This document shows, in pieces, positions 1 through 64,000 of a stretch of 64,000 nucleotides of DNA. The translations under genes and the position numbers were made by a program. Source of the DNA: an uncultured Sphingomonadaceae bacterium (GTDB taxonomy: Bacteria; Pseudomonadota; Alphaproteobacteria; Sphingomonadales; Sphingomonadaceae); NCBI GenBank assembly GCA_947258815.1, contig CAMYJW010000030.1, forward strand, positions 864,770 through 928,769. The letters run 5' to 3'. The first letter of the stretch is position 1. Each line of letters opens with the position of its first letter. The notes beneath the pieces were generated by a model. The model was given only the letters and a program-made list of their open reading frames with translations, searched no databases and was not told where the DNA came from.

Positions 1-1
1 G

Positions 2-625
2 CCGCGTTCTGCAATGCAGATCGACTATATGCGCGCGCTCAACAAGTCAGACATCATCTTCGCGCTTGGTCCGGCGGGCACGGGCAAGACCTATCTTGCC
101 GTGGCGCAGGCGGTCAGCCAGCTGATCACCGGGTCGGTGCAGCGGCTGATCCTCTCGCGCCCGGCGGTTGAAGCGGGAGAGCGGCTTGGGTTCCTTCCGG
201 GTGACATGAAGGAAAAGGTCGATCCCTATCTGCGCCCGATTTACGACGCGCTTTACGATTGCATGCCGCCCGAACAGGTGGAGCGGCGGATCGCCAGCGG
301 CGAAATCGAGATCGCACCCATCGCGTTCATGCGCGGGCGCACGCTGGCCGATGCGGTCGTTATCCTCGATGAGGCGCAGAACACCACACCGGCGCAGATG
401 AAGATGTTCCTCACCCGGTTTGGCCAGAACAGCCGCATGGTTGTGTGTGGCGATCCCCGGCAGGTCGATATTCCCGGCGGCGATTCGCACAGTGGCCTTG
501 CAGACGCGGTTTCCCGGCTGGAAGGTGTGGAAGGCATTGCGGTGACGCGGTTCGGCGCTGGCGATGTTGTGCGTCACCCGATCGTGGGCAGAATTGTCAA
601 TGCCTATGAAGGACCCAACGCGTGA
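2..625 (+). CDS. PhoH family protein (PhoH-like ATPase), 5' truncated by window edge
   Basis: Frame open to the left edge (PRSAMQIDY...); Walker A GPAGTGKTYLA, Walker B VVILDEAQN; followed by ybeY and corC as in the classic cluster. Confidence 0.95.
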   Translation, partial: PRSAMQIDYMRALNKSDIIFALGPAGTGKTYLAVAQAVSQLITGSVQRLILSRPAVEAGERLGFLPGDMKEKVDPYLRPIYDALYDCMPPEQVERRIASGEIEIAPIAFMRGRTLADAVVILDEAQNTTPAQMKMFLTRFGQNSRMVVCGDPRQVDIPGGDSHSGLADAVSRLEGVEGIAVTRFGAGDVVRHPIVGRIVNAYEGPNA

Positions 626-667
626 CAGACCGCCCCTTTCGCGCGGCCGCCCCGCGCCGGAGCTGAA

Positions 668-1159
668 TTGAACCTCGACATCTCTATTGAAGCGCCCTGG
701 CCCGACGAGGCAGACTGGGACGCGCTGGCCCGGCGCGTTGCGGGCGCCGCCGCGCAAGTTGCCCCCGAACTGGGGCACCCGCGCCTTTGCGCCAGTATTG
801 TCTTTGCCGATGATGAAACCCTTCACCGCCTCAACCGCGAATGGCGCGACAAGGACAAGCCGACCAATGTGCTGTCTTTTCCGATGCTCGAGCGCGATAC
901 ACTGTTGAAACTGCCCGCAAACGGACCGCCCGAACTTATCGGCGATCTTGCGCTTTCGCTGGACACGTGCAGGCGCGAGGCAGGTGATAAATCCGTTACA
1001 TTACAGGATCATGCATCTCACCTTGTGATCCACGGCCTGCTCCATCTGGCCGGGCACGATCATGAGACGAGCGAAACTGATGCACAGGCAATGGAAGCGC
1101 TCGAAATAAAGGCTCTTGCGATTCTGGGCATCCAAGACCCATATGGTCGCCTGATCTAG
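668..1159 (+). CDS. ybeY: Endoribonuclease YbeY (rRNA maturation factor)
   Basis: HGLLHLAGHDHE zinc motif; TTG start; directly downstream of phoH. Confidence 0.95.
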   Translation: MNLDISIEAPWPDEADWDALARRVAGAAAQVAPELGHPRLCASIVFADDETLHRLNREWRDKDKPTNVLSFPMLERDTLLKLPANGPPELIGDLALSLDTCRREAGDKSVTLQDHASHLVIHGLLHLAGHDHETSETDAQAMEALEIKALAILGIQDPYGRLI

Positions 1160-1181
1160 TTTACAGAGGCACAATCGAAAA

Positions 1182-2102
1182 ATGGCCGAAAATGGCCGAA
1201 CAGGTGAATCAAGCGCCGGAGAGCCGGAGAGTAGCGGCTCATTGTGGCGCGTTGTCAGGCGGCTGTTCACATCGGATGTCGATCAGTCGCTGCGCGCGCA
1301 GATCGAGGAAGTCATCGACGAACATGAAGTCGAGGCCGATGAGAATGGCGGAAATTCGGGCGATCTTCTGCCGCTCGAACGGCAGATGCTGCGAAACCTG
1401 CTGCATTTCAGCGAGCACGACGCCGATGACGTAGCCGTGCCGCGCGGAGAGATCATCGCTCTGCCCGGCTCTTCCAGCTGGGACGAAGTGATTGCGGCAT
1501 TTTCCGAACATGGCCACAGCCGCATGCCGGTCTATGGCGAATCGCTCGACGATATTCTCGGGATGATCCACATCAAGGATGTGTTCCCCTATATCGCAAA
1601 CTGCGAAACCGTTCCCGACGACTGGAAAACGCTGCTGCGCCAACCGCTTTTCGTGCCGCAGGCGCGCGGCGCGCTGGATGTTCTGGCCGATATGCGCGCC
1701 CGCCGCGTTCATCTGGCGATTGTGATCGATGAATATTCCGGCACCGACGGGATTGTCACGATCGAGGATCTGGTTGAGGAAATCGTCGGCGATATCGAAG
1801 ATGAACACGATGACGAGCCCGAAGACCAGCTGGTCCCGCTCGATGGCGGAATGTGGGATGCGGATGCCCGCGTCGAGCTGGAAGATGTCGCGGAACGGAT
1901 TGACCCAAGGCTTGGAATCGTTGAAGAATCCGTCGATACTCTGGGCGGCCTGGCGTTCGTTCTGGCTGAACAGGTTCCCGAGCCGGGCACGATCCTTGAA
2001 CACGATTCCGGCTGGCGTATCGAGGTGACCGAAGGTAATGAACGACACGTAACCCGTCTGAGACTCCACCCCCCCAGCGCAACGGAGATCGAACCCGGCT
2101 GA
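1182..2102 (+). CDS. corC: Hemolysin/CorC family protein with tandem CBS domains and CorC_HlyC domain
   Basis: MPVYGESLDDILGMIHIKD, IDEYSGTDGIVTIEDLVEEIVGDIEDEHD typical of CorC; position after ybeY. Confidence 0.92.
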   Translation: MAENGRTGESSAGEPESSGSLWRVVRRLFTSDVDQSLRAQIEEVIDEHEVEADENGGNSGDLLPLERQMLRNLLHFSEHDADDVAVPRGEIIALPGSSSWDEVIAAFSEHGHSRMPVYGESLDDILGMIHIKDVFPYIANCETVPDDWKTLLRQPLFVPQARGALDVLADMRARRVHLAIVIDEYSGTDGIVTIEDLVEEIVGDIEDEHDDEPEDQLVPLDGGMWDADARVELEDVAERIDPRLGIVEESVDTLGGLAFVLAEQVPEPGTILEHDSGWRIEVTEGNERHVTRLRLHPPSATEIEPG

Positions 2103-2163
2103 GCAGCTTCTGGAGCGGCCAAGTGCGCCTTCCCGCTGTCTGTCGATTGATAACGATAAAACA

Positions 2164-3048
2164 GTGCCAACACGCCGTATTCCACCTCTCCGTGCGCTCG
2201 AAGCGTTTGTGCGCGTGGTCCGCAATGGCTCCGCCAAGGCGGCTGCAAGTGAACTTGGGCTGTCTCCTTCCGCTCTCTCACGCCGGGTCGCCTCGCTTGA
2301 GGAGTTCACCGGAAAACGCCTGTTTACGCGCCAGCACCAGGCCATGAAGCTGACCGACGAGGGGCGCGGGTTCTATGATGCGATCGCGCCCAAGCTGGAA
2401 GAGCTTGCGCTTGCCGTCGAATCGCAGCTCGATCCCGTGCAAGTCTTGCGACTCCACCTAGGCGTTCCGGCCCTGTTTGGCGGGCAGCGGCTTTTCCCGC
2501 GGCTTCCCGAACTGCGCAAGCTGCACCCCAAGCTGCATATCGATATCGACACCAGCCCCAACCTCGTCGATCGGGTCGGCGATACGCTTGACGCCGCGAT
2601 CATACTTTCAAAGGAACCGGATTCTTCGCTTTATTCGGTGCGGCTTGACCGAAATCAGGTCTATGCCATCGTCTCAACCGAACTGGCGGAAGAAATCGGC
2701 GCGGTTCCAAACACCGAGACACTCTCGAAACAGACGTTCCTCGTTCACAACGACCTGCCTGAAAGTTTCGACGCCTGGAAACAGGAGATGGAACTTTTCG
2801 ATCTTGAACCGGCCGCGATCGATCACTTCGATTCCGGTCAGCTTATGCTTGAGGCTGCCGCGCAGGGGCTTGGCATCGCGATCATGCATGACGATCACTA
2901 TCGGCGCGCGCATGACACGCGTCTGGCCCGCCTGTACGAAATCGATATCGAAAGTCCGTATTGCTACTGGTTCGTCTGCCGCCCACAGGATCTGGAAAGC
3001 AGGCCGCTGCGGATCTTTAACGAGTGGCTGCTGACGGCCGAACTTTAG
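2164..3048 (+). CDS. LysR-family transcriptional regulator (GcvA-like)
   Basis: N-terminal HTH LRALEAFVRVVRNGSAKAAASELGLSPSALSRRVASLEE; GTG start. Confidence 0.9.
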   Translation: MPTRRIPPLRALEAFVRVVRNGSAKAAASELGLSPSALSRRVASLEEFTGKRLFTRQHQAMKLTDEGRGFYDAIAPKLEELALAVESQLDPVQVLRLHLGVPALFGGQRLFPRLPELRKLHPKLHIDIDTSPNLVDRVGDTLDAAIILSKEPDSSLYSVRLDRNQVYAIVSTELAEEIGAVPNTETLSKQTFLVHNDLPESFDAWKQEMELFDLEPAAIDHFDSGQLMLEAAAQGLGIAIMHDDHYRRAHDTRLARLYEIDIESPYCYWFVCRPQDLESRPLRIFNEWLLTAEL

Positions 3049-3058
3049 CAAAAGAGCC

Positions 3059-3114
3059 TGAAACGTTTTCCGTGCACCGCGACACGAATGGAAAAGCGGC
3101 GTTCAGGCACAGGC
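3059..3114. repeat. Intergenic hairpin element, copy A
   Basis: tgaaacgTTTTCCGTgcaccgcgacacgaATGGAAAAgcggcgttcaggcacaggc; aligns with 22841-22901. Confidence 0.6.
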
Positions 3115-3122
3115 AGCCGGCT

Positions 3123-4970
3123 TCAGCCTGCCAAAGCTATACGCGATTGAAGTTGTTCATGCATATGGCTGGCCGGACCGTGCGCGCGCGCCTTGTGCCA
3201 GGCGGGCAGACTGCACGCGGGCATTGCCGCTCCAAACAGATAGCCTTGCGCCTGATCGCAGCCCAGCCGGCGCACGAACGCGTGCTGCTCGGGCTGCTCG
3301 ATACCTTCGGCAATAACCTGATGGCCAAGCGCGTGTGCCATATGCACGATAGCCTTGATGATCGCTTCCGACTTGGGATTGTGACCGATATCGGCAATCA
3401 GCGACTTATCCACTTTCAGCACGCTGAACGGCAGGCGTGACAGCTGCGAGAGGTTTGAAAATCCGGTTCCGAAATCATCAATCGAAATCTGGACGCCCAC
3501 ATCGCGCAAGTGCCGCATGCGTTCCTGCGTGCGAATAAAATCGGACATCACCATCGTTTCGGTGATCTCGATTTCGATCAGCGAGGGCTCGACTTCGTAG
3601 TTCTTCAGCGCAGAGAGGATTTCCGGCACCAGTTCGGGCCGCTCGAACTGGGCGGCGGACACATTGATCGCGATCCGCATCGGCGTTCCCGCGTCCAGCC
3701 AGGCCCGCGCCTGCCGCACCGCCATGTGCAGCACGCAATTGCCAAGATCCGGCATCAGGCCGCGCTGTTCGGCAATACCGATAAAGTCATCGGGTGAGAC
3801 ACGGCCACGCAGCGGATGATCCCAGCGCACAAGCGCCTCGACCCCTTCCACTGCCATCGAGTGAACGTTCACTTTCGGCTGAAAATACAGCGAGAGCTGC
3901 TCGGTCTCGATCGCCTTGCGCAAATCCGCTTCGACCACGCTGCGTTCGATCGCAATGTCTTTAAGCGATGGCTCAAAAAAGCAGTATCGGTTCTTGCCCG
4001 CGTCCTTGGCCGCATACATCGCCAGATCGGCATAGCTGAGGATCTGGTCCGGGTCGCGGGTGTCAACCGGCATGCGCGCAATGCCGATGCTTGCGCTGAC
4101 CCGCACCTCATTTCCCTGAACGTGGAATGGCTTGCTGACTGCAGCGATAACCCTGGCCGCCCGCTCTTCAAGCGCGGCATGGTGGGTTTCGCGCGGGAAC
4201 AGGGCGACAAATTCGTCACCGGCGAAGCGCGCGAATACCGGCTTTTCAGGGAAACCATCCGCCAGTTCACCGATCGGCGTGGTGCAATCGTCGATATCGC
4301 CATGCGTCAGGCCAAAGCCCTCGCGGATAATCCGGTCGCTCACCATCCGCAGCAGTTCGTCACCCGCGCGGTGCCCAAGCGTGTCGTTGATCTTCTTGAA
4401 ATTGTCGAGGTCGATAAACAGCACCGATCCCTGACAGTCTTCCAGCGTGGCAAGCGAATTGAGCACATGCGTCACCACCGCGCGGTTGGCCAGACCGGTC
4501 ACGGGATCGCTATAGGCCAGACCGTTCATGCGAATGATATTGGTGTTCAGCCTGCCGATCATTGCCCGGAAGCTGTCAGCCAGACCGCCCACCTCGCATG
4601 TGCAGTCAACATCGATCGGCGAACTCAGATCGCCCGCGACAATCGCCTCGGTCGTCTCGCGCAGTGAATCGATGGCCGATGCCAGCCTGCTCGCAGACAG
4701 GAATGTGATCACCGGCGGAAGGAAAACCAGCCCGGCCAGCGCGGCCCAAAGCGCCGGATCCTGCACTGACTGATCCCGATACAGCGCCACGAAAAGCGTG
4801 AGCGCGCAGGAAATCGTGAATATCAGGCTGATCAGCGCAAACCGCACCGGGATACTGTTAAGCCCGCGGCCCTTGGTGTTCAGGTAAAACAGGCCCTGTG
4901 CTTCAACGTCGGACTCCGGGCATGCGATACGCCCGTCAGACCCGTCCACAAGGTTTGCTGCCTGCGGCAA
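3123..4970 (-). CDS. HAMP-GGDEF-EAL bifunctional diguanylate cyclase/phosphodiesterase
   Basis: TM region, HAMP-like segment, DPVTGLANR, FARFAGDEFVALFP (AGDEF), EGVEALVRWDHP (EAL), IDDFGTGFSNL. Confidence 0.95.
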   Translation of the reverse strand: MPQAANLVDGSDGRIACPESDVEAQGLFYLNTKGRGLNSIPVRFALISLIFTISCALTLFVALYRDQSVQDPALWAALAGLVFLPPVITFLSASRLASAIDSLRETTEAIVAGDLSSPIDVDCTCEVGGLADSFRAMIGRLNTNIIRMNGLAYSDPVTGLANRAVVTHVLNSLATLEDCQGSVLFIDLDNFKKINDTLGHRAGDELLRMVSDRIIREGFGLTHGDIDDCTTPIGELADGFPEKPVFARFAGDEFVALFPRETHHAALEERAARVIAAVSKPFHVQGNEVRVSASIGIARMPVDTRDPDQILSYADLAMYAAKDAGKNRYCFFEPSLKDIAIERSVVEADLRKAIETEQLSLYFQPKVNVHSMAVEGVEALVRWDHPLRGRVSPDDFIGIAEQRGLMPDLGNCVLHMAVRQARAWLDAGTPMRIAINVSAAQFERPELVPEILSALKNYEVEPSLIEIEITETMVMSDFIRTQERMRHLRDVGVQISIDDFGTGFSNLSQLSRLPFSVLKVDKSLIADIGHNPKSEAIIKAIVHMAHALGHQVIAEGIEQPEQHAFVRRLGCDQAQGYLFGAAMPACSLPAWHKARAHGPASHMHEQLQSRIALAG

Positions 4971-5094
4971 ATTTGATCACCAGTTACCTGCTGCCAAAGC
5001 GCAGCACGGCTTCTTTTAGCAAGGCAACGGGGATGAACAGTTAAGCCCGAAGGTGAACGCCGGGTTTACATTCGCCACTGCGCGATCGGTTTTC

Positions 5095-5190
5095 GCGCGC
5101 CGGCAATGCGCCGGGACCGGACCGTCAAGGCACCCGGAACGGCAACGCGCAGGAACCGGACCGGCAACGCGCCCGAACCGCAAGGCCGGA
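5095..5190. repeat. Degenerate GC-rich tandem repeat (ccggaaccggaccggcaacgcg-like units)
   Basis: Recurrent cgg(a/c)acc / ggcaacgcg(c) words in the gap between the GGDEF-EAL and cyclophilin genes. Confidence 0.5.
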
Positions 5191-5220
5191 ACGGATGCTC
5201 CGGCCCCATCGGGCGGTCCG

Positions 5221-5688
5221 TCAACCTTCGCTGACGGTTGCTTTCACAATCTTTCCGGGCTTGGCCGGCGGCTCGCCCTTGGGCAGTGCATCGACATGTT
5301 CCATCCCGCTTTCGACGACACCCCAGGCAGTGTACTGTCCGTCAAGGAAGGTTGCATCGTCGAAGCAGATGAAGAACTGGCTGTTGGCCGAATCGGGCAT
5401 CGATGAGCGCGCCATCGAGCAAACGCCGCGCACGTGCGGCTCGGCATTGAATTCGGCCTTGAGATCAGGCTTTTTCGATCCGCCCATGCCGCTTCCTTCG
5501 GGGCAGCCGCCTTGCGCCATGAAGCCCGGTATCACGCGGTGAAACGTGATTCCGTCGTAAAACCCTTCGCCTGCCAGTTCCTTGATCCGCGCGACATGGC
5601 CGGGTGCCAGATCGGGACGCAGCTTGATTACGACGTCTCCTCCGCCGCTGCCGGTGTCGAGCGAAAGGGTGAGAAATTCATCGGCCAT
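5221..5688 (-). CDS. Peptidyl-prolyl cis-trans isomerase, cyclophilin type
   Basis: FYDGITFHRVIPGFMAQGGCPEGSGMGG; NSQFFICFDDATFLDGQYTAWGVV. Confidence 0.95.
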   Translation of the reverse strand: MADEFLTLSLDTGSGGGDVVIKLRPDLAPGHVARIKELAGEGFYDGITFHRVIPGFMAQGGCPEGSGMGGSKKPDLKAEFNAEPHVRGVCSMARSSMPDSANSQFFICFDDATFLDGQYTAWGVVESGMEHVDALPKGEPPAKPGKIVKATVSEG

Positions 5689-5797
5689 CGTGTGTCTCCT
5701 GAAATTTGGGCTTCCCTATAAGGTCTTGCCGGTCAATGTCACGCCCTGCCGCCCATCTGCGGTTGCTTTTCAGTCGCACCGGCTTAGACCCGCCCCA

Positions 5798-7225
5798 ATG
5801 GCGCCCGAAGAACTCAACGACGCATTGGCGGATGAGGCTGACGAAGCCGCCCCTGCGCTTGAGAGTGAGAGCCACGACGAGGAAAACCGCCTGAAGGCCG
5901 GGTTCGTGCGCAATGTCCACGAGGCACTGCGCGCAGGCGACACCGATCGGGTTTATGAGCTTGTCGAGGAACTGCACCCCGCCGACATCGCCGACCTGTT
6001 CGAGCTGACCGGCGAGGATTCGCGCCTGCCGCTTGCCCGTGCAATCCGCGATCTGATGAGCGTTGAAGTGATCGCCGAGCTGAACGATCACGTCCGCGAA
6101 CTGCTGGTGGAAGAACTTCCGGCGGAAATCGTCGCCGACATCGCCGAACAGCTGGAAACCGACGACGCGGTGGCGATGATCGAGGATCTCGACAACGCCG
6201 ACCAGCAGGCAATTCTGGCCGAACTCGATCCCGAAGACCGCGAAGCGATCGAATCGGCGTTGGCTTTCCCCGATGAATCCGCCGGACGCCTGATGAGCCG
6301 CGATCTGGTTGCGGTGCCTGAACATATCACGGTTGGCGATCTCATTGATTTTCTGCGTGAAAGCAAAGGCTTACCAACAGAGTTCTGGGAAATATTCGTG
6401 GTCGATCCGCGCCATCGCCCGGTTGGCACCTGCGAACTTTCATGGGTTTTGCGCACGCCGCGCCACATCCCGATCGCCGATCTTATGAAACGCGACCAGA
6501 CGCTGATCCCGGTCGGCATGGATCAGGAGGAAGTCGGCCTGCGATTCCAGAAATATGGCCTGATTTCCGCCGCCGTGATCGACGATTCAGGCAGGCTGGT
6601 CGGGCAGGTTACGGTCGACGATATCGTCCACGTCATTCAGGAAGAAGCGGCGGAAGACGCGCTGCTGCTTTCGGGTGCGGGCGAAGGCGATATTTATGAG
6701 CCGATCCGCGAAGCTTATTCCTCGCGGGTGCGCTGGCTGGTCGCCAATCTGGGCACCGCGCTTGTCGCCAGCTTTATCATCGCATTATTCGGCGCGGCCA
6801 TCGAAAAACTGGTTGCGCTGGCGGTTCTGATGCCGATCGTTGCCTCCATCGGCGGCAATGCCGGAACGCAGACAATGGCGGTAACGGTGCGCGCGATTGC
6901 CATGAATCAACTGACCCGCGCGAACTCCACCCGCATTCTCCTGCGCGAAATGCGCGTCGGCCTGCTGAACGGCGCAACGATTGCCTTGCTGATCGGCCTT
7001 GCGACAGCGGTTGTTTTCTCGCCAACACTGGGCGCAGTGATTGCCGTGGCGACCATCGTCAATATCCTGACCGCCGCACTGGCCGGCGTTGCCGTGCCGG
7101 TGATGTTCGACAGACTGAAACAGGATCCGGCGGTTGCCAGCTCTGTGTTCGTAACGATGATCACCGATTCGATGGGGTTTTTCGCGTTCCTGGGCCTTGC
7201 CGTGGCCAGCGGGCTTGTTGGCTGA
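5798..7225 (+). CDS. mgtE: Magnesium transporter MgtE
   Basis: MgtE N domain, CBS pair and MgtE TM domain (GGNAGTQTMAVTVRAIA); ATG at 5798 preferred over longer upstream ORF. Confidence 0.94.
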   Translation: MAPEELNDALADEADEAAPALESESHDEENRLKAGFVRNVHEALRAGDTDRVYELVEELHPADIADLFELTGEDSRLPLARAIRDLMSVEVIAELNDHVRELLVEELPAEIVADIAEQLETDDAVAMIEDLDNADQQAILAELDPEDREAIESALAFPDESAGRLMSRDLVAVPEHITVGDLIDFLRESKGLPTEFWEIFVVDPRHRPVGTCELSWVLRTPRHIPIADLMKRDQTLIPVGMDQEEVGLRFQKYGLISAAVIDDSGRLVGQVTVDDIVHVIQEEAAEDALLLSGAGEGDIYEPIREAYSSRVRWLVANLGTALVASFIIALFGAAIEKLVALAVLMPIVASIGGNAGTQTMAVTVRAIAMNQLTRANSTRILLREMRVGLLNGATIALLIGLATAVVFSPTLGAVIAVATIVNILTAALAGVAVPVMFDRLKQDPAVASSVFVTMITDSMGFFAFLGLAVASGLVG

Positions 7226-7281
7226 TCGAATTTCCCGTCCGTCCGGCTTGAGCGCGGCGCGCATCGGCCTATCTTGAACCC

Positions 7282-7677
7282 ATGCCGCTTCACCTGACCA
7301 AGATTTCCTTTCGCGCCCGGACGCCCGAAACCTTGCGCGACTGGCTGGAAAGCCATGCCAGCGAAGCGCTTCTCACCACGCGTTTTCTGCCCAAACGACA
7401 GGATGAACTGATCGGCGGATCGCTGTTCTGGATCATGGAACACGCGCTGATCGGGCGCTCGCCCATTGTCGGCTTCGGCAAGGCCGACGACGGACGCGGC
7501 ACGATCCGGCTCGAACCGCGCCTCATCACCGTGCAGACCACGCCCCGGCGCGCGCATCAGGGCTGGCGCTATCTTCAGGATAAAGACGCCCCGCCCGATC
7601 TTGATGGTCCGGGCGGCGAAAGCGATGCCCTGCCGCCCCGGCTGATCGGGGAACTGGCGAAACTGGGGCTGGTTTAA
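7282..7677 (+). CDS. DUF1489 family protein
   Basis: MPLHLTKISFRARTPETLRDWLE...FLPKRQDELIGGSLFWIMEH pattern of the DUF1489 family. Confidence 0.85.
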   Translation: MPLHLTKISFRARTPETLRDWLESHASEALLTTRFLPKRQDELIGGSLFWIMEHALIGRSPIVGFGKADDGRGTIRLEPRLITVQTTPRRAHQGWRYLQDKDAPPDLDGPGGESDALPPRLIGELAKLGLV

Positions 7678-7694
7678 GAAGCCCCGCGCAACCG

Positions 7695-8582
7695 TCAGTC
7701 GCGATCGACCCACCAGCGCAGCAGCGTGTGGGCCACGGCATGCGCGGGCGGTGCGCGGAACGCCCTGCCCGCCTCGCCATGCTGAACCGCATCGAGCGCA
7801 TCGACGACATCGCCGCGTGAGAACCAGCGCGCATCCTCAAGCTCTGTCTCGTCAATCGTGATCGTTGGATCGTCGGCATAGGCATGGCAGCCCACCATCA
7901 ACGAAGATGGAAACGGCCACGGCTGGCTGATGACATAGGAAATATCGCGCACTTTCAGGCCCGCTTCTTCCATCGTTTCGCGGGCCACCGCGCCTTCCAG
8001 CGATTCGCCCGGCTCCACAAATCCGGCCAGCGCCGAATAACTTTGCGGCGGAAACCGGGGCTGACGGCCCAGCAGCATATCGCCTTCATGTTCCACCAGC
8101 ATGATCGTGACCGGATCGACCCGCGGGAAATGTTCAGCGCCGCATTCCTCGCTGGTGCAGGTGCGCTGCCACCCCCCCTTGGCAAGCCGCGTCGGCTGGC
8201 CGCACACCGCGCAGAACCGATGCCGCGCGTGCCAGTCCACCAACGAACGCGCGCCGCCATAAGTCGCCAGATCGGTCGGTCCAAGCTGGCTCATCGTGCG
8301 CCACAGCTTTGGCCCGGCGGGCGCCATGCTGCCTTTGAGATCGCGCGGCACTTCGGCAAAACAGCCGCGTTCACCATCAAGGCCAAGAAACAGCAATTCG
8401 CTTTGCGGATCGGCTTCGCCCAAAGATCGCCATTCCAGCCCGCCTTCGAGCGCGATCACCGGATCGAGCCCGTCAAGGCTGAGCAACCGGGCGGCCGGGG
8501 TCATCAGCCGTGCCAGCGCATCGCGATCGGCGCGGATATGATCAGCGCGGTCCAGCGCGGTCTGGGCAAACCCGACGTTCAT
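7695..8582 (-). CDS. nudC: NAD(+) diphosphatase NudC
   Basis: CAVCGQPT...C zinc ribbon and Nudix box GFVEPGESLEGAVARETMEEAGL with SQPWPFPSSLM. Confidence 0.94.
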   Translation of the reverse strand: MNVGFAQTALDRADHIRADRDALARLMTPAARLLSLDGLDPVIALEGGLEWRSLGEADPQSELLFLGLDGERGCFAEVPRDLKGSMAPAGPKLWRTMSQLGPTDLATYGGARSLVDWHARHRFCAVCGQPTRLAKGGWQRTCTSEECGAEHFPRVDPVTIMLVEHEGDMLLGRQPRFPPQSYSALAGFVEPGESLEGAVARETMEEAGLKVRDISYVISQPWPFPSSLMVGCHAYADDPTITIDETELEDARWFSRGDVVDALDAVQHGEAGRAFRAPPAHAVAHTLLRWWVDRD

Positions 8583-9889
8583 GAGAATCGCTCCATCAGT
8601 GCCATGACATCGGCTTTCAGCGCGGTCTGGAACTCTGGCAGCAAGTCCAGCGCGTCGGGCGGCATGAATTGCACAAATAGCCCGGATGTCAGCCCGTGTT
8701 TCATATCGACCATACCGATCGTGCCTGCCGCTCCGGCCCAGCCGAAGATGCCCGCTTCGGGGCCCAGACCAACCCGGCCACCTGCACCAAAATGGCTTTC
8801 AGGGCCCATGATCGTTGGCCCGGCAACGCCTTCGGGCAGAAGATTGCCGGTGCCGACGCGAACCGCCAGTTCCCCCATGATCCGTGTGCCGTCGATCATG
8901 CCGAAATTGGCCAGCATCCGCAAAAACCGGTCATAGTCTCGCGGAGTGCTGACAAGGCCGGACCCGCCGAACGGATAAGGCGGCGCATCGAGAAAGATCG
9001 AGTTTTCGCCTTTGTCGATCGGCACCAGCCTTTTGGCGAAAACCGCATAGTTCGTCGTCAGCCGGCTTTTCCGGTCATCGGGCACGTGAAAGAACGTATC
9101 GACCATCCCCGAAGGCGCGAAAATGCGGTTCTGCAAGAACGCATCGAAACTTTCGCCCGAAACCACTTCGATCACCCGGCCCAGCACGTCCGAGCCGGTG
9201 CTGTAGACCCATTTCGTTCCCGGTTCGCACACCAGCGGCACATCGGCCATGCCATCGGCAAACGCGGCAAGGCTGCGAACCGATTCGCCGCGCGAAAGGC
9301 CGGGGATTTTCAGGCGGCTGATCTGGCCTGCAACCAGCCCGCGTTCTTCCATCAGCGCCTTGATCGGGCCTTTCTGGATGATCGTATAGCCCAGCCCCGA
9401 TGTGTGGGTGAGCAGATGCCGGATCGTGATCGGCGTTTTTGCCGGGCGCAGATCGGTGATCGAACCATCATATGTGTTCTGCACCTGCATATCGGCAAAC
9501 TTCGGCAGAATATCGGCCAGCGGCTGATCGAGGCCAAGCTTGCCATCGTCGATCAGCATCATCGTTGCCATGCCGGTTATCGGCTTGGTCATCGAATAGA
9601 TGCGAAACAGGCTGTCCGCGCCGATCGTGTCGGTATCGAGAAAACCCTCGCTCCCGCGCGCGACATATTCGGTTTCATATCCCGGAACGCCAAGAGACGC
9701 GACCATGCCGGGAAACTTGCCCGGCCCGACCGAGCGCGCAAACAGCTCGCGCACATGGCTTAGCGCGCCGGGCTGCGTTGTCGCCCATGCCAGCCGGGGC
9801 AGCAGCGCCGCGCCAAGCCCGGCTGCCACGCCCAGCTGCATGATCGCGCGGCGGTCCATCGCCGTTTCCAGCGCCGTCAGCCTGTCCAT
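8579..9889 (-). CDS. Serine hydrolase, beta-lactamase/class C family
   Basis: Tat/Sec-like N-terminus MDRRAIMQLGVAAGLGAALLPRLAWA; SMTK (SxxK) motif, YSTGSDVLG; start chosen at MDRLTALE. Confidence 0.9.
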   Translation of the reverse strand: MDRLTALETAMDRRAIMQLGVAAGLGAALLPRLAWATTQPGALSHVRELFARSVGPGKFPGMVASLGVPGYETEYVARGSEGFLDTDTIGADSLFRIYSMTKPITGMATMMLIDDGKLGLDQPLADILPKFADMQVQNTYDGSITDLRPAKTPITIRHLLTHTSGLGYTIIQKGPIKALMEERGLVAGQISRLKIPGLSRGESVRSLAAFADGMADVPLVCEPGTKWVYSTGSDVLGRVIEVVSGESFDAFLQNRIFAPSGMVDTFFHVPDDRKSRLTTNYAVFAKRLVPIDKGENSIFLDAPPYPFGGSGLVSTPRDYDRFLRMLANFGMIDGTRIMGELAVRVGTGNLLPEGVAGPTIMGPESHFGAGGRVGLGPEAGIFGWAGAAGTIGMVDMKHGLTSGLFVQFMPPDALDLLPEFQTALKADVMALMERFS

Positions 9890-9891
9890 GC

Positions 9892-10968
9892 TCAATCGTC
9901 TCCCGTTTGTGCAATCGCCAGCCTTGCCGCCTTGGCATAAAGCGTTGGCAATCCCGCCTGTTCGAGGTTGGCCAGAGGCCACCACTCACCATCTGCGCTA
10001 TCCGGCCCGAGCCTATCGGTGTCTGCATAAACCATCAACCGCATCTCAAGCGCAAAATGCGTGAACACATGATTGACCGCACCGGCAGGCCGCCAGTTTC
10101 CCGCAAGCGGCGCGGTGCCCGATCCGTCCGCGCGCGCATTCCAGCCATCGTCGGGCAGCGCGCGCATCCCGGCAAGCATTCCCTTTGCAGGTCGTCGCAC
10201 CAGCCACACCGCATCGCCGCGCGCGACCCAGAATGCAGTTCCGGTGCGGGTCGGGCGCGGCTTTTTGGGTGGTTTCACCGGAAAACGCTCTGGCGCGTGC
10301 GCCGCATAGGCACGGCATTGACCGGCCAGCGGACACAGCGCGCATTTCGGCGTGCGAGCGGTGCAGATCGTTGCGCCCAGGTCCATCATCGCCTGCGCGA
10401 AATCACCCGCGCGTCGCTCTGGCGTGATCCGATCCGCCATCGCGTGCACGGCCTTGCGCCCCGCCGGAAACGGATCGTCGATCGCAAACAGCCGCGCCAC
10501 CACCCGTTCGACATTGGCATCGACAACAACCGCGCGCTGGCCAAAGGCAATCGCGGCAACGGCAGCAGCGGTATAGGCGCCGAGCCCCGGCAGTTTGCGC
10601 AGTTCCAGTTCGGTTTGCGGAAATGCCCCGCCGCGCGCCGCCACTTCGCGCGCGCAGGCTATCAGATTGCGCGCGCGGGCATAATAACCAAGCCCCGCCC
10701 ACGCGGCCATCACATCGGCCTCATCCGCCGCGGCAAGCGCCTCCACCGTGGGCCAGCGCGCGGTGAATGCGGCAAAATACGGCGCAACAGCAGCGGTTGT
10801 CGTCTGTTGAAGCATAACTTCGGACAGCCAGACCCGATAGGCCCATTGCGGATCGCCTGCGCGCGAAGGCAAAGGCGATCCCGGCCTGGCGCGCCAGGGC
10901 AGATCGCGGGCGTGTTCGTCATACCAGCCGATCAGCGTGGCGGCGATATCATGCGAACTGGCATCCAT
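9892..10968 (-). CDS. mutY: A/G-specific adenine glycosylase MutY
   Basis: WYDEHARDLPWR, SEVMLQQT, LPGLGAYTAAAVAAIAF, VDANVERVVARLF, 4Fe-4S cysteines CTARTPKCALCPLAGQC. Confidence 0.95.
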   Translation of the reverse strand: MDASSHDIAATLIGWYDEHARDLPWRARPGSPLPSRAGDPQWAYRVWLSEVMLQQTTTAAVAPYFAAFTARWPTVEALAAADEADVMAAWAGLGYYARARNLIACAREVAARGGAFPQTELELRKLPGLGAYTAAAVAAIAFGQRAVVVDANVERVVARLFAIDDPFPAGRKAVHAMADRITPERRAGDFAQAMMDLGATICTARTPKCALCPLAGQCRAYAAHAPERFPVKPPKKPRPTRTGTAFWVARGDAVWLVRRPAKGMLAGMRALPDDGWNARADGSGTAPLAGNWRPAGAVNHVFTHFALEMRLMVYADTDRLGPDSADGEWWPLANLEQAGLPTLYAKAARLAIAQTGDD

Positions 10969-10997
10969 CGCGCCGCTATGGCATTGCCCGATGCGCA

Positions 10998-11603
10998 ATG
11001 GAACGGGACAAACCGCCAAAACCGGGCAAGAGCCAGCGGACAACCGCGAGCCGTGGCAAAGGCGATGACAAAGCTGGCGGCAAGGCTGGCGGCAAAGCGC
11101 GCCGCTATGAACGCCAGCGCGGCGGACAGGCCCGGCAAATCAGCGAGCTGATGCCCGAAATCGGGCGCACGGCGTTTCGCCGATTCGGCTTTGTACAATC
11201 AAGCGTGGTGTCGCGGTGGCCCGAAATCGTCGGCCCCAGCCATGCGCGGGTGTGCGCGCCCGAATCGATCCGGTTTCCGCCCGGCGCGAAGAACGATGGC
11301 ATTTTGCAGCTGGTCGTGCTCCCCGCACATGCCCCGCTGATCCAGCAAGTCATCCCTGAAATCATCGAACGGGTGAACCGCTTTTTCGGATACAATGCGG
11401 TTTCCAGAGCGAAAATCCGGCAAGGCGAGGTTAAGGCGCCGCCTGCGAAAGAGACAAGATCGGCATCGCCGCCTTCGCTCAAGCCGGTTCCGGTGGAGCT
11501 GGGCGAGTCGCTGCGCGATATCGGCGACCCGGAATTGCGCGCCGTGCTGGAATCGCTGGCGCGCAGCATGGGCAACGCGAGCGGGGAAGAGGACGAAACC
11601 TGA
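10998..11603 (+). CDS. DUF721 / DciA-like family protein
   Basis: KRWPEIVG-type core (SRWPEIVGPSHARVCAPESIRFP...LIQQVIPEIIERVNRFFGYNAV); basic Gly/Lys N-terminus. Confidence 0.82.
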   Translation: MERDKPPKPGKSQRTTASRGKGDDKAGGKAGGKARRYERQRGGQARQISELMPEIGRTAFRRFGFVQSSVVSRWPEIVGPSHARVCAPESIRFPPGAKNDGILQLVVLPAHAPLIQQVIPEIIERVNRFFGYNAVSRAKIRQGEVKAPPAKETRSASPPSLKPVPVELGESLRDIGDPELRAVLESLARSMGNASGEEDET

Positions 11604-12277
11604 TGCAGTTCATGCGGATTGCCGCGCTTGGGGTTATCGCGGCGTTGTCTCTGGCCGCCAGCAAGGCAAACTGGACGGCAACGATCAACGTGACGCCGAA
11701 AGGCAGCCATGTGCTTGGCAACCCGGAAGCACCGGCAAAGCTCACCGAATTTGTCAGCTACACCTGCCCGCACTGCGCCACATTCCAGAAACAGTCCGAC
11801 GCGCCGCTTCGCATCGCCTATGTCATGCCCGGCAAAGTTTCGGTCGAAGTGCAGCATGTCGTTCGCGATCCGGTTGATCTCACCGTCGCCATGCTCACCA
11901 ATTGCGGAGAACCGGCGGGGTTTTTCAAACGCCACCACATTTTCCTGCATGAACAGGAAAAGTGGCTCGCCAGGATGCCATCAATGTCGGACCTTCAAAA
12001 GCAGCGCTGGGCACATGGCGCCGTGCCGGTCAGGCTGCGCGCCGTCGCGCGGGACTTTGGATTCTATGCACTGATGGAACAGCGCGGCTATACCCGCGTC
12101 CGGGTCGATACCTGCCTTGGCGATATGAAAATGGCTGAAAAACTCATTTCGCAAACACAGGATGCGACGCGGCTTGGTGTTCCCGGCACGCCCAGTTTCG
12201 CAATAAACGGCGCGCTGATCGAAAACGTGCATGACTGGGACAGCCTGAAGCCATGGCTGAAAGCGGCGGTCGAATAA
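11603..12277 (+). CDS. DsbA-like thioredoxin-fold protein (first paralogue)
   Basis: Signal peptide, FVSYTCPHCATF CPHC active site, GVPGTPSFAINGA cis-Pro loop; start overlaps upstream stop. Confidence 0.88.
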   Translation: MQFMRIAALGVIAALSLAASKANWTATINVTPKGSHVLGNPEAPAKLTEFVSYTCPHCATFQKQSDAPLRIAYVMPGKVSVEVQHVVRDPVDLTVAMLTNCGEPAGFFKRHHIFLHEQEKWLARMPSMSDLQKQRWAHGAVPVRLRAVARDFGFYALMEQRGYTRVRVDTCLGDMKMAEKLISQTQDATRLGVPGTPSFAINGALIENVHDWDSLKPWLKAAVE

Positions 12278-12399
12278 GCGATCCTGCGCTTGCGGGGGCC
12301 ATATATCTTGTGGAGATATCTGTGGGCGCGCAGTAAAGCTGGCTTCTCTCCCCAATATCAATCGGCTAGCTTTCACTTTCTATGACAGGAATTGCACGC

Positions 12400-13158
12400 A
12401 TGAATCGCCTTAACATCCGTCGTCTCGCGCTGGCTGCATTCGCGGCTCCCTTGGCGCTTGGCCTGGCAGCCTGCAGCGAAAGCGGCGGCACGGGCGCGGC
12501 GCTTTCGGGCGAACCGATAGAAAATATCGCCCCGCCCGAAGGCAAAAGCTGGACCGAAACGGTAGAGAAAACGCCCGAAGGCGGATATCGCATCGGCAAT
12601 CCCGACGCGCCGATCAAAGTGATCGAGTTTGCCTCTCTCACCTGCCCCCATTGCGCGACGTTCACGGAAACAAGCAAGGATGAACTCAAGCAGGGCTTCG
12701 TGGCCAGCGGCCGCGTCAGTCTGGAATTTCGCAACTTCGTGATGAATCCGCTCGATCTGACGATGGCAATGCTAACGCGCTGTGGCCAGCCCGGCGCGTT
12801 TTTCGCGCTGACCGAGCAGACGCTCGCCAGCCAGTCCGCGATTATCGACGCGTGGACCAAGGCCGGAGAAGCGCAAGTCGCCCAGGCCGCCAGTCAGCCG
12901 CCTGAGAAACGCTATCAGGCCATTGCCAAAGTTGCGGGCCTCGATGAATTCTTCGCCGCCCGCGGCATCGCCGCCGAACAGGCAAGCACCTGCCTTGCCG
13001 ATCATGAAGGCGCCGAAGTGCTGGTGGAAACAACCAGCAAGCAAAGCGATGAATACGGTATTACAGGAACGCCCGCTTTCGTGATCAACGGCGTCAAGGC
13101 AGACGTGAACACCTGGCCTGAGATCAAGGCGCAGCTTGAAACGATGGGCGCGCGCTGA
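12400..13158 (+). CDS. DsbA-like thioredoxin-fold lipoprotein (second paralogue)
   Basis: Lipobox-like LALGLAACSES, FASLTCPHCATF, GITGTPAFVINGV; start at MNRLNIRRL. Confidence 0.88.
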   Translation: MNRLNIRRLALAAFAAPLALGLAACSESGGTGAALSGEPIENIAPPEGKSWTETVEKTPEGGYRIGNPDAPIKVIEFASLTCPHCATFTETSKDELKQGFVASGRVSLEFRNFVMNPLDLTMAMLTRCGQPGAFFALTEQTLASQSAIIDAWTKAGEAQVAQAASQPPEKRYQAIAKVAGLDEFFAARGIAAEQASTCLADHEGAEVLVETTSKQSDEYGITGTPAFVINGVKADVNTWPEIKAQLETMGAR

Positions 13159-13193
13159 TGATACGCGCGACCTTGGGCAGATAGCGGCCGGCG

Positions 13194-16100
13194 ATGCGCT
13201 TCAAACGGCTCAAACTCAGCGGCTTCAAAAGCTTTGTTGAGCCGTCCGAACTGCGCATCGAACCGGGGCTGACCGGGGTTGTCGGCCCGAACGGCTGCGG
13301 CAAATCGAACCTGCTGGAAGCAATCCGCTGGGTGATGGGCGAAAGCTCTCCCAAATCGATGCGCGGCGGCGGCATGGAAGATGTGATCTTCGCCGGAACC
13401 GCAGGTCGCCCACCGCGCGCCTTTGCCGAAGTCGTGCTGACAGGCGAGACGGGCGAGCGCGAGGAACTGGAAGTCGTGCGCCGGATAGAGCGCGGCGCGG
13501 GCAGTGCCTATCGCCTCAACGGGCGCGATGTGCGGGCCAAGGATGTTGCGCTGATCTTTGCCGATGCCGCCACCGGCGCGCATTCGCCCGCGCTGGTCAG
13601 TCAGGGCCGGATCGCTTCGGTAATTTCGGCCAAACCCACAGAACGCCGCCTGATGCTGGAAGAAGCGGCGGGCATTTCCGGCCTGCATGTGCGGCGCAAG
13701 GATGCCGAACAGAAACTGCGCGCCACAGAAACCAATCTGGGCCGCCTTGAAGACATCATGGCGGGGCTCGATAAACAGATCGCCGCGCTCAAGCGGCAGG
13801 CCCGCGCGGCAGAACGATACAAGGCGCTCTCAGAACAGATTCGTGTAGCCGAAGCGCGGCTGGTGTTTGCCCGCTGGCGCGATGCCTCGCAGGCGGCAGA
13901 CGCAGCAAAGGCCGAAGCACAAGGCGCCGAAACGCGCGTGATCGCCGCGCAAACCGCCGCCCAGACGGCGCAGACACGGCAAGCCAAAACGGCCAAGGCT
14001 CTGGCCGCCACGCGCGATGAACTGGCTGACCGGCGCGATGATGCCAGCGCGCATGGCCACCGCATGGCCGCGCTCACCAGCCAGCTTGAATCAGCCGAAG
14101 AACGGCTGGCCGATCTTGACAGGCAGCGCCAGCGGCTGGAGGCTGATCGCGGCGATGCCGATCGCCTCACCAAAGACGCCGCCCAAGCGCTTTCACGGCT
14201 GCAAACCGAACTGGCCGAAGGCGAAGCCCGTCTGGCGCAGGACGAACAGCAACGCCCCGCGCTGTCCGATACGCTGGAAAAGGCAGAACGCGCCGCACGG
14301 CAGGCGGAACTGGATCTTGCGCAGGCCACCGCCGCACAGGCCGGTGTCGATGCCGAATGGCGCATCGCCGAGGCAGAACTCGATGCCGCCAAAAGCCGGA
14401 TTGAGCGGCTGGAAACCGAGGCAAACCGGCACAAGGCGCAACTGGCCGAGCTGACCGGGCAAGGCGATCCCGAAACGGGCGTCACCGATGCGAAAACCCG
14501 CGCCGAAGCAGCCACGCGAGCGCTCAGCCAAGCGCGCGCGGCATTGGAAGAAAAACAGGCCAGCAAAGCCGATTTGCAATCCGCACGCGATGAAGCGGCA
14601 AGCGCGCTTTCAGCAGCCAGAGCCGAAATCACCGGGATTGAGCGCGAACATGCCGCCTTGCGCAAGGATCGCGAAGCACGCGCCAAACGCGCATCGGGCG
14701 GCCATGGCCTGCCTGCCGCGATAGACAAGGTGCGCGCGGCACCGGGGTATGAACGCGCGCTTGCCGCCGTGCTGGGACGCGATGCCAAAGCGGGCCTTGG
14801 CAGCGCACCTGCAGATCAGGATGGCCGGTTCTGGTCTGGCGCGCCAAATCCCGCCCCCGTGGCAGACAGTATCGCCGCGCATGTCAGCGATTGCCCGGCA
14901 GAACTTTGCGCGCGGCTGGCGCTTGTCCATGTCGCGCCAGACGATGATGGCCGCGCGCTTGGTCCCGGAGAATGGCTTGTCACTTTGTCGGGCCGTTTGC
15001 GGCGCTGGGACGGGTTTGTCGCACGCGGCGAAGGCGGCGCGGAAGCAGCGTTGCTCGAATCGGAAAACCGCTTCGCCGAACTCGAAGCCGAACTGCCCGC
15101 CAAACAGGCGCTGGTGCAAGCCGCAGAAGCTGCACAGATAACCGCGCAAACGCAGCTTTCCGATTTACAGACCGCGCTTGTCGGCGCTGAACGCACCGTT
15201 GCACAGGCAGCTGAGGAAGAGCGGCTGGCGCTTCGCGCGCTCGATCAGGCCGAAGCCGCGCGCGAACGGCTGGCCCTGCGCCGCGCGCAGCTCGATCAGG
15301 CAGCCGGCGATCTTGCCGAGCGACGCACTGCGGCAGAGACTGACATTGAGGCAGCACAGCAACGCCGCGCCGAATTGCCCGATCCGCAGGCGGGCCGCGC
15401 CGCGCTGGATGCCGCACAAGCCCGGCACGATGCCGCGCGCCAGACCTTGCAGAATGCAACCGCCACCCTGGCCGCGACCGATCAGGCGCTGGCCGTTTCG
15501 CGCGAGCGCACTTCCGCGCAGCGCTCTGACATTCAAAGCTGGCAGGCCCGCGCGGGCGATGCCGCCAATCGCCTGTCCGAAGCAGGCCGCCGGTTCGAAG
15601 AAATCGAACAGGAACGCGCGGTTGTCGCCGCCAAGCCCGAATCGCTGATGCAGCAGATCGAGGAAGGCGATAGTGTGCGCGAACGCCTCACCGCCGATCT
15701 CGCCACTGCCGAAGCCGCCGTTGCCCGTACCGAAGAGGACGCGCGCATTGCCGACACCGCGCTTGCCGCGGCACAGGAAGCACTTGCCTCAGCGCGCGAA
15801 AACCGGGCCGGAGCCGCCGCCCGCGCGGAGAACGAAGCAGAGCGCCGCTCCGAAATGGCGCGCATTTCGGGTGAGCGCTTTCAGTGCCCGCCGCCACGGC
15901 TTTGCGAAACATTCGGATTTGAAGGTGACGATGTTTGCGCGGCGGGCGAAGAATCGGCCACGATGGATAAACTGGTTGCCGATCGCGAACGGATCGGGCC
16001 GGTTAATCTGGTCGCCGCCGATGAACTGGCGCAGGCAGAACAGGAACACGGCGCAAACCTGACAGAGCAAGCCGAGCTGACCGAAGCCGTCCACCGTCTG

Positions 16101-16619
16101 CGCGGATCAATCGGTAATCTCAATCGCGAAGGGCGCGAACGCCTGAAAGCCGCGTTCGAAGATGTCGATACCCATTTCCGCCGCCTGTTCGCGCGGCTGT
16201 TCGAAGGCGGACAGGCGCACCTCGCGCTTGTCGATTCAGACGATCCGCTGGAAGCCGGGCTTGAGATTTTCGCCCAGCCGCCGGGCAAACGCCTGCAATC
16301 GCTGACGCTGCTTTCGGGCGGCGAACAGGCGCTGACCGCAGTGGCGCTGATTTTCGCGCTGTTCCTGACCAACCCCGCGCCGATCTGCGTGCTCGATGAA
16401 GTCGATGCGCCGCTTGACGATGCCAACATCGAACGCTTCTGCGATCTGCTTGATGCGATGGTTGCCGAAACCGATACCCGCTACCTGATCGTCACGCATA
16501 ACGCCGTAACGATGAGCCGGATGCACCGCCTGTTTGGCGTCACCATGGTCGAAAAAGGCATTTCGCGTCTGGTCAGCGTCGATCTGGGTGATGCCGAGGA
16601 ACTGCTGGCGGCGGAATAG
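13194..16619 (+). CDS. smc: Chromosome segregation protein SMC
   Basis: MRFKRLKLSGFKSFVEPSELRIEPGLTGVVGPNGCGKSNLLEAIRWVMGE; long coiled coil; LSGGEQALTAVALIFALFLTNPAPICVLDEVDAPLDDANIERF. Confidence 0.97.
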   Translation: MRFKRLKLSGFKSFVEPSELRIEPGLTGVVGPNGCGKSNLLEAIRWVMGESSPKSMRGGGMEDVIFAGTAGRPPRAFAEVVLTGETGEREELEVVRRIERGAGSAYRLNGRDVRAKDVALIFADAATGAHSPALVSQGRIASVISAKPTERRLMLEEAAGISGLHVRRKDAEQKLRATETNLGRLEDIMAGLDKQIAALKRQARAAERYKALSEQIRVAEARLVFARWRDASQAADAAKAEAQGAETRVIAAQTAAQTAQTRQAKTAKALAATRDELADRRDDASAHGHRMAALTSQLESAEERLADLDRQRQRLEADRGDADRLTKDAAQALSRLQTELAEGEARLAQDEQQRPALSDTLEKAERAARQAELDLAQATAAQAGVDAEWRIAEAELDAAKSRIERLETEANRHKAQLAELTGQGDPETGVTDAKTRAEAATRALSQARAALEEKQASKADLQSARDEAASALSAARAEITGIEREHAALRKDREARAKRASGGHGLPAAIDKVRAAPGYERALAAVLGRDAKAGLGSAPADQDGRFWSGAPNPAPVADSIAAHVSDCPAELCARLALVHVAPDDDGRALGPGEWLVTLSGRLRRWDGFVARGEGGAEAALLESENRFAELEAELPAKQALVQAAEAAQITAQTQLSDLQTALVGAERTVAQAAEEERLALRALDQAEAARERLALRRAQLDQAAGDLAERRTAAETDIEAAQQRRAELPDPQAGRAALDAAQARHDAARQTLQNATATLAATDQALAVSRERTSAQRSDIQSWQARAGDAANRLSEAGRRFEEIEQERAVVAAKPESLMQQIEEGDSVRERLTADLATAEAAVARTEEDARIADTALAAAQEALASARENRAGAAARAENEAERRSEMARISGERFQCPPPRLCETFGFEGDDVCAAGEESATMDKLVADRERIGPVNLVAADELAQAEQEHGANLTEQAELTEAVHRLRGSIGNLNREGRERLKAAFEDVDTHFRRLFARLFEGGQAHLALVDSDDPLEAGLEIFAQPPGKRLQSLTLLSGGEQALTAVALIFALFLTNPAPICVLDEVDAPLDDANIERFCDLLDAMVAETDTRYLIVTHNAVTMSRMHRLFGVTMVEKGISRLVSVDLGDAEELLAAE

Positions 16620-16736
16620 AGTTGACTGCACATATTTTTGTAGTTACAAGAAATAAGTCGCCATAGTCCGCGCCGACCTTTGGCAGGACATAGGAAAAGG
16701 ATTTTCTTGATGTGATATTTTTGTGCGGAGGCTGAG

Positions 16737-17036
16737 TTGAGTGGTAGTGAATGGATCGACCCGCGCAAAATCACTTATGATGAAGTCAAACGCCAAAAGA
16801 TTCTAACGGAGCGTGGTCTTGATTTGGCGGACTCCGGATTGGTATTTTCCGAAGAACATTACCAGATCATCGATGACCGCAGAGACTATGGTGAGACACG
16901 ATATCGTGTTTGGGGTTTCCTGCATGGCAAACGTGTCTCGCTGGTCTGGACGCCTCGTAACGGAACACGTCGCATCATCACGATGAGATTTGCACATGAA
17001 CGAGAACACGAAGCGAGGCTCCGAAGCCTGGATTGA
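16737..17036 (+). CDS. brnT: BrnT family type II toxin
   Basis: WIDPRKITYDEVKRQKILTERGLDLADSGLVF...R.VWGFLHGKRVSLVWTPRNGTRRIITMRFAHEREHE; overlapping brnA downstream; TTG start. Confidence 0.88.
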   Translation: MSGSEWIDPRKITYDEVKRQKILTERGLDLADSGLVFSEEHYQIIDDRRDYGETRYRVWGFLHGKRVSLVWTPRNGTRRIITMRFAHEREHEARLRSLD

Positions 17037-17280
17037 TCCCGACGATGAAGATGTCGAGTGGACGGAAGAAATGTTTCGGTCCGCCGCTGTTCACAAAGGT
17101 GACACGATCATTCGCCCTGCGCGTGGCACTGTTGCAAAGCCGGGTCGTCCGCTGAAGGACAACCCCAAAAAGCAGGTTACGCTGCGCCTCGATCCCGATG
17201 TGATCGAGAAATTTCGCGCCACCGGCAAAGGCTGGCAAACGCGAATCAATGCCGAGCTGCGCAAGGCGCTCGGTATCTGA
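16996..17280 (+). CDS. brnA: BrnA family antitoxin
   Basis: WIDPDDEDVEWTEEMF...GRPLKDNPKKQVTLRLDPDVIEKFRATGKGWQTRINAELRKAL (RHH-type); 41-nt overlap with brnT. Confidence 0.88.
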   Translation: MNENTKRGSEAWIDPDDEDVEWTEEMFRSAAVHKGDTIIRPARGTVAKPGRPLKDNPKKQVTLRLDPDVIEKFRATGKGWQTRINAELRKALGI

Positions 17281-17284
17281 AAAG

Positions 17285-17728
17285 CTAATCCGCCAGCACG
17301 TAACGCGGGCCGGGGCCGGAAACGGCGGCGCGGTCTTCGCGGTTGGTGCGCTGGCATCGCTCAAGGCTCATACAGCCACAGCCGATGCATTCGTCCAGCT
17401 TGCTGCGCGTGCGGGTGAGCAGTGCGATGCGCGAATCGATTTCCTCGCGCAGCGAACGGCTGATGCGCTGCCAGTCACTGATCGAAGGGGTGCGGCCACT
17501 GGGCAGACGGCGCATGGCCTGTTCGATCTCCGGCAGACTGAGGCCGAGGCGCTGGGCGATGAGAATGAAACTGAGACGCCTGATATCGGATCGCCTGAAG
17601 CGGCGCTGATTGCCTTCGGTCCGCTGCGAGGTGATCAGGCCCTTGTCTTCATAAAACCGAATCGCAGAGACAGCGAGGCCGGTTCGCTTGGCGAGGACGC
17701 CGATCGAAATCAGTTCATTCGTGTCCAT
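17285..17728 (-). CDS. soxR: MerR-family redox-sensitive regulator SoxR
   Basis: SIGVLAKRTGLAVSAIRFYEDKGLI HTH and [2Fe-2S] cluster motif CIGCGCMSLERC. Confidence 0.93.
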   Translation of the reverse strand: MDTNELISIGVLAKRTGLAVSAIRFYEDKGLITSQRTEGNQRRFRRSDIRRLSFILIAQRLGLSLPEIEQAMRRLPSGRTPSISDWQRISRSLREEIDSRIALLTRTRSKLDECIGCGCMSLERCQRTNREDRAAVSGPGPRYVLAD

Positions 17729-17959
17729 CACGCCCCCTTTTTGGTCCAATCCAAAAACTCAACCCGAATCGAGCTTTGGGTTTCACTCACCTCATCGCAT
17801 TTTTTAAACAGTTTATCCACGTAATTTTCCGGATAACCGCGCGAAAAGAATCGTGAAAACTTGACTTGTTTCGGTTTGATACAGCCCGGCTTTCAAGGCT
17901 GCGCCATGCAATGGATGGCGTGATCAGCGGTCCCATTGCGGCACCGATCACACGTCTTT

Positions 17960-18862
17960 TCAGGCATTGCCGACAACCCAGCACGCCAGCGCCATCAGCA
18001 ATCCGGCAAAGCGGTTTGCCCGAAACAGCGCCAGTGCATTGGCGCCATCGCCCGCCCGCAGCGTCAACGCCTGCATCGCCAGATGCCCGGCCATCGGCAC
18101 CAGCGCGATCAATGCCACCCAGTCCGGTCGCAGCATCCAGAACGCCAGCGCCCACAACAACACCGCCCCGCCATAAAACAACGTCACGCCCGCGCGCACG
18201 TTTCCGCCCAGCCGCAGCGCGCTGGAACGGATGCCGACCAGTGCATCGTCTTCGCGATCCTGCAGCGCGTAAATCGTGTCATAGCCGATCACCCACAAGA
18301 CAGACCCGCCATAGAGCGCGGCCAGAACCGCCCAGTCAGCAGGGTGAACTTCGCTCCACCCGACCAGCGCACCCCAGCTGAACACAAGGCCAAGCCATGC
18401 CTGCGGCCACCATGTGATGCGCTTCATAAACGGATAGGCTGCAACCGGCAGCAGGCTGCCCAGCGCGACAAGCTGCGCCTGCCAGCGCAATTGCAGCAAA
18501 ACGATCAGCCCGATCAGGCACAACGCCAGAAGCCAGACCCACGCCGCCTTGCGGCTGACCGCCCCGCTTGCCACCGGGCGCGACGCCGTGCGCGCCACTT
18601 GCCGATCCAGATCGGCATCGACGATATCGTTATAAACGCAGCCCGCCCCGCGCATCGCAATCGCACCAAGCAACAGCCAGAGGATCAGATCCCACCGCGC
18701 CGCGCCGCCCGCCAGCAACACGCCCCACGCGCACGGCCAGAAAAGCAGCCACCAGCCAATCGGGCGATCGAACCGCGCCAGCAGCGCATAATCACGCAAA
18801 CCACGCGGCAACCGCGCAACAAGGCCGCGATGCTCGCTGTCAGGAACGATAGCGTCAGACAT
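17960..18862 (-). CDS. ubiA: 4-hydroxybenzoate polyprenyltransferase UbiA
   Basis: RFDRPIGWWLLFWPCAWGV; NDIVDADLDRQVARTASRP; GYDTIYALQDREDD. Confidence 0.95.
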   Translation of the reverse strand: MSDAIVPDSEHRGLVARLPRGLRDYALLARFDRPIGWWLLFWPCAWGVLLAGGAARWDLILWLLLGAIAMRGAGCVYNDIVDADLDRQVARTASRPVASGAVSRKAAWVWLLALCLIGLIVLLQLRWQAQLVALGSLLPVAAYPFMKRITWWPQAWLGLVFSWGALVGWSEVHPADWAVLAALYGGSVLWVIGYDTIYALQDREDDALVGIRSSALRLGGNVRAGVTLFYGGAVLLWALAFWMLRPDWVALIALVPMAGHLAMQALTLRAGDGANALALFRANRFAGLLMALACWVVGNA

Positions 18863-18961
18863 TGGCGTGCTCTAACCGGGCCGCTACGCACGTTAAAGCC
18901 GGAAATTTTGTGAAACCGGTTTCCGGCTTACGCCCAGCGCACGCGATGCTAATGAGCACGC

Positions 18962-19711
18962 ATGACCGCAACCCCCGCCTGGCCGCCCAAGTCCGCCCCG
19001 CGCCTGTTTGTGACCGCGCCGCTTGCGCCGGGGGGCACTGTCCCGCTTGAAGCGGGCCAGTCACACTATCTGGCAAAAGTGATGCGCGTTTCGCCCGGAG
19101 ACGCGGTGATCGTGTGCGACAATGAAACCGGCGAATGGCTGGCGCGCGTTGTTTCGGCCACAAAACGCGATGTTGCGCTGATCGGGGAAAAACAGCTGCG
19201 CCCGCGCGAACAGGTTCCCGATTTCACATTGTGCCCGGCGCTTCTCAAAAAGCCGAATTTCGATCTCGTGCTCGAAAAAGCGACCGAACTGGGCGTGCGG
19301 TGCATCCAGCCCGTCATCACCCGCCGCTGCGTCGCCGACAAGCTCAATGCCCAGCGCGCGCAGACAATCATCACCGAAGCGGCAGAGCAATGCGCGCGCA
19401 CCGCGCTTCCCGACGTTTCCGCGCCGGTAAAGCTCGATGCGCTCTTGCGCGACTGGCCACACGAACGCGCGCTGTTCTTTGCCGATGAGGCAGGCGGCGA
19501 TCCGGCGGCAGACCTGTTCGCCGCCCAGACCGGACCAGCCGCGCTGCTGATCGGCCCGGAAGGCGGGTTTGACGATGCCGAACGCGCGGCGATCCGCGCC
19601 CACCCGCAAGCGCGCGCGATATCATTGGGGCCGCGTATCCTGCGCGGCGAAACCGCGGCGATCGCCGCCACGGCGCTGTGGATGGCGCTTGCCGGCGATT
19701 GGCACAAATAA
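18962..19711 (+). CDS. rsmE: 16S rRNA (uracil(1498)-N(3))-methyltransferase RsmE
   Basis: KATELGVRCIQPVITRRC, LLIGPEGGFDDAE, SLGPRILRGETAAIAA. Confidence 0.95.
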   Translation: MTATPAWPPKSAPRLFVTAPLAPGGTVPLEAGQSHYLAKVMRVSPGDAVIVCDNETGEWLARVVSATKRDVALIGEKQLRPREQVPDFTLCPALLKKPNFDLVLEKATELGVRCIQPVITRRCVADKLNAQRAQTIITEAAEQCARTALPDVSAPVKLDALLRDWPHERALFFADEAGGDPAADLFAAQTGPAALLIGPEGGFDDAERAAIRAHPQARAISLGPRILRGETAAIAATALWMALAGDWHK

Positions 19712-19748
19712 CTGGCGCTTGGCGATTTGGTGGCTTAACGGCCAGTGC

Positions 19749-21119
19749 ATGAGCACGCGGCAGAAATCGGACCGGGCAGACCCGATCATCGAAAATGTCG
19801 AACAACTTGCGCAGCCTATGGCCGCGGGAGAGAAACCACGCGAGCGCTGGCGGATCGGCACCGAACATGAAAAGCTGGTCTATTGCGTGCGGGATCACCA
19901 CGCGCCCAGCCATGAAGAGCCGGGCGGCATCCGCGATCTGCTGCTCGCTCTGCGCGAATTTGGCTGGGAGCCGGTTGAAGAAGGCGGCAAGGTTATCGCC
20001 ATGGCCGGGCCGGATGGCACCGTCAGCCTTGAGCCCGCCGGCCAGCTGGAACTTTCCGGCGCGCCGCTTGAAAACCTGCATCAGACATGCGCCGAAACCG
20101 GGCGGCATCTTGAGCAAGTAAAAGCCATCGGCGCGCGCACCGGCAAGGGATTTCTGGGCCTTGGCATGTGGCCGGACAAGACCCGCGAAGAATTGCCGGT
20201 GATGCCCAAGGGCCGGTATGATATCATGATGCGCCACATGCCGCGCGTGGGCACCATGGGCCTTGATATGATGCTGCGCACCTGCACCATTCAGGTCAAT
20301 CTTGACTATTCAAGCGAAGCGGACATGGCGCAAAAATTCCGCGTCGGGCTGGCGCTCCAGCCGCTTGCCACTGCGCTGTTTGCCAACTCTCCCTTCACTG
20401 AAAGCAAGCCCAACGGCTTTCTTTCCTATCGCAGCCACATCTGGTCAGACACCGATCCCCAGCGCACGGGCATGCTGCCGTTCGTGTTTGAAGATGGCTT
20501 TGGCTATGAACGCTATGTGGAATACATGCTGGATGTGCCGATGTATTTCGTGTTCCGCGAGGGCAGATATATCGACGCTGCGGGCCAGAGTTTTCGCGAT
20601 TTTCTGAAAGGCCAGCTTCCCGCCCTGCCCGGTGAGCGTCCGCGCATGAGCGACTGGAACGATCACTTGTCCACCGCATTTCCCGAAGTGCGCCTGAAAA
20701 GCTTTCTGGAAATGCGCGGCGCCGATGGCGGCCCGTGGAACCGGATCTGCGCCCTGCCCGCGTTGTGGGTTGGCCTGCTTTATGATCAGGGCGCGCTTGA
20801 TGCGGCATGGGATCTGGTCAAAGGCTGGGATATGGAAGAGCGCGAAGCGCTGCGCAATGCGGTGCCCGAACTGGCGCTTGATGCGCCGCTGCCCGGCGGC
20901 GGAAAACTGCGCGATATCGCCGGCGAAGTGCTGGATATCGCCCGCGCCGGGCTGACCGCGCGCGCGCGCCTGAACGCCAGCGGCGATAACGAAACCGGCT
21001 ATCTCGAACCGCTCAACGAAATCGTTTCGACCGGCAAAGTCCCCGCTCAGCGCTTGCTTGATCTCTATCACGGCGAATGGGGCGGCGATATCACGCGGGT
21101 TTACGAAGAGGCGTTCTGA
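19749..21119 (+). CDS. gshA: Glutamate-cysteine ligase (plant/alphaproteobacterial type)
   Basis: RIGTEHEKL, SLEPAGQLELSGAP, MRTCTIQVNLDY, NGFLSYRSHIWSDTDPQRTG; ATG at 19749 preferred. Confidence 0.93.
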   Translation: MSTRQKSDRADPIIENVEQLAQPMAAGEKPRERWRIGTEHEKLVYCVRDHHAPSHEEPGGIRDLLLALREFGWEPVEEGGKVIAMAGPDGTVSLEPAGQLELSGAPLENLHQTCAETGRHLEQVKAIGARTGKGFLGLGMWPDKTREELPVMPKGRYDIMMRHMPRVGTMGLDMMLRTCTIQVNLDYSSEADMAQKFRVGLALQPLATALFANSPFTESKPNGFLSYRSHIWSDTDPQRTGMLPFVFEDGFGYERYVEYMLDVPMYFVFREGRYIDAAGQSFRDFLKGQLPALPGERPRMSDWNDHLSTAFPEVRLKSFLEMRGADGGPWNRICALPALWVGLLYDQGALDAAWDLVKGWDMEEREALRNAVPELALDAPLPGGGKLRDIAGEVLDIARAGLTARARLNASGDNETGYLEPLNEIVSTGKVPAQRLLDLYHGEWGGDITRVYEEAF

Positions 21120-21120
21120 C

Positions 21121-21420
21121 GTGATCGTGGTGACAGGAAAATTCCGGCTTCCGGTTGAGCGCTTGGACGAAGCGATGCCCGCCATGCAGCGGGTGGTCAC
21201 CGCCAGCCGCGAAGAACCGGGCTGCCTTGCCTATTCCTATGCGCAGGACATTCTCGATCCCGGTCTGTTCAGAGTGAGCGAAGCATGGGTGAGCGGAGAT
21301 ATTCTCGCGCGTCATTTCGAAGCGCCCCATATGAAGCGATGGCAGGATGAACGCGCCGAGCTGGGCATGTCTGAGCGCGAGATCACGATGCATGTCGTCA
21401 AGAACAGCGTGAATCTTTAG
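21121..21420 (+). CDS. Antibiotic biosynthesis monooxygenase (ABM) domain protein
   Basis: GTG start 1 nt after gshA stop; VTASREEPGCLAYSYAQDILDPGLFRVSEAW...HFEAPHMKRW typical ABM pattern. Confidence 0.85.
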   Translation: MIVVTGKFRLPVERLDEAMPAMQRVVTASREEPGCLAYSYAQDILDPGLFRVSEAWVSGDILARHFEAPHMKRWQDERAELGMSEREITMHVVKNSVNL

Positions 21421-21433
21421 ACACAGGCGCTGG

Positions 21434-22780
21434 TCATTCCGCAGGCTGTACGTGCGGTCCGCGCCGGGCGACCCGTTTGCCAATGCGGTTAAACGTCCGG
21501 GTGATCAGCGCATTTTCCGCCATCCATGAATGATAGGCACGATATTTCGCATCCTCGCCCAGCAAGTGCTTTTCCTCGGTCCGCGCGCGCCAGTAATAAA
21601 CGCCGCTGACCGCCGCGAGAATTGCGGTGTTGCGCACCATGTCGGTGAAAGAGTGGCTGGTCACCAGAAACGGCATCGTCGCGAACCACCAGAACAGGTT
21701 TTTCGAAACGTATGCCGGGTGGCGCGTAAAACGATAAGGGCCATTGGTGATGATCCCGCGATACGTGAGGTTTGAAAAACGCAGGCCAAAAATCACCGTC
21801 GCCCATGCATAAACGCCGGTGAGGAACACCAGCCACGCGCCCCAGATCCACAGCAACACCGGATAGTCCGCCAGCCAGTATCCCCAGTCAGCGGTGTTAT
21901 AATGATAGGCCAGCGGCCCGCCATCGCCCATCAGGATAAACGGCGGATAGCAGATCAGCGCGGCGACCCAGCCCGACATATAGGGATTGGCGCTGCGAAT
22001 CTGCGCGTCAAGCGGTTTGACTGTCAGCAGATAGCCGACCATCGCCATCTGCACATCAATGACGAACAACAGCTCAATCAGCCCACCGGCAATAACAACC
22101 GGCTTCAGTTCCATCGCGGCAAGATCGAGATTGACGATATAGGCAAATCCGGGCGGCAGGATCGAGATCATGAACGCGCAGAAAAAGCCTTTCACCGCCC
22201 ATGACCGGAAATGCGCCCTGATTTCCTCAGGTTCATAAGGTTCCCGCCCGATCAGCATGGCGCCGAAATGCCATGCGCCGTCGCGCGGATTCACCATGAA
22301 GCGATCGAGCCAGAACACATAAGGCACCGCAAGGACGAACAGCGGCACCGCCGCCACCCCGATCACTTCCATCGCGAACTGATATTGCCCGTCCCAATAC
22401 CAGCGCCCGATGCAATAGAACGCGCCGATCATCGCCCATGTTACCCACAGACCGGCCAGTTTGGTGATCGAAACATCGGTGTACGAACCGGCGGGCCTGG
22501 GGCGATCCCAGTCAATCCCGGTCGATGCGCGGCGATGGACCTTGTCGATAAAGACCGACCACGCAACCATCGGGCCACCAGTGAACAACAACGTCATCAG
22601 CGCGGCATAAGGGCCATCAAGCGGCGCGCGCGGGCCAGGCAGCGAAAGGGCTTCGGACAGGCCCGGCCAGTTGCGACAGATCGCGATCCACACGAACAGG
22701 CCCAGCAGGCCCGACAGGCCGACCCCCGACGAGACATCGCTGACAGGGCGCGATTGCGCAGATTCCCGGTTCGGATTCAT
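21434..22780 (-). CDS. Polytopic membrane protein with C-terminal isoprenylcysteine carboxyl methyltransferase-like domain
   Basis: Many TM segments; ICMT/PEMT-like NGPYRFTRHPAYVSKNLFWWFATMPFL and EEKHLLGEDAKYRAY. Confidence 0.8.
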   Translation of the reverse strand: MNPNRESAQSRPVSDVSSGVGLSGLLGLFVWIAICRNWPGLSEALSLPGPRAPLDGPYAALMTLLFTGGPMVAWSVFIDKVHRRASTGIDWDRPRPAGSYTDVSITKLAGLWVTWAMIGAFYCIGRWYWDGQYQFAMEVIGVAAVPLFVLAVPYVFWLDRFMVNPRDGAWHFGAMLIGREPYEPEEIRAHFRSWAVKGFFCAFMISILPPGFAYIVNLDLAAMELKPVVIAGGLIELLFVIDVQMAMVGYLLTVKPLDAQIRSANPYMSGWVAALICYPPFILMGDGGPLAYHYNTADWGYWLADYPVLLWIWGAWLVFLTGVYAWATVIFGLRFSNLTYRGIITNGPYRFTRHPAYVSKNLFWWFATMPFLVTSHSFTDMVRNTAILAAVSGVYYWRARTEEKHLLGEDAKYRAYHSWMAENALITRTFNRIGKRVARRGPHVQPAE

Positions 22781-22840
22781 GCGCGCACCAGTAGCGCGAA
22801 TTGGTTAACGGGCGTGAAAGACGGCGTTTTGGCGCGGTCT

Positions 22841-22901
22841 TGGAACGTTTTCCGTCCATGCTGACGCGAACGGAAAAACAACGCTCATGCGCCGCACAGG
22901 C
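22841..22901. repeat. Intergenic hairpin element, copy B
   Basis: tggaacgTTTTCCGTccatgctgacgcgaACGGAAAAacaacgctcatgcgccgcacaggc; same 22-nt spacing from ttttccgt through the second ggaaaa arm as copy A. Confidence 0.6.
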
Positions 22902-22965
22902 TTGGCGCGTTCCCGATCCCGATCCCGATTAATCGGAAATCGCCCTGAAGGCCGGGGGCCAATCC

Positions 22966-24303
22966 CTAACGGTAAGCCGTGATCTTTCCGCCATCGTCCA
23001 TGATATAAAGCGTCTGATTGGCGACGACCGGAGCCAGCGAAACCGCATTGCCCAGCTTCGCAAACGATGAAGATTGCCCGTCCGCCGGGTTCGCATAGTG
23101 CACTTCGCCGCGCGAATTGGCGAGCCACAGCCGATCGCCGGCCAGCACGGGGCCAACCCAGAAGTAGGGATTCTTGCGCTTCTTTTCGTTGCGATAGCGC
23201 GCCAGTTGCGTCTGCCAGCGCACTTTGCCGGTGTTGCGGGCAATCGCCAGAAGCTGGGCATCGTCCGTCAGCGTGAACACCCAGTCCCCGGCAACAGCAG
23301 GCGTGGATATTCCGGCCAGATTCAGTTCCCAGATGCGCTGCCCGGTCACCAGTTCATAGGCAGCCATCCGGCCACCCTGGCCAAGCGCATAGACGCGCCC
23401 GCGATCAATGATCGGATCGGCATCGACATCAGTCAGGCTGCCCACTTCGGTTGAAATCGACGTGCGCGCCAGAGCGTCAGACCACAGCGTCCGCCCGTTT
23501 TCATAGCGATAGGCCGCCAGTTCACCCGAACTGTATCCGGCAATCACCGTGCCCCGCCCGGCAGCAGGCGCAGCCACACCGAATACACCCGCCTGCTCGA
23601 CCGAACCCGATTCGGCCCACAGCGGTGTGCCGTCCGCCGCATTGAGCGCATGGATCTGGTTGTCCTGCGTCATCACATAAACCGCATTGAAAGCCACTGT
23701 TGGCGATCCGCGCAGAGGGCCGGCCGGCTTGACCTTCCAGGCCTGCTCGCCCGTATCGGCATCAAGCGAGGCTACTTCGCCAAAACCCGTTGTGATGAAA
23801 ACCCGGCCCGAATCATAAGCGACACCGCCGCCAAACACCGTGGAAGAACCATCGCCCGACACCCGGAAACTTTTGGTCCACAGCCGCGATCCTGTGTCGG
23901 CATTGAAAGCCGTGACCGCGCCATCCGTGCCCATCGCGAACAGCTTGCCCGCGCCAACCACGGGAGACGCAGCCAGACGGCGCTTGTTGCTCGATCCCGC
24001 GACCGAAGCCGTCCAGATCCGCGAAGGGGACGCACTCAATGCAAGGTGCCCGTAGCTCTTGTTCGCGGTGCCACCGGCCTGCGCCCAATCGGCATTGACT
24101 GCAGCAGGCGGGAGAATAACCGACAGTCCGGCCAGTGCGGGGTCCACTTTCGCGCCCGATTCGATGCGCGAGAGAATCGGAATACGCTCTCCCACAGTCG
24201 GCGTTTTCGGGCCATCCTTGCCGCCCAGCACGCCGCACCCCGAAACCGCAAGGGCCAGGATGACCGGAACCGCCAGACGACGCGTCAGTTTGCGCACATT
24301 CAT
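22966..24303 (-). CDS. bamB: Outer membrane assembly lipoprotein BamB (PQQ-like beta-propeller)
   Basis: Lipobox AVSGCGV; repeated GxxxALDADTG..W propeller repeats; downstream of YfgM-like gene. Confidence 0.9.
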   Translation of the reverse strand: MNVRKLTRRLAVPVILALAVSGCGVLGGKDGPKTPTVGERIPILSRIESGAKVDPALAGLSVILPPAAVNADWAQAGGTANKSYGHLALSASPSRIWTASVAGSSNKRRLAASPVVGAGKLFAMGTDGAVTAFNADTGSRLWTKSFRVSGDGSSTVFGGGVAYDSGRVFITTGFGEVASLDADTGEQAWKVKPAGPLRGSPTVAFNAVYVMTQDNQIHALNAADGTPLWAESGSVEQAGVFGVAAPAAGRGTVIAGYSSGELAAYRYENGRTLWSDALARTSISTEVGSLTDVDADPIIDRGRVYALGQGGRMAAYELVTGQRIWELNLAGISTPAVAGDWVFTLTDDAQLLAIARNTGKVRWQTQLARYRNEKKRKNPYFWVGPVLAGDRLWLANSRGEVHYANPADGQSSSFAKLGNAVSLAPVVANQTLYIMDDGGKITAYR

Positions 24304-24357
24304 TATAAAATCCTTGCCAATCAACACATTGCCGCCGTTATTCCAGCGCTCTTATCC

Positions 24358-25167
24358 TCAATCCGATTCCGGCGCGGCGTCAGCTTCCCCACCAGCGGCG
24401 GTTGGCTCTTTCGCCTTTTCCGCAGCTTCATCGCCGATAACATCCTCAATCGCATCAACGCCAAGCAGACCGGCAAGCTGCCGCGCACGCCCGCGCAACG
24501 ATTGCGGCACATCCTCATCGCGTGCAATCTTGGCGAAAAGGGGGCCGGCCAGATCGTCTTTTTCCTGCTTGAGATAGGCCATGCCGACCAGTTCTCCGGC
24601 AACTCCGAACCAGGGGCTGCCCGGCACCGCCAGCGGCTTGAGCCTGTCGATAACCGCCTGCGGCTCCATCTCGTCAAAATTGGCGGCAACTTCGCGTACC
24701 ATCGCCAGATCGCGAAACGGTTGCGGCGCACTATCATCGGCAGCGACTTCCGCATAAATTTTCAGCGCGTCCTTGGGGCGATCCTGCTCCAGCGCGATTC
24801 CGGCGCGCAACAACTTCGCCGATGCCGCGCTGGCGGTTCCGCTGTCTTCGATAACCAGCCCAAGCTGTTCGTCCGCGCGTTCAAGATTCTGCGATTCCAG
24901 CTCGTCAAGCGCGACGATGTATTTCTCGCCGCGCTCTTCCGCGGCCTGTTTCTGGCTGCTGTCCCACCACAGATATCCACCAAGCCCGGCCAGCCCGATC
25001 ACAATCGCGGCCAGAAGCGGAACACCATAACGCGTGACAAAGCTTTTCAGCTCATCCTCGCGCAGGGCATCGTCCACCTCTCGCAGGAACACGTCGTCCT
25101 GCAACGCCTTCTTCTTGTCGGCTGGCTTGTTTTCGCTGGAATCGGGATCTTCAGGACGCAGGGCCAA
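24358..25167 (-). CDS. YfgM-like tetratricopeptide/ancillary translocon protein
   Basis: N-terminal cytosolic segment, TM (VPLLAAIVIGLAGLGGYLWW), TPR-like body; linked to bamB. Confidence 0.82.
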   Translation of the reverse strand: MALRPEDPDSSENKPADKKKALQDDVFLREVDDALREDELKSFVTRYGVPLLAAIVIGLAGLGGYLWWDSSQKQAAEERGEKYIVALDELESQNLERADEQLGLVIEDSGTASAASAKLLRAGIALEQDRPKDALKIYAEVAADDSAPQPFRDLAMVREVAANFDEMEPQAVIDRLKPLAVPGSPWFGVAGELVGMAYLKQEKDDLAGPLFAKIARDEDVPQSLRGRARQLAGLLGVDAIEDVIGDEAAEKAKEPTAAGGEADAAPESD

Positions 25168-25292
25168 ATCGGGCGCTTTCCGCAGTTAGAGTGGCTATCC
25201 GGCTGTTAAGCGGATGGACCGGCCATTTCAACGCCTATAAACTGCATGTGCTCAGGTGAAGGCAAAGTGAATGCCCGCCGGGGCAAAGAAGC

Positions 25293-26420
25293 TCACGGAA
25301 ATTCAGCGCGACCAAGCGCCTGCGCATAGACCTTCTTGTACTTGGAAATCATTGTTTTTTCATCGTAATTTTTGACAGCGAGTTGCCTGTTCGCTTCTCC
25401 AATCCGCTGGCGCAAACTATCGTCAAAAGCCAGTGTTTGCAGCGCATCGGCCAGCGCCTCCTCATCCCCGGTCGGCGAAACAAATTCACGGTTCTCGGGC
25501 GTAATCATTGCCGATACATCGCCCACATCGGGCGAAGCGACCGGCAATGCCGCCGCCATCGCTTCCACCACCGAGATCGGAAACTGCTCACTGTCTGACG
25601 AAAGCGCGAAAATATCGAACAGCCCGACCGCTTTCGCAGGATCGCTGACAAACCCCGGCAAGTGGACGCGATGCGCGATCTGAAGGCGCATCGCCTCATC
25701 CCGGATCGCCTCACGTTCCGGCCCTTCGCCAAGTATCACCAGTTGCCAGTGTTCGGGCAATCCGGCGAATGCACGCACGAGCCGGGGCAGATTCTTGACC
25801 GCACGAAGCCCGGCAAGTGTCCCCACCCATTTCTCACCCTCGCGCTTGATGATGCGGGGCAGAGCGTCGGCCCTGGGCTTGCCCGCATAGGCCAGCGTAT
25901 CGATACCGTTGATAATCAGCCGCACACCGGAGCGCGGCAGTTTCCAGACATCAAGCGCGATCGCTTCCAGCCGTTTTGACGGGACGACCAGCGCCGCGCT
26001 GCGGGTCAGCGCCGCCCGGCGAAACCAGTTGCGCGAGGTTTTCAGGCCATTCGCCTCATCCTCATTAAATCCGTCTTCGTGATGGACCAGCGGCGCAAGC
26101 CCATAGAACTTGCCGAAAATCGAATGCGCCATCACCGCATCCATCGCGCCCCAGTTATACGTCAGCACCAGATCGAACGGTTGCATCGCCTGTGCAATCG
26201 TGCGCAACCGCGCGGGAAAGGGCCGCCCGGCAAGCGCCGGAAAATCATCGGGATAATCCGTCCTGATCGCACCCGAAATTGCGGATGCGGCACCCAGCGC
26301 TTCGGGCTGCGCCGAAACGATAGTGTGTTCCAGCCCTTTCCCGAATGCATTGATAAGCTGCGCACAACGCAGCTCTTTCCCGCCCCGGTCAAAGCTTGAA
26401 TGCAGATGAAGAATTCGCAA
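25293..26420 (-). CDS. Glycosyltransferase (GT4-like)
   Basis: MRILHLHSSFDRGGKELR; LVILGEGPEREAI; PGFVSDPAKAVGLFDIFALSSDSEQFPISVVEAMAAALPVASPDVGDV. Confidence 0.92.
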   Translation of the reverse strand: MRILHLHSSFDRGGKELRCAQLINAFGKGLEHTIVSAQPEALGAASAISGAIRTDYPDDFPALAGRPFPARLRTIAQAMQPFDLVLTYNWGAMDAVMAHSIFGKFYGLAPLVHHEDGFNEDEANGLKTSRNWFRRAALTRSAALVVPSKRLEAIALDVWKLPRSGVRLIINGIDTLAYAGKPRADALPRIIKREGEKWVGTLAGLRAVKNLPRLVRAFAGLPEHWQLVILGEGPEREAIRDEAMRLQIAHRVHLPGFVSDPAKAVGLFDIFALSSDSEQFPISVVEAMAAALPVASPDVGDVSAMITPENREFVSPTGDEEALADALQTLAFDDSLRQRIGEANRQLAVKNYDEKTMISKYKKVYAQALGRAEFP

Positions 26421-26435
26421 CGTGGCCAGCCTTGC

Positions 26436-27314
26436 TTACCCGGTACGCGCCAGAAGCCGGTCTATCGCTTCGGCAACCCCCGGCTCGTCCAGCAAGGGCG
26501 CATGGCCGACATCGGGCAAAGAAATACCTTCCGCATCGGGCAGCCTTGCCAGCATCTTGTCCATGGTTTCGGCGGAGAACACGTCCGAAAGTTCGCCGCG
26601 CACGATCAGCACGGGTTTTCCGGCCAGCGCATCGACCGCCGGCCAGCCATCGGGCTGGTTGTCAGGATCTATCGTGTTGAAAAGCTCTGCAATCTTGATG
26701 TCATAATCGAAAACGATCCGGCCATTGCCGCCCAGCGCCATCAGCCGCTTGGCCATTGCAATCCAGTCGGCAAGTTCAAACGTGGGATGCGCGCGAACGT
26801 GCACTTCTTCCAGCGCGCGCGCGGCATGGACCCAGGTTTCAAACGATCGCCCCTGCCCGACATACTTGAAGATCACCGCCAGCCCCTCTGGCTCTATATA
26901 AGGTCCGATATCGTTGATCACCGCGCCGGCCAGCCGATCGGGCCGCGTCGCCCCGATGATAAACGTCATGATACCGCCAAGCGAGGTTCCAACCGAAACG
27001 AAACGGTCGATCCCCAGCTCGTCAAGCAGCTGAATCACATCCTCTACATACTGCGGCGGATTGTAGGTCGTTGCATCTTTGGCATATTCGCTTTCGGCGC
27101 GGCCGCGATGTTCGGGCACGATCACGCGGCGTTCGCCCGCAAGGCTTTCTGCCAGATCGGCGAAGTCGCGGGCATTGCGGGTCAGCCCGTGCAGGCACAC
27201 CACCGGCAGGCGATCCGCGCGCCCTGGATAATCGCGATAATGCAGCCGCAGATCGTCCGCGGTTGTCCAGTATCCATCTTTGTATTCCGTCATCGCAGAC
27301 CTCAAACGCCCCAA
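26436..27314 (-). CDS. Alpha/beta hydrolase
   Basis: VVCLHGLTRNARDF, VSVGTSLGGIMT nucleophile elbow, DVGHAPLLDEP catalytic His. Confidence 0.92.
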   Translation of the reverse strand: MGRLRSAMTEYKDGYWTTADDLRLHYRDYPGRADRLPVVCLHGLTRNARDFADLAESLAGERRVIVPEHRGRAESEYAKDATTYNPPQYVEDVIQLLDELGIDRFVSVGTSLGGIMTFIIGATRPDRLAGAVINDIGPYIEPEGLAVIFKYVGQGRSFETWVHAARALEEVHVRAHPTFELADWIAMAKRLMALGGNGRIVFDYDIKIAELFNTIDPDNQPDGWPAVDALAGKPVLIVRGELSDVFSAETMDKMLARLPDAEGISLPDVGHAPLLDEPGVAEAIDRLLARTG

Positions 27315-27364
27315 AACCTGAAACCCGGCTTGATCACCGCGCCCAACACTCTCACTATCGCCCG

Positions 27365-28762
27365 ATGAGAAGCGAACCGCAAGCGGCAGACTATCGGCCC
27401 GACACCCCCATCACCGCATTATCGCCCTGGCTGGCCGACCGCGTGGAGGCAGCGAAATTTCCCAAACATATCCTGCGTTTTCGCAACGATCGCCACGCAG
27501 CAACAATCGGGCTCGCCTCGCTCGACGATGCGGCATGGGTGAGCCACTTTGGAGAATTCGTGCCGCTGCCCGGCAATCTGCCCGAACCGCTGGCGCTGCG
27601 TTACCATGGCCACCAGTTTCGCAACTACAACCCCGACATCGGTGACGGACGCGGTTTCCTGTTTGCCCAGATGCGCGATGCAGATGGCCGCCTCCTTGAT
27701 CTGGGCACCAAGGGATCGGGGACAACGCCCTACAGTCGCGGGGGTGACGGGCGACTGACGCTGAAAGGTGCTGTGCGCGAAATCATGGCAACCGAGATGC
27801 TCGAAGCGCTGGGTGTGCATACCAGCAAGACGCTTTCGGTGATCGAAACCGGCGAAGCGCTTGACCGTGGGGACGAACCTTCGCCAACGCGATCGGCCGT
27901 GATGGTCCGCCTTTCGCATGGCCATATCCGTATCGGCACGTTCCAGCGACTGCTGTATCTTGATGATGCCGATCGCATGGAAGAACTGATCGCCTATTGT
28001 CTTGAAACGTTTCCCGGCAATGCGCCGCCCGCCGATTCGCCGGGCCGCGATGAGCCTGCGATAATCCTGATGCATCAGGTCGTCGAACGGCTCGCCGATC
28101 TGGCTGCCTCATATATGACATCGGGCTTCGTGCATGGCGTGCTCAACACCGATAACATGAACATTTCGGGCGAAAGTTTCGATTACGGGCCATGGCGCTG
28201 GCTGCCCAGCTGGGATCCGGCGTTCACCGCCGCCTATTTCGATCACGGCGGTCTTTATGCGTTTGGTCGTCAGCCTGAAACGCTGCACTGGAATTGCGCC
28301 CAACTGGCCGTCGCGCTCCGGCAGGTTGCCGACAGCGAGCCGCTGATCGCCGCGATCGACCGGTTCGGCGGCCTCTATCAGCAGGCGATGACCCGGCGCT
28401 TCACCTGGCGGCTTGGCGTCAACTCACGCGGGCAGGAGGCGGATAGCGCGCTGATCGCAGCCGCCGAACGCCACATGCGCGAAACCGGGATCGCACCCGA
28501 ACGGTTCTTCTTTGCCCATCGCGGCGCACGGCGCATGCCCGAAGGCGAAGCGGGAGAGCTGCTGCGCGCCTACGAACCGCTGGCGGCGGATGAATATGCC
28601 GTGTGGCAGCAGCACACTCCGCCCAGCCTCCACATCGATGAAGTGGAGCGCATCTGGACCGCAATTGATACCGCGGACGACTGGCAGCCGCTTAACCAGC
28701 GCATTGCCGAAATTCGGGCGCTTGGAGCCGCACTGGGACCGCCGCCCGAAAGGCCCGATTAA
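27365..28762 (+). CDS. selO: Protein adenylyltransferase SelO (YdiU/UPF0061)
   Basis: YHGHQFRNYNPDIGDGRGFLFAQ, DLGTKGSGTTPYSRGGDGRLTLKGAVREIMATEMLEALGV, GFVHGVLNTDNMNISGESFDYGPW. Confidence 0.95.
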   Translation: MRSEPQAADYRPDTPITALSPWLADRVEAAKFPKHILRFRNDRHAATIGLASLDDAAWVSHFGEFVPLPGNLPEPLALRYHGHQFRNYNPDIGDGRGFLFAQMRDADGRLLDLGTKGSGTTPYSRGGDGRLTLKGAVREIMATEMLEALGVHTSKTLSVIETGEALDRGDEPSPTRSAVMVRLSHGHIRIGTFQRLLYLDDADRMEELIAYCLETFPGNAPPADSPGRDEPAIILMHQVVERLADLAASYMTSGFVHGVLNTDNMNISGESFDYGPWRWLPSWDPAFTAAYFDHGGLYAFGRQPETLHWNCAQLAVALRQVADSEPLIAAIDRFGGLYQQAMTRRFTWRLGVNSRGQEADSALIAAAERHMRETGIAPERFFFAHRGARRMPEGEAGELLRAYEPLAADEYAVWQQHTPPSLHIDEVERIWTAIDTADDWQPLNQRIAEIRALGAALGPPPERPD

Positions 28763-28847
28763 CCATTTTCGCACACCAATGCAGTAGTAACCCGTGTGCG
28801 ATAGGTCACTCGAAGCAGAGCAACTCAAGATATTGGATTCCAGCGTA

Positions 28848-30317
28848 ATGAACGCGGTGACACCAGTCGGGCCGGCAGCGGCCCCCGCACAGGAGCCCAA
28901 CGGCACGGTGAGCGACAGCGAGATCATCTCTTATGAGCCGGCGACCGGCTCCGAGATCTGGCGCGGCAAAGTCAGCGATACCGACGATGCCGTGAAGCGC
29001 TCGCGCCGCGCGTGGCCCGCATGGGCCGCGCAGCCGCTTTCCACCCGCATGGAACTGATGCGCCGCTATGCCAACGAAGTGCGCAAGGAATCGGACAAGC
29101 TGGCCACCACGATCGCCCGCGAAACGGGAAAGCCGATGTGGGAAGCCAATGCCGAAGTGGAAGCGGTGATCGGCAAGGTAGAGCTTTCAATCCGCGCCTA
29201 TGCCGAGCGGAGCGCCCAGCGCAAGCTGGACAATGCCATACAGGGCACGATGGCGCTGCGGCACAAACCGCACGGCGTGATGGTGGTGCTGGGCCCGTTC
29301 AACATGCCTGCGCATCTGCCCAATTCGCACATCGTGCCGGCGCTGATCGCGGGCAATGCCGTTATTTTCAAACCCAGCGAAAAAGCGCCTGCCACGGGCG
29401 AGATACTGGCGCGCTGCCTGAACCGGGCCGGCGTTCCCGCCGCGGCCATCCAGGTCGTCACCGGCGGTCCGCTCACCGGGCAGGAACTTGTCGCGCATGA
29501 TGGAATCGATGGCGTTCTGTTCACCGGATCGGCCAACACCGGCATCGCGATCAACCGCAGGCTCGCAACCCGGCCCGACAAGATCGTGGCGCTCGAAATG
29601 GGCGGCAACAATCCCATGGTCATATGGGACACCCCGAAAATCACCGATGCAGCCGCGCTGATCGTGCAATCCGCGTTCACGACAGCCGGACAAAGATGCA
29701 CCGCGGCCCGCCGGATCATCGTCAAATCCTCAATGTACGATCAGATCGTGCCCGAGATTAAATCTCTGGCAGACCGCATCATCGTGGGCAGCCCGTTTGA
29801 TGAACCTGCGCCGTTCATGGGGCCGATCATAGATAACGCCGCCGCCGACGGCCTGACCGAAAGCTTCCTCTACCTGCTCAGCCACGGCGCCAGGGCGATC
29901 AAGCATCTGGTCCGCCCCGATGAATCGCTGCCTTTCCTTTCCCCTTCGATCATCGATACGACCGGGATGAAGGAACGCCCGGACGTGGAACTGTTCGGTC
30001 CGATTCTTCAGGTCATCAAGGTTGACGATCTGGACGAAGCGATTTCAGTTGCGAATGGCACACGGTTTGGCCTTGCCGCATCGCTGATCGGCGGAACGCC
30101 GCAGGAATACAATCGCTTCTGGGCAAACATCCGGGCGGGAATCGTCAACTGGAACCGGCCAACGATCGGCCCTTCCCACGCAGCCCCTATGGGCGGCACC
30201 GGACTTTCGGGCAACCACCGGCCCACCGGCTATTACGCCGCCGATTATTGTGCCTACCCCGTGGCATCGGGCGAAGTGGAACAGCCACGCGCGGCTATTG
30301 GCGTCGGCCTGAATTAA
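28848..30317 (+). CDS. Aldehyde dehydrogenase, AstD-like (succinylglutamate semialdehyde dehydrogenase family)
   Basis: ALDH motifs LGPFNMPAHLPNSHIVPALIAGNAVIFKPSEKAP, GSANTG, ALEMGGNNP, TAGQRCTAARR; AstD-type N/M-rich motifs. Confidence 0.85.
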   Translation: MNAVTPVGPAAAPAQEPNGTVSDSEIISYEPATGSEIWRGKVSDTDDAVKRSRRAWPAWAAQPLSTRMELMRRYANEVRKESDKLATTIARETGKPMWEANAEVEAVIGKVELSIRAYAERSAQRKLDNAIQGTMALRHKPHGVMVVLGPFNMPAHLPNSHIVPALIAGNAVIFKPSEKAPATGEILARCLNRAGVPAAAIQVVTGGPLTGQELVAHDGIDGVLFTGSANTGIAINRRLATRPDKIVALEMGGNNPMVIWDTPKITDAAALIVQSAFTTAGQRCTAARRIIVKSSMYDQIVPEIKSLADRIIVGSPFDEPAPFMGPIIDNAAADGLTESFLYLLSHGARAIKHLVRPDESLPFLSPSIIDTTGMKERPDVELFGPILQVIKVDDLDEAISVANGTRFGLAASLIGGTPQEYNRFWANIRAGIVNWNRPTIGPSHAAPMGGTGLSGNHRPTGYYAADYCAYPVASGEVEQPRAAIGVGLN

Positions 30318-30385
30318 GACCAGAGCCGCCGGACGACCTCTGTAACAGCACCTGCAACACCAGCTCGGATTATTGCCAGCGCAGC

Positions 30386-31102
30386 CTATTGGCCGCTGGC
30401 GATCAGATCCACTTCGGTCAGCCCGTTATCGAGCGTGCGCGCAAAGATAAGATAGGCAACGCCAGCCTTACCGCCGCCCAGCACGTGATCGCCACCATCC
30501 AGCTTGTGATCGGTGTTGAAACCGGCGGCGCTGAGCCGTGTGTAGTAAAAATCGACGACATCGCCCGGATCGACCGGCGAGATGAAATTGACCACGCGCA
30601 GCGCGCACCCATCCTTGTCGGTCCCGGCAGCTTCCTGAACCGCGCCGCGCGGATAGATCGGCAAAGCCTTGGGCAGCTTTGTCGTCCAGTTCATCGAATA
30701 TTCGACTTTTCCGGCACAATCGGTGCTGGCCGCTTTCGCCGATGCCGCCACCTGCGCAGCGGTCGCCGCGTTTTCAACCAGCGATGCAACATTGCCGGTT
30801 GATGGAGAAGGCGCGGACTTCAGCGTGCCGCCGGCCAGCTTGGCCGCTTCCTGGCGCGCCGCGGCTATCGCCTCGGGACTGCGCTGTTCGGGCGGCAATT
30901 CCGCTTTTCCGCTGCTTGCCGAAACCGCCGCGCCGTTCTGGCCGGAAAGCTCGGGATCGACCATGATCTGGTCACCCAGCGCACCGGTCATCGCGGGATC
31001 TTCGCCGGCAGCGTCGGTCTCATTCGAATCGGCATCGCCGCAACCGGCCAGCAGAGAAACACTCGCAAAGCTGATGAGCGCGAAACGGGCAACGGTTTTC
31101 AT
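30386..31102 (-). CDS. Hypothetical lipoprotein
   Basis: Signal and lipobox FASVSLLAGCGDADSNE; no recognised domain. Confidence 0.75.
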   Translation of the reverse strand: MKTVARFALISFASVSLLAGCGDADSNETDAAGEDPAMTGALGDQIMVDPELSGQNGAAVSASSGKAELPPEQRSPEAIAAARQEAAKLAGGTLKSAPSPSTGNVASLVENAATAAQVAASAKAASTDCAGKVEYSMNWTTKLPKALPIYPRGAVQEAAGTDKDGCALRVVNFISPVDPGDVVDFYYTRLSAAGFNTDHKLDGGDHVLGGGKAGVAYLIFARTLDNGLTEVDLIASGQ

Positions 31103-31321
31103 GGACTTGGAACCCTTCCTGAAGCGTCCGTCATGGGGGCGACGGACCTTTTGCTTAACATGGCGTTAGGCATCGGCTGAAGTTCTTAACAGCAAATTGA
31201 AAAACACGGTTAACACGGCGCAAACTCCGTGCCCGTGCCAAATCGGGATAGTGCGCGGCAAAAGGGTTTGTTTGGAACCGGGCCGAAACCGGACGGCGGA
31301 AAGGGATGTCCGGGTAAGCAC

Positions 31322-31365
31322 ACAAAAAGAGAGAGCGCTCCCGGAACAGGTCCGGGAACGCTCTC
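31322..31365 (-). terminator. Rho-independent terminator downstream of the glycine-zipper gene
   Basis: Minus strand: GAGAGCGTTCCCGG-ACCTGTT-CCGGGAGCGCTCTC (one G-U) followed by TCTTTTTGTG. Confidence 0.8.
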
Positions 31366-31446
31366 ACGCGATACGCGACCCGCGATACCGCGTTGTTGCC
31401 GCGCGTCGCCGTACGCGCGGAACCTCGTAAATTCGTTGCCTGGCGC

Positions 31447-31869
31447 CTAGCGGCAGCGCCTCCCGTCACGCGCGATGGACCGGCCCAGCAACGCGCCGCC
31501 TGCCAGACCAAGGATTGTGCCGGTGGCGCGATTGCGGCCGCCATCGATTTCGCGGCCCAGCAAGGCGCCAACCGCGCCGCCGATAATCAGGCCGGTGGTG
31601 CCGTCTTTCTTGCGGCAATACGTGCGCCCGTCTCGCCCGCGCCAGGTGCGCGTATTGCGATAGACCGGCTCGTCATAATATGGCCGCGATGATCCGTGGC
31701 GATGATCGCCACGCCAGTGGCGATGGCTGCCATGCTGCCAGCCAGTCTCGACACCGTTCACACTGATCGCAGGCGCCGCTGAATGAGATGACGGCATCGC
31801 GTTCGCAGAGCCGGTGGCCGCAACCGCAGCTGCCGCGGCGATGATGGAAAACGTGATGCGTTTCATCAT
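31447..31869 (-). CDS. Glycine-zipper 2TM domain protein, exported
   Basis: Signal peptide; TTGLIIGGAVGALLGREIDGGRNRATGTILGLAGGALLGRSI. Confidence 0.85.
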   Translation of the reverse strand: MMKRITFSIIAAAAAVAATGSANAMPSSHSAAPAISVNGVETGWQHGSHRHWRGDHRHGSSRPYYDEPVYRNTRTWRGRDGRTYCRKKDGTTGLIIGGAVGALLGREIDGGRNRATGTILGLAGGALLGRSIARDGRRCR

Positions 31870-32039
31870 GTTATCTCTCCAACTGACTTCGCACGACCTG
31901 CCGTGCTGACAACCAGAGAGTTAGGCGAACCAAGCTGAACCAACGGCAACACCGCTGTCAGAATTGAAACACTTCGACGAAATGAATGCTTTGTCGCGAC
32001 GAACCGTTTGCAAAACCGCGCGCAGGCGGCGGTGAAACG

Positions 32040-33083
32040 TCAGTCAGCCAGCCGCCATGCCAGCCGCTCACCAGCATGAAACGGAACGATCGGCGTGCCA
32101 TTGGCGTCAATCACATCGGGCACATCGGCCCCATCGCGCCGCAGCGTCACCGTTTGCTCGCTCACCGGCAGGCCATAAAAACGCGGACCATGCAGCGATG
32201 CGAAGCCTTCCAGCTGGTCAAGCGCGCCTTCTTCCTCAAACACGGCGGCATAGCTTTCCAGCGCGAACGGCGCGTTGAAAATACCCGCACAGCCACATGC
32301 CGATTCCTTGGCATCCCGCGCATGCGGCGCGCTGTCCGTTCCCAGAAAGAATTTTTCCGATCCCGATGTCGCAGCCTTGCGCAGCGCCAGCCGGTGTTTT
32401 TCGCGCTTGGCAACAGGGAGGCAGAAATTGTGCGGCTGCATCCCGCCCACCAGCATCGCATTGCGATTGATGTGCAGATGCTGCGGCGTGATCGTCGCAC
32501 CCACGTTGGGGCCGGAGCTGGTCACGAAATCGACCGCTTGCGTCGTCGTAATATGCTCAAAAACGGTTTTGAGCGTCGGCAGATCGCGCAGCAGCGGCGC
32601 CAGCGTCTGCTCGATGAACACCGCCTCGCGATCGAAGATATCGACATGGCTGTCGGTCACTTCGCCATGAACCAGCAACGGCATGCCGATTGCCGCCATG
32701 CGTTCCAGAACGCCGCGAATATTGGCCACGTCCGTCACCCCGTGGGCAGAGCCGGTGGTGGCATGTGCGGGATAAAGTTTGGCCGCCACAAACGCACCGC
32801 TTTCAAAGCCGCGCGCGATCTCGTCAGGATCGCTCGTGTCTGTCAGATAGCAGGTCATCAGCGGCGTAAAATCCGCACCCGCAGGCAAAGCCCCGATGAT
32901 CCTGGCGCGATAGGCAAGCGCATCGGCCGCGCTGGTGATCGGCGGTGAGAGATTGGGCATGATGATCGCGCGGCCAAACTGGCGCGCAGTGTAGGCCAGA
33001 ACGCCTTGCAGGATTTCGCCATCGCGCACATGCAGATGCCAGTCATCCGGGCGGCGGATCGTCAGAGTTTCAACTTCGCTCAT
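32040..33083 (-). CDS. pyrC: Dihydroorotase (PyrC, E. coli type)
   Basis: RRPDDWHLHVRDG; AKLYPAHATTGSAHGVTD; LLVHGEVTD; FLGTDSAPHARDAKESACGCAGIF. Confidence 0.94.
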   Translation of the reverse strand: MSEVETLTIRRPDDWHLHVRDGEILQGVLAYTARQFGRAIIMPNLSPPITSAADALAYRARIIGALPAGADFTPLMTCYLTDTSDPDEIARGFESGAFVAAKLYPAHATTGSAHGVTDVANIRGVLERMAAIGMPLLVHGEVTDSHVDIFDREAVFIEQTLAPLLRDLPTLKTVFEHITTTQAVDFVTSSGPNVGATITPQHLHINRNAMLVGGMQPHNFCLPVAKREKHRLALRKAATSGSEKFFLGTDSAPHARDAKESACGCAGIFNAPFALESYAAVFEEEGALDQLEGFASLHGPRFYGLPVSEQTVTLRRDGADVPDVIDANGTPIVPFHAGERLAWRLAD

Positions 33084-33179
33084 CACGCTTCCATAGCCGG
33101 GACTTGCTTTCGCGCCACCCCCGTAGGACACGTTCGGCCTATCGGGTCACATATAACGCTGGGACAGGGCAGATCGATT

Positions 33180-34184
33180 ATGAGCAAAAACACAATGCAG
33201 GCGCTGGTTTGCGAGGCTTATGGCCCGCCTGAAACGCTGAAGCTGCGTGATATGCCCATCCCGCAGCCGGGCGACGGCGAGATTCAGATCCGCGTGCACT
33301 GTTCCGGGCTTAATTTTCCCGATTCGCTGATCATCGAAAACAAATACCAGTTCAAACCGGAGCTTCCGTTTGCACCGGGCAGCGAACTGGCCGGAACCGT
33401 AACTGCAGTGGGGCCGGGCGTGGATCGCTTTGTTATCGGCGATCGGGTGTCCGCGCTGACCAGCTGGGGCGGCTTTGCCGAATATGCCGTGGCCAATGCG
33501 CAACTCGCCACGCGCGTGCCTGAAACCATGGATCTGGAAACCGCCGGCGTTTTCACCTGCGCTTATGGCACGGTATACCACGCGCTCAAACAACGCGCCC
33601 GTTTGCAGCCGGGCGAAACCGTTCTGGCGCTGGGGGCAAGCGGCGGCATCGGCCTTGCCACCGTGGAAATCGCCAAGGCAATGGGCGCGCGCGTGATCGC
33701 CGCAGCATCAAGCGATGAAAAACTGGCTATCGCCAAAGCCCACGGCGCAGACGAACTGGTGAACTACAAAACCCACAATCTCAAGGACGCGGTAAAACAG
33801 CTGACCGGCAAGCATGGTGTCGATGTTATCAGCGATCCGGTGGGCGATGCGCTGTCAGAACCAGCCTTTCGCACCATGGCCTGGGAAGGCCGCCACCTTG
33901 TTATCGGCTTTGCCGCAGGCGCAATTCCGGCCATTCCGCTCAATCTGACTTTGCTTAAAGGCGCGTCGATCATGGGCGTGTTCTGGGGGGATTTTGTGGT
34001 GCGAACGCCCGCAGAAAACCACGCCAACATGGATGAGCTTTACGAACTGCACGCGCAAGGCAAGCTCAAACCGCATATCAGCGCGCGCTATCCGCTTGCC
34101 GATGGCGGCAAGGCGATCCGCGCGATCATGGAAGGCAAAGTGACCGGCAGAGCTGCGATCCTTTGCAATGCCGAAAATGGCTGA
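33180..34184 (+). CDS. NADPH:quinone oxidoreductase, zinc-free MDR family
   Basis: MQALVCEAYGPPETLKLRD; PGSELAGTVTAVGPGV; LGASGGIGLATVEIAKAMGARVIAAASS. Confidence 0.93.
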   Translation: MSKNTMQALVCEAYGPPETLKLRDMPIPQPGDGEIQIRVHCSGLNFPDSLIIENKYQFKPELPFAPGSELAGTVTAVGPGVDRFVIGDRVSALTSWGGFAEYAVANAQLATRVPETMDLETAGVFTCAYGTVYHALKQRARLQPGETVLALGASGGIGLATVEIAKAMGARVIAAASSDEKLAIAKAHGADELVNYKTHNLKDAVKQLTGKHGVDVISDPVGDALSEPAFRTMAWEGRHLVIGFAAGAIPAIPLNLTLLKGASIMGVFWGDFVVRTPAENHANMDELYELHAQGKLKPHISARYPLADGGKAIRAIMEGKVTGRAAILCNAENG

Positions 34185-34238
34185 CCCGGATCGCCGCATG
34201 CGTTGCGTTTGGGCCCGCCAATCCCCAACTATGCAGCC

Positions 34239-34976
34239 ATGAACGCACCGCGTCTTTTCAATCGAGCCATCGTGCGCATCTCCCCTCGCGATGCGGGGGA
34301 GGACGTAACCGATTTTCTCAACGGGCTGGTCACCAACGAAATCGGCGGCGATCTGCCGGTGTGGGCCGGTTTGCTGACGCCGCAAGGCAAGGCACTGTTC
34401 GATTTTCTGGTGTGGCGCGATTGCAATGATCTGCTGCTCGACTGTGAGGCCGATGCAGCCGATGCGCTCGCCAAACGGCTGACACTCTATCGCCTGCGCC
34501 GCCCGATCGACATCGCGCGCGACGATTCGCTGGGCGTTTTCTGGCGCGCCGCCCATGACCCGGCCGATGAAAACGCGACACCCGATCCGCGCCTTGCCGC
34601 GCTTGGCTGGCGCTGGATCGGGCCTGCCGACCCGAACGATAAGCCGGTTGATGACCAATGGCTTGCCCATCGCCTGTCACTGGGCGTTGCCGAAGGGCAG
34701 GCCGAACTGGGCAGCGATGCAACGCTTTGGCTGGAATGCAACGCAGCAGAACTGCATGGCGTCAGCTTTGAAAAAGGCTGCTATATCGGACAGGAAAACA
34801 CCGCGCGGATGAACTGGCGCCAGAAGGTCAACCGGCGGCTGATCGTGGTGCCGTTGCCAGGCTCCGATCCCAAACGCCAGCGCGCGGCCTATCCGCAATC
34901 GGGTCTTGCCGTCGATCACCTGCGGCTGGACGATATCGATCCCGCGTGGCGGCCCGACTGGCTTTCGCTGGACTGA
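34239..34976 (+). CDS. ygfZ: YgfZ/GcvT-domain folate-binding protein (Fe-S cluster maintenance)
   Basis: DFLNGLVTNEIG...GLLTPQGKALFDFLVWRD and signature KGCYIGQENTARM. Confidence 0.92.
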   Translation: MNAPRLFNRAIVRISPRDAGEDVTDFLNGLVTNEIGGDLPVWAGLLTPQGKALFDFLVWRDCNDLLLDCEADAADALAKRLTLYRLRRPIDIARDDSLGVFWRAAHDPADENATPDPRLAALGWRWIGPADPNDKPVDDQWLAHRLSLGVAEGQAELGSDATLWLECNAAELHGVSFEKGCYIGQENTARMNWRQKVNRRLIVVPLPGSDPKRQRAAYPQSGLAVDHLRLDDIDPAWRPDWLSLD

Positions 34977-34983
34977 AAGTCAG

Positions 34984-35556
34984 TCAGGCCGCGATAGGGC
35001 GATAATGATCGCCATCATCGCACGGTTCGCAATCGCCCGGTCCACCAAGCGTAACTGCATAAATGTGTGCGGGCACAAATGCGCCTCTGGCCCGGCTGTT
35101 TCTTGGCTTCAGCTCACCCGTCGGCCTGAATCCGGCTTTGCGCAAAACGCGCCCGGAAGCCGGATTATCAACGAAGTGGCTGGCAATAACCTTGCGGTGC
35201 CCAAGCGCACGCGCAACCTGCAACACCGCGCGCGCCGCCTCTGTGGCAAAACCCTGCCCCCAGTGATCGCGCGCAATCCAGTATCCCAGTTCAACTTCGC
35301 CACATTCGGCATCGATCAGGCCCGCGCTGCCAACGATCCGCCCGCCCGCCGTTTCCGGCAGGGTAACAAGGAAATTCGGGCGGGAAAGCGGCTGCGTTCT
35401 CGCAACGAACGCGCGCGCGTCATCGGGTGTATAGGGCCACGGCGCCGATACCAGATTGCGCACGACTTCGCAGTCGTTGATCAGGGGATAAATCTCTTGC
35501 CAGTCTTCCGGCCACGCCGGCCGCAGGAACAGCCTTTCACTGCGATTGAACATCAT
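34984..35556 (-). CDS. GNAT family N-acetyltransferase (RimJ/RimL type)
   Basis: RLFLRPAWPEDW; GELGYWIARDHWGQGFATEAARAVLQVA; NPASGRVLRKAGF. Confidence 0.92.
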   Translation of the reverse strand: MMFNRSERLFLRPAWPEDWQEIYPLINDCEVVRNLVSAPWPYTPDDARAFVARTQPLSRPNFLVTLPETAGGRIVGSAGLIDAECGEVELGYWIARDHWGQGFATEAARAVLQVARALGHRKVIASHFVDNPASGRVLRKAGFRPTGELKPRNSRARGAFVPAHIYAVTLGGPGDCEPCDDGDHYRPIAA

Positions 35557-35685
35557 GCCACTCCACGCATTCGCCCCGCGCCGCTGCCTCTAGGCCGCGC
35601 GGGTTACATTGCGGTTACAGCCCTTCCCATCCCGTGCATATTTCACGCCGGGCCGTTGGAAACGCCATCGAATAAGGGAGACATG

Positions 35686-35717
35686 AAAAAAGGGAGACGG
35701 GGGTGACCCTCTCCCTT
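35686..35717 (-). terminator. Rho-independent terminator downstream of rpmA
   Basis: Minus strand: AAGGGAGA-GGGTCACCCCCG-TCTCCCTT followed by TTTT; inner GGGTCACCC also pairs. Confidence 0.75.
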
Positions 35718-35786
35718 GTTCAGCCAGACTTCAAAAGTCTGGAAGAGGCCATCCCGTCAGGACAGCCTTTCCTTGACCATCCGGTT

Positions 35787-36056
35787 TTATTCAGCAGCTT
35801 CCGCCATCGCATCCACGGAGACATACTTGCGGCCAAGCTTGCCTTTATGGAAACGCACGCGGCCATCGGTAAGCGCGAACAGCGTGTGATCCTTGCCACA
35901 GCCGACGTTGACGCCCGGATAGACGCGGGTGCCGCGCTGGCGCACGATAATGTTGCCGCCAACAACGCCTTCGCCACCGAATTTCTTCACACCAAGGCGT
36001 TTGCTTTCCGAATCGCGACCGTTGCGCGATGAGCCGCCTGCTTTTTTATGTGCCAT
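35787..36056 (-). CDS. rpmA: 50S ribosomal protein L27
   Basis: [62 protein letters not shown]. Confidence 0.98.
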
Positions 36057-36075
36057 CTCGATCTACTCCGAAATC

Positions 36076-36546
36076 TTACTCAGCCGAATCGTCGGCGGGC
36101 TTGCTGTCGGCCTTCGACGCAGCCGGTTTCTTCGCTGCGGGCTTTTTCGCAGCCGGCTTCTTGGCTGCGGGTTTCTTTGCCGCCGCCTTTGCTTCCGGCT
36201 TTTCATCGGCGGGCGCAGCAGCTTTCTTGGCCGGGGCCTTCTTGGCCGCATCGCCAACAGCAAGGATACGCAGCAGCGTCATCGGCTGGCGATGGCCAAG
36301 CTTGCGACGATAGTTATGCCGACGGCGCTTCTTGAACACCGTGACCTTTTCGCTCTTCGCCTGGGCGATGATCTCGGCAGAGACCTGCACCTTCGACGCA
36401 TCGGCAACCTTGCCTTCTTCGCCTGCCAGCAGGACATCGCCCAGCGTAACAGTGTCACCGGCTTCGCCAGCGAGCTTTTCAACCGCGATCTTGTCTCCGG
36501 CGGCAACCCGATACTGTTTGCCGCCCGTGCGCACTACTGCGAACAT
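36076..36546 (-). CDS. rplU: 50S ribosomal protein L21 with Lys/Ala/Pro-rich C-terminal extension
   Basis: [25 protein letters not shown]...[39 protein letters not shown] tail; upstream of rpmA. Confidence 0.96.
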
Positions 36547-36855
36547 GGTGCTCTTACCCAATCTATGCTTCGTTTTTTCGCCCTGACCGCCGGAATTCCG
36601 GGCTTTACCGAAACCAGGCGGGCAACACGCCGGACACCCCGCGAAAGGCAGGGGCCGGAAAGAGAGGTGCGGTTAGTCGATGACCTTTGTGCTGTCAATA
36701 CGATTTGGCAGGTTTGGCGGCACGAAATCACGACCTGCCGGGCACATGATCCACATCCCCATGTGCTTATGGATGCTTTTGGGCAACCCGGCGTTTCATT
36801 GACGCCCAGACGATAGACTCTCGCGATTTGCGCGGTGCGTGCTATGGCTCCGGCC

Positions 36856-37398
36856 ATGATCCGTTTTGCCCCCATATTTGCCACAGTGGCGACTTCGCTT
36901 TGCCTTGCAGCCTGCGCGAATACGACAGGGCAATACCCATCCCTAGCCAAGCGCGACGCTGAACGGGTAACGGGGTCTGCACAGTCCGTCGCCCCTCCTC
37001 CAACAGTGCCCGCCGCACCCGCTTTGGGGTCTGCTCCCGTGGCGAAGGTGCAAGCGGAACTTTCCGAACTGATCGCAACCGCAAACCGCGCGCATCGCGC
37101 TTTCCTTGCCCAACAGGGACCGACGGAACGCGCAATTTCCGCGGCGCGGGGCAGCGCGCGGGGCAGCACGAACTGGATAAGTGCACAAATCGCGCTTTCG
37201 CAACTGCAGGCGGCGCGCAGCAACGCAATGATCGCGCTGACCGATATGGATCAGCTTTTCGCCAGTGAGCGTGTTGCCCATCCCGGCGCGCTTTCTCCGG
37301 CAGCGCAAACGATCGGCGCTGCCCGCGCGAAGATAGAACCGCTGGTCACGCAGCAGGACCGGGTTCTTGACGCGCTGCTACGCCGGTTGGGGACGTAG
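36856..37398 (+). CDS. Hypothetical lipoprotein
   Basis: MIRFAPIFATVATSLCLAACANTTG lipobox; no recognised domain. Confidence 0.65.
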   Translation: MIRFAPIFATVATSLCLAACANTTGQYPSLAKRDAERVTGSAQSVAPPPTVPAAPALGSAPVAKVQAELSELIATANRAHRAFLAQQGPTERAISAARGSARGSTNWISAQIALSQLQAARSNAMIALTDMDQLFASERVAHPGALSPAAQTIGAARAKIEPLVTQQDRVLDALLRRLGT

Positions 37399-37521
37399 GC
37401 TGCGCGAACAGGCTCAAAGCCAGGCGCCTCGAAATCTCAATCTGGCGAAAGGCGCGCCAGACACGATCCTATCACGATCGGCCCGGCCGCGCCTTCTGCC
37501 ACGAATCAGAGTGTTTGAATC

Positions 37522-38007
37522 TCAGCGCCCCGGTGCTGGCAGATGTTCCGCCGCATCGTTGGCCAGTGCCAGTTCATACATGGCGTTGCAGTCAATATAG
37601 GCGCCTTCCGGCTTGCCCTGATCGTTCACACCGGCAAGTCCGCCTTCATACGATACGAAAAACACCACGCCTTCCGGCCCCACTTTGCGTTCGGCAGTCG
37701 GGCCGCCCATATCGAGATAAAAGTCTTCGTAGCGCAGATCGCGGCCCTCAACATTGAAACCGCCTTCGCGAATAAAATTCTGCACCTGCCCGTAACAGTA
37801 ATGTGCGGGGATCGTCGTGTTCGGCTCCGCCCTGAAGAGGGCCGTCCACATGCCCGATTGCCGATCAATGTGCGTCAATCGAAAGCTAAGACCTTCGAGC
37901 GGCCCTTCGGTCCATGGCAATTCATCGGGACGGACGATTGCCGAGCCATCAGCAAAGCGGCTTGCGCCCTTCGTCCTGTGTTCCCACTGTTCACCTTCTC
38001 TCGCCAT
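37522..38007 (-). CDS. Cupin-like protein, paralogue 1 (degenerate metal motif)
   Basis: Clear homology to the neighbouring ORF 38205-38708 (RFADGSxIVRPDELPWT...; Y.LALANDAAEHL); HYC...Q in place of HYH...H. Confidence 0.8.
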   Translation of the reverse strand: MAREGEQWEHRTKGASRFADGSAIVRPDELPWTEGPLEGLSFRLTHIDRQSGMWTALFRAEPNTTIPAHYCYGQVQNFIREGGFNVEGRDLRYEDFYLDMGGPTAERKVGPEGVVFFVSYEGGLAGVNDQGKPEGAYIDCNAMYELALANDAAEHLPAPGR

Positions 38008-38204
38008 AATCAGTCAATCCTCTTCCCAAGCTTTGTTCGCATTCGCGACGACAGATTACCCGCCGTTCGCACAACAAGTCGCAATGCGCAGCGGGCCGCC
38101 GCTACGCAGATTTAATGTGACCCTGGACCGGGTCGCCCGTGGTTATTGTCCGCGTCAATCTCCGAAGCAGACATACCGCCCGCCCCGGAGACACATCAGA
38201 CTTG

Positions 38205-38708
38205 TCAGTTGAAGAATTCTTCGCGCGGCGGAGGTGGCGGATCGAGATGGTCTGCCGCGTTGTTTGCCAGCGCCGCCTTGTACATCCATTCGACGTCAAC
38301 ATAATCGCCTGCCGGATTGCCATCCGCATCCGCGCCGGAAATCCCGCCGTAGAAAATGCTGATGCTTTCCTGCCCGTCGCTGCCGATGATCGGCTCATGC
38401 GCAACGCTGCCACATTCGATATTGTATTCACCGGCGTTGATCCGGTCATGGACATAGGAATATCCGCCAGACGTCACATACACATGCACATCGCTGAAGT
38501 GATAATGGCTGTCCGTATGGGTATCCGGGTCGATCTTCATCATGACAGACCACATTCCGGTGTTTCGATTGATCGACATCAGTTTGAAATAGACACCCGG
38601 CAGCGCCCAAGGCGTCCAGGGCAGTTCATCAGGACGAACAATCATCGATCCGTCGGCAAAGCGTTCGGTCGCTCTGTTTGTCGGGGTGGAACCAGCTACG
38701 GTGGCCAT
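38205..38708 (-). CDS. Cupin domain protein, paralogue 2 (2,4'-dihydroxyacetophenone dioxygenase/acetylacetone-cleaving enzyme-like)
   Basis: DPDTHTDSHYHFSDVHVYVTSGGYSYV cupin motif 1 and CGSVAHEP motif 2; tandem to paralogue 1. Confidence 0.8.
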   Translation of the reverse strand: MATVAGSTPTNRATERFADGSMIVRPDELPWTPWALPGVYFKLMSINRNTGMWSVMMKIDPDTHTDSHYHFSDVHVYVTSGGYSYVHDRINAGEYNIECGSVAHEPIIGSDGQESISIFYGGISGADADGNPAGDYVDVEWMYKAALANNAADHLDPPPPPREEFFN

Positions 38709-38891
38709 TTCAATCTCCCATTGGGCTGGAATTCAGCAACAATCACGTATCACAGCATTGCCTTATGTAATATGGCATATCTAATATGAGTCAAGTGATC
38801 TAGCTCACCAAAACCGCAACACGCCGCGCGACCGGAAATGCCTATCTGAAACCGCGCCGCGTGGCTTTCGGAAATTTGCGTGCAAATTGCG

Positions 38892-39338
38892 TCACTGCCA
38901 GCGTTTCAGATCATCAAAATCGACCGTGCGCGGTTCTATCCACCGCCATTCGCCATTCGCTTTTTCGCGCTTCCAGAACCAGCTTTCGCTTTTAAGGTGA
39001 TCCATCGCGAACTCCGCAGCGGCAAAGGCATCGCGGCGATGACGCGCAGCTGCGCTGACCAGCACGATCGGATCGCCCGGATGCATCAGCCCGGTGCGAT
39101 GGATTATCAGCAGCCCTTCCAGAGGCCAGCGGCCCATCGCATCGTCTGCCAGCGATTCCATGCCCGGCAGCGTCAGCGGTTCATAATATTGCAGCTCCAG
39201 CGCCTCGACGCTGGCATCGCCGCGCACTTGCCCCAGAAAACTGACAATCCCTCCCGCCAGCGCCCGATCGGCGGAAAATCGGGCCAGCTCTGCCTGCGGA
39301 TCGAACGGCGCGGTCAGCAAACGCACATCGCGCGCCAT
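38892..39338 (-). CDS. moaE: Molybdopterin synthase catalytic subunit MoaE
   Basis: GGIVSFLGQVRGDASVEALELQYYEPL; HRTGLMHPGDPIVLVSAAARHRRDAFAAAEFAMDHLKSESWFWKRE. Confidence 0.95.
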   Translation of the reverse strand: MARDVRLLTAPFDPQAELARFSADRALAGGIVSFLGQVRGDASVEALELQYYEPLTLPGMESLADDAMGRWPLEGLLIIHRTGLMHPGDPIVLVSAAARHRRDAFAAAEFAMDHLKSESWFWKREKANGEWRWIEPRTVDFDDLKRWQ

Positions 39339-39339
39339 A

Positions 39340-39582
39340 TCAGCCTCCGCTGACCGGCGGCAGAAATGCCAGTTCATCACCGTCGTGCAGCACCAGCGCG
39401 GCGGTGTCGTTCACCAGCGCGCCATTGACGGCGAGCCTGATCGTATCGGCCGTCAGCGCATCTGCCAGCGCAGGCTCAAGCGCGGCCAGCACGGTATCGA
39501 GCGTCGCTGCGAACGGCACCGCGCATTCGCCCGATCCGGCCACCGTTTCCAGCCGCCCCATGAACACGAGCCGCAACGCCAT
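39340..39582 (-). CDS. moaD: Molybdopterin synthase sulfur carrier subunit MoaD
   Basis: Ubiquitin-like ~80 aa, ends DELAFLPPVSGG (GG C-terminus); adjacent to moaE. Confidence 0.93.
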   Translation of the reverse strand: MALRLVFMGRLETVAGSGECAVPFAATLDTVLAALEPALADALTADTIRLAVNGALVNDTAALVLHDGDELAFLPPVSGG

Positions 39583-39585
39583 GGC

Positions 39586-40602
39586 TCAGCCGCCGGTCAT
39601 CGACATATGGCGCGAAAGCGCAGGCGCTCCGCCCGGTTTGTCAATCGCGAAGTGATGGCGCTCGGGCTTTATCCGCATCGCCTGATCGAGCGCTGCGTTC
39701 AGCGCATCATCTGGATCGGCAGAGCGCATTGCCGCGCGCAGATCGACCTGCTCATCGCCGCCAAGGCACGCATAGAGCCGGCCCGTCGCGGTTACGCGGA
39801 TACGATTGCAGCCATCGCAGAAATTGTTGGTCAGCGGCGTGATGAAGCCCAGCCTCCCGCCGGTCTGCGCGATATCGACATAGCGCGCGGGGCCGCCGGT
39901 GCGGTGATCGGATTCGCGCAGATCCCAGCGCTCTTCCAGCCGGTCGCGCACGGCAGACAAAGGCAGATAGTGATCGAAACGGTCTTCCTCGACATCGCCC
40001 AGCGGCATCACTTCGATCAGCGTTGCATCAAAGCCCTGCCCATGCGCCCATCCGACAAGATCGGGAATTTCGGCTTCGTTGATGCCTTTGAGCGCCACGG
40101 TGTTGAGCTTGACCGCGATCCCAGCTTCCTTTGCGGCCTTTAGTCCTTCGAGAACCTGCGGCAGCGAATCGCGGCGCGCCAGCTGGCTGAACGTATCGCG
40201 GTCCAGCGTATCGAGCGAAACATTGATCCGGCGAATCCCCGCCTGCGCCAGATCGTCGGCAAATTCGGAAAGACGCGTGGCGTTGGTGGTCATCGTCAGT
40301 TCTTCAAGACCATCGCCGATCTTGCGACCCAGCGCGCGCACCAGTTCCAGCATATCGCGCCGCACCAGCGGTTCTCCGCCGGTCAGCCGGATCTTTGTGA
40401 TGCCCCGCGCGATAAAGCCCAGCGCCATCTTGTGCAGCTCTTCAAGGCTGAGCACATCCTTGCGCGGCAGGAAGGTCATGCGTTCGGGCATGCAATACGC
40501 ACATCGCAGATCGCACCGGTCTGTCACCGAAAGGCGCAGATAGGTGATGTGCCGTTTGAACTGATCGACCAGAGGGGCAGGGTTCGTCATCGCAGCTGTC
40601 AT
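39586..40602 (-). CDS. moaA: GTP 3',8-cyclase MoaA
   Basis: YLRLSVTDRCDLRCAYCMPE radical SAM CxxxCxxC; C-terminal NNFCDGCNRIRVTATGRLYACLG second cluster. Confidence 0.97.
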   Translation of the reverse strand: MTAAMTNPAPLVDQFKRHITYLRLSVTDRCDLRCAYCMPERMTFLPRKDVLSLEELHKMALGFIARGITKIRLTGGEPLVRRDMLELVRALGRKIGDGLEELTMTTNATRLSEFADDLAQAGIRRINVSLDTLDRDTFSQLARRDSLPQVLEGLKAAKEAGIAVKLNTVALKGINEAEIPDLVGWAHGQGFDATLIEVMPLGDVEEDRFDHYLPLSAVRDRLEERWDLRESDHRTGGPARYVDIAQTGGRLGFITPLTNNFCDGCNRIRVTATGRLYACLGGDEQVDLRAAMRSADPDDALNAALDQAMRIKPERHHFAIDKPGGAPALSRHMSMTGG

Positions 40603-40931
40603 AGCACCGGCCCGGCGCCTTTGCCATCAAGCTGCAATACCTGGCCCGTAACGGCACCGGCGGCTTCGCAATAGCGCACCGCCGCCGCGATCGCAGCATC
40701 GCCACCGCCAGCCAGCGCATTCACGCGAATCGGCGCGTATTCGCGCGCCAGCGCCTGCACTGCCGAAAGCCGCCAGCCAGTGTGCGTAAAGTCAGCAGGT
40801 GGGAAAACCAGTGTCAGATAGTCAGGCTTTGTGGCCAGAGCCTGCCTGATCCGGGGCAGTTCATCGGCATGAAACCGCGCCGCCGCATCCAGCGCATCGG
40901 CAGGCAGATCGGCAATCTGCAACACCGCCAT
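40599..40931 (-). CDS. Small Rossmann/SDR-remnant protein
   Basis: ATGA-type overlaps with folB and moaA; C-terminus RVNALAGG...AVTGQVLQLDGKG resembles the SDR C-terminal region. Confidence 0.75.
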   Translation of the reverse strand: MAVLQIADLPADALDAAARFHADELPRIRQALATKPDYLTLVFPPADFTHTGWRLSAVQALAREYAPIRVNALAGGGDAAIAAAVRYCEAAGAVTGQVLQLDGKGAGPVL

Positions 40932-41302
40932 CAGCGCCGCTCGCGCGTCAGCGTCATTCCGATCTTCTCGCCGTTCTCGCTGATCGCCAGCTTGACGATC
41001 TTGACCGTCACCGCCTCTACCCGCGCATCCTGCAACAGCAGCGTCTCGCAGATATGATCGGCCACTGCCTCGATCAGCTTGAAATGAACGTCTTTGGGCA
41101 GCGCCTCGGTCGCCGCGAATTTGAGGTCCATATAGTTCTTGCTGGCGGCAAGCGGGGTGTCGGGCAGGTAGCGATCAGCGGGCGACAGCCGTGCGGTAAC
41201 GGAAATGCGCAGCGGCTGCGGCTTGCCGGTTTCTTCCGAATAAATGCCTGTCAGCACATCGGTTTCAAAATCGGCGACTTCCAGAAAAAGCGAATCGGCC
41301 AT
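40931..41302 (-). CDS. folB: Dihydroneopterin aldolase
   Basis: VLTGIYSEETGKPQPLRISVTA...SKNYMDLKFAATEALPKDVHFKLIEAVADHICETLL. Confidence 0.88.
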   Translation of the reverse strand: MADSLFLEVADFETDVLTGIYSEETGKPQPLRISVTARLSPADRYLPDTPLAASKNYMDLKFAATEALPKDVHFKLIEAVADHICETLLLQDARVEAVTVKIVKLAISENGEKIGMTLTRERR

Positions 41303-41311
41303 CGGCGCCCT

Positions 41312-42214
41312 TTATCCTGAATTGGACCAGCGTGCGAATATCGCGGTGGGCAGCAAACGGCCGCCCTCGCCTTCTTCGCGCACGGCAAGATCGCCATGCT
41401 CAATCGTTCCGGGCAGGCCGGACAGCGCCTGTTCGAGCAACCCGGCAATCGCCAGAGACGACATGCGCACCGCATAGACAGTCAGAAACAGGAAGCGACT
41501 GTTATCATCGAGCAGCTTTGTGCAATCGGAAACGAGGCCGGGCAGCGATTCTTCCAGCCGCCAGACTTCGCCATCCGGCCCGCGCCCGAACTTCGGCGGA
41601 TCGAGAATGATCCCGTCATAACGCCGCCCGCGACGCACTTCGCGCGCAGTGAATTTGGCTGCATCGTCAATCAGCCAGCGCACCGGACGATCCTGAAGCC
41701 CGGCAAGTTGCGCGTTGGCCCTGGCCTGCGCTACCGACTTCTTCGACGCATCGACATGGGTGACCGGCCCGCATGCCGAAAGCGCCAGCGATCCCACCCC
41801 GGTATAGCCAAACAGGTTGAGCGTGCCCGCAGCCTCAACGCCGCGAAGCGTGCCGCGCATCCAATCCCAAACGGGGGCCATATCGGGAAAGAACCCAAGA
41901 TGCCGGAACGGCGTGCATTGCGCGGTAAAGCGCACGTCATTCCATTCCAGCGGCCAGCCGCCTTCGGGCACAGGTTTGTCGAAATGCCAGCGTCCGCCGC
42001 CGTCCTCGTCGGAACCGGGCACGAATTCGCCGTGCGCATCCCATTCAGGGCCATCGACATCAAACCGCGGAGCCCACATCGCCTGCGGCTCGGGCCGGAT
42101 GAAGCGATATGGGCCGTAACGTTCAAGCTTTCGGCCATCGCCCGAATCGACAAGGCCGTAATCGCTCCAGCCCTCCCCGATCAGGATTTGGGGATCAGGA
42201 GAGAGCCTCGCCAT
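41312..42214 (-). CDS. Class I SAM-dependent methyltransferase (RlmI/RlmK-like fold)
   Basis: LNLFGYTGVGSLALSACGPVTHVDASKKSVAQARANAQLAGL; YDGIILDPPKFGRGPDGEVW. Confidence 0.9.
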   Translation of the reverse strand: MARLSPDPQILIGEGWSDYGLVDSGDGRKLERYGPYRFIRPEPQAMWAPRFDVDGPEWDAHGEFVPGSDEDGGGRWHFDKPVPEGGWPLEWNDVRFTAQCTPFRHLGFFPDMAPVWDWMRGTLRGVEAAGTLNLFGYTGVGSLALSACGPVTHVDASKKSVAQARANAQLAGLQDRPVRWLIDDAAKFTAREVRRGRRYDGIILDPPKFGRGPDGEVWRLEESLPGLVSDCTKLLDDNSRFLFLTVYAVRMSSLAIAGLLEQALSGLPGTIEHGDLAVREEGEGGRLLPTAIFARWSNSG

Positions 42215-43614
42215 CAGCCTTTGGGAATCGCATGGGCAGCGACATATTCGGTCACCGCTGCATAGTCTCCGGGAAGTTCGGCATAGCGTTCCTCGCGGTC
42301 AAACAAGTTGGCAACGCGCGCGGGCAGCGCGGGCCGGTTGCCGGTTGCACGCTCAACCGGGTCGCGGAATTTCGCAGGGTGTGCCGTCGCCAGTGTGACC
42401 ACCGGGGTCTTGCCGTCAATGGCCACATTCTGCGCGCCATGCAGGCCGCAAGCGGTATGCGGATCGATCAGTTCGCCACATTTTTCCCAGGCCCAGCGCA
42501 TCGCCTGGCTCATCGCATCGCTATCGGCGCGCGCGCTGGCAAACAGCGCCGCCGCGCCATCGCGCTGTGCATTGGTGAGCTGCAGGGCCTTGCTGCTATC
42601 GAATGTTTGCATCTGATCGCGCATCAACGCGCCATCGCGGCCACCCAGATCAAACAGCAACCGTTCAAAATTGGAGGAAACCTGAATGTCCATCGACGGC
42701 GCGGCTGTGGGCGTGACCGTTCCGGCGGAATAGTCCCCGCTGGTCAGCGCGCGGTGAAGAATGTCGTTCACGTTCGTGGCAACGATCAGCTTCGCCACCG
42801 GCAGGCCCATTTGCGCGGCAACATATCCGGCAAAGACATCGCCGAAATTGCCGGTCGGCACCGAAAACGCGATTTCGCGGTGCGGTGCGCCCAGCTGCAA
42901 TCCTGCGGCGAAATAATAGACGACTTGCGCCATCAGCCGCGCCCAGTTGATCGAATTGACCGCGCCTATCGCGAAACGATCAGTCAACGCGTTATCGTTG
43001 AACATGCGCTTCACCATCGCCTGCGCATCATCAAAACTGCCGTCAATGGCGATGTTATGAACGTTGGGCGCGAGCACCGTGGTCATCTGACGACGCTGCA
43101 CATCGCTGACCCGGCCATGCGGATGGAGCATGAAGATGTTGATCTTGTCGCGCCCCGCCACCGCATCGATCGCGGCCGACCCGGTATCGCCGCTGGTCGC
43201 GCCAACGATCGTCAGGTTGCGATCGGAGCGGGCCAGAAATTCCTCAAACAACAGCCCCAGCAATTGCAGCGCCACATCCTTGAACGCCAGCGTGGGGCCG
43301 TGAAACAACTCAAGCAACCAGTGCTGCTCATCAAATTGCTTCAGCGGGGTAACGGCCTTGTGCGCAAACCGGCCATAGGCAATCGTCGTCAGTTCCAGCA
43401 GGCGTTCAGGCGTCAGGCAATCGCCCACGAACGGCTGCATCACCCGCGCGGCAAGCTGCGCATAAGGCAGCCCGGCCATGTCGGCGATTTCGGCCTCGCT
43501 GAAGCGCGGCCATTCACGCGGCAGATAAAGCCCGCCATCCGATGCCAGACCGGCGAGAGTCGCCCCTTCGAAATCGAGCGCCGGTGCGCTTCCACGAGTG
43601 CTGATATAGTCCAT
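42214..43614 (-). CDS. thrC: Threonine synthase
   Basis: MDYISTRGSAPALDFEGATLAGLASDGGLYLPREW; HGPTLAFKDVALQLLG; GATSGDTGSAAI; VPTGNFGDVFAGYVA. Confidence 0.96.
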   Translation of the reverse strand: MDYISTRGSAPALDFEGATLAGLASDGGLYLPREWPRFSEAEIADMAGLPYAQLAARVMQPFVGDCLTPERLLELTTIAYGRFAHKAVTPLKQFDEQHWLLELFHGPTLAFKDVALQLLGLLFEEFLARSDRNLTIVGATSGDTGSAAIDAVAGRDKINIFMLHPHGRVSDVQRRQMTTVLAPNVHNIAIDGSFDDAQAMVKRMFNDNALTDRFAIGAVNSINWARLMAQVVYYFAAGLQLGAPHREIAFSVPTGNFGDVFAGYVAAQMGLPVAKLIVATNVNDILHRALTSGDYSAGTVTPTAAPSMDIQVSSNFERLLFDLGGRDGALMRDQMQTFDSSKALQLTNAQRDGAAALFASARADSDAMSQAMRWAWEKCGELIDPHTACGLHGAQNVAIDGKTPVVTLATAHPAKFRDPVERATGNRPALPARVANLFDREERYAELPGDYAAVTEYVAAHAIPKG

Positions 43615-43640
43615 GAAGCGCGCGGTTAGCCGCCCGTGGG

Positions 43641-44210
43641 CTATCGGGCAAGTCGCTTCCTGACCGCCAGCCCATAGATCACCAGCGCGGTAATGGCGAA
43701 CAGGAACCACTGAACGGCATAGGCAAGGTGATTATCGGGAATGCCGGACGGATCGGGAATGGCATTGGCTTCCAGCCGGGCCAGCGGCGGATCGGCCACC
43801 AGCCTTGGCCCCGGCGCGATCACCCCGCGCACTTTGCCGCCCTGCCAATCGGGGACGACCGGCGCTTTTGACCAGCCCAGCACCACGCGCGCGGCATCGC
43901 CGCTGCCAAGACGGCAATCGGCCACAATCGCAAGGCCCGACTGGCCATCGGCATTCTGCCCTGCGATCGAGGACGTTCCGATAACATCCTCGCAGGTCAG
44001 GCGGCTGCGGCGGTACAGCCGATTGTCCGCCACATCGGGATCGCTCGGCCATTCAACCAGCGCGTCGTTTTGCGCGGCCGCTTCGTAACTCGCCAGCAGC
44101 GCCGCTTTCTCGTCGCGCCGGTCAAGCTGCCACAGCCCAAGCCGCAGCATTACGCCAATCGCGATCAGCACCAGTATCGTGGGCAAGACAGGCAGGCTAC
44201 GCACACTCAT
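43641..44210 (-). CDS. SURF1 family cytochrome c oxidase assembly protein
   Basis: Two TM helices; LGLWQLDRRDEKAALL; NHLAYAVQWFLFAITALVIY signature. Confidence 0.92.
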   Translation of the reverse strand: MSVRSLPVLPTILVLIAIGVMLRLGLWQLDRRDEKAALLASYEAAAQNDALVEWPSDPDVADNRLYRRSRLTCEDVIGTSSIAGQNADGQSGLAIVADCRLGSGDAARVVLGWSKAPVVPDWQGGKVRGVIAPGPRLVADPPLARLEANAIPDPSGIPDNHLAYAVQWFLFAITALVIYGLAVRKRLAR

Positions 44211-44602
44211 TCCTCACGCACATCCCCGCCGCCTGCTTCGCCCGCCTTGCGCTGATATTCAGCAGCGAGCAGCGCCGCCTTGCCCGCACGCAATCCCCAG
44301 ATGACCGCGCCGACCGTGAGCGGCACCCACAGCACAACATGCACCCAGAACGGCGGATGCCACGATACCTCCAGCCACAACGCCAGCCCGACGATCAGCG
44401 CGCCGACAATCATCGTCACGAACGCAGCAGGACCATCGCCAACGTTGAAGCGAGACAGATCGAGCGTGCAGGCCCGGCATCGCGGCGCGAACTGGGCAAC
44501 CCCGTCAAAAAGGGTGCGCGCGCCGCAGCGGGGGCACAAACCGAAAAGGGCAGCCGGAACGATCCCCGGCTGCCCTTGCGTTTCTTTTCCGGCGTTTGCC
44601 AT
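44207..44602 (-). CDS. DUF983 domain-containing protein
   Basis: GLCPRCGARTLFDG...APRCRACTLDLSRFNVGDGPAAFV; between surf1 and ctaE. Confidence 0.92.
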   Translation of the reverse strand: MANAGKETQGQPGIVPAALFGLCPRCGARTLFDGVAQFAPRCRACTLDLSRFNVGDGPAAFVTMIVGALIVGLALWLEVSWHPPFWVHVVLWVPLTVGAVIWGLRAGKAALLAAEYQRKAGEAGGGDVREE

Positions 44603-45423
44603 CAGTGCGTGGGATAGCCCCAGCCACCCCAGACATAGATCGCGACGAACAGGAACAACCAGACAACGTCAACGAAATGCCAGTACCACGCAGCGGCTTC
44701 AAAGCCGAAGTGCTGGCGCGGGGTGAAATGGCCCTTGTTGGCCCGCACCAGACACACGATCAGGAAGATCGTGCCGATGATAACGTGGAAGCCGTGAAAG
44801 CCGGTCGCCATGTAGAAGGCGGAGCCATATGTGTTCTCGCCGAACGGGAACGGCGCGGCGGCATATTCATATGCCTGAATCGCGCTGAACAGCAGGCCCA
44901 GCAGAATGGTCAGCCACAGGCCTTTCTTCAATCCTTCGCGATCACCATGGATCAGCGAGTGGTGCGCCCACGTCACCGTGGTGCCCGAACACAGCAGGAT
45001 CAGCGTGTTGAGCAGCGGCAGATCGAACGGATCGAGCACTTCTTCAACCGCCTTGGGCGGCCACTGCCCGCCGACAACTTCGGTGAGCGTCGAGGGGAAC
45101 AACGAGAAATCGAAGAAAGCCCAGAACCAGCCGACGAAGAACATCACCTCTGAGGCGATGAACAGGATCATGCCATAACGCAGATGCAACTGCACAACCG
45201 GTGTGTGATCGCCCGCGTGCGCTTCGTTGACAACATTTACCCACCACTGGAACATCGTCAGCAGCACGCCCGAAAGGCCGATGAAAAACATGTATTTCCC
45301 GGCCGCATAATCATGCATGGCAAGCGCACCGCCGCTGGTCATCACCAGTGCGGCGATCGATCCGAACAGCGGCCAGATGCTGGGTGGCAGGATATGGTAA
45401 TCGTGGTTTTTCGTTCCGGCCAT
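44602..45423 (-). CDS. ctaE: Cytochrome c oxidase subunit III
   Basis: [73 protein letters not shown]. Confidence 0.97.
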
Positions 45424-45505
45424 GATGCCCCGTGGTCCTTCCTGATGCGTCCTGTATTCAATTGCGGACGACAAGCGATGCCGTCCAGATCAGTCGAAAA
45501 GCCCC

Positions 45506-46093
45506 TTAACTTCCCGATGCGGTCCGGTCCAGCCCATTTGCGGTTTCACCGGCGATGGGATGGAACGTGTAACTCAACGTGATTTGCTCAACGTCGCGCG
45601 CTTCGGGATCCTCAAGAATCGCGGGATCGACATAATAGAGCACCGGCATGCGCATTTCCTGCCCCGCGCGCAGCGTTTGCTCGGTAAAGCAGAAACACTG
45701 CACCTTGTTGAAATACTTGCCGACATAGGCCGGTTCGACATTGAAGGTCGCAGTGCCGGTGATTGGCGTGTCAGACGTATTCTTCGCGACATAGACGGTC
45801 ATGTCCCGCGCGCCGATAGTGACGGTGTCGGTTGTCTGGGTAGGCCGGAATTCCCACGGAAAGCCGCGTTCGACATTGGCATCGAAGCGCACCGAGATGG
45901 TCTTGCTGGCAACAGCGACGGTTTGCGCCTCGGCTTCGGTTACCCGCTGGGTGGTGCCGCCAAACCCGGTGACCTGGCAAAACAGCCGGTAAAGCGGGAC
46001 CGAGGCATAGCCAAGCCCCAGCATTGCCGCGGCCGCGATCAATGCGATCATGCCGGTGCGCCTGTTGCGTTGCTGAATGGAAGCCGCCGACAT
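45506..46093 (-). CDS. ctaG: Cytochrome c oxidase assembly protein CtaG/Cox11
   Basis: PLYRLFCQVTGFGGTTQR; FNKVQCFCFTEQTL copper motif; YVDPAI. Confidence 0.96.
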   Translation of the reverse strand: MSAASIQQRNRRTGMIALIAAAAMLGLGYASVPLYRLFCQVTGFGGTTQRVTEAEAQTVAVASKTISVRFDANVERGFPWEFRPTQTTDTVTIGARDMTVYVAKNTSDTPITGTATFNVEPAYVGKYFNKVQCFCFTEQTLRAGQEMRMPVLYYVDPAILEDPEARDVEQITLSYTFHPIAGETANGLDRTASGS

Positions 46094-46099
46094 CGTACG

Positions 46100-46222
46100 T
46101 CAGGTCATCTTGGCGATCGAAATGAAGAACACCAGCAGGCAGAACGCGGCCAGCAGCGTTCCCAGCACGACATTGCGTTGCCGACGAACACGCTCATGAT
46201 CGGATTTGGGTTCCTGTGTCAT
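46100..46222 (-). CDS. 40-aa predicted single-TM protein in the cox operon
   Basis: Manual translation: MTQEPKSDHERVRRQRNVVLGTLLAAFCLLVFFISIAKMT*; lies exactly between ctaB and ctaG; absent from the supplied ORF track because it is short. Confidence 0.8.
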   Translation of the reverse strand: MTQEPKSDHERVRRQRNVVLGTLLAAFCLLVFFISIAKMT

Positions 46223-46231
46223 GCTCACGTC

Positions 46232-47140
46232 TTACGCCACAATAAGCCGGTCCGCCACCAGTGCGGCGAACAGCGCGAAAAGATAAATGACCGACCAGGC
46301 GAAAAGCTGCTTTTCCGGCTTCATCGCATCGCTATCGGCATCGGCACTGCGCAGGCCGACCCGCACGGACAGCCCAAGAAATATGCTGGAAAGCACGATT
46401 GCGGACAGGCCGTAGACCGCGCCGGTCCCGCCAATCCACCACGGCACCACGCTAAGCGGCAGCAACAGCAATGCATAAAGCACGATCTGGTGACGAGTCG
46501 CACGTTCTCCGGCGACGACCGGCATCATCGGAATGCCGACTTTGGCATAGTCGCTTCGCACGAACAGCGCGAGCGCCCAGAAATGCGGCGGAGTCCATAT
46601 GAAGATGATCGCAAACAGCACCACCGGCATCAGCGTGATCTCGCCCGTGACAGCAACCCAGCCGATGAGCGGCGGGAACGCGCCCGCACCGCCACCGATA
46701 ACGATATTCTGCGGCGTGCGTGGCTTGAGCCAGATCGTGTAGATCACCGCATAATAGAACACCGACAGCGCAAGGATCCCGGCGGCCAGCCAGCCGACCG
46801 CCAGCCCCATCAGCAACACCGCGCCGACCGACAGCGCCACACCGAAATCGCGCGCTTCGGTCGGGTTCATCCGGCCGGCGGGTAGCGGGCGATCTGCGGT
46901 GCGTTTCATGCCCGCATCGAGATCGGCTTCCCACCACTGGTTGAGCGCCGCAGCGCCGCCAGCGGCAACCGCGATACACAGGATCGCGGTGAAAGCGAGC
47001 ACGGGATGAATCCGTTCGGGTGCCGCGATCAGGCCGCACAACCCGGTGAATATCACCAGGCTCATCACGCGCGGCTTGGTCAGCGCGTAGAAATCACGCC
47101 AGTCAGTCGGCGGAGCATGAAGAACAGCGGTCTGGGTCAT
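46232..47140 (-). CDS. ctaB: Protoheme IX farnesyltransferase
   Basis: [42 protein letters not shown] at 47140 preferred. Confidence 0.96.
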
Positions 47141-47182
47141 AACGAAAGCCCTTTCCGATATGGCAGGGCAAAGCAATGGCCA

Positions 47183-47206
47183 GCCCCTCCCGAAAACGGG
47201 AAGGGC
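47183..47206 (-). promoter_or_regulatory. Intercistronic stem-loop between ctaD and ctaB
   Basis: Minus strand GCCCTTCCCG-TTTT-CGGGAGGGGC, 10-bp stem with one G-U; no following U-tract. Confidence 0.5.
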
Positions 47207-47216
47207 CATGCCATCC

Positions 47217-48908
47217 TTAGTGCACCGCTTTCTCGTCGATGACCGGCAGGGTCTCGAACTGGTGGAACGGCGGCGGGCTGGAAAGCGTCCATTCAAGCGT
47301 GGTTGCGCCTTCGCCCCAGTAATTGTCTTCCGCTTTCTTGCCGGCAGTGAAAGCATAGATGATGTTGGCAAACCAGATAACCAGCGATGCGGCCATGATC
47401 ATGTAGCCGATCGTCGAAATCTCGTTCCAGTAGGCATAGGCTTCCGCATAATCGGGATAGCGGCGCGGCATACCCTGCAGACCCAGGAAGTGCTGCGGGA
47501 AGAAGATCGTGTTCACGCCAACGAAGAACACCCAGAAATGCAGGTGCGAGAGAAACTCGCTGTGCATCCGGCCGCTCATCTTCGGGAACCAGTAATAGAA
47601 GCCCGCGAACAGCGCTGTGACCGCGCCCAGCGAAAGCACATAGTGGAAGTGCGCGACGACATAATAGGTATCGTGCAGAACATCATCGACACCACCATTG
47701 GCCAGCACAACGCCTGTGACACCGCCAACGGTGAACAGGAATATGAAGCCCATCGCCCAGACCATCGGGCTCTTGAACTCAAGGCTTCCGCCCCACATCG
47801 TTGCGACCCAGGAGAAAATCTTGATGCCCGTGGGCACTGCGATCACCATCGTGGCAGCCGTGAAATACATCTTGGTGTTAACCGACATGCCGGTGGTGTA
47901 CATGTGGTGCGCCCACACGATGAAGCCGACGACACCGATCGCGACCATCGCATAGGCCATGCCCAGATAGCCGAACACCGGTTTCTTGGAGAACGTCGCC
48001 ACGATGTGGCTGATGATGCCAAAACCGGGCAGAATCATAATGTAAACTTCAGGGTGCCCGAAGAACCAGAACAGATGCTGATAAAGCACCGGATCGCCAC
48101 CACCGGCAGGATCGAAGAACGTCGTGCCGAAGTTGCGGTCGGTAATCAGCATCGTGATCGCGGCTGCGAGCACCGGCAGCGCCAGCAGAAGCAGGAAAGC
48201 GGTGACCAGAACCGACCAGACGAACAGCGGCATCTTGTGGATAGTCATGCCCGGAGCGCGCATGTTGAGAATGGTGGTGATGAAGTTGATCGCACCCATG
48301 ATCGAGGCCGCACCGGCAAGGTGCAAGGCAAAGATCGCAAAGTCGGTTGACGGGCCTTGCGAACCATAGGTTGAGAGCGGCGCGTAAACCGTCCATCCCA
48401 CGCCAGAACCGATCCCCAGACCGCCGGGGACGAACGCTGAAATCAGCAGCGAGCAGAAACCGGCAACCGTCATCCAGAACGAAATATTGTTCATCCGCGG
48501 AAACGCCATGTCCGGCGCACCGATCATCAGCGGCACGAACCAGTTGCCGAATCCGCCGATAATCGCAGGCATAACCATGAAGAACACCATGATCAGGCCA
48601 TGCGCGGTGATCAGCACGTTCCAGGTGTGCAGCGTGGCATTGAAATCAGGGTCCACCGCACCGAACCAGCGGGCAAACGTATCGAGATACTGAATGCCCG
48701 GCTCTGCCAGTTCAACCCGCATCATACCGGAGAACGCGCCGCCGATCAGCCCCGCGAAAATCGCGAAAATCAGGTAAAGCGTGCCAATGTCCTTGTGGTT
48801 CGTCGACATGAACCAGCGCGCAAAAAACGCCGGCTTGTGATCATGATCATCGTGCGCATGGTCATCGGAATGCGCCGGAATGCTTTCGGGGGGGGCGGTG
48901 GTTGCCAT
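47217..48908 (-). CDS. ctaD: Cytochrome c oxidase subunit I
   Basis: [52 protein letters not shown]. Confidence 0.98.
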
Positions 48909-48938
48909 GATTATCGTACCCTGTCCTGAATTGCGGGC

Positions 48939-50039
48939 TTAGGCGTCGTTCGCCTGAGATTCGGTTTGCGCGGCTTCGCCTTCAGCCGGGGCGTCCGCCT
49001 CGGCACCGGCAGCGTCGTCAGCGGCCTGTCCAGCTTCGTCCTGGCCGTCAATTACGCCGCCAGCCTGCTTGAGAACCCACGCGTTATACTCATCACGCGG
49101 AAGCGCTTCAATCGCTATTGGCATATAGCCGTGCTTGGGCCCGCACAGCTCCGAGCATTGGCCATAATAGACCCCTGGTTCATCGATCTGCAGTGTTTTT
49201 TCATTGATCCGGCCCGGAACCGCATCAAGCTTGAACCAGAGCGAAGGCACCGCGAACGAGTGAATCACGTCCGATGCGGTGATCTGCATGCGGATCGGCT
49301 CACCAACCGGAAGCACCAGCCGGTTATCGACTTCAAGCTGCGCCGGACCGTCGCTGGGATCGGTTTTAACTACACGCACGCCATTGTTGATCGTTGGATA
49401 GTTCGGAAGATTGAGCATGTTCGACACCAGCTCAAACTCGCCATTATCGGGATAGGTATAGGACCAGTTCCACTGGTTACCTGTCACCTTCACCGTCAAC
49501 GCATCGGCCCCTGCGGGCTTGAACTGCTTGGCCAGCAGATCGATCGAAGGCACGGCAATACCTGCCAGAATGAGCACCGGAACCAGGATCCAGATCACTT
49601 CGATCAGCGTGTTGTGGCTGGTCTTCGAAGCAACCGGGTTCGCCCGCCGGTTATACCGCGCGACCACCCAGATCAGCAGGAACAGCACGAACAGGCTGAT
49701 CACCGTAATGATCGGCATCAGCACAGCATCGTGAATCCATGCGCCATAACCGCCAAGCTTGGAATACTGATCCTGCAGCCCAAGCCCCTTGGCAACAGGC
49801 ATGCCCTTGCCCTCGGTTGGCTTCATCCGATCGATCGGCGCGGCGGGCGCGCTGGCTTCGGATGCCTGCGCTTCCGCCGCAACGGCAGCGTCATCAACTT
49901 GCGCCTGTTCAGCCAGAGCGGCGGAAGCCGCAGCCGGATTTGCTGCGGTCGCCGCCTGAGGAGCAGCGAACAGGGCAAGGCCCATTCCCAATGCCAGGAG
50001 CGAGCGGCTCGCGGCGCGTGCGTGTTTGCCGAATATCAT
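48939..50039 (-). CDS. ctaC: Cytochrome c oxidase subunit II
   Basis: CuA motif YGQCSELCGPKHGYMPI; GNQWNWSYTYPD; two TM helices. Confidence 0.96.
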   Translation of the reverse strand: MIFGKHARAASRSLLALGMGLALFAAPQAATAANPAAASAALAEQAQVDDAAVAAEAQASEASAPAAPIDRMKPTEGKGMPVAKGLGLQDQYSKLGGYGAWIHDAVLMPIITVISLFVLFLLIWVVARYNRRANPVASKTSHNTLIEVIWILVPVLILAGIAVPSIDLLAKQFKPAGADALTVKVTGNQWNWSYTYPDNGEFELVSNMLNLPNYPTINNGVRVVKTDPSDGPAQLEVDNRLVLPVGEPIRMQITASDVIHSFAVPSLWFKLDAVPGRINEKTLQIDEPGVYYGQCSELCGPKHGYMPIAIEALPRDEYNAWVLKQAGGVIDGQDEAGQAADDAAGAEADAPAEGEAAQTESQANDA

Positions 50040-50243
50040 CGTCTTCGTGCTTTCGCTTTCCGTCACCGGCGAGGAAAACGGTTTCCCCGCGCAATAAAAT
50101 TACAGGGATCGTCGCCCCCTTGCGCCGGGCCTATACGCGCGCTTGCGGCGTCCCTCAAGCGCCTCTAGGGGAATTTTTGATCACAGCGGCTTCGCGGCTG
50201 TGTCATTCTGAGCAATTCTGGCGTTCAAAGGACAACACGCATC

Positions 50244-50828
50244 ATGGAGGAAGAAGACGTTCTGGCCGAGTTTCGCGCCAGTAAGGCATTGCTGGAAGGC
50301 CATTTTCTTCTGTCTTCGGGACGGCACAGTGCGCACTACCTGCAATGCGCGCGCGTGTTGATGGATCCGATTCGCGCTTCGCGGCTGGCGCTGGCGCTTG
50401 TCGCAAAAATGCCACGCGAACTGCGAAAAGAGATCGACAAGGTGGTTTCCCCGGCCATGGGCGGCATCATATTCGGCCACGAGATGGGGCGCGCACTCGA
50501 AAAGGATGCGCTGTTCGTCGAACGCCCCACCGGCACGTTCGAATTCCGTCGGGGCTTTGCACTGAACGATGGCGACAAGGTGCTTATGGTCGAAGATGTC
50601 GTCACCACCGGCAAATCATCGCGCGAAGCCATCGCCGCGATCGAAGCGGCGGGCGGCCAGGTGATCGCCGCGTGCTCGCTGGTCGATCGCACCGGCGGCG
50701 ATGTCGATCTGGGCGTGCCCTACTTTCCACTGATCTCGATCACGTTTCCAACATATGCCGAGGACGAGCTGCCCCCCGAACTGGCCGCAACACCGGCCGT
50801 GAAGCCCGGCAGCAGAGCGCAACCCTGA
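50244..50828 (+). CDS. pyrE: Orotate phosphoribosyltransferase
   Basis: LSSGRHSAHYLQCARVLMDP; KVLMVEDVVTTGKSSREAIAAIE PRPP motif. Confidence 0.95.
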   Translation: MEEEDVLAEFRASKALLEGHFLLSSGRHSAHYLQCARVLMDPIRASRLALALVAKMPRELRKEIDKVVSPAMGGIIFGHEMGRALEKDALFVERPTGTFEFRRGFALNDGDKVLMVEDVVTTGKSSREAIAAIEAAGGQVIAACSLVDRTGGDVDLGVPYFPLISITFPTYAEDELPPELAATPAVKPGSRAQP

Positions 50829-50850
50829 AACCGCTGGATAAACTTGCATC

Positions 50851-51594
50851 GTGAATGCGCAGATCAAACCGGAGCGGCTGCGGCTGGGCGTGAACATCGA
50901 TCACGTCGCCACGATCCGCAACGCGCGCGGCGGGGATCACCCCGATCCCGCGCGCGCGGCACAGATCGTTTCGCAGGCGGGCGGTGACGGCATCACCGTG
51001 CACTTGCGTGAAGACCGCCGCCATATCCGCGACGAGGATCTGGTCCGCGTGCAACAGGCAACCGGACTGCCGCTCAATCTGGAAATGGCCGCAACCGATG
51101 AAATGGTTGAAATCGCGCTGCGCCATGCGCCGCATGCTGCCTGCATCGTTCCCGAAAAGCGCGAGGAACGCACCACCGAAGGCGGCCTCGACGCGGCCGG
51201 ACAACACAATCAGCTTGCGCCGATCGTAAGCCGGCTGCGCGAAGCGGGCATCCGGGTCAGCCTGTTCATCGCGCCCGAAGCACGCCAGATCGAAGCGGCG
51301 ATGCGACTGGGCGCTCCCGTGGTCGAACTGCACACCGGCGAATATTGCCACGCACAAGGCCAGGCGCGCGCCGATGAACTGAAACGAATCGCCGACATGG
51401 CCGCGCTCGCCGCCAAAAACGGCATCGAACCGCATGCCGGACACGGGCTGACATTCGAAAATGTCCAGCCGGTCGCCGCCATCCCCCAACTGGCAGAACT
51501 TAACATCGGCCATTACCTGATCGGCGAAGCGATCTTCACCGGGCTGGAAGCCAGCGTGCAGAAAATGCGCGCGCTTATGGACGAAGCGCGATGA
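50851..51594 (+). CDS. pdxJ: Pyridoxine 5'-phosphate synthase
   Basis: [58 protein letters not shown] start. Confidence 0.96.
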
Positions 51595-51992
51595 TTATCG
51601 GCCTTGGATCGGACTTGTGTAACATTGAGCGCATACAAAATTCGCTTAACCGCTTTGGCGAGCGATTCGAACTGCGCGTGTTTACCGAGATTGAGCGCGC
51701 CAAGGCCCGGCGCAGACCGTTCACGATTGCGGGAACCTATGCCAAGCGATTCGCGGCGAAAGAAGCGTTTTCCAAAGCGGTGGGCACCGGGTTCAAGGCC
51801 GGGGTCTATATGAAAGACATCGGCGTGGTGAACGCAAAAAGCGGCGCGCCCACTCTGGCGCTGACCGGCGGCGCGGCTGACCGGCTGGCCCTGCTGGTTC
51901 CATCCGGCCACAGCCCGATCATTCATTTGACGCTCACCGACGATCACCCATGGGCGCAGGCATTCGTCGTAATAGAAGCAAGGCCGCTATGA
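51591..51992 (+). CDS. acpS: Holo-[acyl-carrier-protein] synthase
   Basis: [26 protein letters not shown]...[15 protein letters not shown]. Confidence 0.95.
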
Positions 51993-52855
51993 CCGAACCC
52001 GAATCCGTCACGCAAGATGTCGTGCCCGATCAGTCCGTTGAGCCGGAGCGCGTCAACTGGCTGGCCGAAATACGCGGCCTTGCGCTGATGCTGCTGGCTG
52101 TGCTGGCGTTTCACAGCCTTGTTGCCAAACCGTTTTACATACCATCGATATCGATGATGCCGAACCTGCTGGTCGGTGACCGGCTGGTGGTCAGCAAATA
52201 TCCTTATGGCTGGAACTGGTCGTCTATTTCGTTTCACGTCCTTCCAAGGGGGGAATGGCGGGTTCTGGGCGACACGCCCGAATATGGAGACATTGTCATC
52301 GCCGTTCCCGCCAATCGCAGGGAGGACCTGATCAAGCGCGTCGTCGCCTTGCCCGGAGACCGGATCGCGGTGCGCAACGGCCAGATCGTCCTGAACGGCA
52401 AACCCGTGCCGCAGGCGGTGGAGCCGGCACTGGAACTGCCTGTCGATACGCACCAGCCGTGCGATGACTATACGTTCCCCGGCCTGCGCGTGCGCATGCC
52501 ATCGGGCCGCGAGTTCTGCGAACTGCCCTTGCTGCGCGAGACCCTGCCCAATGGCACCAGCTATCTGGTGATCGACCATCTGCGCCAGACGCTGGACGAC
52601 ATGGATGAGATCCGCATCCCCGAAGGCCACGTTTTCCTGATGGGTGACAACCGCGATCATTCGGCGGACAGCCGCGCCGGACTGGATGAAAACGGCCTGG
52701 GCGGCCCTGTTGCGCTGACCAGCATCGGAGGGCGCGCTGAATTTACGACATTTTCGCTCGACGGCAGCCAGAGCTGGAACCCGCTCAGCTGGTGGAACGC
52801 ACTGCGCTCTGGCCGCGCATGGAACAGCCTTCGTCCGGCGAGAAAAGACGATTGA
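51989..52855 (+). CDS. lepB: Signal peptidase I
   Basis: [59 protein letters not shown]. Confidence 0.96.
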
Positions 52856-52858
52856 ACC

Positions 52859-54022
52859 ATGGCCCGCAGATTTCTCTATGTTATCGCCGCGCTTATCATT
52901 CTGGTGCTTGGCGTGATGCTGGCATTGCGCATCTGGGCGGGTGCTCTGTCATCGGTGGCATTCGTTCCATCGGCCGAGTTTACACAACAGGCGGCATTTA
53001 CTGAGATGACATACTCCGATCCCGATATGTGGTTTGCCCGGCCGGGCCTCGGCAACGGTGATGTTACGCGCTATCTGCCGGAAGGCATCGGGGCCGGAAA
53101 AGCAGGCGCGGAAGAAGCTGGCCCAGAAGAAGCACGCGTTGAAGAACCCAGCCTCGGTGCGGCGGTATTTTTCGTCCATCCGACCAGCTATTTCGAAAAA
53201 CAGCACTGGAATGCCCCGCTTGACGATCCCGGCTCGCGCGATCTGGCGGGCAAGTTCCTGCGCGGCATGGCCAGCCCCTTCAATCATAGCGCCGACCTGT
53301 GGGCCCCGCGTTACCGGCAGGCAACATTCGGCACGTTCATAAGCGATTCGCCCAGCGCGCAGCGTGCGCTCGACACCGCCTATGACGACGTGCTCCAGGC
53401 ATTCGAACACTTTCTGAATACGATTGACGATGCCCGCCCGATCGTTCTGGCAGGCCACAGTCAGGGCGCGCTGCATATGCGCCGCCTGATCGCAGAGCGC
53501 GTTTCAGACGACGCGCTCAGAAGCCGCATCGCCGCCGCTTATCTGATCGGCTGGCCGATTTCGCTTGAACGCGACGTGCCGCACCTTGGCCTGCCCGCCT
53601 GCACCGGACCGGATCAACCGGGATGCGTGATCGGCTGGCAAAGCTTTGCGGAACCGGCGGACACGAAAGACGTGGTCAAAGGCCATGGCCTGCGCCCCTG
53701 GCTGGATGGCTCACGCCGCGACGGCCGCCCTTATCTGTGCTCAAATCCGCTGGCCGGGATGGCCAACGGCGCACAGCAACCCGCCAGCGCCAATGCCGGA
53801 TCGCTGGTGCGCAATGAAGATCACCCGGAAGGCAGGCTGATTGCAGGGCAAATCCCGGCGCGATGCAGCGACGAAGGCTTCCTCCTGATCGGCGATCCGC
53901 CTGAGCTGGGCTCGCAAGTGCTGCCGGGCAACAACTATCACGTCTACGATATTCCGATGTTCTGGGCGAACTTGCGGCAAGACGTTTCCCAGCGAGTCGT
54001 GGCATGGCAAGCCAGCCGCTGA
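52859..54022 (+). CDS. DUF3089 domain-containing protein (alpha/beta hydrolase-like)
   Basis: [48 protein letters not shown]. Confidence 0.88.
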
Positions 54023-54486
54023 TCACAGACAACGCCCCCCGGTTTCGCGCTGCCCTGCCATCGGGCGGTGTGCTGATCGCGCTTGATCTGGGCACGAAAA
54101 CAATCGGCACTGCCTTTTGCGACGCGGGCTGGCGGTTTGCATCGCCGGGCAAAACCCTGAAACGCGGCAAATTCAGCGTTGATAAGCAAGCGCTCACCGA
54201 TCTGATGGCCGCACGTTCAGCGCAAGGCATCGTCATCGGCCTGCCGCTCAACATGGACGGCAGCGAAGGCCCGCGCACACAGGCGAGCCGCGCCTATGCC
54301 CGCAATCTTGCCGCGCTGGGCCTGCCGATTCTTTTGTGGGACGAGCGCTGGTCAACCGCCGATGCCGAACGCGGCCTGATCGGGCAGGATATGAGCCGCG
54401 CCAAACGCGCGGACCGCATCGATTCGGCCGCCGCCGCGGTTATCCTGCAAGGCGCGATCGACGCGCTGACGGGCGGTATGATCTAA
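54004..54486 (+). CDS. ruvX: Holliday junction resolvase RuvX/YqgF
   Basis: [66 protein letters not shown]. Confidence 0.94.
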
Positions 54487-55382
54487 ACCGCCTGATGGCG
54501 CCGCAATTTCGCTTCGCCCGCTACCATCCGGCTGCCGCAGCGTTCCGCATCGGCCCAGACCAGATCGCGCGCGGATGCGTCGTCCGCCGCCGATGCCAGC
54601 GCGCTCCACGAGGCCAGCCGCATACGGTCGCTGGGATGATGCTGCCCGAAACTGCGCGCGAGTTCGCTCGCACTTTCGCTGCCCAGTCCCACGGCGATGC
54701 GCATGAACGCCTCGCTTGATCCGTTGGAAAGGATGCGCCCGATCCGCCGCTTTTCAACATCGAAGCTGTATTGATCGAGCCAGCCCTGCGCGCCGCCCGC
54801 GTGGACAATATTTATCGAAACGGACAGCGCCTCGCCGGGATGTTGCGCATGAACATCGCGGTGCGCGCGGTAATGCATGATCTTGCCTTCTTCGAGGCAG
54901 GAGCGCTCCACAAACCGCAAGTCCACCGGCTCGCCAGACCAGCCGCTGACATCCTCGTAATCAAACTCGTAATAGTCGCTGGCATAGCCCGGCCCGAAAT
55001 AGCCCAGCGTGACGAAATCGAAATTGTGATCGTGCGGCAGGCCATAGACGAAACTGTCTCCCCCGCTGGCGCGCATCATGTGTTCATCCCGCGATGGCCA
55101 AAGGTTTGCGCGCATGAAATAATCTCCGCCATCGGGCGGCGCGAGCATGATGACTTGCGGGCCATAGGAATTTGCGCCGTCATCCTCGCGGTGGCGCGTT
55201 TCAAGCGCGCTGACCAGCATATCGCCCAGAAACGTGCGGTTGTTGCCAAGGCGGCGCAACTGGCGCGCGCTGTGCATCAGGCTTTCCTCATCGCCCGGAT
55301 CGAACCCGGCGCACGACATCGCGTCGACGCATTCGGCCAGGCTGGCAACGGTTTCATCAACGGGCGTGATCACTCTGGGCAT
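54483..55382 (-). CDS. Uncharacterised protein with cupin-like His clusters (third gene of cassette)
   Basis: [41 protein letters not shown]...[22 protein letters not shown]; overlaps the preceding ORF by 13 nt. Confidence 0.8.
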
Positions 55383-56347
55383 ACGGACACCTTGGCAAGC
55401 ATGGGATGGGCTTCGATCAGTTGCGCGCGCAGCGCACCAGCGCTTGGCGCCAGTTCATCATCGGGCGCACGGGCAATTGCCGTCAGCGCGCCAAATCCGG
55501 CCGCAGTGTCAAGCGCCAGAAATTCTCGCAAAGCCTGCCAACGCAGCGAGGCTGTGCCCTGTTCGCGTGCGATCCTTGCAAAGGCCGGTGCGGCATCTTC
55601 GCGCTTCATCCGGCCCAGCAGCGCCATGATCAGTTCGGTGCGGCTGTCCTGCGGATTTCCCGCCGCCTGATAGACAAGCCGGCCATCGGCAAGGCTGTAT
55701 TCGCGCGTGGTTCCGGCATTGGCCTGACGCCGTTGCAGCCGCAGCGTCACCAGCCGCCCTTCAACAGCGCGCACCAGCAACGCCTCGCGGGAGGCATCGC
55801 GCGCCACCACATCACCGGGCACAAGCGAAACGCGCCGGTGGTCGAGCAGAGCTTCCTTTTCGCCGGTGAACATGCGTTCGATACGTTCGGCGCGGGCCGT
55901 TCCGGCCAGCACGCATTCCCACACTTCGCTGGGCGAGAAATCCACCGTCACCGGATCGGGCCGCGCAGCCAGACCATCGCCATCCAGCGCGATCAGCGAC
56001 AGCGTGACATTGCCCGAACGGGCCAGCAGCAACGTTGAAATCGTGCCATCGGTAAAGTGGCGCAGCGGCACATGGCCAAGCGGCGATCGGGAAACGGCAT
56101 CGCTGACCACGCGCGAAAATTCTTCCGCCAGTTCACCCGCGTCCGAACCGTTGGGCGCGAACAACCCGGCAAGCGCGGGGCAATCCGCCAGCGGGCCTTG
56201 CGCGGCAAAGGCATCGAGATCGGCCAGCACGGCGGCCATATGCGGACGCTCACGCCAGGCTTTCACCGCGCGAAACAGCGCGGCCTGCGCGTCACGCTGC
56301 GGAGTATCGTCACTCCGCAGCGCGCGCAGATCGGGATGAATGTGCAT
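55370..56347 (-). CDS. Uncharacterised protein (second gene of cassette)
   Basis: Intact 325-aa ORF, ATG start 9 nt after the peptide ORF; overlaps the downstream gene. Confidence 0.78.
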   Translation of the reverse strand: MHIHPDLRALRSDDTPQRDAQAALFRAVKAWRERPHMAAVLADLDAFAAQGPLADCPALAGLFAPNGSDAGELAEEFSRVVSDAVSRSPLGHVPLRHFTDGTISTLLLARSGNVTLSLIALDGDGLAARPDPVTVDFSPSEVWECVLAGTARAERIERMFTGEKEALLDHRRVSLVPGDVVARDASREALLVRAVEGRLVTLRLQRRQANAGTTREYSLADGRLVYQAAGNPQDSRTELIMALLGRMKREDAAPAFARIAREQGTASLRWQALREFLALDTAAGFGALTAIARAPDDELAPSAGALRAQLIEAHPMLAKVSVCPE

Positions 56348-56356
56348 CCCGGCCCC

Positions 56357-56521
56357 TCAGAACATGCCCTGAGTGGGATTGAGATCGTAGAGGAACGTCA
56401 TCAGGATAACGATCGTATCGTCCGATGACTGAACGCGCGCGGCATCGGAAAGCGTGCCGAACAGGCCGGTCAGGGTGTCGAGATCGGGAAGTGCGTCAAT
56501 ATCAATTTTAGGTAGGTTCAT
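56357..56521 (-). CDS. 54-aa peptide ORF (first gene of cassette; candidate precursor or regulatory peptide)
   Basis: MNLPKIDIDALPDLDTLTGLFGTLSDAARVQSSDDTIVILMTFLYDLNPTQGMF; good SD (GAGGGG) 5' of ATG; same strand and tightly coupled to 55370-56347. Confidence 0.72.
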   Translation of the reverse strand: MNLPKIDIDALPDLDTLTGLFGTLSDAARVQSSDDTIVILMTFLYDLNPTQGMF

Positions 56522-56630
56522 GATTGATCCCCTCAGCAAACAACGAAGCAGGAGCGCTTCGTGAGAGGCAATCTGACCGGCTGGACGCCGACACTTAAAT
56601 TAAAAGATTGTAACGCGCCGCAGGGTGGCT

Positions 56631-57443
56631 CTATCGGTCTGCGACAATGTCATTTTTCATGCTGAGGACGATAATCAGACCGCCCGTTTCGGGCACTGAC
56701 TGCCCCGGCGCACCCTGCACGCGCGCCGCATCGGCACGCGCCCTGTCAAGAATCGCCGCCGGAACGTCCGGCATATGCACAATCATGTCTGCCGCGCCAA
56801 GATGACGGGCCTGTTTCAGCGTCAGATCTTCCGGATCGGCGCTGCTCAGAACGATCTGAACCAGCCCGCCTGCGTGCGTGTCCACATCCGCGCCATCCAG
56901 CCATCCATCGACCAGCGCATCGCGATTATCGGCCAGCGGGTCCAGCACGCCGCCTTCGCCCAGCGCCGCATCAATCGCGCGGCGGCGATCCGTGGCATCG
57001 GGCCAGCGTGCACGCAGCCGTTGCCGCGCCGCGCCAAGCGCCGCCGCCAGCCGCCCCAGCGATTGCGGCAGGATCATCTCAAGCCGCAGCCGCAATGCCT
57101 TGGCCAGCCCGGCGGACGCTCCGCCCGTTCCGATCGCCAACAGCACCGGCGAACGATCGAGAATGCCGGGTACGATAAAATCGCACAGATCGGGCCGGTC
57201 CGCCGCATTTACCAGCACACCTGCGCTTTTGAGGCGCGCAGCATCGGCGCGCGCGCGATCATCATCGTCATGGGCAACAAACGCCAGCCGTGCGCCTTTA
57301 TCGACGCCATCCTGCAAGTCTGCGATCACCAGCCCGCCTGCGCGTTCAACCAGGCGGCGTTTGGCCTCGGCAGCCTCCCCCGATCCCACCACGATCACGG
57401 GCTGGCCCGCAATGCGATGGAACAGCGGCAGGTTCTCGATCAA
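56631..57443 (-). CDS. Siroheme synthase N-terminal (precorrin-2 dehydrogenase/ferrochelatase) with partial SUMT-like tail
   Basis: LPLFHRIAGQPVIVVGSGEAAEAKRRLVERAG; NAADRPDLCDFIVPGILDRSPVLLAIGTGGASAGLAKALR; TTG start overlapping the lysA stop. Confidence 0.88.
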   Translation of the reverse strand: MIENLPLFHRIAGQPVIVVGSGEAAEAKRRLVERAGGLVIADLQDGVDKGARLAFVAHDDDDRARADAARLKSAGVLVNAADRPDLCDFIVPGILDRSPVLLAIGTGGASAGLAKALRLRLEMILPQSLGRLAAALGAARQRLRARWPDATDRRRAIDAALGEGGVLDPLADNRDALVDGWLDGADVDTHAGGLVQIVLSSADPEDLTLKQARHLGAADMIVHMPDVPAAILDRARADAARVQGAPGQSVPETGGLIIVLSMKNDIVADR

Positions 57444-58714
57444 TCTGCCTGCTCCAGCCAGTCCGGCACTTGTTCTGCCGCAAGGATCACGCTTGGCTCT
57501 ATGCGCTGCGCAACCACCGCCCACTTATCGCCGCTGACCATCACTTCGGGCACCAGCGCGCGGCTGTTATAGGTGTTGGCCATTGTTGCGCCATATGCGC
57601 CTGCCGTGCGGAAAGCGCCAAGATCGCCTGCCTGCACCGCATCGATATCGCGCGCGGTGGCAAACGTATCCGAACTCTCGCAGATTGGGCCGACGATATT
57701 AGCCATCATCCGCTCTCCCGAAGGCGCAAGCGCGGCAAAATCGTGCCATGCGTCATACATCGCCGGACGCGCCAGATCGTTCATCGCGGCATCGACCACC
57801 ACAAACGGCGTGTTGGTGGCGCTTTGCTTCACGCGGATCACGCGCGTCAGCAACACGCCGGCATTGCCCGCAATCACGCGGCCCGGCTCAAACATGATCG
57901 TCGCATCCCAGCCGCTTGTGGCTTGCGCAATCATCGCGGCATAATCGCCCGGACCGGGAAGTTCCTCGTGCGCGCGATATGGCACACCCAGCCCGCCGCC
58001 CAGATCCATATGGCTGACCGTAAAGCCCGCGCCGCGCAGCTCGGCCATCAGCGCGCCCATTTTCACAAAAGCTTCGCGCGATGGTTCAAGATCGGTGATC
58101 TGGCTGCCGATGTGGACCGCCAGCCCGCGCATTTCCAGCCCCTCCAGCGCGCTCAGCCGGGCGTAGATCGCCGCCGCCTGATGATAGGCAACGCCAAACT
58201 TGTTTTCCGATTTTCCAGTTGAAATCTTGGCATGGGTGCGCGCATCGACATCGGGATTGACCCGCAGCGCGCAAACCGCCGTGCGCCCCATCGCCGCCGC
58301 GATCCGGGCAAGCTCAACCCCTTCTTCCTCGCTCTCCAGATTGAACTGGCCCAGCCCCACTTCAACCGCGCGCGTCAGTTCGCGCGCACCCTTGCCAACG
58401 CCGGAAAACACGACATCGCCAGCCGGGATGCCAGCCGCCAGGGCACGCTCAAGCTCTCCGCCCGAAACGATATCGGCGCCATAACCTTCACCCGCCAGCA
58501 CTTTCAGCACGGCAAGGTTGGGATTGGCCTTCATCGCAAAAGCGATGTGAATGCTGGGCAAAACCGCGCTCAGCGCATCGCGGAACACCCGCGCATGGCG
58601 TGTGAGCGTGGCCTGTGAATAGACGTAGACCGGCGTTCCCACAGCCTTGGCAATCGCGGAAAGCGGCACGTCCTCGGCGTAAAGCTCGCCGTTCTGGTAA
58701 GTGAAATGATCCAT
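57440..58714 (-). CDS. lysA: Diaminopimelate decarboxylase
   Basis: AFAMKANPNLAVLKVLAGEGYGADIVSGGEL; HIGSQITDL; DLGGGLGVPY; CESSDTFA. Confidence 0.96.
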   Translation of the reverse strand: MDHFTYQNGELYAEDVPLSAIAKAVGTPVYVYSQATLTRHARVFRDALSAVLPSIHIAFAMKANPNLAVLKVLAGEGYGADIVSGGELERALAAGIPAGDVVFSGVGKGARELTRAVEVGLGQFNLESEEEGVELARIAAAMGRTAVCALRVNPDVDARTHAKISTGKSENKFGVAYHQAAAIYARLSALEGLEMRGLAVHIGSQITDLEPSREAFVKMGALMAELRGAGFTVSHMDLGGGLGVPYRAHEELPGPGDYAAMIAQATSGWDATIMFEPGRVIAGNAGVLLTRVIRVKQSATNTPFVVVDAAMNDLARPAMYDAWHDFAALAPSGERMMANIVGPICESSDTFATARDIDAVQAGDLGAFRTAGAYGATMANTYNSRALVPEVMVSGDKWAVVAQRIEPSVILAAEQVPDWLEQAD

Positions 58715-58732
58715 CGCGTGCCCTGTGACGCG

Positions 58733-58984
58733 CTATTCGGACGGCGGCAAGTCGAAAGGATCGTCCTCGCGTTCCTCTGACCGTCTTCGAAGTTCGACAT
58801 TGCGTTCGGGAACGGCCTGAACGCCCGGTTCAAGCAACGCATCGGGAGAACGCGGCACTTCGCGCCCATATGGCGCAACCGGCAGCGATTTGCCCTGCTT
58901 GGGTTCAAGCCCCGCGCGATTTCCGCAGGCAGACAACGCGAGCGTCAACGTCAGCCCGCTTGCGATCAATGCCGTGGCGCGCAT
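58733..58984 (-). CDS. Small lipoprotein, LptM/YifL-like by position
   Basis: MRATALIASGLTLTLALSACGNRAGLEPKQGK lipobox; between argH and lysA. Confidence 0.72.
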   Translation of the reverse strand: MRATALIASGLTLTLALSACGNRAGLEPKQGKSLPVAPYGREVPRSPDALLEPGVQAVPERNVELRRRSEEREDDPFDLPPSE

Positions 58985-58989
58985 CGCGT

Positions 58990-60363
58990 TTACTCCATTC
59001 CCAGTAATTGACGCGCCTGTACCACGCGCTTGCGCACTTCATCGGGCGCGGTTCCGCCATGGCTGCAACGCGCCGCAACCGACGCTTCAACCGAAAGCGC
59101 GGCATAGACCCGATCATCGATCCGCGCATCAATCGCCTGCAAATCCGCAAGCGGCAATGCATCCAGCGCGCAGCCCCTGGTTTCGGCAAGTTTCACCGCC
59201 GCGCCGGTGATATGATGGGCTTCGCGAAATGGAATGTCGGCCTGTGTCACCAGCCAGTCAGCCAGATCTGTTGCCGTGGCATAGCCCAGTTCGGCGGCTT
59301 CACGCATCCGATCGGTGCGAAACGTTGAATCGGCGATCATCCCCGTCATCGCGGCAATAGACAGCGCCAGCAAACCCGCCGCTTCGAACACCGGCGGTTT
59401 ATCGTCCTGCATATCTTTCGAATAGGCGAGCGGCAGGCCCTTCATCGTCATCATCAGCGCGCTGAGGCACCCGGCAATGCGCCCGGCATGGCCGCGCACC
59501 AGCTCTGCCGCATCGGGGTTTTTCTTTTGCGGCATGATCGAGCTGCCGGTTGAAAGCGTATCGGGCATGCGCACGAAACCGAAAGGCTGGCTCGCCCAGA
59601 TGATGAACTCTTCGGCCAGCCGCGAAAGATGCAGGCTGCACTGCGCCGCGGCCATCAGATAATCGAGCGCGAAATCCCGATCAGATACGGCATCGAGGCT
59701 GTTATCGGTCGGCGCGTCAAAGCCCAGCGCTTGCGCGGTCATTTCGCGATCAATCGGAAACCCGGTTCCCGCCAGCGCTGCAGACCCCAGCGGACACTTG
59801 TTCAGCCGCGCGCGCGCATCGGCAAAGCGCGAACGATCGCGCGCGATCATCTCATAGTAGGCCATCAGGTGGTGCCCCAACGTCACTGGCTGGGCGGTCT
59901 GCAAATGGGTGAACCCCGGCATGATCGATCCGGCATGTTCGCCCGCGCGGCTGACCAGCGCCTTTTGCAGCGCTTCCAGCCCGGCATCCGCCTGTTCCAG
60001 CGCATCGCGCACCCACAGCCTGAAATCGGTCGCCACCTGGTCGTTGCGGCTGCGCGCGGTATGCAGCCGCCCCGCCGCCGCGCCGATCAATTCTGACAGG
60101 CGGCTTTCGGTGGTCATGTGAATGTCTTCAAGATCCCAGTCTTCGGGCACGCCATCGGCTTCGTATTCGGCGGCAACGGCATCAAGCCCATCGAGAATCG
60201 CCTGCATATCCGCGTCGGAAACGATCTGTTGCGCGCCCAGCATCGTCACATGCGCCTTCGACGCGGCAATATCCTGACGCCACAATGCCTTGTCGAACGG
60301 GATAGAGGCATTTATCTCACGCATGATTGCAGACGGTCCGGCCTCGAACCGTCCGCCCCACAT
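58990..60363 (-). CDS. argH: Argininosuccinate lyase
   Basis: [66 protein letters not shown] at 60363. Confidence 0.96.
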
Positions 60364-60367
60364 CTGG

Positions 60368-60949
60368 TTGGAACCTGTCTTGCTGTTATCCCGGTCGCTC
60401 AAACTTGGTGTCCTTGGCCTCGCGCTGATTGCTAGCGCCTGCGATAGGCAAAGCGCGACACAGGCGCAACCACAGGCTGAAGCATCCAGCGAGGCCAAAG
60501 CGCTGAGCGGCACGATAGACCGCACGCATGCAGGCACGCCGCTGCCAAAACTTGAACTGCGCGATGCCGCAGGCAATTCGTTGAAGCTCGGCACGCTGTC
60601 GGGCAAACCGCTGCTGATCAACCTTTGGGCGACATGGTGCGCGCCATGCGTGGTCGAACTGCCGATGCTTAACACTCTGGCCGCCGAGATGGACGGCACC
60701 CTGCGCGTGCTCACCGTCTCCCAGGATATGCGTCAGACCGAAAACGTCGCGCCGTTTCTGGCGCAGCGCGGGCTGGACCGGCTGGAGCCGTGGCTTGATC
60801 CCGGATCGGACCTGACGTTTGAACTAGGTGCACAAACGCTGCCTGCAACGATCCTTTATGACAGCGACGGCAAGGAAGTGTGGCGCTATATCGGCGGCAA
60901 TGACTGGACCAGCGCGCAAAGCGCCGCGTGGCTGGACGAAGCGTTCTAA
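60368..60949 (+). CDS. TlpA-family thioredoxin-like lipoprotein (start uncertain)
   Basis: [16 protein letters not shown] lipobox; [22 protein letters not shown] active site; TTG starts only, 60368 chosen because the 60290 start overlaps argH. Confidence 0.85.
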
Positions 60950-60994
60950 AAACAGGCGCCACGCACCTCCACGCCAGCAACTCGCGATGAAAAC

Positions 60995-62212
60995 CTAACC
61001 TGATCGGTGCTGAAGCCTAAGCGCCAGCGCGATTGCCGCCGCCCCAGCGATCAGCGCAATCGGGATAGTCCCGATCAGAACCTCGCGCTCCTGCGCATTG
61101 CCGCTCAACAGCATCGCGCCATAAAGCGGTCCGGCTATCGACCCGATCCGTCCCCAGGCGACTGCCGCCCCGGTGCCGACGCCACCTGTCCCGCGCGGAT
61201 AGATCGGCGGCGTCATCGCATAAAGAAACGACTGCGTTGTGAGGATCGCGCCGCCCAGAAAAAACGCCAGCACAATACCTGCCAGCGGCACGACCACGTT
61301 CGCCAACGCAAACAACAGGACTGGGATCGCCGAAAAGGCAATCAGCGCGACAAGCCACGCACGCTTGGTATCAAGCAGCGGGGCAGAAATCAGACACGCA
61401 AGAAACCCGCCACCGTTAAATGCAAGCTGCGCGATTAGTGCCTGCCGCGCGCTGAAACCCATGCCTGAAAGCAGCGTAGGAAGCCAGTTCAGGACCAGAT
61501 AGAGGATAATCAGTGTGGCGAAAAAACTGAGCCAGACAAGCAAGGTGGGAACAGCGCGATCCGCACCGAAAAGCGATTCCAGAACACCTGCTTTGCGGTC
61601 ATGCGCCGGATCGCTTTCAGATGAGCGAGCCTGCCCGATTGAACGAAAAGCCCAAAGCGCGATGCCAACAGCAATCGGAATAGCCCCGCCAATGAAGAAC
61701 AGCGGACGCCATGCATCTCCGGCAATTGCACCAGCCAGACTGACCGAGGCCCCGCCGATGGGAACCCCGCAATACAGATAGGCAACAGCGCGCTTTTCCT
61801 TGCCCGGCGCGGCATTTTCCGATGTCAGAGCAATCAGATTGGGCAACGCGCCGCCGAGGCCAAGCCCGGTCAGAAAGCGCGTGACGATCAATTCCGTGCC
61901 GTTGCTCGCCAGTCCGGTCAGTATCGAGGCGACACCGAATGCAAAGACAGATGCGGCAAGCACTGAAATCCGGCCCAGCCGATCCGCCACCCAGCCCCCG
62001 AAAAGCGCGCCGAACAGCAAACCGAACGTGCTGGCGCTGAAAAACAGGCCAAGCGTATCGGAATCGAGCCCCATCGGCCCGGCAAAACGAGGGGCTGCCA
62101 CACCGGCTACTTGCAGATCAAACCCTTCCAGAACCGCGATGGCGATGCACAGCCACGCAATTTCCGGGCGGGCGCGCCCCTGCCCGGCATCTGAGGTGGT
62201 CGTTGCCATAGT
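60995..62212 (-). CDS. MFS transporter (aromatic acid:H+ symporter-like)
   Basis: EGFDLQVAGVAAP; FGWVADRLGRISVLAAS-type loop; 12-TM pattern. Confidence 0.9.
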   Translation of the reverse strand, partial: TMATTTSDAGQGRARPEIAWLCIAIAVLEGFDLQVAGVAAPRFAGPMGLDSDTLGLFFSASTFGLLFGALFGGWVADRLGRISVLAASVFAFGVASILTGLASNGTELIVTRFLTGLGLGGALPNLIALTSENAAPGKEKRAVAYLYCGVPIGGASVSLAGAIAGDAWRPLFFIGGAIPIAVGIALWAFRSIGQARSSESDPAHDRKAGVLESLFGADRAVPTLLVWLSFFATLIILYLVLNWLPTLLSGMGFSARQALIAQLAFNGGGFLACLISAPLLDTKRAWLVALIAFSAIPVLLFALANVVVPLAGIVLAFFLGGAILTTQSFLYAMTPPIYPRGTGGVGTGAAVAWGRIGSIAGPLYGAMLLSGNAQEREVLIGTIPIALIAGAAAIALALRLQHRSG

Positions 62213-62260
62213 CGCTTTCAATCAACGATCAGATTAGGACTGGCGAGTGCGCCCCACCGT

Positions 62261-63319
62261 TCAACGCCGCTCACCGGGAAAGCGCGCGATATCTATCTGA
62301 TCGCGCATTCCGGCATAGCCCAGCCCCATCGACATATCCCATTCCAGCATCGAATATGGATGGCCTTTGTCAAACGCGCTCAGCTCATCGAGCCGGGCAA
62401 GCGTTTCGGCAGACAGCGCCAGATCGCAGGCGGCAAGGTTTTGCTGCATTTGCTCTGGACGAGTCGCGCCGACAATCGGGATGATCCCGCGAGTCATCAT
62501 CCATGCCAGCGCCACTTGTGCGGGAGGCGCGCCAATCCCGGCGGCCACTGAGTCAAGCGCCTGCGCAATCGCCCGGTTGCGATCATCGAGCGGCTGAATC
62601 TGCATCGTATCGAGCCGCTTGGGCCCGTTGCCGCCTTCGGCCTGATCGCCAGCGGTGTATTTGCCAGACAGTATCCCGCCTGCCAGCGGCGACCATGCGG
62701 TGATCGCAATATCGTGCGCGACGGCCAGCGGTATATGCTCCCGCTCGATCGAACGCTGCACGAGGCTGTATTCAAGCTGCATGCAGGCAATTGGCGGCAG
62801 GCCACGCAGATCGTGAAACGCCTGCCCGCGCGACACGATCCAGGCCGGCACATCGGAGAGGCCGACATGCAGGATCTTGCCCGCGCGGATCATATCCTCA
62901 AACGCGCGCAAAACCTCGTCCACAGGCGTGGTGAAATCCCAGAAATGCGCATAATAAAGATCGATATAGTCGATCCCCAGCCGGGCAAGGCTCTTATCGA
63001 CATTCTGTACGATATTCTTGCGGTGCGTGCCCGCTTCATTGGGGTCCATCCGCCCCGGCGGCGCATTGGCATACTTGGTGGCAACAACGAACCGTTCGCG
63101 ATCATCGGCAATGAACCGGCCGATCATCTTTTCGCTTTCGCCGCCGGTATACATGTTCGCCGTGTCGATAAAATTGCCGCCACCTTCGACATAGGCATCG
63201 AAGACCGCGCGGCATTCGCTTTCGGGGCGCGACCATTCAGCCGCCTCGCCAAAAGTCATCGTACCAAGGGCGATCTGCGACACGCGCATGCCGCTGCGGC
63301 CAAGTATCGAATAGCGCAT
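62261..63319 (-). CDS. Aldo/keto reductase
   Basis: MRYSILGRSGMRVSQIALGTMTFGEAAEW; FIDTANMYTGGESEKMIGRF; DYIDLYYAHFWD. Confidence 0.94.
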   Translation of the reverse strand: MRYSILGRSGMRVSQIALGTMTFGEAAEWSRPESECRAVFDAYVEGGGNFIDTANMYTGGESEKMIGRFIADDRERFVVATKYANAPPGRMDPNEAGTHRKNIVQNVDKSLARLGIDYIDLYYAHFWDFTTPVDEVLRAFEDMIRAGKILHVGLSDVPAWIVSRGQAFHDLRGLPPIACMQLEYSLVQRSIEREHIPLAVAHDIAITAWSPLAGGILSGKYTAGDQAEGGNGPKRLDTMQIQPLDDRNRAIAQALDSVAAGIGAPPAQVALAWMMTRGIIPIVGATRPEQMQQNLAACDLALSAETLARLDELSAFDKGHPYSMLEWDMSMGLGYAGMRDQIDIARFPGERR

Positions 63320-63329
63320 CAGGCGCGGC

Positions 63330-63998
63330 TTATGTGTTCAGGCCGGGATTGTTGCGCCATGCTTCATCGGGCGGCGGGATGAGGCCAAGCTGCATGGCAA
63401 ATTCACGGAAATTCCAGTGCGTGCGACAACGCACGATCTTGCCATCCTTATACATCTGGGTGGTGGTGCCGCGTGTCACCGTGGTTTTGCCCACGGCTTC
63501 CTTGATGCCGAAGAACGGCGCATTGTGTGTCGCTTTCCAGACCCACTGCATATAGCCCCATTCATCGTAATCGATGTCCGCGCCCAGCATGATATTGTTG
63601 GCAAAGCGATTGTAATCGCCTTCGAGGCCTTCTGATTTCCAGTCAGCCGGAATGCCGCCCTGCCGCTTAACACCCTTGGACTCTCCAGCCGGGCCGCCGT
63701 CATATGTCAGCACTTCAAACTTGTGGACGCCAAATTCGGAATCGGGGCCGGAATTGTTGAACACCAGAAACGCTTTGTAGAGCTCTTCCTTGGTGGTGAT
63801 CGTCTGCATGAACTCGATGTCTTCCCAGACGAAATCATCGGCATAATAGCCCAGCACTTCTTCGGCGCCTTTATCGAAAAAGGCGGTGACCCAATCCTGC
63901 GCGGCCTGGAAATTCTTGGCCTGTTTCAGCGCGGCAGGCGCACCCGTCGACGCGACCGGCGCGGCATCGGCGGCGGCGCACCCGGCCAGCCCGGCAGC
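63330..63998 (-). CDS. NTF2/SnoaL-like exported protein, N-terminus truncated by window edge
   Basis: Frame stays open to the right edge with AAGLAGCAAADAAPVASTG (lipobox-like), then QDWVTAFFDKGAEEVLGYYADDFVWEDIEF; NTF2-like pattern. Confidence 0.75.
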   Translation of the reverse strand, partial: AAGLAGCAAADAAPVASTGAPAALKQAKNFQAAQDWVTAFFDKGAEEVLGYYADDFVWEDIEFMQTITTKEELYKAFLVFNNSGPDSEFGVHKFEVLTYDGGPAGESKGVKRQGGIPADWKSEGLEGDYNRFANNIMLGADIDYDEWGYMQWVWKATHNAPFFGIKEAVGKTTVTRGTTTQMYKDGKIVRCRTHWNFREFAMQLGLIPPPDEAWRNNPGLNT

Positions 63999-64000
63999 GC

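Follow-up and report, generated by a model that had tools for sequence, protein, structure and literature searches.

The window analysed here is a stretch of 64,000 nucleotides from an uncultured Sphingomonadaceae bacterium. On its minus strand it carries three tightly spaced open reading frames (ORFs), which we have called A, B and C, preceded by a conserved box and a hairpin. The features of the locus, listed 5' to 3' along the minus strand and with the domains of each protein under its gene, are:

56597..56614, minus strand: conserved upstream box, GTTACAATCTTTTAATTT (consensus ATTACAATCTTTTAATTT), 18 nt, 75 nt before the start of A
56543..56562, minus strand: 5' UTR hairpin ACGAAGC-GCTCCT-GCTTCGT, between the box and the Shine-Dalgarno sequence, just upstream of the latter
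56357..56521, minus strand: gene A, 54 aa, ATG start with an AGGGG Shine-Dalgarno sequence upstream; candidate precursor peptide, MNLPKIDIDALPDLDTLTGLFGTLSDAARVQSSDDTIVILMTFLYDLNPTQGMF
55370..56347, minus strand: gene B, 325 aa, predicted cupin lacking a metal site, with HEAT-like helices; candidate pseudo-enzyme and partner to C
55664..56059, minus strand: beta (cupin-like) core of B, residues 97-228, from DSSP of the model
55391..55654, minus strand: C-terminal HEAT-like helices of B, residues 232-319, with an invariant R269-W270, from the model, HEAT_2 matches and the alignment
54483..55382, minus strand: gene C, 299 aa, predicted cupin of the thiol-dioxygenase type with HEAT-like helices; candidate oxidising enzyme
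55026..55034, minus strand: codons of H117-D118-H119 in C, with two predicted metal ligands (H117 and H119, each in 128/128 homologs), aligning with the HDH of CDO_I
54849..54851, minus strand: codon of H178 in C, third predicted metal ligand (128/128 homologs), aligning with the DIH of CDO_I
54489..54719, minus strand: C-terminal HEAT-like helices of C, residues 222-298, from the AlphaFold2 model

In the window, 9 nt separate A from B, and B and C overlap by 13 nt. C is convergent with ruvX (54004-54486), with a 4-nt overlap, and on the same strand upstream lie two genes that, from their sequence, read as cysG (56631-57524) and lysA (57440-58714). A first-pass annotation had proposed the three minus-strand ORFs, and their coordinates proved to be exact, with good start signals. 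The same annotation regarded the triplet as self-contained, with an AT-rich upstream region of its own; the A-B-C order is kept in 30 of the 30 best loci of the family, and the upstream region is real and holds the conserved box. None of the three proteins gave a Pfam or NCBIfam match above cut-off or a PDB match by sequence, and the sequence search of solved structures returned nothing useful.

We detected C in 74 of 201 Sphingomonadaceae genomes. A profile of A found the peptide in 61 of the 201, comprising 60 of the 74 genomes with C and 1 of the 127 without it. Conservation of the peptide alongside the large proteins was a point that the first-pass annotation had put forward for testing, and it holds. 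Neither A nor C was found in 126 genomes, and 14 had C without a profile-detected A (Fisher P 2.5e-36 for the co-occurrence over the 201 genomes, shared ancestry being uncorrected). In all 14, a short ORF lies upstream of B; 13 of these ORFs are weak matches to a local profile and one (G157, L147) was recognised by eye only. Counted by locus, and setting aside the loci that had been fetched by A itself, A is in place at 119 loci with a C match; where it is not, the locus is at a contig end, the cassette is broken or the peptide is divergent. The gap between A and B is mostly 8-50 nt in the 30 best loci, and B and C overlap in nearly all of them, mostly by 13 or 1 nt. The cassette is genuine and conserved, far beyond chance.

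Named relatives carrying the cassette belong to Novosphingobium, Erythrobacter, Altererythrobacter, Croceibacterium and Aurantiacibacter. The main clade holds the unit at a fixed housekeeping locus, in a single copy per genome, and its inheritance is vertical and syntenic in the Novosphingobium and Erythrobacter groups. We found no recurring exporter, protease, immunity gene or recognisable RRE domain in the neighbourhood of the sphingomonad cassette. The unit appears to be dispensable, given its natural breaks in three genomes: in G164 it is broken into two halves about 40 kb apart, in G193 B is mostly deleted and in G072 B is disrupted. The split in G164 (L168 and L169, C1 about 1746390 and 1786405) falls inside B, as if a large element had been inserted. 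Besides, an orphan A-like peptide with no detected C was seen in G019 (L170, 6266-6737), an assembly that is 85% complete, and its B and C may be missing data.

Peptide A evolves as a protein and is under purifying selection, with a median dN/dS of 0.31 over 2,234 close pairs. In the main clade it consists of two conserved blocks, the first at about residues 1-24 (PKIDLSSLPDLDTLTGxFGS) and the second at about residues 34-46 (DDxIVIxMxYxY[DE]), joined by a hypervariable linker and followed by a variable tail, an arrangement that is compatible with a leader and a core but not diagnostic of them. Second-clade peptides keep the first block, followed by Q-x-EVGG-xx-C and a hydrophobic tail, and in the distant relatives only the position of the peptide and a hydrophobic, beta-branched C-terminus remain. 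Using the second-clade profile, the top match among 502 ORFs of an Alteromonas region was the ORF just before B (E 0.0033), and the peptide ORF was also the top match in L208 (E 0.4) and L151 (E 0.017). As it was not the top match in several other loci, the assignment of the distant peptides is tentative. No residue suited to a single chemistry is conserved across all variants, with Tyr, Asp and Glu in one clade and Cys in another.

The upstream box matches its consensus at no fewer than 14 of the 18 positions in 93 of 116 loci, compared with 1 of 580 shuffled controls, and mostly lies 60-85 nt before the start of A. It is nearly unique to the cassette locus: when eight genomes were searched with up to three mismatches, the cassette locus was always matched and one further site appeared once. 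Seven of the eight had the cassette site alone, and no regulon was found for the box. A CtrA site has the form TTAA-N7-TTAA, and we rejected this identity for the box, which reads TTAC-N6-TTAA. In six second-clade loci (L148, L157, L158, L161, L165 and L173), a palindrome-like ATTAC/GTTAC-N6-GTAAT/GTAAC is found about 55-75 nt upstream of A, and this may be the main-clade box in operator form.

Regarding the hairpin, we detected it in 61 of the 93 loci, against a shuffled mean of 8.0, and the stretch has a mean folding z of -1.86, compared with 0.08 for a control stretch. In an alignment of 30 sequences, 96.6% of the cells pair, versus 39-54% when the alignment is slid, with compensatory changes in five of the seven pairs. 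Given that these 30 sequences were picked after hairpins had been seen in the expected place, the tests on the 93 loci, which were picked by the box and not by the hairpin, are the less biased evidence. No Rfam family matches the 5' element. The box and the hairpin presumably have a regulatory role.

Protein C was modelled with AlphaFold2 (pLDDT 88.2), and a Foldseek comparison of the model with the PDB gave mercaptosuccinate dioxygenase (8vni) as the best match, followed by 3-mercaptopropionate dioxygenase (4tlf) and cysteine dioxygenase. The best matches of both B and C have TM-scores, normalised by target, of about 0.5-0.6, as expected from a shared core and an added domain. In the Alteromonas homolog of C, HEAT_2 was found with E 8e-5, below Pfam's cut-off. 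Besides the three His, Y73, W95, Asp176, Gln180, S187 and N191 are invariant among the 128 homologs, which go down to 26% identity, and position 76 is Gln in 124 of them. These results bear out the cupin-type non-haem metal site that the first-pass annotation had read from His-rich clusters in C, now represented by three invariant His in a predicted thiol-dioxygenase-like fold. A relationship to DUF693 was discarded, its matches (E 0.07-0.4) being far below Pfam's cut-off.

We compared C with the thiol dioxygenases of the CDO_I family (PF05995), with which it has in common the cupin fold and the three-His site, both predicted. The profile similarity is weak (E 0.0016, probability 16%), and neither C nor its 27 orthologs match CDO_I in Pfam-A. 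The alignment is nevertheless in register, pairing HDH of C with HDH, DVH with DIH and SVSLNI with SISIHV, and the positions of Trp95 and Gln76 also match. Gln-type thiol dioxygenases are named for a Gln, and a Ser-His-Tyr (SHY) outer-sphere motif has been described (PMC8050391); by our reading of the alignment, Q76 of C occupies the position of that Gln. C differs from CDO_I in that the His and Tyr of the SHY motif are replaced, in the extra HEAT-like domain and in having B and peptide A as obligate neighbours. The Ser of the motif is kept as Ser189 in 126 of the 128 homologs, with Thr in the other two, while the His is replaced by Asn191 (128/128) and the Tyr by Met, Val or Leu at position 193. 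From its sequence and model, C appears to be an enzyme that descends from thiol dioxygenases and has since diverged from them, and it would presumably contain iron.

The model of B (pLDDT 92.3) also had 8vni as its best Foldseek match, followed by the same thiol dioxygenases as C and by other cupins. HEAT_2 was found in 17 of 27 B orthologs, and the B alignment contains no conserved metal-binding His column. The beta-rich middle, alpha-helical C-terminus and lack of a metal motif that the first-pass annotation had described in B are therefore all present. When deep profiles were compared, B proved to be homologous to C (E 2.1e-8, probability 94%), a similarity that emerged only with deep alignments including divergent loci, the shallow profile comparison showing none. 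Both proteins probably share one architecture, in which HEAT-like helices follow a cupin of the thiol-dioxygenase type, and B looks like a degenerate, metal-less structural sister of C, which goes beyond its description as beta-rich. Neither protein matches a characterised sequence family, whereas the first-pass annotation would have taken a match to one unrelated to peptides as a refutation. Pfam, NCBIfam and PADLOC contain no family that covers the whole of either protein, the only coverage being that of B, in part of its orthologs, by a generic HEAT model; A likewise has no library family.

Among known peptide systems, the bufferins (RiPPs of the MNIO/DUF692 type) are encoded in compact operons with a conserved order of precursor, enzyme and partner (PMC12452194). 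The cassette resembles them in combining a candidate precursor peptide, a predicted non-haem iron enzyme and a candidate partner in a compact, ordered operon. It differs in its order, peptide-partner-enzyme, and in its enzyme, of an unrelated cupin fold with one predicted metal site; in agreement, DUF692 gave no Pfam match with the cassette proteins. The candidate partner is here an enzyme-derived cupin-HEAT protein, compared with DUF2063/RRE in MNIO systems, and unlike the bufferin precursors, A lacks a signal peptide pattern and, in most cases, Cys. Plant cysteine oxidases and cysteamine dioxygenase, which have the cupin thiol dioxygenase fold and are among the structural matches of C, act on the N-terminal Cys of proteins. 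The cassette would have in common with them the predicted fold and a substrate that is a protein or peptide. It is unlike those systems in that the window peptide has no Cys, and it gives no match to their sequence families. An anti-phage defence system was discarded, with no PADLOC match for A, B, C or the Alteromonas homologs, as was a phage origin, for which phage records gave no match and viral contigs no confirmed one. In the open-access literature, we found no paper on the cassette, on cupin/CDO RiPPs or on matching Novosphingobium precursor peptides.

Two of the homologs are on plasmids. On the Alteromonas stellipolaris plasmid CP013927, the order is Yip1, HlyD, MacB ATPase, MacB/FtsX permease, small ORFs, B, C, ABC ATPase and ABC-2 permease. 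The operon (L206, CP013927.1 56122-80868, at 6761-14929) has small peptide ORFs at 10609 (recognised by eye) and 10836, and all its genes are annotated as hypothetical with the exception of one ABC ATPase. It looks like an operon for peptide production and export, the exporter and the peptide being linked by neighbourhood only, and with its exporters and a candidate second peptide the Alteromonas version looks secreted. On a Vibrio sp. plasmid (L207, NZ_CP080241.1, 11204-12624), a truncated B-C-like pair adjoins a Tn3 transposase and genes for restriction-modification, a location that suggests mobility.

We lean slightly towards reading the cassette, from its sequences and models, as a compact RiPP-type system in which A would be the precursor, C would oxidise it and B would be the partner. 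The N-terminal block of A (about residues 1-24) would serve as the recognition leader and the second block (about residues 34-46) would carry the reactive residues. C would be a mononuclear non-haem iron enzyme (H117/H119/H178) oxidising A in the second block, and B, as a cupin-HEAT duplicate that lacks metal ligands, would hold and present A or stabilise C. Expression would be set by the dedicated upstream box and the 5' UTR hairpin. In favour of the RiPP-type reading are the order of the triplet, the overlapping B and C genes, the co-occurrence of A and C, the selection on A and its leader-like and core-like blocks, together with the fold of C, its three His, Gln76 and Trp95 in thiol-dioxygenase register and the metal-less homolog B. 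The precursor-enzyme-partner order known from the bufferins (PMC12452194) also favours it, as does the setting of the distant Alteromonas homolog, with small peptide ORFs, an exporter of the HlyD/MacB type and an ABC-2 transporter around it. A RiPP is recognised by a short conserved precursor gene linked to a gene for a modification enzyme; the linkage and the conservation are present here, and the modification of A by C is what we infer. Genes for export or proteolysis do not recur in sphingomonads, the Alteromonas HlyD/MacB and ABC-2 genes being those seen. Arguing against the RiPP-type reading are the surroundings of the sphingomonad cassette, which showed no exporter, protease or recognisable RRE domain, the lack of a chemistry-suited residue common to all A variants and the missing SHY His and Tyr of C.

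Besides, both blocks of A are conserved, which would fit a small structural subunit too. On such a view, B and C would form an enzyme acting on a small molecule, for example a thiol, and A would be its obligate small subunit or its regulator, with the conserved hydrophobic strand of A added to the cupin or HEAT surface. Small proteins play such a role in some membrane oxidases. We consider this, the strongest rival, somewhat unlikely. The conservation of A over most of its length and its low dN/dS agree with a subunit, as do the single copy per genome at a fixed housekeeping locus without an exporter and a predicted fold that is that of small-molecule thiol dioxygenases. However, the second clade and the distant loci keep the position of A and change most of its sequence, and the Alteromonas version has two exporters, and perhaps a second small ORF, as neighbours.

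Those exporters would suit a bacteriocin-like peptide that is secreted as an antimicrobial or a signal and encoded together with the enzymes of its maturation; in sphingomonads, the exporter would be encoded elsewhere. The truncated Vibrio pair adjoining a transposase and the hydrophobic C-termini of the peptides point in the same direction, but the vertical, syntenic inheritance with no immunity gene or exporter, and a selection that is purifying and not diversifying, make such a peptide improbable. The fixed housekeeping position, the single copy and the lack of adjacent exporters suggest that the sphingomonad product is intracellular or generally exported, and not a bacteriocin. Finally, it is very improbable that B and C are non-catalytic binding cupins, storage- or sensor-like, with A as a ligand or targeting tag and no chemistry: the loss of the metal site in B and the incomplete SHY motif of C would agree with it, but the invariance of the three His, Asp176, Gln180, Ser187 and Asn191 in 128 homologs is hard to explain without metal chemistry or binding.

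Returning to the RiPP-type reading, we know of no cupin-type non-haem iron fold in peptide maturation, and the cassette, if the reading is true, adds one. It would also offer a clear evolutionary route, in which an enzyme duplicates and one copy becomes the peptide-presenting partner. As a tentative extension, doubtful in its full form, the cassette may represent a new RiPP class, in which a mononuclear cupin iron enzyme descended from thiol dioxygenases and its catalytically dead sister, acting as a substrate-binding partner, would oxidise a hydrophobic core without Cys. The product would be a vertically inherited housekeeping peptide factor of sphingomonads, cofactor- or metallophore-like, under the box and the hairpin. 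Confirmation of three points, the enzyme, its pseudo-enzyme partner and a role other than that of a bacteriocin, would make this a new class. The cassette is found in about one third of the sampled Sphingomonadaceae and, in the main clade, at a fixed locus, and the function of the trio is therefore directly testable in culturable Novosphingobium, with the locus-specific box and hairpin as a regulatory handle.

Outside Sphingomonadaceae the cassette is rare, with cases in G517, G688, G847 and G1101 and on the two plasmids, and no nucleotide match to it was found in E. coli. In G1101 (L214, 6573-7520), the gene immediately upstream of the B-C homologs encodes a protein of the Cupin_8/JmjC type, and no clear peptide ORF was recognised. 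The divergent cassettes of L149 and L151 adjoin a yidC-like gene, identified by eye, which is another housekeeping locus.
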